In this document: positions 1 to 53,596 of the stretch, piece after piece
Layout of the letters: every line of letters starts with the position of its first letter
Numbering within the stretch: the stretch's first letter is position 1
Source: Bacteroidales bacterium
Lineage (GTDB): Bacteria > Bacteroidota > Bacteroidia > Bacteroidales > PUMT01
Assembly (NCBI GenBank): GCA_007134675.1
Contig: SLKJ01000160.1
Span: 1-53,596, forward strand
Reading direction: 5' to 3'
DNA: 53,596 nucleotides
Position numbers and translations under genes: made by a program
The notes under the pieces: model-generated
Database searches by the model: none
Told to the model about the DNA's origin: nothing
What the model saw: the letters and a program-made list of their open reading frames with translations, nothing else

Positions 1-1821
1 AAAAAGGTGAACGAGATATTCAGGGATGAGATGTTAAAAGTAATCAGACCTGACGATATCATATGGATACATGATTATCATCTTATGCTTTTGCCGCAGT
101 TATTGAGAGAAAAGGTGTCAAACCCTGTCGGTTTTTTTCTTCATATTCCCTTTCCTGTGTATGAGATATTCAGACTACTCCCGGATGAGAGTCGCCGCGG
201 AATATTGAACGGGCTTCTTGGCGCTGATCTGATTGGATTTCATACTCATGATTACTCACAATATTTTCTCAGGTGTGTGATCCGTATACTGGGAATTGAG
301 CATCGTATGGGGCGAATAGACTTGCCAGGCAGGGTTGTGAAAGTTGATACTTTTCCAATGGGAGTGGATTATGATAAATTCAACAGGATGATAACCCGGA
401 ATCCATATACTGATCAGTCTCCCGGTGATAAGGTAAAAAAAGTCCTTTCGGTCGACCGGCTTGATTATTCAAAAGGTATTATTAACCGTCTGGAGGGTTT
501 TGAATTGTTTCTGCGTAAAAATCCACGCTGGCATGGTAAAGTCAGCATGAATATGATAGTCGTCCCTTCCCGCACCGGAGTAGACTCTTATCAGGAAATA
601 AAAAGCAGGATTGACGAGATGGTGGGACAGATTAACGGGGAATATGGTAATCTAAAATGGATACCGGTGATTTATCAGTACACCTCATTGCCCCATGAAA
701 CACTGGTATCGGTTTTCAGGATGAGCGATGTAGCCCTGCTTACTCCTTTGCGTGATGGGATGAACCTTATAGCCAAGGAATACATTGCTTCCCGAAATGA
801 CAAAAAGGGTGTCCTGATATTAAGTGAATTTACCGGCGCATCGAAAGAATTGAGCGAGAGTATTATAATAAATCCCAACAGCATTGATGAAATAGCTGAA
901 TCATTAAAGGGTGCACTTGAAATTCCGGAGCAGGAGCAGATACGGAGAAATGAAATTATGCAGCTTAGACTCAAAAGATATGATGTTACCAAATGGGCCT
1001 CTGATTTTGTGAACTCACTGATTGAAATCCGGGATGTCTCAGAACGTTCTTTCACGAAGAAATTTTTAAGTGATGATTCTGTAGGCAAACTTGTGAGCGA
1101 TTACAGAAATGCACTGGCAAAACTAATAGTTGCCAATTATGACGGGACACTTGTTCCGCTTGCTGATAATCCCGAATCTGCGCTACCCTCAGGCGATCTC
1201 ATTAAAACTCTAAGAAATATGATTGATAAACCCGGCTCGGAAATTGTTATAATCAGTAGCCGGAGCAAAGAGGATCTTGATAAATGGCTGGGTAATATTC
1301 CTGTACATCTTACTGCAGAAAATGGTTCATGGATCAGGGAAGCAGGGGCAGCAGAGTGGACCCAGCTTAAGCCCCTTTCGGGAGCCTGGAAAGAGGATTT
1401 ATTACCAATTCTGGAGATATATACAGACCGTCTGCCGGGATCACAAATAATTGAAAAAGAATATTCATTAAGATGGGATTACCATAAGTCGGATATCATG
1501 CAATCCTCTTTTACAGCTAAAGAGCTCATGGATCATCTTATCAGCATAACGGCAAATATTGATATTCAAATAATCCACGGAAGGAGGGTAATTGAAATCA
1601 GCAGTTCAGGAATCAACAAGGGTGATATTGCCAGACACTGGCTCGAAAGCAAAAAATATGATTTTATTCTGGCAATTGGTGCAGGCTGGAGTGATGAGCT
1701 TTTATTCCGGGCACTTCCGGAAAATGCATACTCCATTAAGGTGGGCCTTACACAGACCGATGCAAGGTATATTATGGAAAACCAGGAACAGGTAACCGAT
1801 TTAATGAAGAGTTTATGCTGA
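1..1821 (+). CDS. otsA: Trehalose-6-phosphate synthase (GT20) with C-terminal trehalose-phosphatase-like (HAD) domain; 5' end truncated by window edge
   Basis: GT20 motifs (WIHDYHLMLLPQLLR, FFLHIPFP, VDRLDYSKGI, TPLRDGMNLIAKEY) followed by a HAD-like domain (ANYDGTLVPL); frame is open to base 1. Confidence 0.93.
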   Translation, partial: KKVNEIFRDEMLKVIRPDDIIWIHDYHLMLLPQLLREKVSNPVGFFLHIPFPVYEIFRLLPDESRRGILNGLLGADLIGFHTHDYSQYFLRCVIRILGIEHRMGRIDLPGRVVKVDTFPMGVDYDKFNRMITRNPYTDQSPGDKVKKVLSVDRLDYSKGIINRLEGFELFLRKNPRWHGKVSMNMIVVPSRTGVDSYQEIKSRIDEMVGQINGEYGNLKWIPVIYQYTSLPHETLVSVFRMSDVALLTPLRDGMNLIAKEYIASRNDKKGVLILSEFTGASKELSESIIINPNSIDEIAESLKGALEIPEQEQIRRNEIMQLRLKRYDVTKWASDFVNSLIEIRDVSERSFTKKFLSDDSVGKLVSDYRNALAKLIVANYDGTLVPLADNPESALPSGDLIKTLRNMIDKPGSEIVIISSRSKEDLDKWLGNIPVHLTAENGSWIREAGAAEWTQLKPLSGAWKEDLLPILEIYTDRLPGSQIIEKEYSLRWDYHKSDIMQSSFTAKELMDHLISITANIDIQIIHGRRVIEISSSGINKGDIARHWLESKKYDFILAIGAGWSDELLFRALPENAYSIKVGLTQTDARYIMENQEQVTDLMKSLC

Positions 1822-2037
1822 TTTGTGGAATATTTACACGCTAAGTCCGGTAACTGTCCTTTTTAATGTACATTTTTATGATCCTTCGAAGTAAATTATC
1901 ATGATAAAAAATATTAAAGTATTGATTTATTGCTTATTGAATAGCAGACAATATTTACGGTACAGCTATTGTTATCTATAGAGCTGGGCTGGTGACCGAT
2001 CCTGAATAATTGATGTTTAAATCTTAATTTATTTATT

Positions 2038-2898
2038 ATGAAAGAATTGCTGGTCAATGTTGTTTCGCCTGCAAGGGCCCAGTTGTTCATGACCTATGCT
2101 GCATATATAGCCAGGGACCTGAACCTGACCGTGAAATATCTTAATGTTGTTACTCCTCCAACATCTTCGCTGGGACTTCCGGGAAGTCTTGATGCTGCAG
2201 CTGCAGTTAATCAGAGGGATATTGATAAACAAATAACTAAGATCAAGCATCATTTTGAATTGCAAATAGATAAGTTGAATGCATCAGATCCGGATCTGCC
2301 TCTGCTCGAGTATGGTGTCGAAATTGGTTTTGCCCCTGAAATAATAGAGGAATACTGTAACAGCAAAAGGATTGACACAGTTATGCTGAGCGGTTCCAAA
2401 GAACACTCATGGTTATCTGATGATTCCTATAATATTAATGTTATCAGAAAAATTAAGTGCCCTGTCTGGGTAGTGCCCGAAGGAATTGCCTACAGGCCCT
2501 TTTCCGAAATTCTCTATGCCACCGATTATCACAAAGAGGATATTCCAAATCTAAAAATGCTTACAGGATTTGCCTCCAGATTTCCCGCAAACATTACAGC
2601 TGTCCATATATGTGAGAATGCTGATTTTGAAGAAAAGGTCAAAGGAGAGGGCTTTGCCAGCATGATTAAAAAAGAAACGGGCTATGATATGATCTCTCTC
2701 AAGGTTATCCCTGAAAAGAAGGGTGAGCCTCTTGTTGAAGAACTTCACGACTTTGCTCTTATGATTGATGCAGATCTAATAGTATTGTTGAGAGAGAACC
2801 GTGGGTTTATTGACAGGCTTCTGCATGGAAGCAGATCGGAAAAGATTGCCCTTCAGACTCAGCTTCCTGTTCTTATTTATAACGAAGAGAGAAAATAG
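2038..2898 (+). CDS. Universal stress protein (UspA family, two tandem Usp-like halves)
   Basis: 286 aa ORF; Usp-like architecture (VMLSGSKEHSWLSDDSYNINVIRKIKCPVWVVPEG; second half ending SRSEKIALQTQLPVLIY). Confidence 0.8.
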   Translation: MKELLVNVVSPARAQLFMTYAAYIARDLNLTVKYLNVVTPPTSSLGLPGSLDAAAAVNQRDIDKQITKIKHHFELQIDKLNASDPDLPLLEYGVEIGFAPEIIEEYCNSKRIDTVMLSGSKEHSWLSDDSYNINVIRKIKCPVWVVPEGIAYRPFSEILYATDYHKEDIPNLKMLTGFASRFPANITAVHICENADFEEKVKGEGFASMIKKETGYDMISLKVIPEKKGEPLVEELHDFALMIDADLIVLLRENRGFIDRLLHGSRSEKIALQTQLPVLIYNEERK

Positions 2899-2970
2899 GC
2901 TTTCAATTTTATTCACAGGCCAGCCTCCTGAGATTATCTATTAGATTTGCAGCAATCTGCACTTAGTGCA

Positions 2971-3678
2971 TCACAATTCCCTGACATCAAGAAAAGCTCC
3001 GCTTTCTGCCTTCATAATTTTTTCCAGTGATGTTGCCAGGATTTGCGCGGCTTCGCCGGGTTTTGGCATTTGACCTGAGAATTTGGCCTCTTTGAGTTTT
3101 TTGACGGAGGAAAATCGTTGATCCTCAGGTAGCGAGAAGATATAGTCCTGCATTCCACTGTCAATAAGTCCGGGAGCAACAGATGAGAAATGTGTGCCTG
3201 GTTGTTCACGCGAATATAGCTTTATCATCATATTGAGAGCAGCTTTAGATATCGAATAAGCGTTCCAACCACGGTTACCATATACAGAAGCTCCTGAGGA
3301 TATTGCTGCAATCTGATCGACCGATTTAAGGTTTGAAAAAAGAAGATCAATTAGTATTTTGTTTGACCATACATTAATATCCATGACTCTTTTTATTTCT
3401 GCAAGGCTGCATTCTTTCATATCTTTTATCTCTGCCAAAACACCTGCATTTAGAATTGCCAGGTTCAGCCTTCCGGCTTTTTTGAGAAACCCGGGAATTG
3501 TGCTTTCCATTTCTTCGAAATCAGACAGGTCCTGCGAGATAAAATTGAAGCCGGTGTATTTTTCCAGGCTTTTGTTTCTGTTTCTGCTTATACCATAAAC
3601 AGTGTGCCCATTTTTAAGGTAAAATTTGGCTAGTGCATCTCCAAGCCCCTTGCTTGTTCCTGTAATTAATATCTTCAT
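2971..3678 (-). CDS. SDR family NAD(P)-dependent oxidoreductase
   Basis: ITGTSKGLGDALAKFY Rossmann motif, NAGV, YSISKAALN catalytic motif. Confidence 0.88.
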   Translation of the reverse strand: MKILITGTSKGLGDALAKFYLKNGHTVYGISRNRNKSLEKYTGFNFISQDLSDFEEMESTIPGFLKKAGRLNLAILNAGVLAEIKDMKECSLAEIKRVMDINVWSNKILIDLLFSNLKSVDQIAAISSGASVYGNRGWNAYSISKAALNMMIKLYSREQPGTHFSSVAPGLIDSGMQDYIFSLPEDQRFSSVKKLKEAKFSGQMPKPGEAAQILATSLEKIMKAESGAFLDVREL

Positions 3679-3812
3679 ATTGTAAATTTACCAAAAAACA
3701 TCTGTCTAATCTCTTAAATTTAATTATTTTTAATACCTGTTAATTTGCACATACAACCATACAACCATAAAACCATTATGTATAATGAAAACTCTACCTC
3801 CAGAATCGTAAA

Positions 3813-4646
3813 ATGAATGTAAAACCTTTTACTGACCTTGCCAGATTGTGTGTTCACACAATTACCACCAGGCCCCTTGATATTGAGAATGCTGTTGAGA
3901 AATATGCCTCTCTTGGAGTAAGGGGGATCACTGTCTGGAGAGAGGTGTTCAAAACAGATAAACCCCGGCAGGTATATAAAATTATCAGAAGATCGGGACT
4001 TGAGACGGTATCTCTATGCAGAGGCGGTTTTTTTCCCTCCGTTGATAAAGATGAAAGAGAGCGTGCGATTGCCGACAACCTTTCGGCTCTGGAAGAGGCT
4101 TCGGAACTTGAGGCACCTCTGCTTGTCCTGGTTTGTGGTTCCGATCCCCTGCAGTCCCCAAAAACCTCCAGAAACCAGATCAGGGAAGGGATAGAGGCGA
4201 TCCTCCCCAGTGCCGGGAGACTTGGGGTTAAACTTGCCATAGAGCCCCTTCATCCTGTATATGCCGATATCCGGTCGGCAATAAATACCATGAAACAGGC
4301 AAATGATATGGCCGGGTATTTTAATTCGCCCTGGCTGGGTGTTGCCGTTGATGTGTATCATGTATGGTGGGATGAGGCTCTTCAGAGGGAAATAGTCCGG
4401 TGTGGAGATAATAATAACCTGTTTGCATTTCATATATGCGACTGGAAAGTGCCGACAGGAGATATTCTGTTTGACAGGGGACTGATGGGAGAGGGGTGCA
4501 TTGATTTGCGCCAGATAAGGTGTTGGATGGAGGAGGCCGGCTTTAAGGGTTTTTGCGAGGTCGAGATTTTTTCAGAAATATATTGGAAAACTGATCAGGA
4601 TGAGTTTCTGAATAAGATCATACGGACTTACCTGGATTTCGCATAA
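3813..4646 (+). CDS. Sugar phosphate isomerase/epimerase (xylose-isomerase-like TIM barrel)
   Basis: 277 aa; LAIEPLHP, GVAVDVYHVWWD, FHICDW, GEGCIDLRQIRCWMEEAGFKGFCEVEIFSE. Confidence 0.82.
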   Translation: MNVKPFTDLARLCVHTITTRPLDIENAVEKYASLGVRGITVWREVFKTDKPRQVYKIIRRSGLETVSLCRGGFFPSVDKDERERAIADNLSALEEASELEAPLLVLVCGSDPLQSPKTSRNQIREGIEAILPSAGRLGVKLAIEPLHPVYADIRSAINTMKQANDMAGYFNSPWLGVAVDVYHVWWDEALQREIVRCGDNNNLFAFHICDWKVPTGDILFDRGLMGEGCIDLRQIRCWMEEAGFKGFCEVEIFSEIYWKTDQDEFLNKIIRTYLDFA

Positions 4647-4726
4647 AAGCATGCTCAATGCAGGTATATATTTCAGAATAACTATAGATGTTTTTTAGCT
4701 GATACGATCTTTTTATTTATATAACT

Positions 4727-5887
4727 ATGAGAGAAGATACCAAAACCATATCTATCGGTATAATCATGAATGGTGTAACCGGTAGGATGGGTAAAAACCA
4801 GCATCTGTTTCGTTCTCTGCTGCCCATTATAAATCAGGGAGGGTTAAGGATCAATGATTATGAAATAATAATGCCACATATAATTCTTGTTGGCCGAAAT
4901 TCTGGAAGACTGAAGCAACTGAGCAAAGAGTCAGGAATCAGCGAATGGACCACTGATCTTGATTCCCTTCTTAAAAACAGTGATTATTCTGTTTATTTTG
5001 ATGCCCAGACCACCGAGCTGAGGTATAAGAACGTGAAAAAGGCTATAAATTCAGGCAAACATATTTATTGCGAAAAACCGGTAGCTCTGAATGCGTCAGA
5101 TTCATTAGAATTATACAGGCTTGCACAGGCGGCAGGAATAAAACACGGTGTGGTTCAGGACAAGCTCTGGTTACCGGGACTGGTAAAGTTACGCAGATTG
5201 ATTGATCAGGGTTTTTTCGGGAAAATCATTTCGGTTAAGGCGGATTTCGGCTACTGGGTCTTTGAGGGTGATACAGTACCTCCCCAACGTCCGTCCTGGA
5301 ACTACCGGAAAGAGGAGGGGGGCGGAATTATTCTTGACATGTTCTGTCATTGGCGTTATGTGCTGGATAACCTGTTCGGCCCGGTTAAATCGTTTACCTG
5401 TCTTGGAGCCACCCTGATTGGTAACAGATTCGAATCAGCAGGAAAACCTTACAGGGCAACAGCCGATGACGCTGCATATGCCATTTTTGAACTTGAGAAT
5501 GGTATCGTGGTGCAGATTAATTCCTCCTGGGCCACTCGTGTAAGACGTGACGACCTTTTTGTAATGCAGGTTGACGGGATAAAAGGTTCAGCAGTAGCAG
5601 GTTTGCGCGAGGTATGGATACAACCTTATTCAGCAACTCCCAGGCCCTTATGGAACCCCGATATTGATAATCCGTTGAAATTTCATGATGACTGGATCAA
5701 AATGCCCACAAATGAGATTTACGAAAATGCCTTTAGAATTCAATGGGAGCTGTTTCTGAGGCATGTTGTTAAGGATGATCTGTTTTCATGGGATCTTCTT
5801 GAGGGAGCCAAAGGAGTTCAGCTTGCAGAACTGGCTCTGGAAGCATGGCAAAACAGGGTATGGAAAGATGTACCTGATCTCGAATGA
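4727..5887 (+). CDS. Gfo/Idh/MocA family oxidoreductase
   Basis: MNGVTGRMGKNQH N-terminus, HIYCEKPVALNASDSLELYRLAQAAGIKHGVVQDKLWLPG. Confidence 0.88.
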   Translation: MREDTKTISIGIIMNGVTGRMGKNQHLFRSLLPIINQGGLRINDYEIIMPHIILVGRNSGRLKQLSKESGISEWTTDLDSLLKNSDYSVYFDAQTTELRYKNVKKAINSGKHIYCEKPVALNASDSLELYRLAQAAGIKHGVVQDKLWLPGLVKLRRLIDQGFFGKIISVKADFGYWVFEGDTVPPQRPSWNYRKEEGGGIILDMFCHWRYVLDNLFGPVKSFTCLGATLIGNRFESAGKPYRATADDAAYAIFELENGIVVQINSSWATRVRRDDLFVMQVDGIKGSAVAGLREVWIQPYSATPRPLWNPDIDNPLKFHDDWIKMPTNEIYENAFRIQWELFLRHVVKDDLFSWDLLEGAKGVQLAELALEAWQNRVWKDVPDLE

Positions 5888-5991
5888 ATTGATCAGGATT
5901 TGATATCCAATTGAACTGAATTTGATATCTAATTATAATTGATCTGATATTTGATTATTATGGTTTTTATAAATCTTTTTAATCTTTCGAA

Positions 5992-7389
5992 ATGCAAATA
6001 AAGAATGATCTTAAGCCCGGCGACCTGAAAAAGGCACTTGAGCGTCTGTGGGAACTATCCGGTCATAAAATATTACTACTACGCAACGAATATGATAATA
6101 GCCAGGGATCTCCCGTATTCACGCAAGATGGGAAATATACTACCAGGGGATGGACTGAATGGACCCAGGGGTTTCAGTTTGGCGGAGAGATAATTCAGTT
6201 CGATGTAACAGGCGACCAGCAATTTCTGGAGATGGGGCGTGAAGCGACAATTAACCTTATGGCTCCGCATATAACCCACATCGGAGTGCATGACCACGGA
6301 TTTAATAATGTAAGTACCTATGGGGCCCTGAGACGGCTTTTTGTGGAAGAGAAGATTGACTCATGCAACTGGGAACTTTCATTATATGATCTGGCACTGA
6401 AATGTACCGGAGCAGTACAGGCTGCCAGATGGACTGAGACAGCATGCGAAGGGGGATTCGTCTATTCTTTCAATGGTCCTCATTCACTTTTTGTAGATAC
6501 CATAAGGTCGATGCGGGCACTCGCTGTAAGTCACCAGCTTGGCCATGCACTTTTTTCAGAACATGATGTAAGGATTTCCCTGCTAGAACGCATGCTTGTG
6601 CATATCGGGACAACAGCCAAGTATAGTGTCTACTATGGTGAAAACAGGGATTATTATGATGTCAGGGGAAGAACAGCACATGAAGCTGTATTCAATGTAA
6701 ATGACGGGAATTTTCGATGTCCGAATTCACAGCAGGGGTTTTCTCCTTTTTCGACGTGGACAAGGGGACTTGCCTGGGCAATATGCGGTTTTGCCGAGCA
6801 GCTTGAATTTCTGTCTATTACCCTTGACAGCGAGCTTGAAGCCTCCGGAGGAAGGGAGTATCTTGAATCAATGATGCTGAAGGCGGCAAGGGCAACGTCT
6901 GATTTTTACATTGAAAACAGCTCTCTCGACGGAATACCATACTGGGATACAGGTGCACCCGGACTTATACATCTTGGTGATTATAAAGGAGCGAAAGCAG
7001 ATCCTTACAATGATTTTGAACCGGTTGACAGTTCTGCTGCTGCCATAGCTGCCCAGGGATTGCTCAGGCTCGGAAGATACCTTTCAGGAAAGGGACAGGA
7101 GGATGAAGGGATGAGGTACTGGCAGGCCGGACTGACGGTCACCCGAACCCTGCTTGATGAACCCTACCTCAGCAAGGACAGGATGCATCAGGGACTGCTT
7201 CTGCATTCTGTTTACCACCGGCCTAACGGATGGGACCATATACCCGCGGGTTATAAGATCCCCTGCAATGAATCAAGCATGTGGGGCGATTATCATATGC
7301 GTGAACTTTCACTCTATTTATGGCGCATTATAAATGATGAACCATACTATACTTTTTTTAGGGGACTGGAGGAAAAATCAAAACTATGA
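5992..7389 (+). CDS. GH88-like (unsaturated glucuronyl hydrolase family) cytoplasmic glycoside hydrolase
   Basis: GH88-like motifs FSTWTRGLAWAICGFAEQLEFL, GIPYWDTGAP, DSSAAAIAAQGLLRLGRYL, ESSMWGDYHMREL; no signal peptide apparent. Confidence 0.75.
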   Translation: MQIKNDLKPGDLKKALERLWELSGHKILLLRNEYDNSQGSPVFTQDGKYTTRGWTEWTQGFQFGGEIIQFDVTGDQQFLEMGREATINLMAPHITHIGVHDHGFNNVSTYGALRRLFVEEKIDSCNWELSLYDLALKCTGAVQAARWTETACEGGFVYSFNGPHSLFVDTIRSMRALAVSHQLGHALFSEHDVRISLLERMLVHIGTTAKYSVYYGENRDYYDVRGRTAHEAVFNVNDGNFRCPNSQQGFSPFSTWTRGLAWAICGFAEQLEFLSITLDSELEASGGREYLESMMLKAARATSDFYIENSSLDGIPYWDTGAPGLIHLGDYKGAKADPYNDFEPVDSSAAAIAAQGLLRLGRYLSGKGQEDEGMRYWQAGLTVTRTLLDEPYLSKDRMHQGLLLHSVYHRPNGWDHIPAGYKIPCNESSMWGDYHMRELSLYLWRIINDEPYYTFFRGLEEKSKL

Positions 7390-8156
7390 GAAAAGTTGCA
7401 CTTGTAACCGGCGGATCAAGAGGCATAGGTCTTGCTGTTGCCCTTAAGCTTGCCGGAAATAATTTCGATATTGCCATCAACGGGGTAAGGCCCGAATCTG
7501 ATGTTGCTGGGGTTATCTCACAGTTAAATTCTGAAGGTGCCGAGGTGTTATACAGTCGGGGAGATATAGGCATAACTGAAGAGAGGGAAAAAGTGTTTCA
7601 GCAGGTTAAAAGCTATTTTGGAAGACTTAACCTTCTTGTAAACAATGCCGGTGTTGCCCCTCTTAAACGCCTTGACCCTGTAGAACTTACAGAGGAGAGC
7701 TACGACAGGGTAATGCGGATAAACCTTAAAGGACCTTTCTTTCTTACTCAGCAGGTTGCAAAATATATGATTGAACAGAAAGAGGCTGATAGTTCATTTG
7801 AAGGCTCTGTTATAAATATCGGATCGATTTCTGCAACAGTCGTCTCTCCCAGCAGGGCTGAATACTGTATTTCCAAGGCCGGATTTGCAATGCACAGCAA
7901 AGTCTGGGCAGTATGGCTCGGCCGGTATGATATCCCGGTTTATGAAGTCAGGCCTGGCGTTATCCGGACCGACATGACTGCTGCGGTTACTGCAAAATAT
8001 GACAAGCTTATAGGGGAGGGGCTTAGTATCCAGCCCCGCTGGGGGGTTCCCGATGACATTGCAATGTCTGTACTTTCGCTGGCGGTTGGCCATTTCCCGT
8101 TTTCATCAGGCGAGGTTTTCATGGTTGACGGCGGATTGACCGTTGCCCGGCTCTGA
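7386..8156 (+). CDS. SDR family oxidoreductase (3-ketoacyl-ACP reductase-like)
   Basis: VTGGSRGIGLAVALKLA, NNAGVAPL, YCISKAGFAMHSK, GEVFMVDGGLTV; ATGA overlap with the upstream GH88-like gene. Confidence 0.88.
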   Translation: MRKVALVTGGSRGIGLAVALKLAGNNFDIAINGVRPESDVAGVISQLNSEGAEVLYSRGDIGITEEREKVFQQVKSYFGRLNLLVNNAGVAPLKRLDPVELTEESYDRVMRINLKGPFFLTQQVAKYMIEQKEADSSFEGSVINIGSISATVVSPSRAEYCISKAGFAMHSKVWAVWLGRYDIPVYEVRPGVIRTDMTAAVTAKYDKLIGEGLSIQPRWGVPDDIAMSVLSLAVGHFPFSSGEVFMVDGGLTVARL

Positions 8157-8203
8157 AATTCACGTCAGCAGATAAAGTACTGTTTATAATTAATTTTCAG
8201 TTA

Positions 8204-9715
8204 ATGTCATCAGAAAACTTAAAAGACCAGACAGCAAGGAAAACCGGAACAGCCGAAGGCCCTGATTCAGACAGATCAAAAGTAATAAAGAGGTTTACAG
8301 GTATGGGGGGGGGACTGTTGCTCTTTGTTATAATGATAGCCAGTCCATCGCCCGAAGGGCTCAGCCAGGAGGGCTGGTACACTGCAGCAATCGCGCTGCT
8401 TATGGCGGTCTGGTGGACAACAGAGGTAATACCAATTCCTGCAACCGCTCTCCTGCCGCTGGTTCTTTTCCCGGTTTTCAATATCTCAGGCATAAGTGCA
8501 ACAGCCACACCCTATGCCAATCCCATGATTTTTCTTTTTATGGGAGGATTTATCCTGGCCATAGGTATGCAGGAATGGGGACTCCACAGGAGGATAGCCC
8601 TGAATATTATTTATTTTATAGGTTCCAAACCAAGAAGTATAATTCTTGGATTTATTATATCCACTGCATTTATGAGTATGTGGGTCAGTAATACCGCTGC
8701 CACAATGATGATGCTGCCCATCGCCCTGTCAGTTATTGAACTTACAAAGGGCCTTGATAACAGCCGTCAGGACACGATTCAGTACAACAATTTTGCCGTG
8801 GCCCTGATGCTTGCAATTGCTTTTGCTGCTAATCTCGGGGGACTCGGGACGGTTATTGGCACACCGACCAATGCTCTTCTGATAGGTTTTGTAGCAGAAT
8901 CATACAATGTTGAAATATCGTTCATGGAGTGGATGCTGATCGGGATACCGCTTGTTTTGCTCGGATTGCCTTTGATTTTCGTTTCCCTTACATATATCAC
9001 CTTCCCTGTGCGCTTTAAAAGCCTGCCCGGAGGCCGGGAATATATTGCCAGGGAGGTAAAGGGCCTTGGCAGTTTCAGCAGGGGGGAGATAATGGTCGCG
9101 GTCATATTCGGATTTATTGCATTCTTATGGATGACCCGGCCGCTTATTGAAACCTGGCTGCCCGGGATATCAGATGCCGGGATTGCTATTTTTGGTGCCC
9201 TGCTTATGTTTCTCAGTCCCCTGAGCTTCAAAACAGGCAAATTTCTGCTTACGTGGAAAGCAGCATCAAAGCTTCCCTGGGGCATTCTAATTCTTTTTGG
9301 CGGTGGACTAACCCTGGCAGGCGCGATTCAACGTACGGGACTGGCTGAATGGATCGGCGGGTATTTTACCGGATTAAGTGGTCTGCCCTTTGTGTTTGTT
9401 ATTTTTATTGTGACGGGAGTCGTTATAATATTTACCAATCTTGCCAGTAACTCAGCTACTGCAGCAGCATTCCTGCCGGTAATGGGTTCTGTTGCGATCG
9501 GAATGGGTGAGGATCCTCTTCAGCTGGCAATTCCCGTGGCAGTTGCCGCAAGCTGTGCATTTATGTTCCCGGTTGCGACGCCTCCAAATGCCATTGTCTA
9601 TGGAAGCGGAGTCATGACAATACCCCAGATGGTGAGAGCAGGATTATGGTTAAACCTTCTTTTTACCCTGCTCATTACCCTGCTTACACGTTACCTTTTT
9701 GTGTTATTTTTTTAA
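8204..9715 (+). CDS. DASS/SLC13 family sodium:anion (dicarboxylate) symporter
   Basis: 503 aa polytopic protein; WWTTEVIPIPATALLPLVLFPVF, SNTAATMMMLPIA, NLGGLGTVIGTPTNAL, ASCAFMFPVATPPNAIVYGSG. Confidence 0.9.
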   Translation: MSSENLKDQTARKTGTAEGPDSDRSKVIKRFTGMGGGLLLFVIMIASPSPEGLSQEGWYTAAIALLMAVWWTTEVIPIPATALLPLVLFPVFNISGISATATPYANPMIFLFMGGFILAIGMQEWGLHRRIALNIIYFIGSKPRSIILGFIISTAFMSMWVSNTAATMMMLPIALSVIELTKGLDNSRQDTIQYNNFAVALMLAIAFAANLGGLGTVIGTPTNALLIGFVAESYNVEISFMEWMLIGIPLVLLGLPLIFVSLTYITFPVRFKSLPGGREYIAREVKGLGSFSRGEIMVAVIFGFIAFLWMTRPLIETWLPGISDAGIAIFGALLMFLSPLSFKTGKFLLTWKAASKLPWGILILFGGGLTLAGAIQRTGLAEWIGGYFTGLSGLPFVFVIFIVTGVVIIFTNLASNSATAAAFLPVMGSVAIGMGEDPLQLAIPVAVAASCAFMFPVATPPNAIVYGSGVMTIPQMVRAGLWLNLLFTLLITLLTRYLFVLFF

Positions 9716-9852
9716 ACGGTTGGCTGTTATTTTGCTATAATCCTGGTCATTCCCATAACCCTTGTAATGTAATGAGTTCCCGGTACTTCCTCTATAAACT
9801 GTTTTCTGAATGTAAACAATACTGATCGGAAGTAAGTAAACAGAGCTTTTTC

Positions 9853-11481
9853 TTAGTTTAATTCAAATAGGAGCCATTGATAAGGATCCAGTATTATATC
9901 AACAGGTTCCGAGGGCAGTTCTATTATGAACTCATGCCTTCTGAAAACAATTTCGAAGGTATGATCCTTACTGGTTCCATCATCAAAAATAAACCTAATA
10001 TCAAGGGGAAAAGTAAAGGCTATTTTATGTTGCTGCATCTGAACAAGCTCAATAGCGAGACGGCCGTTACTGAATTGAGTTTTAAATGATAATACCGGAT
10101 GACCGGCTGAATAAAGCCAGTCATCTGCAAATTGCTTCAGATCCATGCCTGTTAACTCTTCAAGTACCTCAATGAAATCATCTGTGCCGGCATAACCGGA
10201 CTTATAACGGTCATAAAACTCCCTGAGTCCCTTTAATAACATTTCGTCACCGATCTTTCGCCTGAGCATATGCAGTACCCATGATCCTTTCTGATATGAG
10301 TTCGGATTAAGCAGGTCGGTATAATTATCTGCGTGATGATCAACAATGGGAGCAAGGCTCTCCCTTGAGTATTCAATTATCCTGTCACGATGTGAGGCAA
10401 GTCTTTCCTGGTATTTTACACTGTCATATATCTGTTTAACATACCAGTCCGTCAGCCAGGTTGCAATTCCCTCACTGAGCCATATATGCGGCCAGTCTTT
10501 TTCAGAGAGTGAGTTTCCAAACCATTGATGGGCCATTTCATGTACAATTAGCTTTTCTATGGAATTGTTGCCTGCAACTGCCCTCTCATGGTAGAAAATA
10601 TTTCCTGCATTTTCCATACCTCCATAGCGGGTTGTCGATTGCACGTTTGCAATCTTTTCGAACGGATATGGGGCTATCATATCTGAAAAGAACCTGAGAA
10701 TTTCCGGTGTTCCTGAAAAAGCTCTGAAACCATTTTCCATGTTTTGGGGATATACCCAGTTAGACCAGGGTATACCGTCAATATCTCCGGGATACTCAAC
10801 AGCAAAACCTGCAGCAGCGAATACCATGACTTTAGTGGGGATTGGAATGTCGGTGGACCAGTAGTGGGCCGTCCTTTTCCCCGGAAGGTTTATCTTCTTT
10901 ATGAGATTTCCTGTGGCTATAACCTGGTAATGTGCGGGTGCAGTTATGGTAAAGTCTACCTTTGACCTGAAAGAAGGATGGTCAGTGCAGGGAAACCATT
11001 TATGGGCATGGTTTGGCCAGTTTTCAGCAAAAAAGGTTCTTTCTCCGTACATGTTTTTTGATATGATCAATCCGTTTTCAACGGTTCCCCGGTAGAAAAC
11101 TTTGTATACCGGGTTCCCCAATGTATCATAACTATAAACCGGAAGAGTCAGGATGTTATCTTTATGATCATGGTCTATGAGTATGCCGTTTTTCAATACA
11201 CTGTCAACTTTCACACCGATACCCTCGTTATTTACTGATGCCAGGTCGAGGAATATTCTTTCAACCTGGTTTTTCAGGATTATTTCAAGGCCTGTTACCC
11301 CGTTAATAATATTGGATGTATCATTTATCTCCAGGTTAATTCTGTACCTGTGAACATTAAAGGAATCATGTCGCTGAAGTCGCTCCTGTGAATCTGCAGG
11401 TATGGTAATAACCACCAGCAGAATAACAGGCAACAGCTTGTAAATCAAATTTATTTTCTCAATTAATTTATCCGGTAACAT
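9853..11481 (-). CDS. M1 family zinc metallopeptidase (aminopeptidase N-like)
   Basis: GGMENAGNIFYHE (GAMEN-like) and HEMAHQWFGNSL...WLSEGIATW zinc site; N-terminal signal sequence. Confidence 0.93.
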   Translation of the reverse strand: MLPDKLIEKINLIYKLLPVILLVVITIPADSQERLQRHDSFNVHRYRINLEINDTSNIINGVTGLEIILKNQVERIFLDLASVNNEGIGVKVDSVLKNGILIDHDHKDNILTLPVYSYDTLGNPVYKVFYRGTVENGLIISKNMYGERTFFAENWPNHAHKWFPCTDHPSFRSKVDFTITAPAHYQVIATGNLIKKINLPGKRTAHYWSTDIPIPTKVMVFAAAGFAVEYPGDIDGIPWSNWVYPQNMENGFRAFSGTPEILRFFSDMIAPYPFEKIANVQSTTRYGGMENAGNIFYHERAVAGNNSIEKLIVHEMAHQWFGNSLSEKDWPHIWLSEGIATWLTDWYVKQIYDSVKYQERLASHRDRIIEYSRESLAPIVDHHADNYTDLLNPNSYQKGSWVLHMLRRKIGDEMLLKGLREFYDRYKSGYAGTDDFIEVLEELTGMDLKQFADDWLYSAGHPVLSFKTQFSNGRLAIELVQMQQHKIAFTFPLDIRFIFDDGTSKDHTFEIVFRRHEFIIELPSEPVDIILDPYQWLLFELN

Positions 11482-11544
11482 AAATTCAGGTTCCCTTGGA
11501 AAATTAAAACGGTTAAGTTACGAAAAATAATATAGTTGGCAATT

Positions 11545-13839
11545 TCAGTTAAACAGGTAGCTGACTTTTATTCCTGCAGAATAATTTACCGGATTGCCGG
11601 GATAATAATACCTTGGAGGTCTGTTATTAAAACTGGGGGCATTGACAAGTATCATTGAGGCATATTTTTCATTGAAAATATTTTGGACGGAAATCCAGAT
11701 ATCAGCCTTGAAATTGTCTGATAATTTACGTTTAAGTCCCCCCGTTATCCCGGTCAGCCGATATGAATCCGAATAAAGACTGTTCTTATCATTCATTGGC
11801 ATTTTCCCTACATTTCTGAAATTTATTACAGTGTACAGTCCCCCCTGCAAAGCTCCATAAATTCCTGCGTTAAAAACCCGGTCGGGAATACCCGGCAGAT
11901 AACTGCCGGAATAATCAATCCCTTGATCAATAAAATCGGTAAAACGGAAATTATTAATTGTCAGATTGGGACTTATTGTCAGATTATCCGGCTGCCACCA
12001 GGAACCTGATGTTGCTGCATCACTGTCGAAAAGGACCAGCTGAAACTCAAGCTCTACTCCCCAATGCACAGATTCACCTGCATTTTTACCAACCCATGCA
12101 TCTTCACTTATCCTTTCGGCAACAAGAAGATCAGTAATCTTCATTCTGTAAATATTCATATCGTAAAAAAGGCTGTGCTCAAAAAGATTTCCCCTCAGGC
12201 CGCCTTCAATGTTCCAGCTCTTTTCGGGCTTTATATCTGTGTTTATGAATCCTTCAGGCGTAAGTGTTTCTGAGAGGGAAGGCGGAGAGAAACCGTGGCT
12301 GACAGTCATGAACACCGAGTTGCTTTTATAAAACCGGTAATTTGCGCTTAAACGCGGAGATATTATCTTTCCATATCTGTATTTTCCTGATCTATCCTGA
12401 GACCCCTCTCTGAAAAGATCCTTATAATCTGTGCTGCTTGAATTAATGTTTAAACCGGCTGACATATTAAGCCGGTAAAGGTCAAGGTCTAACTGAGTAA
12501 AGATGTTATAATAAAAAATCTTCTCCCTGTGATCACTTTTCATTGTTCCCCTTTCACCGAGTCCGCCGATATTCTCATATGAACTGTATTTATAGTTCTC
12601 CGTGTAAAGTTCTCCTCCGCCCAGTATTTGCCATGAACCCGCCGGAAAGGTTTCTGAATATGAGAGCCTGAATCTTGTTCCTCCACTGTATCTGTATTCG
12701 TTAAGAACATCAAAAGGGCGCATCTCTTTTTCTTCATGCAATGTTGAAAACAAACTCAGATCGGCTGACAATGAAGGGGTGAAATTGTAACCGGATGATA
12801 TTCCAGCAAGCAGCTTATCATAATCTTCATATCCTCTTGTCTGCAGCCAGTTCTGCGCAGCAGATCTGGGTTCGGTTACATAAGTCATGCTGTCTATAGA
12901 ACTGGGAATATGAGACTTCAGGCTTGTGTAGGCCAAAAGGAAAGTTATGTCTGTATTATCACTTAAACCTGCCCTGGATATTAAATTAAACCCGTCTCTT
13001 CTGTACTGGTTATTTTGACGGTAACCGTTGCTTTGGGTATGATTATACTGCATGTTTATTCCAAATTTTTCGCCTCCTGTTTCAATTCCTATAGTATTTC
13101 TGAAGAGATCCCATGATCCTGCATGAAAACTGTTTGTTACGGCTGCAGGTCGATTTGCCGGGTCTTTCGCTGAAATTATTATTGTACCACCTAACCCGGC
13201 GCCATAAATACTTGTTGCAGGTCCCTTGATAACCTCAATCCTTTCCATAAATGAGGGGTCTATATCTTCAACTATGCTTATACCCGATCCATTGGTAAGT
13301 GGAATATTATTGAGAAAGGCTCTTACTTTACCGGTTGCATAGGGCACCCTGGCTCCGATTCCTCTGATTGTTATACGGCTTGTATTCAGAGCTCCCGAAT
13401 GTGCAAAAATTCCAGGTGCCTGGTTTAATACCGGTACAACTGTTACCGGATTTTCTCTCTCTATCTGACCGGACTGAATCAGTGAAACTGATCCGGGGAC
13501 ATCCAGAATTCGGCGTGACCTTGCGTAGGCTTCTACAACAACTTCCTGTAGCTCAATAAATTTCGGTTCAAGAGAAAAAATGTAATACTCTTTATCTTCT
13601 GTGATTTCTGTCTTTTTAGTTTTGTATCCTATGGCGGTAATAGTTATCCTTCCTGTTATTTCTGTTTCAAAGCGGCCATCTTCACTGCTTATTATCCCTT
13701 TTACTGTACCCCGGTGTATTATGGCAGCTCCGGGTACCGGTTTGCCCGTTTCAGCATCAATAATCTGCCCCCTTACAAGGGGAAATATCTCCTGCTGAAT
13801 CAGGAAAGCTGATAATGTGATTACAAATAGTCTTATCAT
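11545..13839 (-). CDS. TonB-dependent receptor with N-terminal carboxypeptidase-like regulatory domain
   Basis: RGQIIDAETGKPVPGAAIIHRGTVKGIISSEDGRFE; plug motif INRGIG-like ITIRGIGARVPYATGK; IEVIKGPATSIYGAGLGGTIIISAK; C-terminal beta-strand ending VSYLFN. Confidence 0.94.
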   Translation of the reverse strand: MIRLFVITLSAFLIQQEIFPLVRGQIIDAETGKPVPGAAIIHRGTVKGIISSEDGRFETEITGRITITAIGYKTKKTEITEDKEYYIFSLEPKFIELQEVVVEAYARSRRILDVPGSVSLIQSGQIERENPVTVVPVLNQAPGIFAHSGALNTSRITIRGIGARVPYATGKVRAFLNNIPLTNGSGISIVEDIDPSFMERIEVIKGPATSIYGAGLGGTIIISAKDPANRPAAVTNSFHAGSWDLFRNTIGIETGGEKFGINMQYNHTQSNGYRQNNQYRRDGFNLISRAGLSDNTDITFLLAYTSLKSHIPSSIDSMTYVTEPRSAAQNWLQTRGYEDYDKLLAGISSGYNFTPSLSADLSLFSTLHEEKEMRPFDVLNEYRYSGGTRFRLSYSETFPAGSWQILGGGELYTENYKYSSYENIGGLGERGTMKSDHREKIFYYNIFTQLDLDLYRLNMSAGLNINSSSTDYKDLFREGSQDRSGKYRYGKIISPRLSANYRFYKSNSVFMTVSHGFSPPSLSETLTPEGFINTDIKPEKSWNIEGGLRGNLFEHSLFYDMNIYRMKITDLLVAERISEDAWVGKNAGESVHWGVELEFQLVLFDSDAATSGSWWQPDNLTISPNLTINNFRFTDFIDQGIDYSGSYLPGIPDRVFNAGIYGALQGGLYTVINFRNVGKMPMNDKNSLYSDSYRLTGITGGLKRKLSDNFKADIWISVQNIFNEKYASMILVNAPSFNNRPPRYYYPGNPVNYSAGIKVSYLFN

Positions 13840-13982
13840 TAATGATCCATCTATCTCTTATGACAAATCAGAATTATCAATTGTTTGATACAAACAATAA
13901 AGATGATAAATAGTTTGGCAGTAATTAGACGTTTTCTGTGGTCAGAAAGAATTAATAAGGGTCAGGGCTGTTTGTTATTAAT

Positions 13983-14687
13983 TCAGATGAGATTTTTAGA
14001 TTCCATCATATTGATTATGGCTTCTATTATTTCATTTTCGGTAAGTGACATCCGGTTAAAAATGACATCAAACCATGTATAATCGGTATTTCTGCCTTCA
14101 AATGATTCTCTGAACTTTTCTCTTTTTTTGTCCATTTCAATAACTGACTTCCTTGCATCTGGAAATGACAGGTCGTAGCGTTCACTTATCATAAGGCTAC
14201 GCCATTCCAGAGGTGCTTCAAGACTGACATGCAGAGATTTCATAATGTCTTTCGTCAGGACCACTCCTGCCCGGCCGATAATAATTATGTTCCCTTCCGA
14301 GGCAATCGATCTTATAACATCACCTATTGTTTTTCTTATTTTGCGGTCGCTTTTGTAATATTTATTTGCATATGATGCGAATATGTCTCCAAGGGCATTC
14401 CTTTCCTGATATTTAAACACATATGCAATTTCTGATGGTTTAACATTAAGTTCCCTGGCAGCTTTTTCCAGCAGTTCTTTATTTATATAATCCCATTCCC
14501 TGAAATTTTCCTTCTCGCGGGTTCGCTTATTTATCTCATCAACAAGTTTCTGGGTTAGTCGCCGTGCTGAGCACCCGCTTTGTCTGGAAATAGTGACAAC
14601 AGGTCCGGGTTCTTTCGGGGGTACAACATCCTTTCCTTCGGCTTCCTTCAGGCGCCGGTTCAGATAATTAAACAGTATATCGGACAT
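13983..14687 (-). CDS. Cytidylate kinase-like family protein
   Basis: VTISRQSGCSARRLTQKLVDEINKR..., IIIGRAGVVLTKDIMKSLHVSLEAPLEWR. Confidence 0.8.
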   Translation of the reverse strand: MSDILFNYLNRRLKEAEGKDVVPPKEPGPVVTISRQSGCSARRLTQKLVDEINKRTREKENFREWDYINKELLEKAARELNVKPSEIAYVFKYQERNALGDIFASYANKYYKSDRKIRKTIGDVIRSIASEGNIIIIGRAGVVLTKDIMKSLHVSLEAPLEWRSLMISERYDLSFPDARKSVIEMDKKREKFRESFEGRNTDYTWFDVIFNRMSLTENEIIEAIINMMESKNLI

Positions 14688-15094
14688 TTTGTAGAGGTTT
14701 CAGGTCATAAATTATCTATTTGTAAACAGTTCTAAATATACAAAAAACCTTTTAACACGATACTTTTTTGTAGTAATTTGAATTCAAAGTTCATATATTT
14801 TGAGAAAATGCAGCATTTCGTAAAGTCAGTTTTGTAATATATATTTACAGTAATCGTCTAATTTACAATTGATTTATTCCTCAAATATCAATTTCATGTT
14901 ATGTCTGTTTGTATTGACAGGCAGAAAGATTTAATATTTGTATTGTTGGCAGATAATTAATTATTTTGTTTTTTGTGCAGGTAATAATATATTTAAATAA
15001 TAATTCATCGATAATATGTTTGTTGTAAGAGAATATTATACAGGCTGTTATTTTATGTGTGATAAGTTATTGAGACGGAATTAAATAAAGGACA

Positions 15095-16129
15095 TTGTAC
15101 AGCGAATTATTATTACCACTGATTACTGCGATGTTTCTCGCAGTAAATATGGGTGCCAGCGGAACGGCACCCTCCTTTTCTGCATCCTACGGAGCCAATA
15201 TCATAAAAAGGCTGGCAATTCCCGGTGTATTCGGCCTCTTTGTTCTTTTGGGTGCTATAGTTGCCGGTAAACAGGTAGGGGTTACAATGGGTAAAGAGCT
15301 TATTCCTCCGGAAATGCTCACTCCTGATGTTTTAACCATTGTGTTGTTCTCAGTTGGCCTTTCCCTCCTCATTTCCAATTACCTTGCTGTTCCTCAATCG
15401 ACAAGTCAGGCCACAGTATTTGCAATCTGCGGTCCGGCAATATTCTATAACCAGCTCAATTCTCCCAAACTCCTATTTGAAATAATTCCCACATGGTTTT
15501 TATTGCCGGTTGTTTCATTTGTAATTACACTTCTGATTGGAAAATTGCTTTACAAACGCATAAGGGACTCTAAATCAGTTGATTACAGTAAGGTGTCAAA
15601 TCATATTGCATTAAAAATACTGGTGTTGCTGTCATCCTGTTATGTTGCTTTTGCAATTGGGGCCAATAATGTTGCCAATGCCTCCGGGCCTATTGCATCA
15701 ATGGTTTTGAATGAACTGGGCATTGATGCAACCAGTGAGGATAATTTCATAATGATAATAACGGTCACCACTCTCATTATTGCACCCTGTTTTGCCATCG
15801 GAAGCTCCTTATTCGGATACAGGCTGCTACAGTCCACCGGAAAAGGAATAGTCGAATTCGGTCTTGTCGGAGCTTCACTGATTTCAATTGTTACTGCAAC
15901 CCTTCTTTTGCTTGCTTCAATAACAAGAGGCATACCTACTTCACTTGTACAATTGAACACATTTGCCATTATAGCAGTCGGCATATCCAAAATTGGATGG
16001 AAAAAGGTAATAGTCGACAGAACAGTGCGGAAATTCTGGATCGTATGGATCATTGCCCCGGTTTTTGCATTGATTCTTTCGTATACTCTTACTGCACTTG
16101 CTCATCGCTATGGTATTATATTTTTCTGA
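15095..16129 (+). CDS. Inorganic phosphate transporter (PiT family), apparent TTG start
   Basis: MGASGTAPSFSASYGANI and AIGANNVANASGPIASMV repeats typical of PiT; TTG at 15095. Confidence 0.86.
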   Translation: MYSELLLPLITAMFLAVNMGASGTAPSFSASYGANIIKRLAIPGVFGLFVLLGAIVAGKQVGVTMGKELIPPEMLTPDVLTIVLFSVGLSLLISNYLAVPQSTSQATVFAICGPAIFYNQLNSPKLLFEIIPTWFLLPVVSFVITLLIGKLLYKRIRDSKSVDYSKVSNHIALKILVLLSSCYVAFAIGANNVANASGPIASMVLNELGIDATSEDNFIMIITVTTLIIAPCFAIGSSLFGYRLLQSTGKGIVEFGLVGASLISIVTATLLLLASITRGIPTSLVQLNTFAIIAVGISKIGWKKVIVDRTVRKFWIVWIIAPVFALILSYTLTALAHRYGIIFF

Positions 16130-16194
16130 TAACTTTTTCTGCTTGATTACGTTATTATACTTTGAATTGATTTTATTTTCTTAAGTATTAAATA

Positions 16195-17265
16195 ATGGGA
16201 GGATTAACAGAAAAAGATAAAAAATCCGGATTTTTGCCAAAAATAATACTTTATTCAACTCTTATTCTGCTTTTGTCGGCGGCAGTTTCGGGTCTTATGC
16301 TGTGGAACGTTGCATTCCGGCCAACTGTAACCACTGGTCAGGACATATGGGTCGATATACACATCCCTACAGGTTCCGGGTTTGATGAAGTTATTGATAT
16401 GCTGGAAGAAAAGGGACTGATAGAAAACAGATCAACTCTGGAATGGCTTGCAATCCGCAAAAACTACCCGAATAACATTAACCCGGGCCGTTACAGGCTT
16501 GAAAAAGGCATGAGCAACAATGAACTGGTCAATATGCTGCGGTCAGGAAACCAGCAACCCGTTAATCTGGTCTTTAACAGTAACAGAAGAATTGAAAACA
16601 TTGCTTCAGTTGTTGCACGCCAGATAGAGGCAGATTCATCTGATATAGTTAACCTGGCCGGTGATACTGATTTTCTGGAATCTCTGGGTTTTGACAAGGA
16701 GGGCATTCCGGCATTATTCATACCAAACACCTATGAATTTTTCTGGAATACCTCTGCTGAACAGTTTTACAGACGTATGAAAATTGAGTATGAAAGATTC
16801 TGGAATGGGGACAGGGATTCAAGGAGAAATTCTTTGGGACTGACACGCTTGCAGGTAAGCACACTGGCCTCCATTGTAGATGAGGAAACTGTTAAAAGTG
16901 AAGAGATGCCCGTAATTGCCGGTGTTTATCTGAACCGTCTGAACAGGGGAATGCGTTTACAGGCTGATCCGACAATAAAATATGCATTAGGAGATTTTAC
17001 CGTCAATCGTATCCTGAAAGTGCATCTTGAAATAGACTCTCCCTTTAATACCTATAAGTATTCCGGACTACCACCTGGTCCTATTATAATACCCTCTGTG
17101 CACTCAATAGATGCAGTTCTGAATGCAAATGAGCATAATTATCTGTATTTCTGTGCCAGGGAAGATTTTTCAGGATATCACAGATTTGCCCGGACCCTTT
17201 CTGAACATAACCGCAATGCAAGATTATACCAGAATGCACTAAATAAGAGACGGATATTTCAATAG
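16195..17265 (+). CDS. mltG: Endolytic transglycosylase MltG (YceG-like)
   Basis: IPTGSGFDEVIDMLEEKGLIENRSTLEWLA, LASIVDEETVKSEEMPVIAGVYLNRL, LQADPTIKYALGD, SPFNTYKYSGLPPGPI. Confidence 0.93.
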   Translation: MGGLTEKDKKSGFLPKIILYSTLILLLSAAVSGLMLWNVAFRPTVTTGQDIWVDIHIPTGSGFDEVIDMLEEKGLIENRSTLEWLAIRKNYPNNINPGRYRLEKGMSNNELVNMLRSGNQQPVNLVFNSNRRIENIASVVARQIEADSSDIVNLAGDTDFLESLGFDKEGIPALFIPNTYEFFWNTSAEQFYRRMKIEYERFWNGDRDSRRNSLGLTRLQVSTLASIVDEETVKSEEMPVIAGVYLNRLNRGMRLQADPTIKYALGDFTVNRILKVHLEIDSPFNTYKYSGLPPGPIIIPSVHSIDAVLNANEHNYLYFCAREDFSGYHRFARTLSEHNRNARLYQNALNKRRIFQ

Positions 17266-17335
17266 TTTTTTTTATCTTTATTTATCGTAAGCGGATTATT
17301 GTTTATCGATAATATTTTTTTCGAATACCTTATTT

Positions 17336-18751
17336 ATGGATAACATCAAGTTTGGAACTGACGGCTGGAGAGCCATAATTGCTGATGGATTTACTTTAGG
17401 AAATGTAGCAAGAATTTCTAGGGCTTCAGCTCGTTGGCTGGTAAACCGTGAGAAAGACAGAGAGGCATCAGTTGTAATAGGCTATGATACCAGATTTGGC
17501 GGAAAAATGTTTGCTGAGGCGGCAGCAAAGGTATTTGCACTGACCGGGGTCAGTGTTTACCTTTCTGATAGATTTGTTTCCACTCCGATGGTTTCATATG
17601 GTGTAATAAGCAAAAAAGCATCAATGGGTGTTGCTATAACTGCAAGTCACAACTCATTTGAATATAACGGATTCAAAATCAAAGGTCATTATGGGGGACC
17701 AGTGCTTGATCAGGATTTAAAGGATATTGAGAATCTGATCCCGGAAATGAATGAGATACATCTTGATTCACTTCATTTTGAAGAGTATGTTGACAAAGGA
17801 CTGATTCAATATGTTAATCTTGAGTCTATCTACATTGATAATGTGAAAGAGAACTTTAATCTGGAGTCAATTGAAAAATCCCGGTTCACTTTTGCTTTTG
17901 ACTCGATGTATGGAGCCGGCCAGCAAGTCTTTAAGCAGCTGTTACCAGGGGTCCATCTTGTTAATTGCCAGCAGGACTATTCCTTCGGTGGAATATCTCC
18001 TGAACCATCAGCCACTAACCTGAAAAAGCTCGAAGCTCTTATAAGGAGTAACGGGAATATTGATTGCGGACTGGCAGTGGATGGAGATGCTGACCGGGTT
18101 GCCATGTATGACAGACACGCCAACTATATAGATTCACATCACATAATGCTTTTACTTATCCATTATCTATATAAATATAAGGGTTTTAACGGCAAAATAG
18201 TGACCGGATTCTCATCAACTGCCAGGATTGAAAAATTATGCATGTATTACGGACTTGATTTTAAGAGGGTCAAAATTGGATTTAAGGAAATTTGCAGTGT
18301 TATTTTAAAGGAGAAGGTACTGATGGGAGGAGAGGAGTCAGGAGGAATATCGGTCCTTTCTCATATACCTGACAGGGATGGTATTTGGACAGGGCTTCTG
18401 ATATGGCAGTTTATGGTCGAAACAGGGAAGAACCTGCATGAACTCATAGAAGAGGTTTATTCAATAACAGGCTCTTTCGCCTGTGAAAGAGCCGATCTGA
18501 AGATTGATAAAAAGAGAAAGAACGAGATAATTGAAAATTGCAGAAAAGGGTTATTTCGTAACTTCGGGAACAGAACTGTTCAGCGGATTGAGAATCTGGA
18601 CGGATTCAAGTTCTTTTTCAATGATGCCGAATGGCTAATGATAAGATCATCAGGAACTGAACCCTTATTAAGGATATATGCTGAATCTTATAACAGGAAA
18701 TCTGCTCTTGAAATACTTGAGGCGGCAGAGAGGGAAATAATGGCCATTTAG
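17336..18751 (+). CDS. Phosphoglucomutase/phosphomannomutase family protein
   Basis: IKFGTDGWRAIIADGFT, GVAITASHNSFEYNGFKIK, VDGDADRVAMYD, IRSSGTEPLLRIYAES. Confidence 0.93.
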   Translation: MDNIKFGTDGWRAIIADGFTLGNVARISRASARWLVNREKDREASVVIGYDTRFGGKMFAEAAAKVFALTGVSVYLSDRFVSTPMVSYGVISKKASMGVAITASHNSFEYNGFKIKGHYGGPVLDQDLKDIENLIPEMNEIHLDSLHFEEYVDKGLIQYVNLESIYIDNVKENFNLESIEKSRFTFAFDSMYGAGQQVFKQLLPGVHLVNCQQDYSFGGISPEPSATNLKKLEALIRSNGNIDCGLAVDGDADRVAMYDRHANYIDSHHIMLLLIHYLYKYKGFNGKIVTGFSSTARIEKLCMYYGLDFKRVKIGFKEICSVILKEKVLMGGEESGGISVLSHIPDRDGIWTGLLIWQFMVETGKNLHELIEEVYSITGSFACERADLKIDKKRKNEIIENCRKGLFRNFGNRTVQRIENLDGFKFFFNDAEWLMIRSSGTEPLLRIYAESYNRKSALEILEAAEREIMAI

Positions 18752-18782
18752 CCCGGATTAGCCAAATAGGATCAAATCTGAT

Positions 18783-19793
18783 TTATACTATGTTTACTTC
18801 TGTCTCCAGCTTTATGCCGAACCTTTCAAATACAGAATCACTTATCTTCATAGCCAGATCATAGATCTCAGCTCCCGAAGCATTACCATGATTTACAAGA
18901 ATAAGGGCTTGTTTATCGTAAACACCAGCATTTCCTGTTCTTTTACCTTTCCACCCACATTGCTCAATAAGCCACCCTGCCGAAATCTTGGCCTGTTCTT
19001 CTGACACGGGAAAAACAGGCATAAATTCATTCTGTTTCTTAAGTTTATTTACTATATCTTTTTCAACTACCGGGTTCTTAAAGAAGCTTCCTGCATTGCC
19101 AAGTGACTTCGGATCAGGTAATTTAGACCTGCGTATATTTATAACTGCATCACGCACTGTTTTAAGGGTCAGTACTCCTCTTTTTTCAATCTCTTTCTGA
19201 AGATTACCGTATTTTATATTGAATTCAGGATTATGGCTTAAGATGAAAACTACCGAAGTGATAACCACCCTGTTTTTAAGCTGCGTTTTGAAGATGCTGT
19301 CTCTGTAACCGAATTTACAATCGGGGTTTGAAATAATGACTGTCTCGAAAGATTCAAGATCCAGGTATTTAACATTTTTTATTACGTCTTTTGCTTCAGC
19401 ACCATAGGCTCCGATATTCTGTATGGGACTTGAACCTGACGAACCGGGAATAAGGGATAGGTTTTCGATTCCCCCCAGGTTATTTTCCACTGACCAACTA
19501 ACAAAATCATCCCAGTTTACACCTGCACCAACTTCAACGCGGCAATGTTCAGAGTCATTTTCCAGTATACTTATTCCCTTTAAGTCAGGCTGTACTATCA
19601 ACCCGTTGAAATCTCTGGTAAACAATATATTACTTCCTCCTCCCATAATCATAAATGGAAAACAGTCCCTGTGGTTTTCAAGCACAAACCTGAGTTCTTC
19701 CTGGTTGTTTGCTCGGAAAAAATAGCGTGCTTTTACATCAATACCGAAAGTGTTGTAGGGTTTCAGAGAAACGTTTTCTTTAATGTCTGTCAT
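18783..19793 (-). CDS. murB: UDP-N-acetylmuramate dehydrogenase; likely start MTDIKENVSLKPYNTFGI inside the longer track ORF
   Basis: LKPYNTFGIDVKA, MGGGSNILFTRDFNG, LSLIPGSSGSSPIQNIGAYGAE, GYRDSIFK, GNAGSFFKNPVV, GWLIEQCGWKGKRTGNAGVYDKQALILVNHGNASG. Confidence 0.95.
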   Translation of the reverse strand: MTDIKENVSLKPYNTFGIDVKARYFFRANNQEELRFVLENHRDCFPFMIMGGGSNILFTRDFNGLIVQPDLKGISILENDSEHCRVEVGAGVNWDDFVSWSVENNLGGIENLSLIPGSSGSSPIQNIGAYGAEAKDVIKNVKYLDLESFETVIISNPDCKFGYRDSIFKTQLKNRVVITSVVFILSHNPEFNIKYGNLQKEIEKRGVLTLKTVRDAVINIRRSKLPDPKSLGNAGSFFKNPVVEKDIVNKLKKQNEFMPVFPVSEEQAKISAGWLIEQCGWKGKRTGNAGVYDKQALILVNHGNASGAEIYDLAMKISDSVFERFGIKLETEVNIV

Positions 19794-19894
19794 ATTGCTC
19801 TTTGTTCTGCAGCAAATATACTCAAATGACATTTGATTCCCCCATTAAAAATATAATTGCTCATGCCTGGGATTTCTGGTAACCATTTTTTTTT

Positions 19895-19902
19895 TAAATT
19901 TG
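19895..19902 (+). promoter_or_regulatory. Bacteroidota -7-type box (TAnnTTTG) upstream of tRNA-Arg
   Basis: TAAATTTG 12 nt before the tRNA; no clear -33 TTTG. Confidence 0.5.
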
Positions 19903-19913
19903 CAGCAATTATC

Positions 19914-19987
19914 GGTTCCGTAGCTCAGCTGGATAGAGCAACAGCCTTCTAAGCTGTGGGTCCCAGGTTCGAATCCTGGCGGAATCA
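19914..19987 (+). tRNA. tRNA-Arg, anticodon TCT
   Basis: Cloverleaf by eye: acceptor GGTTCCG/CGGAATC, anticodon stem ACAGC/GCTGT with loop CTTCTAA, T-arm CCAGGTTCGAATCCTGG; CCA not encoded. Confidence 0.95.
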
Positions 19988-19997
19988 CAAGAAAGTC

Positions 19998-20036
19998 AAC
20001 CACCTGCAAACATCAAAAACAGCAGGTGGTTTTTTT
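19998..20036 (+). terminator. Intrinsic terminator after tRNA-Arg
   Basis: AACCACCTGC ... GCAGGTGGTT 10-bp stem followed by a T-run. Confidence 0.85.
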
Positions 20037-20117
20037 GGACATATAATTTGCATATACTGGATTGAGTAGCTTGTAAGCTATCGTTTAAGGGGTGATAACT
20101 ATAATCCACTTTTCATA

Positions 20118-20477
20118 GTGAAATTCCATTTTTACACCGTCCATGCTTTTGAACGCGGACTGAAGTTTTTTGATATGGCCGACACCTATGGTTCGCATAC
20201 CTATGTCCGTGAAATCCTGAAGGAGGTGCCGCTGGAGGAGACAACCCTGCTTACCAAGATCTGGACGACCGATACAAGCTGGTATAAAACGGAGCCTGTT
20301 GGAAAAACCCTCGACCGGTTTAGATTGGAGACAGGAAGCGACTATTTTGAATTTATTTCCGCAAATGAAACGGATGGATCCATGCCAGTCAGGATGTTTT
20401 TCCCCGTTAAGGATATTGGTAAAGAAGGCAATATCCTTCAAAATCAGAACATATTTAAAAATTATTGGATTGAATAA
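20118..20477 (+). pseudogene. Decayed internal fragment of an aldo/keto reductase
   Basis: FERGLKFFDMADTYGSHTYVREILKEVPLEETTLLTKIWTTD...GKTLDRFRLETGSDYFEF resembles the AKR N-terminal third; lacks the true N-terminus and most of the barrel. Confidence 0.75.
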
Positions 20478-20499
20478 CACCAAAGTTATGATTTTTAAT

Positions 20500-20507
20500 T
20501 ATATTTG
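20500..20507 (+). promoter_or_regulatory. Bacteroidota -7-type box (TAnnTTTG) for the phe leader/pheA
   Basis: TATATTTG 18 nt upstream of the leader-peptide ATG; -33 element weak. Confidence 0.55.
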
Positions 20508-20525
20508 CCATAAATGTACAGACTA

Positions 20526-20582
20526 ATGAACAGCAGCAGATTCTTTTTCTTTTCTTTCAGAGTGCCGGAAAAGGGACTGTAG
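20526..20582 (+). CDS. Phe-rich attenuator leader peptide MNSSRFFFFSFRVPEKGL
   Basis: ATG AAC AGC AGC AGA TTC TTT TTC TTT TCT TTC AGA GTG CCG GAA AAG GGA CTG TAG immediately upstream of pheA and followed by a terminator hairpin. Confidence 0.82.
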   Translation: MNSSRFFFFSFRVPEKGL

Positions 20583-20610
20583 TATGCTGTTTTGAATAGA
20601 TTAGCTTATC

Positions 20611-20640
20611 AAAGTCCCGAATGTCCGGGACTTTTTTTTT
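20611..20640 (+). terminator. Attenuator terminator upstream of pheA
   Basis: AAAGTCCCG-AATGTC-CGGGACTTT perfect 9-bp stem merging into a run of nine Ts, inside the pheA leader. Confidence 0.88.
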
Positions 20641-20657
20641 ATCAAAAAACAGCAATA

Positions 20658-21527
20658 ATGACAGAAGAGAAGAAATTAAATGACAGATTGCGTGTGGCTA
20701 TTCAGGGAGGGTATGGGGCTTTCCACGAAATTGCTGCAAGAAAGTATTACAAGGAGACAAATATTGAAATTATTCCATGTGATACTTTTATTGACCTTTT
20801 TGAATCTGTGCCCCTTGGTAAAGCAGACTCTGCAGTCGTGGCAATAGAAAACTCTGTTGCCGGCTCACTGATACCCAATTATGCCTTGCTGAGCAGATCT
20901 GAATTCAAAGTTACCGGCGAGGTGTATCTGAGAATTGTTCAGAATCTTATCGGTCTGCCGGGTCAGAAGGTAAAAGACATCAAAGAGATCCATTCACATC
21001 CAATGGCTATTCTTCAGTGCCAGGAATTTCTGGAGCCGCTCAGGCATCGGGGAGTCAAAATGGTGGAATCAATAGATACTGCTCTTAGTGCTAAATGGAT
21101 AAGGGATAATGACCTTAAAGGAGTTGCAGCACTTGCCAGTGATCTTGCAGCCGATATGTACGGACTTGAGCTAATTGCTTCCAGTGTTGAAAGCAACAAA
21201 CGTAATTTTACCAGATTTCTGGTTGTTGAGCCTGTCAAAACCCCTGAAGAACCTGATACAAATAAATCCGGGAATAAGGCATCAATCTGTTTTACACTTC
21301 CTCACCATGTCGGAAGCCTCTCCCAGGTTCTTTCAGTGCTCGCATATTATAAAATCAACCTTTCCAAGATCCAGTCCCTGCCAATAGTCGGAAGGGAGTG
21401 GGAATATTTTTTCTATCTTGATGTCCTTTATGATGACTATTCAATGTATAAAAAGGCTCTGTCGGCAATACAGCCATTGATTGATCAATTGGAGATTCTG
21501 GGAGAGTATCAGAGCGGAGAAAGGTAG
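20658..21527 (+). CDS. pheA: Prephenate dehydratase with ACT domain; likely start MTEEKKLNDRL (track ORF start at 20592 overlaps the attenuator)
   Basis: VAIQGGYGAFHEIAARKYY, VVAIENSVAGSLIPNYALL, IHSHPMAILQCQEFL, NFTRFLVVE, ACT region VGSLSQVLSVLAYYKINLSKIQSLPIVGREWEYFFYLDV. Confidence 0.93.
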   Translation: MTEEKKLNDRLRVAIQGGYGAFHEIAARKYYKETNIEIIPCDTFIDLFESVPLGKADSAVVAIENSVAGSLIPNYALLSRSEFKVTGEVYLRIVQNLIGLPGQKVKDIKEIHSHPMAILQCQEFLEPLRHRGVKMVESIDTALSAKWIRDNDLKGVAALASDLAADMYGLELIASSVESNKRNFTRFLVVEPVKTPEEPDTNKSGNKASICFTLPHHVGSLSQVLSVLAYYKINLSKIQSLPIVGREWEYFFYLDVLYDDYSMYKKALSAIQPLIDQLEILGEYQSGER

Positions 21528-21563
21528 AAATATGAAAAAAATCATATTTTTTTTTATATTCTC

Positions 21564-21593
21564 TTTGTTCTTAATTATAATTTTATACTTTTG
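21564..21593 (+). promoter_or_regulatory. Bacteroidota-type promoter for the ilv-leu-thr leader
   Basis: TTTG (21564-21567), 18-nt spacer, TACTTTTG (21586-21593, matches TAnnTTTG), 23 nt before the leader ATG. Confidence 0.65.
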
Positions 21594-21616
21594 TGCCTGA
21601 ATTAAGTTATAAAAAT

Positions 21617-21694
21617 ATGAGTCGTATCCTAACAACTATTCTTTTTATTATTCTCCTGGATAGACGGGAAGAAGTGAGAAAGTTGTTTAAATAA
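21617..21694 (+). CDS. Ile/Leu/Thr-rich attenuator leader peptide MSRILTTILFIILLDRREEVRKLFK
   Basis: ATG AGT CGT ATC CTA ACA ACT ATT CTT TTT ATT ATT CTC CTG ... AAA TAA, between a TAnnTTTG promoter and a strong hairpin directly upstream of ilvD. Confidence 0.82.
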   Translation: MSRILTTILFIILLDRREEVRKLFK

Positions 21695-21716
21695 TAAAAG
21701 ATGATTTAAAAACTAA

Positions 21717-21748
21717 AAAGCCCTCTCACTTCGAAGTGAGAGGGCTTT
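21717..21748 (+). terminator. Attenuator hairpin upstream of ilvD
   Basis: Perfect palindrome AAAGCCCTCTCACTTC|GAAGTGAGAGGGCTTT; only a short T run follows, 17 nt before the ilvD ATG. Confidence 0.75.
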
Positions 21749-21765
21749 CACATTAAAATGAGAAA

Positions 21766-23622
21766 ATGAAACGAGTTCTTAGAAGCAACACTACAACCAT
21801 GGGAAGGCTGAATGCAGGCGCAAGAAGCCTTTGGCGGGCCAACGGAATGAATAAGGAGCAGATGGGGAAGCCACTTATTGCTATTGCAAATTCATTTACA
21901 CAGTTTGTCCCGGGTCATGCCCACCTGCATCCTATTGGCCAGAAAATGAAAAAGTGGATTGAAAAACAGGGTTGTTTTGCGGCTGAATTCAATACAATTG
22001 CTGTTGATGACGGTATTGCAATGGGTCATGACGGTATGCTTTACTCGCTGCCCTCACGCGAACTTATAGCCGACAGTATTGAGTACATGATAAATGCTCA
22101 TTGTGTCGATGCAATGGTATGCATAAGTAACTGCGATAAAATAACCCCCGGGATGCTTATGGCTGCTATGAGGCTCAATATACCGACCGTATTTGTTTCC
22201 GGCGGCCCCATGGAAGCCGGCAAGGTAGGTGGGAGTGCTGTAGATCTGGTCGATGCAATGGTTATCTCTGCTGATCCTTCTGCTTCTGATGAGGATATCT
22301 ACAATGTCGAAAAGAATGCATGTCCAACCTGCGGGTCATGTTCAGGAATGTTTACAGCAAATTCAATGAATTGTCTCAATGAAGCGCTTGGCCTTGCTCT
22401 TCCCGGTAACGGGACGGTAGTGGCAACCCATGTGAACCGTACAGGACTGTTTGAAGATGCTGCTTCTCTTATTGTGAAGCTGGCCAACAGATATTACATG
22501 GATGGTGATGATAAGGTTTTACCCAGGTCTATTGCAAAAAAGAATGCATTCATGAATGCGATGAGACTGGACATTGCAATGGGTGGATCAACGAATACTG
22601 TTTTACATCTGCTGGCTATTGCACATGAAGCAGGAGTGGATTTTACAATGAATGATATTGACATGCTTTCCCGCAATACTCCTGTACTATGTAAAGTAGC
22701 TCCCAGTAGCAGCTATCATGTTGAGGATGTGAACCGTGCAGGTGGAGTTCTGGGTATTATGGCCGTCTTAAATGATGCCGGATTGATTGACGGGGATGCT
22801 TTGAGGGTTGATTATCCCAGCCTCAGGGAGGCAATTGCCGATTACGATATAAGGCATTCATCTGCTTTGGATAAGGCATGGGATATTTATGGCAGCGCAC
22901 CGGGTGGCTTTCGCAATCTTACCATGGGTTCCCAAAGGGTCATGTATGAAAACCTTGACCTGGACAGGGAAAAGGGTTGTATAAGGTCAGCCGGTAACGC
23001 CTATTCTGATGACGGGGGACTTGCTGTTCTGTATGGCAATATTGCGCAGAAAGGCAGCATAGTTAAAACAGCAGGTGTGGATCCTTCTGTACATCAATTC
23101 GAAGGATATGCCAGGGTTTTTGAATCACAGGATTATGCATGTAAAGCGATCCTGGACGGCCGGATCCGTGAGGGTGATGTAGTGGTTATCCGATATGAAG
23201 GTCCGCAAGGAGGACCTGGTATGCAGGAAATGCTATACCCGACATCCTATCTGAAGTCCGCCGGTCTGGGTGTTAAATGTGCCCTGATAACTGACGGACG
23301 CTTTTCCGGTGGCACCTCCGGGCTTTCGATAGGACATATTTCGCCTGAGGCTGCTGCCGAAGGTGAAATAGCACTTATAAGGGAAGGTGACAGGATACTG
23401 ATTGATATCCCCGCCAGAACCATTAATGTAGACTTATCTGCTGAAGAGCTGGAAAACCGCCGGGAGGAGGAATCTCTTCGTGGAGAAGATGCCTGGTCTC
23501 CCGGTGAGCGTAAAAGACAGGTTTCAAATGCACTGAAATATTATGCTTCGATAGTAACCTCTGCTGATACGGGTGCTGTACGAGTTTTACCCGAAAACCT
23601 GGTTAAGGCTGCAAAGTCATAG
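21766..23622 (+). CDS. ilvD: Dihydroxy-acid dehydratase
   Basis: 618 aa; [78 protein letters not shown]. Confidence 0.98.
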
Positions 23623-23644
23623 GACCATTTTAAGGTGTTTCGTG

Positions 23645-25402
23645 ATGAATCGCAATAAATCGAATAACATGGACAAACAAACAGATACATTAATGAAAGA
23701 TTCTCAAAAAAAAGCGGTAACCATGACAGGGGCACAGGCCGTTATGGAATCTCTTGTAAACGAGGGTGTGGAAATTCTCTTTGGATACCCGGGGGGGGCT
23801 ATCATGCCTGTATATGATGCCCTCTACTCTTATAGTGAAAAGTTGAACCATATCCTTGTAAGGCATGAACAGGGGGCAGTACACGCCGCTCAAGGATATG
23901 CAAGGGCGACCGGAAAGGTGGGGATATGCCTTGTAACATCAGGACCCGCAGCCACCAATGCAGTTACCGGCATTGCTGATGCAATGATTGACTCCACTCC
24001 GGTTGTTGTTATTTCCGGACAGGTCGGGTCAGCACTCCTTGGGACAGATGCGTTTCAGGAAACTGATGTTGTCGGTATCACTCAGCCTGTTACTAAATGG
24101 AACTATCAGATTACGCGTGCTGATGAGATACCATGGGCAATGGCCAGGGCCTTTTACATTGCCAGAAGTGGCCGTCCCGGTCCTGTGTTGCTTGATATAA
24201 CTAAAGACGCCCAGTTTGGTTCACTGGAATATATCTATAAACCGGCAATTTCGGTAAGAAGTTATACACCGTATCCCATTATTGATCCCGGACAGGTTGA
24301 GGAGGCTGCCAGGCTGATAAATTTTGCCAAAAAACCCCTTGCCCTGATTGGACAAGGTGTGGTAATTGCTGGTGCTGAAGCCGAACTTAAGAAGTTTCTT
24401 GAAAAGACCGGAATTCCTGCTGCTCAAACACTTCTGGGACTTTCGGCACTGCCGTCTGACCATAAACTGAATGTCGGGGGACTGGGTATGCATGGTAATT
24501 ACGGACCCAACCTTAAAACCAATGAGTGTGATCTGATAATTGGTATAGGAATGAGGTTTGACGACAGGGTTACAGCGGATACCCGCCGTTATGCCACCAA
24601 TGCAAAGATAATTCATATGGACATTGATCCTGCTGAAATTAATAAAATAATTCATGCTGACGCACCAATACTCGGTAATGTAAAGGAAAGTCTCCCGATG
24701 CTGACATCAAGGGTAAGTAAGAATGATCACAAGAAATGGGTTGAAGAGTTCCACGCATGTTACAGGATAGAGTACGAAAGACTTATTGAGCGTGAATTGT
24801 ATCCCGATAAACCCGTGATTACAATGGCGGAGGTAGTGCGAAGGGTGTCAGATGCCTTCAATGATGATGCCATCATGGTAACCGATGTTGGTCAGCACCA
24901 GATGGTCGCGTGGCGCTACTTTAAATTCAGACAGTCCCGATCGGTAATTACCAGCGGCGGACTGGGTACTATGGGTTTCGGATTGCCTGCTGCCATAGGA
25001 GCTAAACTTGGCAGGCCCGACCGTCCGGTCTGTCTTTTTGTTGGTGATGGCGGATTACAAATGACTATCCAGGAACTTGGAACCATATACCAGTCCAAGG
25101 TACCCGTTAAAATCGTCCTGCTCAATAACAATTTCCTCGGTATGGTAAGGCAGTGGCAGGAACTTTTCTTTGATTTAAGGTATGCCTCAACTGAGCTTGT
25201 AAATCCTGATTTCCAAACCATATCGAAAGGGTATTTCATTCCTTCAGCTAAAGTTACGAAACGGGAAGAACTGGATAAGGCGATTAAAAAAATGGTAAGT
25301 ACTGATGGTCCGTTTTTACTTGAGGTGGTAGTTGAAAAGGAAGGAAATGTTTTTCCTATGGTGCCTGCCGGAGCATCTGTTGAAGATATATTACTGGAAT
25401 AG
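23645..25402 (+). CDS. ilvB: Acetolactate synthase large subunit (start 23645 or 23669)
   Basis: GVEILFGYPGGAIMPVYDAL, HEQGAVHAAQGYARATGKVG, TPVVVISGQVG, GDGGLQMTIQELGT, NNNFLGMVRQWQELFF. Confidence 0.97.
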   Translation: MNRNKSNNMDKQTDTLMKDSQKKAVTMTGAQAVMESLVNEGVEILFGYPGGAIMPVYDALYSYSEKLNHILVRHEQGAVHAAQGYARATGKVGICLVTSGPAATNAVTGIADAMIDSTPVVVISGQVGSALLGTDAFQETDVVGITQPVTKWNYQITRADEIPWAMARAFYIARSGRPGPVLLDITKDAQFGSLEYIYKPAISVRSYTPYPIIDPGQVEEAARLINFAKKPLALIGQGVVIAGAEAELKKFLEKTGIPAAQTLLGLSALPSDHKLNVGGLGMHGNYGPNLKTNECDLIIGIGMRFDDRVTADTRRYATNAKIIHMDIDPAEINKIIHADAPILGNVKESLPMLTSRVSKNDHKKWVEEFHACYRIEYERLIERELYPDKPVITMAEVVRRVSDAFNDDAIMVTDVGQHQMVAWRYFKFRQSRSVITSGGLGTMGFGLPAAIGAKLGRPDRPVCLFVGDGGLQMTIQELGTIYQSKVPVKIVLLNNNFLGMVRQWQELFFDLRYASTELVNPDFQTISKGYFIPSAKVTKREELDKAIKKMVSTDGPFLLEVVVEKEGNVFPMVPAGASVEDILLE

Positions 25403-25464
25403 AATTAAAGTCAGTTTGGGAAGATGAATCTATTTTTAATCAGAAACATTAATATTATACTAAT

Positions 25465-26028
25465 ATGCGACAGGAATTTACCCTGACAATTTTTTCAGAA
25501 AATCGTGTTGGAATACTGAATCAGATAACCACAGTATTTACAAGAAGGCATATTAATATTGAAAGCCTGACAACATCAGAATCAGCCATTGAGGGAATAC
25601 ACAAGTTCACTATAGTTATATATTCAACCAGGGAAGAGGTTGATCTTCTGGTGAAACAGGTTGAAAAGCGCATTGATGTGCTGAAGGCTTATTCTTTTTC
25701 ACAGGATGAGATCATCTACCAGGAGATTGCACTGTACAAGGTTCCTACCGCCGCCCTGTTTGAGGGTAATGAGATTGAAAAACTTGTTCGCCAGTATGGT
25801 GCAAGAATACTCGAAATGACAGCTGAATACGCAGTAATTGAAAAGACCGGCCACAAACATGAGACTCAGGAATTGTTTGAGAAGCTTGATCCTTACGGGG
25901 TGACCCAGTTTACTAGGTCCGGAAGGGTTGCTATCAACAGGCTTAAAAAGGAACCGCTTAACAGTTACCTCAGGAAACTGGATAAAAACGATGTAAAACC
26001 TGATGTTGAAATTGACACTCAATTATAA
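25465..26028 (+). CDS. ilvN: Acetolactate synthase small regulatory subunit
   Basis: ACT-domain start FTLTIFSENRVGILNQITTVFTRRHINIESLT; adjacent to ilvB. Confidence 0.93.
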   Translation: MRQEFTLTIFSENRVGILNQITTVFTRRHINIESLTTSESAIEGIHKFTIVIYSTREEVDLLVKQVEKRIDVLKAYSFSQDEIIYQEIALYKVPTAALFEGNEIEKLVRQYGARILEMTAEYAVIEKTGHKHETQELFEKLDPYGVTQFTRSGRVAINRLKKEPLNSYLRKLDKNDVKPDVEIDTQL

Positions 26029-26045
26029 AAACAAAATAGATAATT

Positions 26046-27092
26046 ATGGCAAAAATTAATTTTGGCGGTGTAGAAGAAACCGTTGTGACCCGTGATGAGT
26101 TTACAATAGAAAAGGCACGGGAAGTTCTTAAAGATGAGCTGGTAACAGTAATCGGATATGGTGTTCAGGGTCCCGCCCAGGCACTTAACATGAAGGACAA
26201 TGGCATCAATGTTATTGTGGGACAGGCTCCGGATTTTAAGGCGGACTGGGACAAGGCTGTAAGTGATGGCTGGGTTCCGGGTAAAACACTTTTCCCGATT
26301 GAGGAAGCTGCAAGTAAAGGAACCATAATTCAGTACCTGGTTTCCGATGCCGCACAACGTTCAATATGGCCCCTGCTTAAGTCCTGCCTTAACGAGGGTG
26401 ATGCGCTATATTTTTCTCACGGATTTTCAATAACCTACAAGGACCAGACAGGTGTGATACCACCTCCTGATGTGGATGTCATATTATGTGCTCCAAAAGG
26501 TTCAGGAACCAGTGTCCGCCGAAATTTTCTGGCCGGTGCAGGAATTAATTCAAGTTATGCTGTTTTTCAGGACTACACAGGCAGGGCGGAAGAACGCACC
26601 AAAGCCCTCGGTATTGCTATTGGCTCAGGTTATCTTTTTCCAACCACTTTTGAGTCAGAAGTTTACAGTGATCTTACAGGGGAGCGTGGTGTATTAATGG
26701 GTGCCCTGGCCGGAATAATGGATGCCCAGTACCAGGTACTCCGACAGAATGGCCATTCTCCGAGTGAGGCATTTAATGAGACAGTGGAAGAGCTCACCCA
26801 GAGCCTTATCCGGCTTGTTGATGAGAAAGGCATGGACTGGATGTATGCAAACTGCAGTGCAACAGCTCAGCGTGGTGCTCTTGACTGGCGACCAAAATTC
26901 AGGGATGCGACACTACCGGTATTTGTTGATCTTTATAATAAGGTAAAATCCGGCGAAGAATGCAAAAGGGTCCTGGAATCAACAGGTGCGGACAATTACA
27001 AGGATATGCTTGAAGAAGAACTTAAAGAGCTTCGTGAATCGGAGATGTGGCTTACAGGTTCGGAGGTCAGAAAATTACGTCCTGATAATTAG
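26046..27092 (+). CDS. ilvC: Ketol-acid reductoisomerase
   Basis: VIGYGVQGPAQALNMKDNGINVIVGQ, LYFSHGFSI, VDVILCAPKGSGTSVRRNF, SEVYSDLTGERGVLMGA. Confidence 0.96.
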   Translation: MAKINFGGVEETVVTRDEFTIEKAREVLKDELVTVIGYGVQGPAQALNMKDNGINVIVGQAPDFKADWDKAVSDGWVPGKTLFPIEEAASKGTIIQYLVSDAAQRSIWPLLKSCLNEGDALYFSHGFSITYKDQTGVIPPPDVDVILCAPKGSGTSVRRNFLAGAGINSSYAVFQDYTGRAEERTKALGIAIGSGYLFPTTFESEVYSDLTGERGVLMGALAGIMDAQYQVLRQNGHSPSEAFNETVEELTQSLIRLVDEKGMDWMYANCSATAQRGALDWRPKFRDATLPVFVDLYNKVKSGEECKRVLESTGADNYKDMLEEELKELRESEMWLTGSEVRKLRPDN

Positions 27093-27156
27093 AAACCAGA
27101 AAGAATATAAATTATTAGTCTGAATATTAACTTAAAACTAAATAAAAACAATTGAT

Positions 27157-28653
27157 ATGACCAGCAAGATTCAGATTTTTGACACTACACTCAGAGATGG
27201 TGAACAGGTACCCGGATGCCAGCTCAATACAATTGAAAAAATTGAAATTGCGCGACAGCTCGAAAAACTGGGCGTGGATATTATTGAAGCAGGTTTCCCC
27301 GTTTCCAGTCCCGGTGATTTCAACTCGGTTATTGAAATATCTAAGATGGTGGAAGCTCCTGTAATATGTGCTCTGACTCGAGCTGTAAACAAAGATATTG
27401 AGGTGGCTGCTGATTCTTTAAAATTTGCGAAAAGAAAAAGAATCCATACGGGCATAGGTACTTCCGAATTCCATATAAAACACAAGCTTAATTCAAACCC
27501 CGAGGATATCCTCAAGCGTGCCGCCGAGGCAGTTAAGTTCGCAAGAAAATTTGTTGACGATGTAGAATTTTATGCCGAAGATGCAGGAAGGACAGAAAAT
27601 GAGTACCTTGCAAGGGTGATAGAATCAGTTATAAAGGCAGGCGCTACGGTAGTCAACATTCCTGATACAACCGGTTATTGCCTTCCGGCTGAATATGGTG
27701 AGAAAATAGCTTTCCTGGTTAACAACGTTCCCAACATCGATAAAGCAGTAATATCAACCCACTGCCATAATGATCTTGGTATGGCTACTGCAAACACTCT
27801 GTCCGGAATAATGAACGGAGCGCGCCAGGTGGAGGTTACTGTAAACGGAATAGGTGAACGTGCAGGCAACACCTCCCTTGAAGAGGTTGTGATGGCAATT
27901 AAAAGCCATCATGCACTTGATTTTGAAACAGGTATTGATTCCAGGGAGATAATGAAGTCAAGCAAACTGGTTTCCACTCTTATGCACATGCCTGTTCAGC
28001 CCAACAAGGCAATCGTTGGCCGGAACGCGTTCGCTCATTCCTCAGGTATTCATCAGGACGGTGTTCTTAAGCACAGGCAGAACTACGAAATAATAGACCC
28101 CCTGGAAGTAGGAGTTAAAGAGTCGGCAATTGTCCTCACGGCCAGGAGTGGAAGAGCAGCTCTCAAGCACAGGTTGCAGTTGCTTGGTTATGAATTTGAA
28201 ACTGCAGAGCTTGATGAAATTTACAACCGTTTTCTTGATCTGGCCGACAAGAAAAAAGACATAAGCGATGAGGACCTGGAGGTACTGGCCGGCAGGGAGA
28301 AACAAAAAGGTAAGCGCCCCATTGAACTTGTATCCCTGCAGGTAATGTGCGGCAAATCAACAATTCCCACAGCAACTGTACAGGTCAGTTTTAAAGGAGA
28401 TATTTTTACTGAAACTGCATCAGGGAACGGACCTATAGATGCATCATTTTCTGCCGTCAAGAATCTTCTGAAACGGCGGGTCAGACTGGAAGAATTCCTG
28501 ATACAGGCCATTACCAGGGGTAGTGATGACCTTGGAAAAGTCCATGTCCAGGTTGAGCACAAGGGTGATATATATTATGGCTTCTCTGCCCATACTGATA
28601 TTGTTACTGCCTCTGTAGAAGCCTTCCTTGATGCACTTGGTAAAATTTCATAA
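27157..28653 (+). CDS. leuA: 2-isopropylmalate synthase
   Basis: [74 protein letters not shown]-terminal regulatory domain. Confidence 0.95.
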
Positions 28654-28688
28654 GAATAAGATTATTTACTGAAACAAAAACTTTAGAA

Positions 28689-30089
28689 TTGAGCAAACAG
28701 ACAATTTTTGACAAGATATGGGCCAGGCATGTTGTTCATGATGTGCCTGAAGGACCCTCCGTGCTTTATATTGACCGTCATTTCATTCATGAAGTTACCA
28801 GTCCGCAGGCTTTTGGCGGACTAAAAAAGAGGGGGGCTTTTGTTTTTCGGCCCGAAAAAACTATCGCCACAGCCGATCATAATGTTCCTACTGTAGATCA
28901 GCATCTTACAATACAGGAGGAGTTGAGCAGGGTTCAGGTTGAAAAGCTTAAACAGAACTGCCATGAGAACAATATTACCCTTTACGGGCTCAATCATCCC
29001 TTTAATGGCATAGTTCACGTTATAGGACCTGAACTGGGAATTACCCAGCCTGGAATGACCATTGTTTGCGGTGACAGCCATACTTCAACTCACGGAGCAT
29101 TTGGCAGTATAGCTTTCGGCATTGGGACAAGTGAAGTAGAGATGGTGCTTTCAAGTCAGTGCCTGATGCAAACCAAACCCAAAAGAATGCGCATTAACAT
29201 TGATGGCCGGTTGGGTAAGGGAGTCCTCTCTAAAGATATTATCCTTTATATTATCTCAAAAATATCAACCGGAGGCGCAACCGGCTATTTTGTTGAGTAT
29301 GCTGGTTCGGCAATCCGCAATCTGTCAATGGAGGCAAGGATGACTATCTGTAACATGAGTATTGAAATGGGTGCCAGGGGGGGACTGATCGCACCCGATG
29401 ATGTAACCTTTGATTATATGCGGGGACGGGAATTTTCTCCCAGAGATGATCAGTGGGAAAGGATGCTTGAGTATTGGAAAACCCTTCCTTCTGATCCGGA
29501 TGCCGAATTTGACAAGGAGTTGTTTTTCAAAGCCGAAGAGATTGAGCCGATGATCACCTATGGTACCAACCCTGGTATGGGAACCGGCATTACCGGCAGA
29601 ATACCCCTTATTGAAGAGGTAGATCCTTCTTCAAGGGCCTCTTATAAAAAATCAATGGATTATATGGATTTTTCACCTGGTGATCCTTTGACAGGGAAAA
29701 AAGTGGACTATGTTTTCGTAGGAAGCTGCACAAATGGAAGGATTGAGGATCTTCGCGATTTTGCAGACTTTGTAAAGGGCAGAAAGAAGTCCGCCGACGT
29801 CGAGGTATGGATAGTTCCAGGCAGCAGGCAGGTTGAAAAGCAGGCTGATGAAGAGGGAATCAAGCAGGTACTTGAAGATGCAGGATTTGAAATCCGTCAG
29901 CCCGGTTGTTCAGCATGCCTTGCAATGAATGAAGATAAGATACCGGAAGGAAAATATGCTGTGTCTACTTCAAACCGGAATTTTGAGGGAAGGCAGGGCC
30001 CCGGGGCCCGTACCATGCTTGCCAGTCCCCTGACCGCTGCAGCTGCAGCAATTACAGGAAAAGTAACAGATCCAAGAACATTATTATAA
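28689..30089 (+). CDS. leuC: 3-isopropylmalate dehydratase large subunit; apparent TTG start
   Basis: [64 protein letters not shown]. Confidence 0.96.
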
Positions 30090-30100
30090 TAGATATCTGT

Positions 30101-30697
30101 ATGCCAATAGAAAAATTTTCAACTCTTGTATCCAAATGTGTGCCTTTGCCAATTGAAAATGTTGATACTGATCAGATTATACCGGCAAGGTTTCTTAAAG
30201 CCACTACCCGTGAAGGCTTTGGTGCAAATCTTTTCAGGGACTGGCGATATGACAAAACCGGAAAACCTAAAGAAGATTTTGTACTGAACAGTAAACGTTA
30301 TTCAGGTCATATCCTGGTAGCCGGCAAGAATTTTGGCAGTGGAAGCAGCAGAGAGCATGCTGCCTGGGCAATCAAGGATTACGGTTTCAAAGTTGTAGTT
30401 TCAAGTTTTTTTGCAGACATCTTCAAAAACAATGCTCTAAATAACGGCCTCCTTACCGTGCAGGTCTCTGACCTATTTCTGGAAAAGATGTTTGTGCGGA
30501 CTGAATCTGATCCTTCAACTGAGGTTAAGGTTGATCTTGAAAATCAGAAAATATCCCTGTTGCCTGGCGGACCTGAGGATATTTTTGAGATCAGTCAATA
30601 CAAAAAAAAGTGCCTGATAAACGGATATGACGATATAGATTATCTTCTGAGTTTAAAGAATAAAATAATTGAGTGGGAAAAAAACACTTTATCATGA
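30101..30697 (+). CDS. leuD: 3-isopropylmalate dehydratase small subunit
   Basis: [61 protein letters not shown]. Confidence 0.96.
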
Positions 30698-32253
30698 GAA
30701 GAATTGAAGTTATGGATACCACCCTGAGGGATGGAGAGCAGACCACAGGCGTTTCATTTAATGATTCAGAGAAACTTGCCATGGCCCAGATGCTCATTGA
30801 GGAGATCAGGGTTAACCGGATTGAGGTGGCCTCTGCACGTGTATCTGAGGGGGAGTTCAGGGCAGTGAAAAGAATAACGGAATGGGCCCGGAATATGAAT
30901 TATCTTGAAAAGGTGGAAATACTCAGTTTCGTTGACGGAACATTGTCGCTGGACTGGGTTGTTGAGGCCGGAGCAAAGGTTATCAACCTTTTGACAAAGG
31001 GATCACTTAAACATCTGACAGGCCAGTTAAGAAAAACACCTGCTGAACATTTCAGGGATATCGACAATGTAATTGAAGAAGCCCGAAAAAGAGAGATAAT
31101 TGTAAATGTTTATCTGGAGGACTGGTCGAATGGCATGATCCATTCCCCTGAGTATGTTTTCCAGATAATCGAGCACCTGACAAAAAGAGATGTGAAGAGG
31201 ATCATGCTTCCCGATACCCTCGGCATTCTGAACCCTGAACAGACGCTTGAGTTCTGCAGCACCATCACCGGTCGGCATCCGGATGTGCATTTTGATTTTC
31301 ATGCTCATAATGATTATGACCTGGCAACCGCCAATGTCATGGCTTCAATCAGGGCAGGTATCAGCGGAGTCCATACCACTGTCAACGGGCTGGGTGAGCG
31401 GACAGGTAATGTCCCTCTTTCCAGTGTAATCGGAATACTTAACGATCATCTCAAAGTTGAGAATGACCTTGTGGAGTCTAAGCTTTTCAAAGTTTCAAAA
31501 ATGGTCGAGCTGTTCAGTGGTCTTAGAATTCCTGCCAACAAGCCCCTTACAGGTGAATATGTGTTCACTCAGTGTTGCGGGGTCCACGCAGATGGTGACG
31601 ACAAAGGCGATCTCTATTTTAATGAGCTGCTGCCGGAACGTTTTGGCCGGCTGAGGCGTTATGCTCTTGGTAAAACATCAGGCAAGGCAAGTATAAAAAA
31701 GAATCTTGATGAGCTAGGCATTACCCTGTCAAAAGAGGATCTGGATAAGGTAACCAGGAGAGTGATAGAGCTGGGTGACCTGAAGGAGACGGTTACAACT
31801 GAAGATCTTCCCTATATAATTTCCGATGTTCTTAAGAATGGGTCACAAGAACAGAGTATCAGGCTGATAAACTATTATCTTGCAGTTTCCAAAGGTCTGA
31901 GACCTGTTGCTTCAATAAGTGTCTGCATAGACGGAGAGGCACATACTGAAACTTCAGTTGGTGACGGACAGTATGATGCTTTCATGAAAGCAATGTGGAA
32001 GATCTACGATAAGCTTAAAAAACCAAGGCCGGCACTGACCGATTACCTGGTTACGATACCGCCCGGAGGAAAAACCGATGCGCTGGTTGAGACAACTATA
32101 AGCTGGGAGTACAAAGGCGTGGAGTACAAGACACGTGGTCTGGATGCTGATCAGACTGGAGCTGCTATTAAATCAACCATGAAGATGCTTAATATAATTG
32201 CAAATAATGAGCTGAAAACTTTGTCGGTTCCCACAGAAAAATTAAATAATTAA
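30694..32253 (+). CDS. Second alpha-isopropylmalate synthase-family enzyme, candidate citramalate synthase (start [16 protein letters not shown])
   Basis: HMGL-like [61 protein letters not shown] overlap with leuD; C-terminal LeuA-dimer-like domain. Confidence 0.85.
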
Positions 32254-32274
32254 CGTTATCATCCAAAATAATAT

Positions 32275-33348
32275 ATGGAGTTAAAGATTGCAGTACTTGC
32301 CGGAGACGGCATAGGTCCGGAAATCACTGCCCAGGCCATCAAGGTGATTAATGCCGTTTGCAGGAGGATGGGCCATGATCCCTATTACAGAGAAGCACTT
32401 GTGGGAGCGGTTGCCATAGATAAAACTGGCGATCCCTACCCCGAGGAAACACACAAAATATGCATGGAATCTGATGCAGTCCTATTCGGTGCCATTGGTG
32501 ATCCTCGTTTTGACAATGATCCAAATGCCACCGTAAGGCCGGAGAAAGGACTTCTTTCGATGAGGAGGAAGCTGGGACTGTATGCCAATATAAGACCTGT
32601 AATGACTTTTCCGTCGTTGCTTCACAAATCTCCTCTGCGAAAGGATATTGTCGAAGGAGCTGAATTTGTTGCCATCCGTGAACTTACCGGGGGAATATAT
32701 TTCGGAAGGCCCCAGGGTCGCTCTGAAGATGGTAACACTGCCTATGATACATGTGTATATCATCGTTATGAAATAGAGCGAATCTGCCGTCTGGCCTTTG
32801 ATTTTGCTATGAAAAGGCGTAAAAAACTGACCATGGTTGATAAGGCCAATGTACTGGCTACCTCAAGACTGTGGAGAGAGACAATGCAGAGCCTTGCTCC
32901 CTCATTTCCCGAGGTTGAAGTTGAATATATGTTCGTAGATAATGCCGCAATGCAGATAATCCAGTGGCCCGGGCGTTTCGATGTGCTGGTAACAGAAAAT
33001 ATGTTTGGCGATATATTAACTGATGAGGCAAGTGTGATTACCGGTTCTCTCGGATTGCTTCCCTCCGCATCCATAGGTATGCATACTTCTGTTTTTGAAC
33101 CGATTCACGGTTCATATCCCCAGGCTGCCGGACGCAACATCGCCAATCCGCTTGCAACAGTTTTATCAGCTGCACTTATGTTTGAATATGCATTCAACCT
33201 GGGGGCTGAAGCAGATCTCATAAGGCAGGTTGTTGACAGATCTCTGGCTGAAGGGGTGGTGACTGAAGATATTGACCCTGTTAAGCCTGAGAGCACTTCG
33301 GAGGTCGGTGACTGGCTTGCAGCCAGAATTGAAGATGTTACGACATAA
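32275..33348 (+). CDS. leuB: 3-isopropylmalate dehydrogenase
   Basis: [77 protein letters not shown]. Confidence 0.96.
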
Positions 33349-33385
33349 AAAGGTTTTAACTGACGGTTTCCGGAGGCTAAAAAGG

Positions 33386-33417
33386 TAGAGCCTCTCCCGT
33401 CAGGGTGAGGCTTTTTT
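33386..33417 (+). terminator. Intrinsic terminator between leuB and thrA (possible attenuator)
   Basis: AGAGCCTC-T-CCC-GTCA-GGG-T-GAGGCTTT followed by Ts. Confidence 0.82.
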
Positions 33418-33460
33418 GTATCTTGCATCAGAATTATTAATAACAAATCAGTAAACAATC

Positions 33461-35914
33461 ATGAAGAAGGTTCTGAAATTTGGCGGTAGTTCCCTGAGTA
33501 ACCCACCTGCAATGTCCACATTATTGAAAACAGTTTCTGAAAATTTGGAGAATCAGAACCAGGTGATAATAGTCTGTTCTGCTCTTGACGGAGTTACCAA
33601 TCTTATTAATGACCTGATTGAGGATGCTATCGGCGGAAAGGATATTTCTCAGGGAATAAGGAACCTTGAAGAAAAACATTATGAGCTTGTCAGGTCTAAT
33701 CTGGAGGTGCGCAGACAGAACCATGTCCTGCTCGGACTGAAGCTGTATTTTAATCAACTGGAGGAGATGCTTTCTGGTATAATGGCTCTCGGTGAGGTAT
33801 CTCTTCGCACCATTGACCGCGCCCTGTCATTTGGGGAGCTTTGTTCGGCGTTCATGTTTACCTCTTTTATCGATCAGTTTTGCGGCAATGCCGTATTTGC
33901 CGATACACGTCAGCTTATCAAGACTGACAGCAATTTTGGCCAGGCAAATATAAATGAGGATTTCAGTAACTCTCTTATCAGAACCTTTGTTAAGGAAAAT
34001 GATGGATTAATACCTGTCTTTACAGGTTTTATAGCCTCCAATGAGGCAGGTATAACTACTACAATGGGCCGTGGAGGATCTGATTACACTGCTGCAATCG
34101 TTGCTGCTGCTCTGGATGCTGATGAAATTCAGATATGGACCAATGTTGATGGCATCATGACGGCCGATCCGAAAATGGTGAGCAAGGCCTTTTCCATACC
34201 CCGGCTTACATACAGCGAAGCTGTTGAGTTAAGTTATTTCGGCGCCAGGGTAATACATCCTCCAACGATGTTTCCTGCAAGATCGAAGAATATTCCGATT
34301 ATTATCAAAAACAGCTTTAACCCCTCTTTTGAGGGGACAGTTATTTCCGGCTCCACTACCGGAAACGGTTCCCTCATAAAAGGCATATCCTGTATTTCTG
34401 AAATATGTCTGGTCACAATACAGGGTGGGGCAATGGTTGGTGAGAAGGGTTTTGGAGGCAGACTATTCAGCAAGCTTGCAGCAGAAGGGATAAATGTATT
34501 TCTTATTACCCAGGCCAGCTCACAGCACAGTATCAGCCTCGCAATCAGTCCCCGGGACATCACCATTACCCGAAAGGTCATCAACAGGGAGTTTGAACAG
34601 GATTTTGATACGGGCAGGCTTGATAAACCCGATTTTGATGATACACTAAGTATTATTGCGATGGTCGGGGAGAATATGAGGCAGAAAAGAGGTCTTTCAG
34701 GTAAGGTTTTCAGCTCACTTGGCAGAAGTGGTGTCAATGTTATTGCTATAGCTCAGGGCTCATCAGAGTTGAATATTTCGGTGGTAATTGCCAGGAGGGA
34801 TGTTTCAAAAGCAATGAACTCTGTTCATGATGATATGTTCCTTTCACCTGTCAAGACGCTTAATGTTTTTTTCTGCGGGGTAGGCAATATAGGAAGCACC
34901 CTGCTGCGTCAGATAGACAGCCATCTCTCTTTCCTTGAGGAGAAGCGTCATATAAGACTCAGCCTGATTGGCGTATGCAATAGTAAATCCATTCTTTTCA
35001 ACCAGGAAGGTGTCAGCGCCCGAACATGGAAACAGGATCTGCAGAATAAAGGTGAACCCGGAAATGTGAACAATTTCATTGAGCGTGCCTTTGAATTAAA
35101 CCTGCCCAATTCTGTCTTTGTAGACAATACCGGCAGTAAAGAGGTTCCGGAGCTTTATACACGGCTTTTTGAAAAAAGCTTTTCAGTGGTTACCTGCAAC
35201 AAGATAGGAAATACAGGCAGTTACGGCAGCTATTCAAAATACAGGGAAGTGTCAGGGAAATTCGGGGTTGATTACCTGTATGAAACAACTGTGGGTGCCG
35301 GGCTTCCTATAATAAAAACCTTGCAGGAGCTTCTGGTTTGCGGCGATGAAATATTGAAGGTGGAAGCAATATTATCCGGCACCATTTCATTTGTATTCAA
35401 TGAATACAAGGGGGACAGGACTTTTGCCGAGGTTGTCAGAATGGCACAGGATAAAGGGTTTACTGAACCTGATCCGCGCGATGATCTGAGCGGGCTTGAT
35501 TTTGCAAGAAAGATGCTGATCCTGGCCCGGGAGACGGGACTTGGAACAGAGTTTGAAGATCTTGATCTTGCACCGATTTTACCTGATAACTGTCTTAATG
35601 CCAGAACGGTGGAGGATTTCTACAAAGAGCTTGAAGCCTCTGAGGAGTATTTCAGCTCACTGAAAAACAAAGCTGCTGCTGAAAATAAGGTGATGCATTA
35701 TGTTGGGATATTATCCGATGGCAAAGTAAAAACAGAACTATTGATGCTGGATTCTAAACATCCTTTTTATAATCTCTCAGGCAGTGATAATATTATATCT
35801 TTTACCACTAACCGTTATCTCAATAATCCCATGGTAATAAAGGGACCCGGGGCCGGAGCAGAGGTGACTGCTGCAGGGGTGCTGGCCGACCTGGTAAGGG
35901 TTGGGGCAGATTGA
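33461..35914 (+). CDS. thrA: Bifunctional aspartokinase / homoserine dehydrogenase
   Basis: VLKFGGSSLSNP, FTGFIASNEAGITTTMGRGGSDYTAAIVAAAL, ACT repeats, FFCGVGNIGSTLLRQI, TTVGAGLPIIKTLQELL, LSGTISFVFNEY. Confidence 0.96.
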   Translation: MKKVLKFGGSSLSNPPAMSTLLKTVSENLENQNQVIIVCSALDGVTNLINDLIEDAIGGKDISQGIRNLEEKHYELVRSNLEVRRQNHVLLGLKLYFNQLEEMLSGIMALGEVSLRTIDRALSFGELCSAFMFTSFIDQFCGNAVFADTRQLIKTDSNFGQANINEDFSNSLIRTFVKENDGLIPVFTGFIASNEAGITTTMGRGGSDYTAAIVAAALDADEIQIWTNVDGIMTADPKMVSKAFSIPRLTYSEAVELSYFGARVIHPPTMFPARSKNIPIIIKNSFNPSFEGTVISGSTTGNGSLIKGISCISEICLVTIQGGAMVGEKGFGGRLFSKLAAEGINVFLITQASSQHSISLAISPRDITITRKVINREFEQDFDTGRLDKPDFDDTLSIIAMVGENMRQKRGLSGKVFSSLGRSGVNVIAIAQGSSELNISVVIARRDVSKAMNSVHDDMFLSPVKTLNVFFCGVGNIGSTLLRQIDSHLSFLEEKRHIRLSLIGVCNSKSILFNQEGVSARTWKQDLQNKGEPGNVNNFIERAFELNLPNSVFVDNTGSKEVPELYTRLFEKSFSVVTCNKIGNTGSYGSYSKYREVSGKFGVDYLYETTVGAGLPIIKTLQELLVCGDEILKVEAILSGTISFVFNEYKGDRTFAEVVRMAQDKGFTEPDPRDDLSGLDFARKMLILARETGLGTEFEDLDLAPILPDNCLNARTVEDFYKELEASEEYFSSLKNKAAAENKVMHYVGILSDGKVKTELLMLDSKHPFYNLSGSDNIISFTTNRYLNNPMVIKGPGAGAEVTAAGVLADLVRVGAD

Positions 35915-35953
35915 TCCTTTAAGGGTTAGCTGAAATAGTAATAATTTAAAATT

Positions 35954-36880
35954 ATGGATTCAGTAAGAGTTTTCGCTCCCGCTTCGGTTGCCAATGTCAG
36001 TTGCGGTTACGATGTTCTCGGATTTGCTGTACACCGTCCCGGTGATGAGGTCTTTATGAGCCTGAACTCCTCAGGTAGAGTAAGTCTTGATATGATTGAG
36101 GGAGATGATGGAAGGCTTCCCCGTGAACCGGAAAAAAATACAGTAAGTGCGGTAGTAATCAATTACCTCAAGCATATAGGGGTAAAGCAGGGAATAGGCA
36201 TAAAGCTTTATAAGAAAATGCCTTTCGGCAGCGGGCTTGGATCAAGTGCTGCCAGTGCTGTCGGGGGACTTGTGGGTGTGAATGAACTTATGGGCAGTCC
36301 TCTTTCACGGATGCAGCTTTTGCCGTTTGCAATGGAGGGAGAGAATCTTGCATGCGGAAATGCACACGCTGATAATGTTGCCCCTTCACTTCTTGGAGGT
36401 ATGGTGCTCATTCGCTCCTATAGCCCTTTGGATGTAATCACTCTTCCTGTGCCCGGATCGCTTTGCTGTGGCCTGGTCTATCCTCATGTTGAGGTACCTA
36501 CCATGGCTGCCCGTCAGATCATAAGGACAAATGTTCCGATGGCTGCCGCCATCAGGCAGTGGGGTAATGTCGGGGGAATTGTTGCTGGCCTGTTTATGAA
36601 TGACACCGGCCTGATAGGAAGGAGTATGGAAGATTTCGTTGTAGAGCCCGTCAGGAAAATGCTGATACCCCATTTTGACGAAATGCGCAGTCTTGCCCTG
36701 AAAAATGGAGCACTTGGTTTTGGAATTTCAGGGTCCGGGCCCACAGTATTTGCTCTCTGCACTGATAAGGAAATTGCAGTTAAAGTGACAGTAATCCTGG
36801 AAAACAGACTAAAGGATCATGGGTTGGAGTCAACATGTTTTGTATCAGACATAAACACTGAAGGAGCTACTTTTATTTGA
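35954..36880 (+). CDS. thrB: Homoserine kinase
   Basis: VFAPASVANVSCGYDVLGFAV, MPFGSGLGSSAASAVGGLVGVN, GFGISGSGPTVFAL. Confidence 0.95.
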   Translation: MDSVRVFAPASVANVSCGYDVLGFAVHRPGDEVFMSLNSSGRVSLDMIEGDDGRLPREPEKNTVSAVVINYLKHIGVKQGIGIKLYKKMPFGSGLGSSAASAVGGLVGVNELMGSPLSRMQLLPFAMEGENLACGNAHADNVAPSLLGGMVLIRSYSPLDVITLPVPGSLCCGLVYPHVEVPTMAARQIIRTNVPMAAAIRQWGNVGGIVAGLFMNDTGLIGRSMEDFVVEPVRKMLIPHFDEMRSLALKNGALGFGISGSGPTVFALCTDKEIAVKVTVILENRLKDHGLESTCFVSDINTEGATFI

Positions 36881-36951
36881 AACCTTACAATTTAATACTC
36901 CGGTTACCATAAGAGGGTATCTGATTCTTTTTAATTATCTTTAAATAAAAA

Positions 36952-38274
36952 ATGTTATACTACAGTACAAATCTCAAATCTCCTGCTGTTTCCCTCAGAG
37001 AAGCTGTGATGAGAGGACTCGCAGAGGATGGCGGGCTCTATCTTCCTGAATTGATTCCTGTATTGCCACCTTCATTTTTTAAATCAATTGGAGACATGAC
37101 TCACAATGAAGTGGCACTTAAAGTTGCCAGGGTTTTTATTGGAGATGATGTTCCTGAAGATGTTCTTGCAGGAATAATAAAGGAATCCCTTGATTTTATG
37201 ATACCCCTGAAGCGCTTTGGTGAAAATGTTTATTGCCTGGAGTTGTTTCATGGTCCTACAATGGCCTTTAAAGATGTAGGTGCCAGATTTATGTCGAGGC
37301 TTATGGCATATCTTTACAGAAATGAGGACAGGGCCCTTAACGTGCTGGTTGCAACTTCAGGCGATACAGGATCGGCAGTAGCAGCTGGTTTCCATGGAGT
37401 GGAAGGGATCAATGTTTTTGTGCTGTTTCCCGGAGGCAAGGTTAGTCCCCTTCAGCAGAAACAGATTACCACCTGGGGTCGAAATATCTATGCCCTGGAG
37501 GTGGATGGTACTTTTGACGACTGTCAGAAACTGACCAAACAGATGCTTGGTGACAGACAGCTGAGCGATTTGTTCAACCTTACATCGGCAAACAGCATCA
37601 ACATAGCACGACTGATTCCTCAGAGTTTTTACTATTTTTTCGCGTTTGCCAGGCTGGATACAGGACGTATTGATGAAGCACGCCTGCCTCTTGTATTCAG
37701 CGTGCCATGCGGTAACTTCGGTAACCTGACCGGTGGTCTGATGGCCAGGGCAGCAGGTTTGCCGGTACTCAGATTTGTTGCCTCTACAAATATCAATGAT
37801 GTTTTCTGCAGGTTCATGGAGACTGGTGAATATAAGCCGGCAGCTTCGATACCGACTATCAGCAATGCCATGGATGTTGGTGATCCGAGTAATTTTGTGC
37901 GCATAAAAGATCTTATGGGAAATAATATTGATAATTTCCGCGAAATCATAACCGCATATTCATACAGTGATGATGATACCTCTATGGCCATCGGAAAACT
38001 TCATGCTGCTACAGACTATATTATGGACCCGCACGGTGCTGTGGCTTACCTCGGATTGAGGCAATTTATGTCAGAATATCATGAGGCCGTAAATGGTATA
38101 TTTCTCGAGACAGCCCATCCGGCTAAATTTCCTGAGACTATGAAAAGGATCATTGATGATTTTGATTATTTACCACCTCAACTGCAGGAAGTTCTTAGCC
38201 GGGAAGAGAAATTTCATTCAATAGGGAATGACCCGGAAGAGCTTAAAGCCTTTATACAAGGTGTTAATCAATAG
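36952..38274 (+). CDS. thrC: Threonine synthase
   Basis: LFHGPTMAFKDVGARFMSRL, VATSGDTGSAVAAGFHGVEGINVFVLFPGGKVSPLQQKQ, TSANSINIARLIPQSFYYF. Confidence 0.96.
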   Translation: MLYYSTNLKSPAVSLREAVMRGLAEDGGLYLPELIPVLPPSFFKSIGDMTHNEVALKVARVFIGDDVPEDVLAGIIKESLDFMIPLKRFGENVYCLELFHGPTMAFKDVGARFMSRLMAYLYRNEDRALNVLVATSGDTGSAVAAGFHGVEGINVFVLFPGGKVSPLQQKQITTWGRNIYALEVDGTFDDCQKLTKQMLGDRQLSDLFNLTSANSINIARLIPQSFYYFFAFARLDTGRIDEARLPLVFSVPCGNFGNLTGGLMARAAGLPVLRFVASTNINDVFCRFMETGEYKPAASIPTISNAMDVGDPSNFVRIKDLMGNNIDNFREIITAYSYSDDDTSMAIGKLHAATDYIMDPHGAVAYLGLRQFMSEYHEAVNGIFLETAHPAKFPETMKRIIDDFDYLPPQLQEVLSREEKFHSIGNDPEELKAFIQGVNQ

Positions 38275-38333
38275 CCTTATTGAAAGTGTATCGGAATGGC
38301 CGGGTTGATTGTATTTAATACGGTTGTCCAAAA

Positions 38334-40382
38334 ATGTCGAATATTGCGTTAAATTTATTGATTGGCATGAGGATAAAGAAGATAATGTTATTTGTTAAAA
38401 TGTTGCTGATAACTGATAAAAGGCCAGTTTGTACAACATTACGGATACCCGGAATTATTGCATCTGTCATTCTGCTTTTTATTCTTGCCGGTTCATCATC
38501 CTATTCGCAGATCAAAAGATTTACAGTTCTTACTACTACTGATGAACATTCAACTCTTCTCCCTCTTCCGATGACAGATTATCATCCTGATAAACCAGGT
38601 CCTTCTATCGGGGGTTATGCCCGATTATCGACACTGGTCAAAGATATCAGGGAGCAGAGGAGTGATGAGCCTGTACTCCTTTTCTCTTCGGGTGATATCC
38701 TTGGTGGGACACCCTTTGCATGGCTTACTCCTCAAGGCTTTTCTGCTGAAATTGAGTTGATGAAAAAAATAGGTTATGATGCAATGACTATTGGTAATCA
38801 CGAGTTTGATTATGATCCTGAAGTGCTCGCCGAATATTTTTTGGGAGCAGGTTATCCAGATTACAATGACAGGCTTGCATTGATCTCATCAAATCTTGTC
38901 ATACCTGAAGGGCATAAGCTGAATGAGCCCGGGATCCTGGAACATAAGTTATTTAACCTGCCCAACGGGGTCACTATTGGTGTTTTCGGACTGCTGGGTA
39001 AAGAGGCATACAGTGTTGCAGGTTTTGCCGGACCGGTCACCATAAATGACCAGCATGAAACTGCAGTACGCCAGGTAGGTCAGCTCAGGGATGCGGGTGC
39101 GGATATAGTGATTGCACTGACACACTCAGGGATAAGCGAGGACCGGGATCTGGCTGCTGCTGTTAATGGAATTGATATTATCCTTGGCGGACATGACCAT
39201 TACCTGACTGAAGTACCTGAGATTGTCAATAACACAATCATATTTCACCCCGGTTATTATCTTAAATACCTTGGCAGGCTCGAGCTTGAATGGAACAGCG
39301 AAAGCGGGGAGCTCTATACCGTGAATGAAGGTTTGGGTTCTCCTTACCTGATTTCACTTGACAGCGCCATTGATGAAGATCCCCGGATACTTGAAGGTAT
39401 AAATGAATACCTTGGTCATCTGAATGAGTTTGTTGCAACCCACACCGGAGGAGTATTTTCGGACGTACGTGATCCGCTTCTGTTTTCTGAGTTTGCCCTG
39501 ACCAGGCCATATCCATTTGTTGAGACTACGGTTGGTAATTACGTTACAGATGCTATGCGTCTTATAGGTGAGCAGGTTACGGGCGAAAGAGTTGACTTTG
39601 CTTTTCAGGGTAACGGTATTATCAGGGCAGATATTATTCCCGGGACCATGGAGTGGTCAAAAGGGCGCATCTCCTTTTTTGACATGGTGACCGTTTCGGG
39701 ACTTGGGTCAGGCCCTGACGGCAGGGCAGGCTATCCGATGGTATCTGTTTACCTTACTGAGCGTGAAATACTTAATGTGTTAGAGATAAGCTCACTGCTT
39801 TCTCAGCTGATGGGAGATATCTATTTCCTGCAGGTCTCGGGTCTGCGTTACAATTACGACCCGGGGAAAGCTACCTGGTTAACCATCCCGTTTCTGGGCA
39901 CACCTGTCCCCGCCTACCGTTCCGTGCTCAAGGCAGAATTATATACTGGTGAGGGGATACAGGATGATATCAGTTATACACCGTTAGACGGAGAAGGGGA
40001 GAAGCTTTACCATGTTATAACCGATTACTATCTGACATCTTTTTTACCTATGGTTGGTGATATACTACCAAGGCTTAAACTTGTGCTTAAGGACAGGTAC
40101 GGGAACCCTGTTGAACCTGAGCAGGCGGTAATAATCAGAAATGGAAGGGAGTACAAGGTCTGGGAGGCTGTTGCCAACTATTCCCTTTCTCTTGATAAAA
40201 ATGAGGATGATATTCCTGTTATGCCTGAGTATTACAGGAATACCCACGAACGGATAGTTGCAGACACAGGTATTCCTCTTCGTATCTGGTCATATATTGC
40301 ACTGTCCCTTCTGCTTGCGCTGATCATCTATCTTGTGCGTCTGATAACAGTTAAGATCAGAAACAAAAACAGATTTACCTGA
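38334..40382 (+). CDS. Bifunctional metallophosphatase/5'-nucleotidase, exported/membrane anchored (start uncertain)
   Basis: FTVLTTTDEHSTLLPLP, FSSGDILGGTPFA, MTIGNHEFDYDP, IDIILGGHDHYLTE; N-terminal signal-like and C-terminal hydrophobic segments. Confidence 0.9.
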   Translation: MSNIALNLLIGMRIKKIMLFVKMLLITDKRPVCTTLRIPGIIASVILLFILAGSSSYSQIKRFTVLTTTDEHSTLLPLPMTDYHPDKPGPSIGGYARLSTLVKDIREQRSDEPVLLFSSGDILGGTPFAWLTPQGFSAEIELMKKIGYDAMTIGNHEFDYDPEVLAEYFLGAGYPDYNDRLALISSNLVIPEGHKLNEPGILEHKLFNLPNGVTIGVFGLLGKEAYSVAGFAGPVTINDQHETAVRQVGQLRDAGADIVIALTHSGISEDRDLAAAVNGIDIILGGHDHYLTEVPEIVNNTIIFHPGYYLKYLGRLELEWNSESGELYTVNEGLGSPYLISLDSAIDEDPRILEGINEYLGHLNEFVATHTGGVFSDVRDPLLFSEFALTRPYPFVETTVGNYVTDAMRLIGEQVTGERVDFAFQGNGIIRADIIPGTMEWSKGRISFFDMVTVSGLGSGPDGRAGYPMVSVYLTEREILNVLEISSLLSQLMGDIYFLQVSGLRYNYDPGKATWLTIPFLGTPVPAYRSVLKAELYTGEGIQDDISYTPLDGEGEKLYHVITDYYLTSFLPMVGDILPRLKLVLKDRYGNPVEPEQAVIIRNGREYKVWEAVANYSLSLDKNEDDIPVMPEYYRNTHERIVADTGIPLRIWSYIALSLLLALIIYLVRLITVKIRNKNRFT

Positions 40383-43300
40383 ACACAAGCTGTATTGTTT
40401 TCACAGTACCGTTTTCCCTGATACGGAGTAAATATATACCCCGGGTGACATGACGGAGGTCTATAGTCTCCTTCAGGTCCTCAGCTTCGTAGAACTCTCT
40501 AACATACAGTATATTTCCCGCAATGCTGATTAGTTCAAGAGTTATTGTTGACGCTTCTGTGCCAGTATATTCGACAGTAAAGAGCCCGTCACCCGGATTT
40601 GGATATACCACTATCCTGTTGCCGGAAGGAGACGGATCATGAACTGATGTATGAATCAAGGTTACCATTATTTCAACACCCTGGTCCGTTACCGAAAATA
40701 CTCCGCTGTCATCTTCATATTCAACCAACGTAACCGTATAGCCGTAATCACCTGCCGGTAATGAAGTTTTAGCTTTCCCGTCTGATCCTGTAGTTAGTAT
40801 CTCAACTTCACTGGCGTTCTGTGTGATTGTTATAACTGCACTTTCAACAGGTGTATCATCCGCTTTTATAACCGTGAATGTTACCACAAACAGTTCTCCA
40901 AAGTTTGCTGTCAGGGTAACATCATCAGATGGCATTATATACCCGAAAGTGGACTGGTCGCTTACTACCACTCCGTTTTTACTCCAGTTAAGAAATTCAT
41001 ACCCATCTTCAGAAATGGCTTCCACAATAACTTCCGTTCCGGGTGCATAGGTCCCCTCGCCAGTCAGATCAGCTACGGTACCCCAGCCAACTTCATTTAC
41101 ATCCAGTGTAAGGGTATATCCCTTTTCCAGAACTGTGTAACGGCTGAAACCATCTACGGAGAAGGTAAGTACATTGTCCGCCAGCACTGCCGTTGTATTA
41201 GCCTTGATATCCTCGGGAGCCTCGTAATCTGCTTCAGCCCCGAATTCGGTTTTCCTTATGGTAAAGGAGTTGAGCTCATAGCCTTCTATGCGGACTGTAG
41301 CTTCTCGATCGGCAAGAAAAGTAAGTGAAGAGGGGTTTATTTCAACATAATAAACATGTTCTTCTGAGTCGCTCACTAGCCTGAGTCCCTCATGCAGACC
41401 GGCAAGCTCTGCACGGTTATCTATTATATTCAGCCCTTCGCCAAACTGCAGAGCTCCGTGTCCGGCCCTGACAAAGTCGAGGGATTGCTCGGTATCGTAA
41501 AGGTTTTCAACCTCTCTGAGGTCAGGATCGGCGCTAATATCCCCGAAAGGTATCTCAACGCCCACTATTGCCATGCCGAAATCACTTCCCGATGCCTCAT
41601 CGTAAAGAGAATTGTCTATAACCGGTATTGCCGGTGTGACCAGGCCGGATATATCAAAAATAAGTCCAATGACACCCTGACTCACGCCATTCCTGATTAT
41701 CCCTGAAACGGTAAACTCGTTGTTTACAATGTCTGAGACAACTCGTGTTGCATCATCTTCAAGTACAGGTTCCTGCGTAAATGACATGGTTTGATCAAAC
41801 ACACCTTCGGTAACAGCAGGGGTGACCATGCCATCTGGAATGCTCTCACCTGAGATCGTAACCCTGACTGAAAAGTCATCACCCGGGAAGTAAACCTTGT
41901 CGGTGTCATCATCAAGGAATGTAATTTTGAGATCTTCAGGCTCGGTTGATATAAAACTGGCGCGGAGCAGGAGATCCTCATCAGGCATTTCCACATCAAG
42001 TGTGCTTCCCTCAGGTTCGCCATTATCCATTATTATCTCCCAGGCTCCGTCTTTAAAATAGTACCAGTGCTCGAATTCATATCCCGGATTTGCTGTCGCA
42101 ACAAGATCAAACTGCTCATCCTCAATATAGTGTCCTACGCCGTCCACCATTCCGGGAGCAGAAACGGTTCCTGCGCCTTCCGGAACAATTTCTACCGTGA
42201 TCTGGTATAGTTTTTTGAATCTGGCTATCAGATCTATGTTTTGAGGATAAATCGGGCCTGCAAGCACATTACCAACAGGATCACCATTATCCATTATTAT
42301 ATCTTCATCTTCACCATCCATGAAGATCCAGTATCCGAATAGATAACCTTCGGCTGCATTTGCAGTAAATTCAACCTCGGTTCCTGCTTCATAAAGTCCG
42401 GTGTAGTATCCGTTTTCAGGAATCAGGCCTTCACCTTCTACTGTTCCGCTTTCTTCCGGATCAATATGAATGGTGACAAGGTATTCTGCATCAGGATCAG
42501 GCTCAGTAATAAAGCTAAGGATAAAGTCTGAACCCATAGTGCTGTTTATATCTGCGGCAGCAGCAACACTCCCGGCAGGAACGGTGAGGGAATAGACTGT
42601 CGAATAATCCAGATCGCTTGCAGGGGTTACTGTAAGCTGGTCATCACTTATTGATACCTCAATATCTGTGTTATCTGAATTTGCCGACAGAGTTACAGCT
42701 TCAAGCCCAGGACTTCCTGACTGGATATTCCGGTCGAACTGAACGGTTATTATTGTATTGACGGGTACCTGGTTGTCGCCTTCAGCAGGATGCGTTTGAA
42801 TAACCGATAGCCCCGGCGGGAAATTATGAGGACCTGCTTCACCCTGCCACTGCAGCCAGGGGTAAGTCTCACCCTCATTAATACTCCATATGCCTTCAGT
42901 TTCGTCAAAGTCCCATTCCACGAAAGTATCTTTAAGTATCATTTCAGCAGTTGTACGTCCCTCTCCAAGTGCCGAAGCGGACTGAGTGCTGGTTTCAGTA
43001 TTCCAGTATGAGTTAACTGCTACCCCGGTCTCATAAGATCTATAGCCAACCAGTCCCCCGACACTGGAGCTTCCACTTACAATACCTGTTGAATATGAGT
43101 GGTCAATATGACTTCCCTGCAGGTAACCTGCAACTCCACCAACATTGCTTGTTCCGGACACTTTTGCGGTTGAATATGAATTTTCAATTCTGCTCTCTCC
43201 AATATATCCGGCAATGCCTCCGGTATTATTAAGGCCTTTTATTTCACCGGCAGAGTAGGTTCTCTTGATTTCTGAATTGTCTTCAACATGGCCTGAAATT

Positions 43301-45255
43301 CCGCCGGTATTATCGCCGGAGTTGTTGACTACAGTTACCAGTGAAAGGCAATCATGTATCCTGCTCCAGGAGATCATTGTCCCTGTCAGACCACCAATCG
43401 TATTGTTACCTGTAATAACCCCGGATGACCAGGAGTTGCTTACAATACTTTGCATCATCACTGCCGCAATTGCTCCTGAACTGTATCCGGTTTCAATATT
43501 TACATTTTCCAGACCCAGATTTCTGATATCCGCCTCCTGGATTACTCCGAACAGTCCATTGTTGCCTTGCCATTGCCGGTTTATGGTCAGGTTGCTTATA
43601 ACGAATCCCGCTCCGTCAAAAGATCCGTGGAAGGAATCGCCCCAATCTCCTATAGGCTTCCAGCCTTCTCCGATGTTCCAGGGGGCAGAGCCCAGATCGA
43701 TATCTGCACCCAGCCTGAAATGCTTTTCACCATTATCCCATCCAAGATAATTTTTGACAAGGTTTAATTGTCCGGGAGTAACAATGATCCAGGGATCTTC
43801 TTCCGTACCCTCACCACTTTCAAAACCCAGAGGTGTAAGGGTCTCATTTATCAGCATATCTTCATTTATTTCAAGAGGCTCATCTATGATTTCTGCATAG
43901 CCTGGAGCAAATATGCTGAAGGTGTAGTCGCCGTCAGGCAGATATACCGTAAGCCTGCCCTCACTATCAGTCTCGAGATTTGGCATGTCTGCAAGGATCA
44001 CAGGTCGGATCCCGGTAATTACAATTTGTGCACAGCACACAGGTTCTTCGCCCGGGCCCTCCACTTCAAAAGTAACCTGGCGGCCGTGCAGGAACTCTAT
44101 GTCATCTATATAAAGAACTGATCCTGCTTCGTTGGCCGAAGATATGGTAAGGTTCATGTAATCGGGATCATCTTCGGTGTGATACCATAGCATACCACTG
44201 GCAAACCTTGTATATTCAGCGGCTGCAGGAAACTCCAGATTGGTTCCGCTTAAATGGTCTCCATCAAGCAGAAGATTAAGTGAGAGAAAAGCCTGGTTGT
44301 CTGAGAACGGGTTTCCCGGCTCATATTTGTAGACTCCTCCGATAAAATAGGGCCTGTCGCCCGAAATCATGGCACCGCCATCCCACCACAGGCCGTCTCC
44401 CAGTGAGAGAACTCCCCACTCATCGTCTCCATCAAAAAATACAGTCTCCAGTCTTGCTGCGTAGCTTCCGGAATATGCGTCAGTTGATCGCGTTACATTA
44501 GCAGTATCATAGGCGGCAGCGTATATATTGGTTGATGTCCATCCGACAGGTTCAAAAGGTGATATGTCCTGCCAGTCCTCAAAACCGCCGTTTGGAATGT
44601 TATTATCTACAGGAGTACCTTCGAGTGAGAAGTAGACATTGTCGACCATCACCCAGCTTCCTTCCTGAGGCTCTAAATCCTCACCCCCCGGGAATCCTTC
44701 GGGGACTGAGCTGGTAAAACCGATAAGCAGTCCGTCGATATCAACAGGGCCGCCACCGGCATCAAGAGGAAGAGACACCTGCGTCCAATCCGGTTGCTCC
44801 CCTTCCATAAATTCCATGTACTGGAAAATGTTTTCCCCATCGTAGTCAAGCATTATCCAAATGAGACCTCCATCACCAGGCTGAATTGAGTGTTTAACGG
44901 AGAAATGGACCATGTCGGCAGTATTGAGCCATTCGGCCGGTTCAGGCATTCCGCTTTCTTCATCTTCTCCTCCTGCAATTACGGCAAACCCGAAATGAAT
45001 GCGATCATCCTGTCCCTCCTTTTCTTCAAGGATGCTTTCAAGTCTGAGAGAATAGTCCCCTTCAAAGCTGTCATCAGACCGGATGTTAGTAAGGGGTGCA
45101 TAGTCAGGATTTTCGTTGGTTTGCCATACCGCAGGTTTGCTGTAAAGAAACCTGTTTTCCCAGTTTTCAAAGCCGCCGTTGGGAATTTCCGGCAATTGTG
45201 CATTTATCATAACGAAAGAGAGCAGAAGAATGGTTGCGGGTATTAGTTTTTTCAT
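40375..45255 (-). CDS. Large secreted multidomain protein: GLUG repeats, SbsA-type Ig-like domain, InlB-type B-repeats, T9SS C-terminal sorting domain
   Basis: Signal peptide MKKLIPATILLLSFVMINAQ; GLUG-like repeats (NVGGVAGYLQGSHIDHSYSTGIVSGSSSVGGLVGY); three GxGTVxxxGxY..GxxVxxxAxxxxGYxFxxW units; C-terminal YPNPGDGLFTVEYTG...DLRHVTRGIYLLRIRENGTVKTIQLVFR. Confidence 0.88.
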   Translation of the reverse strand: MKKLIPATILLLSFVMINAQLPEIPNGGFENWENRFLYSKPAVWQTNENPDYAPLTNIRSDDSFEGDYSLRLESILEEKEGQDDRIHFGFAVIAGGEDEESGMPEPAEWLNTADMVHFSVKHSIQPGDGGLIWIMLDYDGENIFQYMEFMEGEQPDWTQVSLPLDAGGGPVDIDGLLIGFTSSVPEGFPGGEDLEPQEGSWVMVDNVYFSLEGTPVDNNIPNGGFEDWQDISPFEPVGWTSTNIYAAAYDTANVTRSTDAYSGSYAARLETVFFDGDDEWGVLSLGDGLWWDGGAMISGDRPYFIGGVYKYEPGNPFSDNQAFLSLNLLLDGDHLSGTNLEFPAAAEYTRFASGMLWYHTEDDPDYMNLTISSANEAGSVLYIDDIEFLHGRQVTFEVEGPGEEPVCCAQIVITGIRPVILADMPNLETDSEGRLTVYLPDGDYTFSIFAPGYAEIIDEPLEINEDMLINETLTPLGFESGEGTEEDPWIIVTPGQLNLVKNYLGWDNGEKHFRLGADIDLGSAPWNIGEGWKPIGDWGDSFHGSFDGAGFVISNLTINRQWQGNNGLFGVIQEADIRNLGLENVNIETGYSSGAIAAVMMQSIVSNSWSSGVITGNNTIGGLTGTMISWSRIHDCLSLVTVVNNSGDNTGGISGHVEDNSEIKRTYSAGEIKGLNNTGGIAGYIGESRIENSYSTAKVSGTSNVGGVAGYLQGSHIDHSYSTGIVSGSSSVGGLVGYRSYETGVAVNSYWNTETSTQSASALGEGRTTAEMILKDTFVEWDFDETEGIWSINEGETYPWLQWQGEAGPHNFPPGLSVIQTHPAEGDNQVPVNTIITVQFDRNIQSGSPGLEAVTLSANSDNTDIEVSISDDQLTVTPASDLDYSTVYSLTVPAGSVAAAADINSTMGSDFILSFITEPDPDAEYLVTIHIDPEESGTVEGEGLIPENGYYTGLYEAGTEVEFTANAAEGYLFGYWIFMDGEDEDIIMDNGDPVGNVLAGPIYPQNIDLIARFKKLYQITVEIVPEGAGTVSAPGMVDGVGHYIEDEQFDLVATANPGYEFEHWYYFKDGAWEIIMDNGEPEGSTLDVEMPDEDLLLRASFISTEPEDLKITFLDDDTDKVYFPGDDFSVRVTISGESIPDGMVTPAVTEGVFDQTMSFTQEPVLEDDATRVVSDIVNNEFTVSGIIRNGVSQGVIGLIFDISGLVTPAIPVIDNSLYDEASGSDFGMAIVGVEIPFGDISADPDLREVENLYDTEQSLDFVRAGHGALQFGEGLNIIDNRAELAGLHEGLRLVSDSEEHVYYVEINPSSLTFLADREATVRIEGYELNSFTIRKTEFGAEADYEAPEDIKANTTAVLADNVLTFSVDGFSRYTVLEKGYTLTLDVNEVGWGTVADLTGEGTYAPGTEVIVEAISEDGYEFLNWSKNGVVVSDQSTFGYIMPSDDVTLTANFGELFVVTFTVIKADDTPVESAVITITQNASEVEILTTGSDGKAKTSLPAGDYGYTVTLVEYEDDSGVFSVTDQGVEIMVTLIHTSVHDPSPSGNRIVVYPNPGDGLFTVEYTGTEASTITLELISIAGNILYVREFYEAEDLKETIDLRHVTRGIYLLRIRENGTVKTIQLVFR

Positions 45256-45474
45256 ATTTTGATGGATTTTGATTATTTCAATATTTCTTGAAAATGACAA
45301 AATCGAAAAATATTTATAAATATTCAAATTTAACCAGGGATTATTTATTATTTTTTTTCAACTGATATTTTGGTTCATCTACACTTCAGTTACTTCAGGA
45401 GAATTAATAACTATTGTAATTATGCCATTAGACTAAGGTTTTGTAATATTGTGCATAAATTAAAAATCAAAGAG

Positions 45475-46224
45475 ATGCTTGATACAATATTTAATCATCG
45501 CAGCATTAGAAAGTACAAAAGAGATCCTGTAAGTGGTGATTTGTTGCACACAATTCTGGCAGCCGGCACTCGTGCATCAACCACCGGCAATATGCAGGTT
45601 TACAGCATAGTGGTAACTAAGGACGAATTAATCCGGAAGCAGTTATGGGAATGTCACTTCAAACAGGAGATGGTACTGCAGGCTCCTGTTCATATAACTT
45701 TTTGCGCAGATTTCAACCGGTTCAATAAATGGTGTGAACTGCGTAAGGCCGTGCCGGGATATGATAATTACCTCTCTTTTTTTACAGCCGCAATTGATGC
45801 ACTGCTGGTATCACAGAATGTTTGTCTTGCAGCCGAAGAAAAAGGCCTGGGAATCTGTTACCTTGGCACAGCCACTTATAACGCCAGACGGATTATTGAT
45901 ATTCTGAAGCTTCCGAAAGGAGTTGTTCCCGTTGCGGCTGTTGTTCTGGGATATCCTGACGAAGCTCCCGGCAAAACGGACCGGCTGCCACTGGAAAGTG
46001 TGGTTCATCATGAAACCTACAAAGACTATACTCCCGACGATATTGACAGGATATATGCAGAGAAGGAATCACTTCCACAGACACTTGAACTGCTGGAGGT
46101 AAATCAGAAGGAGACCCTTGCACAGATATTTACCGATAATCGCTACAAAAAGAAGGATAACATTTATTTTTCAAAAGAATTTCTTGATGTTATCAAAGAA
46201 CAGGGGTTTATGAATAATGAGTGA
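45475..46224 (+). CDS. Nitroreductase family protein (likely start MLDTIFNHRSIRKYK)
   Basis: IFNHRSIRKYKRDPVSGDLLHTILAAGTRASTTGNMQVYSIVV, AAEEKGLGICYLGTATYN, VLGYPDE. Confidence 0.9.
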   Translation: MLDTIFNHRSIRKYKRDPVSGDLLHTILAAGTRASTTGNMQVYSIVVTKDELIRKQLWECHFKQEMVLQAPVHITFCADFNRFNKWCELRKAVPGYDNYLSFFTAAIDALLVSQNVCLAAEEKGLGICYLGTATYNARRIIDILKLPKGVVPVAAVVLGYPDEAPGKTDRLPLESVVHHETYKDYTPDDIDRIYAEKESLPQTLELLEVNQKETLAQIFTDNRYKKKDNIYFSKEFLDVIKEQGFMNNE

Positions 46225-46251
46225 TCCCGGTTTTTCATCTGTCCGGATCTC

Positions 46252-47667
46252 TCAAATATTGATCAGGTTAGCTACCGTGCCAATTTCCACATAGGATGCT
46301 CCGGTGCTTCTACCAAAGTTTCCTGCAACTACCACAATAAGGCTGTTATTATCGACCACACCATCCCTTAACAGAGAGTCAACCGCTTGCAGGACAAATT
46401 CATGAGAAGTGTCGCTGGCTTCCATAAAATGTGCATTTACTCCATAGGACAGGGCAAGTTCTCGCACAACCCTCCGATCATAACATTTTGCCCAGATCAT
46501 TATCTTTCCACGGTACGCGGCAAGACTGCGAATGGTACGGCCCGACAGGGAATCTGCAAGAATAGCTTTGGCGGAAAGGTCAACTGCGGCCTTAACTCCT
46601 GTTTTAATGAGGAAATCTGATATCTCGTTATTTATTATAACAACTGGTATGTCATTGATAGGTTCTTTTGTTTTTTCCACCTCAATTGCAACAGATGCCA
46701 TAGTTTTGAGTGATTCCAGCGGATATGATCCATAGGCTGTCTCACCACTCAGCATAATTGCATCTGTCTGACTGTATATGGCATTGGCTATGTCACTGAC
46801 TTCAGCACGGGTGGGACGGGGATTATTAATCATGCTATGTAGCATCTGTGTGGCAATAATTACAGGTTTTCTCCTTTCAATGCACTTGTCTATAAGCATC
46901 TTCTGGATTCCGGGAATTCTTGGATAGGGTATTTCAATAGCAAGATCTCCCCGGGCAACCATTACTCCGTATGCATGGTCAAGAATTTCATCTATGTTAT
47001 CGACGCCGGACTGGTTTTCGATCTTTGCAATTATTTTTACCCTACTTTCATCCTTGTCAAGGATATTTTGTATCTCTATTATGTCCTCCTTGTTACGCAC
47101 AAAAGAATGTGCTATAAAGTCAATGTCCTCTTTTATGCAAAGACGGACATATTCCCTGTCTTTATCCGTCAGCGGTGGAAGCCTGGTATCTACACCGGGG
47201 ATATTTACGCTTTTCTTCCCGAGAATAATTCCCTTATTACGGGCTTCGCACACCAGCATATCTTTTTGTTTCGAGTTAACTACAAGTTCAATATCACCAT
47301 CATCTATCAATATGCGGTTGCCAACAGGTACATCATTGCATATTTCATTGTAAGAAAGGCATATAACATTTTCGTATGACATTTTGCCTGGTGCTCCTTT
47401 TACATATACCATGTCGCCGTAATTCACCTCCAGTCCGTTTTCAGTATGATTTGTCCTTACTTCAGGCCCCTTTGTATCGATAATGATCGCTATTCTGTCC
47501 GATACACTTCGGATATTCCCGATAACTCTTAAGCTGTCTTCAATTGTCTGATGAGCGGTATTTAGACGGGCTACATTCATGCCTGAATGAAATAGTTTGG
47601 TCAGAAATGGCACATCACAGTTCCGGTCAGAAATAGTCGCAACAATTTTGGTTTTCTTGTCTATCAT
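46252..47667 (-). CDS. pyk: Pyruvate kinase (likely start MIDKKTKIVATISD)
   Basis: TKIVATIS, GMNVARLNTAH, IIDTKGPEVRT, VMVARGDLAIEIPYPRIPGIQKMLIDKC, IATQMLHSMINNPRPTRAEVSDIANAIYSQTDAIMLSGETAYG. Confidence 0.96.
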   Translation of the reverse strand: MIDKKTKIVATISDRNCDVPFLTKLFHSGMNVARLNTAHQTIEDSLRVIGNIRSVSDRIAIIIDTKGPEVRTNHTENGLEVNYGDMVYVKGAPGKMSYENVICLSYNEICNDVPVGNRILIDDGDIELVVNSKQKDMLVCEARNKGIILGKKSVNIPGVDTRLPPLTDKDREYVRLCIKEDIDFIAHSFVRNKEDIIEIQNILDKDESRVKIIAKIENQSGVDNIDEILDHAYGVMVARGDLAIEIPYPRIPGIQKMLIDKCIERRKPVIIATQMLHSMINNPRPTRAEVSDIANAIYSQTDAIMLSGETAYGSYPLESLKTMASVAIEVEKTKEPINDIPVVIINNEISDFLIKTGVKAAVDLSAKAILADSLSGRTIRSLAAYRGKIMIWAKCYDRRVVRELALSYGVNAHFMEASDTSHEFVLQAVDSLLRDGVVDNNSLIVVVAGNFGRSTGASYVEIGTVANLINI

Positions 47668-47784
47668 TTTGAGTAATTTGATTGTATATGGAATTAACTT
47701 TCCAAAATTACAATAATAGGCATAAGACACATAAAAATTGGCAGTATATTTACATCACTTTTACTAGTGGGAAATTGACGGACC

Positions 47785-48681
47785 ATGAACTGGCAATATG
47801 CAATTCAGGAATTCAAAAGCTACCTCAGGCTGGAGAAGTCATTGTCCACCCATTCTGTAGATGCATATGTGGGTGATATTTATAAGCTTGTGAGTTTTGC
47901 TCAGACACTTGAACCGCCTCCCGAACCAGATAAAATTAATATTTCGCACCTTCGAAGATTTATTGAATGGCTTGATGGTTTTTACCTTAATAACCGGACT
48001 CAGGCCAGAATCATTTCAGGAATAAGAGCTTTTTTCAGATTTATGGTCCTGAATGATACTATTGACAATGACCCCTCTGCCCTGCTGGAAATGCCTAAAA
48101 CCGGAAGAAAGCTGCCTGAAGTCCTTTCAGTTGAAGAGATTAATGCTATTCTCTCCGTTATAGACCTGAGCATTGTAACCGGACGCAGGAACAAAGCCAT
48201 TATAGAGACTATGTATGGTGGGGGGCTTAGGGTTTCGGAAATTGTCAACCTTTGTATAAGTGATATTTTTTTCGTTGAGGGGTTCATCAGGGTTACCGGC
48301 AAGGGTGACAAACAGCGTATTGTTCCTTTAGGAAACAGAGCATTGAGGGAAATTGAATTATATATACAGGATCGCAGGCATCTGTCTGTCATAAAAGGGC
48401 ATGAGGATGTTTTATTTCTAAACCGGTCAGGAAGAAGACTCACCAGGGTTATGGTATTTACCATTGTTCGTCAGTTGGCAGAACGAGCATCAATAGATAA
48501 AGTGATCAGTCCTCATACCTTTCGCCACTCTTTTGCAACCCACCTTATTGAAGGAGGTGCCGACCTTCGCGCTGTTCAGGAAATGCTTGGTCATGAATCA
48601 ATAATAACAACCGAGGTTTACACCCACCTTGACCGTGAATACCTGCGTGATGCAATTATAAGGTTTCATCCAAGGTCATGA
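47785..48681 (+). CDS. xerD: Site-specific tyrosine recombinase XerD
   Basis: YGGGLRVSEIVNL, VTGKGDKQRIVPLG, SPHTFRHSFATHLIEGGADLRAVQEMLGHESIITTEVYTHLDREYLRDAIIRFHPR; complete R-K-HxxR-H-Y set. Confidence 0.94.
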   Translation: MNWQYAIQEFKSYLRLEKSLSTHSVDAYVGDIYKLVSFAQTLEPPPEPDKINISHLRRFIEWLDGFYLNNRTQARIISGIRAFFRFMVLNDTIDNDPSALLEMPKTGRKLPEVLSVEEINAILSVIDLSIVTGRRNKAIIETMYGGGLRVSEIVNLCISDIFFVEGFIRVTGKGDKQRIVPLGNRALREIELYIQDRRHLSVIKGHEDVLFLNRSGRRLTRVMVFTIVRQLAERASIDKVISPHTFRHSFATHLIEGGADLRAVQEMLGHESIITTEVYTHLDREYLRDAIIRFHPRS

Positions 48682-51004
48682 TTTTCTTTACAACAGAGTC
48701 AAAAAGACATTCCATGTTTTTTTGTGTTTCATCATCGAAACAACTGAATGTAATATCGCCTGTTGAAACCGATTGAGCAAAACCGGCTGCAATAAGAGGG
48801 CGTGATAGTTCATTTTGGGTTATGTACCCTGAATTACTACCTGATATTCCAACCCTGGTTTTAATTATAAACTTTTTGAAATCAAGAGTAGAGAACAGAT
48901 CTTCCGGGCCTGGAAGATGGTCTGCAACCTGAAGTTTTGAATCAGGATCATCAATGTCAAAATCATACAGGCTGCTCTGCAACTCATTGATAATTTGGCT
49001 ATTCTCCTTATTATTGAAAAGAAAGACAGAGAAGTCATACCCCCAACCCATAAGAAGGCTTACAAGAGTAATTATACCTGCAGGGCCATTGGCAGGCAGA
49101 AAACAGATTTCTGTATTATTATTAAATAGTTTATTGATAGCCGACAGATAATAGAAACTTGTTATATCCTCCACTATTATGTTTTTGCTTTGCCTTTGGG
49201 TTTCCTGCCGGGTAAAGCCTGTTCCCATAAATGAACAAACTGGCGACAGGGTGTCAGATGTGGCAGAATGAAGTTGCGAGGCATTGAAAATGATTGTTTC
49301 ACTCTGCTCACTTTTTTCATTGGCTCTCTGGACAGCAAGAAGACGGTACAATTTACTGTGATCTATCAGGTGAGGTGAATGAGTAGTGTATATTATCTGG
49401 ATTTTTCCTTTTATGTCCTCGAAAACCTTGAGTACATCTTCCTGAGCTCTTGCATGAAGACTCAGTGCGGGTTCATCAATCAACAATACCCTGTGCAAAT
49501 TTTTATTTTCTCTTGCAAAGGCTTTCAGTTCAAGGTAAAAAGATAGAAACCATCTGACGCCTCTGCTCCTCTGTTTAGGATAAAGCCTTTCGTGCTGATC
49601 CTTGATCCAGAATTCAAGATATGGTTTGCCCTTTTTTTCCGGGTGTGAAATATCGTAATGCTCAAGTTCAAAGTTTATTCTTATTTTATTGGTTTTCCCG
49701 ACATTCTGACGCCAGTACTCCTGGAAATCAACAGTAACCTCATTATTCAGATTTTCAATTTTCTGTTTGAGGATTCTGTTATTTGTCTGCCGGAAGAATT
49801 CAGGATCCAGACCGGCAATTATCAGAAAGTTTCTTACTGCTCTGAATCCTTCGACCCTGCTGTTATTCTCAAAAATGTCCTCAAGATCAATGCGGTTAGG
49901 CAATAAGCTGCTGAAGTCCTCAAAAAATTCGTGCTGCGGGATATTCCTGAAGAATAATTCACCTGCTTCTTCTTGTGAATACAGCTTTTTGGTTGTTTCA
50001 TATTCCTGCCGGGCCATTTTTTCTGCCTCTGACAGCTCAATGTTATCCAGAAGATTTTTCACCAGCCGTATTTTTATACCGGTATTTTCAGTGATTGTTT
50101 CCATTTCCCGGCTTTTCATGATATACTTATCCTTGGCCTGAAATAATTTAGTCTCTCCGGCTTTTTTTTCTTTTTCACCCTTAAGTAGATGCATGTTGCT
50201 TTCTATTTCTCTCAGACTTTTATAAGCACCCTCAAGTTCAGACTTTATAAGATCCATGGATTCAATGAGTCCCAGGCAGTCCTCACCATATTGCTTAATC
50301 AGATCCTTATCTGACAGTTTTATCTTATTTTCATATATCCTGGTTTCTCCCTCTTTTATAGTGTCTGATACATGTTGGTACTCTTTATTGACATTTTCAA
50401 TATTCCGCTTCAGGATCTCCTTTTCTTCAGCATTTGATGTTTTTTTAAGCTGCTTTTTAAGTTCATTATTCTTTTTTCCTGTAATATCCAGCTTCTTTTT
50501 GAGAGATATAATACTTTCTTCAAGACCTTCTGATTCATTTTTTATCTCCAGGCATTCGCTTATCAGGTTTTCAATTCTATTTATTGTATTTTTAAACAGG
50601 TTTATCTCATCAGACTTCAGTTTATCAAATATTTTAGAGACATTATTTCCTGAAAGGCAAATGAGGCTGGACAGATCTGGATTCCATTTTCTCGTGAGTC
50701 CAAGTCTGTTGCTGTTTTTTATTTCTTCAAGGACTCCCGGCGGCATCCTTCTGCTGTCAATATAATCGAAATTATCCGTACTTTCAGGTATGTATGTGCA
50801 GGACACCTCAGGCATGCTAAGATCACTCCGAAGTATATCTTCAGAGATCGCTCCGTTATAAAAACTGTATAATGCTTCAAGTACAGAGGTTTTTCCCGAT
50901 TCATTCTGCCCGATAAGAGCAGTTATATTGTCAGATGAAATAGAGTTCCATCCTGTATCAACAATACTTCGGAAATTTCTAATATTAAATTCTGCCAGTC
51001 TCAT
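48656..51004 (-). CDS. OLD-like AAA ATPase with coiled-coil insertion and degenerate C-terminal TOPRIM-like domain
   Basis: Walker A GQNESGKTSVLEALYSFY; LLIDEPALSLHARAQEDVLKVF (Walker B/D-loop); IIYTTHSPHLID; TOPRIM-like IIVEDITSFYYLSAINKLF...FLPANGPAGIITLVSLLMGWGYDFSVFLFNNKEN. Confidence 0.85.
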   Translation of the reverse strand: MRLAEFNIRNFRSIVDTGWNSISSDNITALIGQNESGKTSVLEALYSFYNGAISEDILRSDLSMPEVSCTYIPESTDNFDYIDSRRMPPGVLEEIKNSNRLGLTRKWNPDLSSLICLSGNNVSKIFDKLKSDEINLFKNTINRIENLISECLEIKNESEGLEESIISLKKKLDITGKKNNELKKQLKKTSNAEEKEILKRNIENVNKEYQHVSDTIKEGETRIYENKIKLSDKDLIKQYGEDCLGLIESMDLIKSELEGAYKSLREIESNMHLLKGEKEKKAGETKLFQAKDKYIMKSREMETITENTGIKIRLVKNLLDNIELSEAEKMARQEYETTKKLYSQEEAGELFFRNIPQHEFFEDFSSLLPNRIDLEDIFENNSRVEGFRAVRNFLIIAGLDPEFFRQTNNRILKQKIENLNNEVTVDFQEYWRQNVGKTNKIRINFELEHYDISHPEKKGKPYLEFWIKDQHERLYPKQRSRGVRWFLSFYLELKAFARENKNLHRVLLIDEPALSLHARAQEDVLKVFEDIKGKIQIIYTTHSPHLIDHSKLYRLLAVQRANEKSEQSETIIFNASQLHSATSDTLSPVCSFMGTGFTRQETQRQSKNIIVEDITSFYYLSAINKLFNNNTEICFLPANGPAGIITLVSLLMGWGYDFSVFLFNNKENSQIINELQSSLYDFDIDDPDSKLQVADHLPGPEDLFSTLDFKKFIIKTRVGISGSNSGYITQNELSRPLIAAGFAQSVSTGDITFSCFDDETQKNMECLFDSVVKKIMTLDETL

Positions 51005-51015
51005 TTTGTGTCAGA

Positions 51016-51843
51016 TCAAATAATTTTAAACCCGAATATCAGTATGTCATCTATTTGTTCATTATTACCCATCCAGTTATTTATAGTATTTCTGAGTATA
51101 GTGTGCTGTTCATTCATTTTTCTTTTATGAATGTCCAGCAGCAGTTGTTTAAAAGGTCTGTATTTGAACTTTTTCCCATCCGGTCCGCCAAACTGGTCAG
51201 GGAATCCGTCAGAAAACATGTATAATATGTCATTTTTGCGGATCTTAATATCAGTTACTGAGAACGGCTCTTCCGAAACAGCATTTATACCAACCGGCAT
51301 ACTGTCAGCCTTGATCTCCAAAAGTTTGTTGTTTCGGATAATATACAAAGGGTTGTTGGCTCCCGAAAACTGGATACTGGTTTTGTCTTTATTAATGATG
51401 CACATTGACAGATCTATTCCGTCTTTGGACTCATTAATCTCTCCTGTCTGGTTGAGAGACTCCATTATTTTTTCCCTTAACTTATTGAGTATCCTGTTTG
51501 ACATTTGAGGACAGCCATTACTGGTAATCTCATTCAGAAAAGATATGCCCATAATGCTCATGAGTGCCCCGGGAACTCCGTGACCGGTGCAGTCAGCCGC
51601 GACGATATATCTTTGTTTGTTTTTATATGCAACCCAGTAGAAATCACCACTTACAAATGATTTTGGCATGAACAGGATAAAATATTCAGACAGCAATTTA
51701 TCAATAACCTGTGTCGAAGGAAGCATGGCCTGCTGTATTAGTCCCGCATAACGCAGGCTATCAGTTATTTCCCTGTTGCGGACCTTTTCAGGGGCAGCCC
51801 TGAAACTGTCATTTATCCTTTTGATGTCCTCCGGGTGCAGCAT
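51016..51843 (-). CDS. SpoIIE/RsbU-type PP2C serine phosphatase
   Basis: LRYAGLIQQAMLPS, LFMPKSFVSGDFYWVAYKNKQRYIVAADCTGHGVPGALMSIMGISFLNEI, DILYMFSDGFPDQFGGPDGKKF. Confidence 0.9.
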   Translation of the reverse strand: MLHPEDIKRINDSFRAAPEKVRNREITDSLRYAGLIQQAMLPSTQVIDKLLSEYFILFMPKSFVSGDFYWVAYKNKQRYIVAADCTGHGVPGALMSIMGISFLNEITSNGCPQMSNRILNKLREKIMESLNQTGEINESKDGIDLSMCIINKDKTSIQFSGANNPLYIIRNNKLLEIKADSMPVGINAVSEEPFSVTDIKIRKNDILYMFSDGFPDQFGGPDGKKFKYRPFKQLLLDIHKRKMNEQHTILRNTINNWMGNNEQIDDILIFGFKII

Positions 51844-52092
51844 ATATTTATATTATCAACACCGGTCATTCTTTTTCGAAATGGCCGGCAGTAACCTTAT
51901 AATTATACTGATAATATTAAATCAGGTTACATTTATAATAAATTAATGATTCGCTGATTGCGGAAAAAAGATGCGACAAAATGTCGGTAATGCATAAATT
52001 AATTGGTTTGGTAAATATTTTGATAGTGATAAAATAAACTAATTGAAAAAATGTTTGTTAATGTTGTGTAATATTCCATAATATTAAAAGAG

Positions 52093-52773
52093 ATGGCTCC
52101 AATATTGATAATATTTATAGGGTTTATGCTGCTCAGCTGGCTGGTAGGTAACCAACTGAAAACAAGGTTCAGAAAGTATTCAAAAATCCCGGTTAATTAT
52201 GGTGTTACCGGTAAGGAGGTAGCAGAAAAGATGCTTTATGATAACGGAATTACCGATGTCAGGGTTGTTTCTGTTCCTGGTGAACTCACTGACCATTACC
52301 ATCCGGGACACAAAACAGTTAACCTCAGCCGTGAGGTGTATTACGGTGACAGTGTTGCTGCAGCAGCAGTTGCAGCTCATGAATGCGGGCACGCAGTGCA
52401 GCATGCAAGGGCTTATGCATTCCTGCAGATGAGATCTGCTCTTGTGCCTGTTGTAAGTATAGCTTCAAAATATGTGCAATGGGTTCTTCTTGCAGGGATT
52501 ATTCTTGTTGAATCCTTTCCGGGTATACTTTTTACCGGCATAGTCCTTTTCGGTATGACGACTCTGTTCAGCCTTATTACCCTGCCTGTAGAAATTAATG
52601 CAAGTCAGAGAGCTCTTGCGTGGCTTAACCACAGCAATATTACCAGCAGGTCAACGCACCCTCAGGCGCAGGACGCACTTAAGTGGGCTGCCTACACCTA
52701 TGTCGTTGCTGCACTGGCATCGCTGGCAACTCTACTCTATTATATCTGGATTTTTATGGCAAGACGGAACTGA
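52093..52773 (+). CDS. Zinc metallopeptidase, YugP-like membrane protein
   Basis: 226 aa; VAAHECGHAVQHARAYAFLQMRSALVP HExxH-like site plus hydrophobic helices. Confidence 0.88.
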   Translation: MAPILIIFIGFMLLSWLVGNQLKTRFRKYSKIPVNYGVTGKEVAEKMLYDNGITDVRVVSVPGELTDHYHPGHKTVNLSREVYYGDSVAAAAVAAHECGHAVQHARAYAFLQMRSALVPVVSIASKYVQWVLLAGIILVESFPGILFTGIVLFGMTTLFSLITLPVEINASQRALAWLNHSNITSRSTHPQAQDALKWAAYTYVVAALASLATLLYYIWIFMARRN

Positions 52774-52838
52774 ACCGGCTATTCTGACCGGTTAACTTCC
52801 ATAATTATCCTGGCAACTTTTAGTATTATCAGGCAAGT

Positions 52839-53327
52839 TTACCTTATTGAAGATCTTCTTTCAAGAGGCTCCTTAACTGTAAGAAAGGGCATTTCTTCAA
52901 GAGCATGGCAGGAGTTGCAGGTATTGATCATTATGTTGATCCGCATTTCAAACATTCCCGGATCCCTTGCATCTATTGCCTCCTTAAGATCAGGAATAGC
53001 TGAAGTCATAAATTGCTGTGCCGAGGCTGCCCTTGCGGGTCGCCGTTCGAGTCCCAGTTCCAGAGTTTCCTCCATCTCATCTATCTGGTGCTCCGCGTAT
53101 TCCCAGTTTTTATCCTTACCTGCCCAGTAAAGTTCATTGAAACGGTAATCAACCTCCCACATAGCCTTGCCAAAACCTCCGAGATGCTCGGTTACAGTTT
53201 CAAATTTCTCATTAACATCGCCGGTAAGCCACCCACCTGATCCTACGGGCTGGTCAAAAGTTTGCTGGCATGCCGCGCAAAAGATCAATATTATGACCAT
53301 AAGCGCACAAATATTTTTTATTTTCAT
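52839..53327 (-). CDS. Predicted lipoprotein with a single CxxCH heme-binding motif (cytochrome c-like)
   Basis: Lipobox-like signal ALMVIILIFCAACQQ; CNSCHALEEMPF near the C-terminus. Confidence 0.7.
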   Translation of the reverse strand: MKIKNICALMVIILIFCAACQQTFDQPVGSGGWLTGDVNEKFETVTEHLGGFGKAMWEVDYRFNELYWAGKDKNWEYAEHQIDEMEETLELGLERRPARAASAQQFMTSAIPDLKEAIDARDPGMFEMRINIMINTCNSCHALEEMPFLTVKEPLERRSSIR

Positions 53328-53596
53328 AGCTAAGGGATTTACAGTATTACTATAATGATTTTAATAAAATGGTCTTACTTCAAAAATAAAAAAAATATCA
53401 GCACAATTGTAACAATTCACTGATAATTTGGTCTTAGAAGTCAGGATGTACATTATCGGACATTTATGTTCCAGATCGTACACCATTATTAGAGCATTTT
53501 TTAATTATATAATTCAAATACAGAAATATAGCATGAATGGCATAATAAATGAACAAATTTTTCAGATTGATTAATCTAATAATTACAGTTATGAAA

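Follow-up and report, generated by a model that had tools for sequence, protein, structure and literature searches.

Predicted leader-peptide attenuation by isoleucine and leucine ahead of the ilv-leu genes in a Bacteroidales bacterium

The window, which is the whole stretch of 53,596 nucleotides that was analyzed (contig SLKJ01000160.1, Bacteroidales bacterium), carries a large cluster of genes for amino acid biosynthesis. The gene order is pheA, then ilvD-ilvB-ilvN-ilvC-leuA-leuC-leuD, a cimA-like gene and leuB, and then thrA-thrB-thrC; the gene names were inferred from sequence resemblance, without a family scan. The first structural gene, ilvD, occupies positions 21766 to 23622 of the + strand, and its orthologues were collected by tblastn. 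Behind it, the open reading frames from ilvB to leuB (23669 to 33348) run in the same direction and are the presumed regulated genes, and the thrA, thrB, and thrC reading frames (33461 to 38274, + strand) belong to the same cluster. The order from ilvB to leuB is the same in the members of the genus whose contigs reach that far. In the relative SLOS01000348.1 (a MAG, Bacteroidales bacterium isolate CSSed165cm_468), IlvD is 96% identical over the first 299 residues.

Upstream of ilvD, on the + strand, a Bacteroidota-type promoter can be recognized by its sequence at 21564 to 21593, with TTTG at 21564-21567, an 18-nt spacer, and TACTTTTG at 21586-21593. It is followed by an Ile/Leu-rich leader open reading frame of 25 codons (21617 to 21694), which encodes MSRILTTILFIILLDRREEVRKLFK and then stops. 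Within this reading frame lies the control run ILTTILFIILL (21626-21658), which has four Ile and four Leu codons among its 11 codons and stands ahead of ilvDBNC-leuACDB. Between the leader and ilvD there is a perfect 16+16 palindrome at 21717-21748, a candidate terminator hairpin made up of region 3 (21717-21732) and region 4 (21733-21748), whose GC-rich 3:4 stem has 14 bp and a predicted energy of -23.4 kcal/mol. Region 2 (21671 to 21688) belongs to the late leader. It begins with GAAGTGAGA (21671-21679), which is complementary to TCTCACTTC (21724-21732) in region 3 and has a second copy in the 3' arm of the hairpin. The promoter, the leader, the palindrome, and this complementarity with its 3'-arm copy had all been pointed out in an earlier note, and they lie exactly, to the base, where that note placed them. 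The resulting 2:3 helix (9 bp, -12.0 kcal/mol) overlaps the end of the leader and excludes the 3:4 helix. Region 2 continues into AGAAAGTTGTT, and in the minimum-energy fold this segment pairs with AACAACTATTCT in the early leader (region 1, 21631 to 21642, which holds the Thr codons). This pairing supplies the first of three competing helices, the putative anti-antiterminator.

The leader region as a whole folds with a minimum energy of -46.9 kcal/mol, compared to a mean of -31.3 kcal/mol for shuffled sequences (z, -4.25), and it is more stable than 200/200 dinucleotide shuffles. Taken alone in the window species, the 2:3 complementarity has a p of about 0.015 against shuffles, and the 1:2 pairing is not significant by shuffling. 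On the + strand, the U-tract 3' of the hairpin consists of UUU only (a U run of 3), followed by CACAUU, and a pattern scan of the hairpin called a terminator on the - strand only and none on the + strand. The U-tract is also short (UUU) in the sister G004, and it reaches up to six U in relatives. Just 5' of the promoter, at 21530-21560, there is an A/T-rich inverted repeat, ATGAAAAAAATCATATTTTTTT, and similar repeats are present in several relatives of the genus. This repeat may be either an UP-like element or the end of the pheA transcript.

The elements of an attenuator and their geometry can be read directly from this DNA. They very probably represent a transcription attenuator of the classic, ribosome-mediated type that lies ahead of the ilv-leu genes and responds to charged tRNA-Ile and tRNA-Leu. 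For transcription start, stalling, induction, and termination at the ilvD leader, we infer the following course. RNA polymerase would initiate just past position 21593, and a ribosome would translate the 25-codon leader. When Ile- or Leu-tRNA is scarce, the ribosome would stall within ILTTILFIILL and mask region 1, leaving region 2 free. Region 2 would then pair with region 3 (GAAGUGAGA with UCUCACUUC), the 3:4 hairpin would come too late, and ilvD and the genes behind it would be transcribed. When Ile and Leu are ample, the ribosome would reach the stop codon and mask region 2, so that the 3:4 hairpin would form and transcription would stop at about position 21750.

This course was followed in an occlusion model, in which the RNA, extended to position 21733, was folded with the ribosome footprint kept unpaired. 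With the A site at codons 1 to 15, the 2:3 helix is predicted to form before region 4 exists, and with the A site at codons 18 to 26, stop codon included, 2:3 is blocked and 3:4 alone remains. At codon 14, the final Leu codon of the run falls inside the permissive range. Within the model, the folding in alternative states that the earlier note had proposed as a check thus comes out as expected, with 2:3 for a stalled ribosome and 3:4 for one that has moved on. When no ribosome is present, 2:3 is again the preferred helix of the RNA to 21733, with no clear advantage for 1:2, so the state without translation is ambiguous. A weak point is that the 3:4 helix is predicted to be much stronger than the 2:3 helix, so the arrangement could function only with a kinetic decision. 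The classic model of attenuation assumes a decision of this kind.

Ten complete leaders, including that of the window, could be aligned within the genus. The Ile/Leu-rich run, the hairpin, and GAAGTGAGA are kept in these leaders, with the variant AAAGTGAGA in L012. Indels of one and two bases between the run and GAAGTGAGA shift the frame in which GAAGTGAGA is read: it is read as E-V-R in L001 to L003, as R-S-E in L006 and L008, and as K-K-stop in L005, L007, and L010, and in L009 a stop codon precedes it. Because the segment is kept while its frame changes among three readings, its conservation indicates that it is selected as RNA and not as peptide. In the alignment, 97.8% of the cells are paired for the 2:3 helix and 97.1% for the 3:4 stem. 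For the 1:2 helix the value is 87%, with one compensatory pair (A-U to U-A, in the sisters L005 and L007). Changes on both sides of a stem are few, and the covariation score was matched by 15/500 shuffles. Covariation within the genus is thus modest when judged alone, as the stems hardly vary there.

The same arrangement was sought in the regions upstream of ilvD in genomes of the order Bacteroidales (125 non-identical regions). We counted as a leader any small open reading frame that starts with ATG, has 12 to 45 codons, and contains at least eight Ile, Leu, or Val in 11 residues. Such a leader is present in 85/125 regions, compared to 1.0% of dinucleotide shuffles, although this and the other order-wide counts are not independent, since the sampled genomes are related and share families; they span dozens of families. 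Pairing was tested in 90 leaders, namely, those that passed the criterion plus members of the genus that fell slightly short of it, as far as these leaders could be tested. A strong hairpin between the leader and ilvD scored above the cut in 89 of these 90 orthologues, compared to 3.6% of shuffles. A segment behind the run that is complementary to the 5' arm of the hairpin (p ≤ 0.05) was found in 73/90, where about 4.5 would be expected; some long-loop hairpins picked automatically (L026, L083, L089, and L106) are probably the 2:3 helix itself, and they weigh against the 2:3 result rather than in its favor. Pairing between the early and the late leader (1:2) reached p ≤ 0.05 in 27/90. In addition, TAnnTTTG occurs at most 75 nt upstream of the leader ATG in 76/91 orthologues, compared to 0.04 expected per region. 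The comparison of ilvD leaders that had been suggested as a check therefore shows both the leader reading frame and the 2:3 complementarity to be conserved in relatives, and with such conservation a chance origin of the arrangement is untenable. Of the earlier proposal of an Ile/Leu/Thr attenuator for the ilv-leu-thr cluster, the part concerning control of ilv-leu by Ile and Leu is strongly supported by these leaders, hairpins, and complementarities.

The proportions of Ile, Leu, and Val differ by family, and the layout is constant. Val in the leader is lower when leuC follows ilvD (p = 0.016 in a family-level Mann-Whitney test, uncorrected for phylogeny and multiple tests), and the same uncorrected test gave p = 0.10 for Ile and p = 0.08 for Leu. 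This is only a hint that leader composition may track the content of the operon. In other orders of the class, a run with at least eight Ile, Leu, or Val was present in just 4/20 regions upstream of ilvD, but there the IlvD proteins are weak matches to the query and their genes are perhaps not first in the operon.

Three other explanations of the locus were considered. As pheA runs in the same direction and ends at 21527, about 190 nt before the hairpin, the hairpin could be a mere terminator of pheA, and the leader reading frame and the complementarity would then be coincidental. However, the promoter and the leader sit between pheA and the hairpin, and the arrangement recurs in dozens of Bacteroidales families. 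Order-wide conservation contradicts this explanation, and we consider it extremely improbable. We give just as little weight to control that is mainly translational, in which the leader reading frame would feed ribosomes to ilvD by reinitiation. Leader genes near structural genes have been proposed to boost initiation (PMC4833913), but the peak for Bacteroidetes is at 11 to 14 nt (PMC4833913), and here the leader stop lies 71 nt from the ilvD ATG and the hairpin ends 5' of the ilvD start region.

An alternative terminator structure would also be present if the region were a metabolite- or protein-binding cis-regulatory RNA, such as a riboswitch or a T-box. This is very unlikely, because what is conserved is a leader with cognate codons and competing helices rather than an aptamer, and the Ile/Leu/Val mix varies between families under a constant layout. 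At the gathering score, the only Rfam match in the window is a tRNA (19914-19987), with no T-box, riboswitch, Bacteroid-trp, or Leu or Thr leader. At a relaxed threshold no relevant family appeared in the window either, the best by bits being PyrR, with 32 bits against 54. A match to the Bacteroides thetaiotaomicron sRNA BTnc231 was below threshold (19.7 against 80.4 bits) and was judged to be due to chance.

The role of threonine is a different matter. It can be proposed that the leader senses Thr too, so that the supply of Ile, Leu, and Thr would be integrated by a single attenuator acting on a joint ilv-leu-thr transcript; we see this as a tentative possibility. Of the 11 genus members, 10 have Thr in the ilv leader, mostly as LTT, LTA, or LTS, and a stall at codons 6 and 7 is permitted by the geometry of the occlusion model. 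The thr genes follow leuB in the genus and in G047, and among the matches listed for the sample of 295 genomes, the genus and G047 are alone in having ilvD and, downstream of it, thrB on one strand of a single contig. In G002, G005, G008, G010, G011, and G047, the gap between leuB and thrA is only about 15 to 24 nt and holds no Thr leader of its own. Conversely, the readable ilv leader of G009, LLNIILFIILL, lacks Thr, and this genome has a Thr-rich small reading frame (MNFTCTHNTMTTMCLAGDG) and a terminator before thrA instead. Thr-rich leaders are also common at stand-alone thrA genes of the order. Against this, the Thr codons are the region 1 strand itself, so that their conservation is confounded with that of the RNA strand. 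There is no order-wide enrichment of Thr, which makes up 3.4% of leader residues. In G013, which has LTT, the 11 kb of contig downstream of ilvD are free of thr genes, and there is no homoserine kinase match. In G009, thr genes do lie downstream, but the ilv leader, as far as it is readable, lacks Thr. The independent events are few, and in the window a terminator-like hairpin precedes thrA. The Thr part of the earlier proposal is not established, in view of the place of the codons inside region 1, the missing enrichment, and the mismatches in G009 and G013. The evolutionary version, in which the thr genes joined ilv-leu, lost their own Thr leader, and had its role taken over by the Thr codons of an ilv leader that now reads all three amino acids in this genus, would be rather unlikely.

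The hairpin ahead of thrA lies at 33387 to 33417 on the + strand; it has the form AGAGCCTCTCCC-gtca-GGGTGAGGCTTT, followed by more U, and is tailed by U6. In the window species, this hairpin is likely to restrict the influence of the attenuator on the thr genes. It makes doubtful the claim that the attenuator controls the whole ilv-leu-thr cluster, and a coupling of thrA-thrB-thrC to the ilv leader in the window species is doubtful. A terminator-like hairpin is also found in this gap in G004, and G002, G005, and G008, where the gap measures about 23 nt, are without it. In the window gap (33349-33460), the U6-tailed hairpin stands against an alternative fold of CTGACGG (33360-33366) with CCGTCAG (33397-33403), and a small peptide-coding stretch (33335-33388) extends across the end of leuB. 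For the gap of the sister G004, folding gives the terminator hairpin as the structure of minimum energy. The leuB-thrA gaps L211 (G009) and L208 (G001) carry Thr-containing small reading frames (MQGTTMNFTCTHNTMTTMCLAGDG; MTAISCKSCTVKQGAGIIYITATAFCSTG) followed by terminator hairpins, and these are probably separate thr attenuators inside the same genus. Upstream of the stand-alone thrA genes at L287, L286, and L294 (also L278, L283, and L295), there are Thr-rich leaders that end in TTTTTPWG(V). In L286, L287, and L294, this end is encoded by ACAACCCCUUGGGGGG or a near variant, with the self-complementary CCCCUUGGGG directly after the Thr codons. These leaders may represent a type of thrA leader element in Bacteroidales that is new to the literature.

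The mechanism proposed for the ilvD leader is already known, and the bacterial group is little documented for it. In Escherichia coli and Salmonella, the ilvGMEDA, ilvBN, leu, thr, trp, and his operons are attenuated (PMC1183508). The ilvD leader resembles these attenuators in its cognate-codon leader, its predicted competing 1:2, 2:3, and 3:4 helices, and its candidate terminator before the first structural gene. It differs from them in phylum and promoter type, in an operon that begins with ilvD, in an unrelated leader sequence, in a control run with Ile and Leu but no Val, and, in the window species, in the short U-tract. In Flavobacterium psychrophilum, which belongs to the same phylum (Bacteroidota) but to a different order, passages of one study give strong clues for leader-peptide attenuation before amino acid biosynthesis operons, and the anatomy of an ilvD leader is absent from those passages (PMC9723704). 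Small reading frames resembling attenuation leaders have been noted in B. thetaiotaomicron (PMC7366714). Papers on Corynebacterium ilvBNC (PMC11857589, PMC10272879) and Staphylococcus ilv-leu (PMC5794164) describe a leader peptide or upstream reading frame coding for branched-chain amino acids that regulates the genes for these amino acids; these are other phyla, their RNA is unrelated to the ilvD leader, and Staphylococcus adds CodY. The Rfam family Bacteroid-trp (RF01692) is likewise a candidate cis-regulatory RNA in Bacteroidetes (PMC2864571), but it has no match in the window at the gathering score. Our search, which left most subscription literature outside, found no specific paper on an ilv attenuator of Bacteroides or Bacteroidetes or on the ilvD leader. 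Classic leader-peptide attenuation would be the ordinary design before ilvD across Bacteroidales, a major group in gut and sediment. The ilvD leaders may offer a handle for studies of regulation in cultured Bacteroidales, as well as a clean comparative set for asking how leader codons track operon content.

The genome of the window organism contains two further leaders of this design. Upstream of trpE (L226, 1225-1302) there is a Trp leader, MQRIMKNNIWWWHSLSNSYVKHCIY, with WWW, followed by a U-tailed hairpin, AAGCCCGCTTAACACAGCGGGCTTTTTTT; this upstream region has no Rfam Bacteroid-trp match at the gathering score. Upstream of hisG (L225, reverse complement, 165-221) there is a His leader, MTGFSVNTYIYHHHFDAD, with HHH, and a hairpin with a long U-tract after it. 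Judging from these Trp and His leaders, this organism appears to use leader-peptide attenuation as a general habit.
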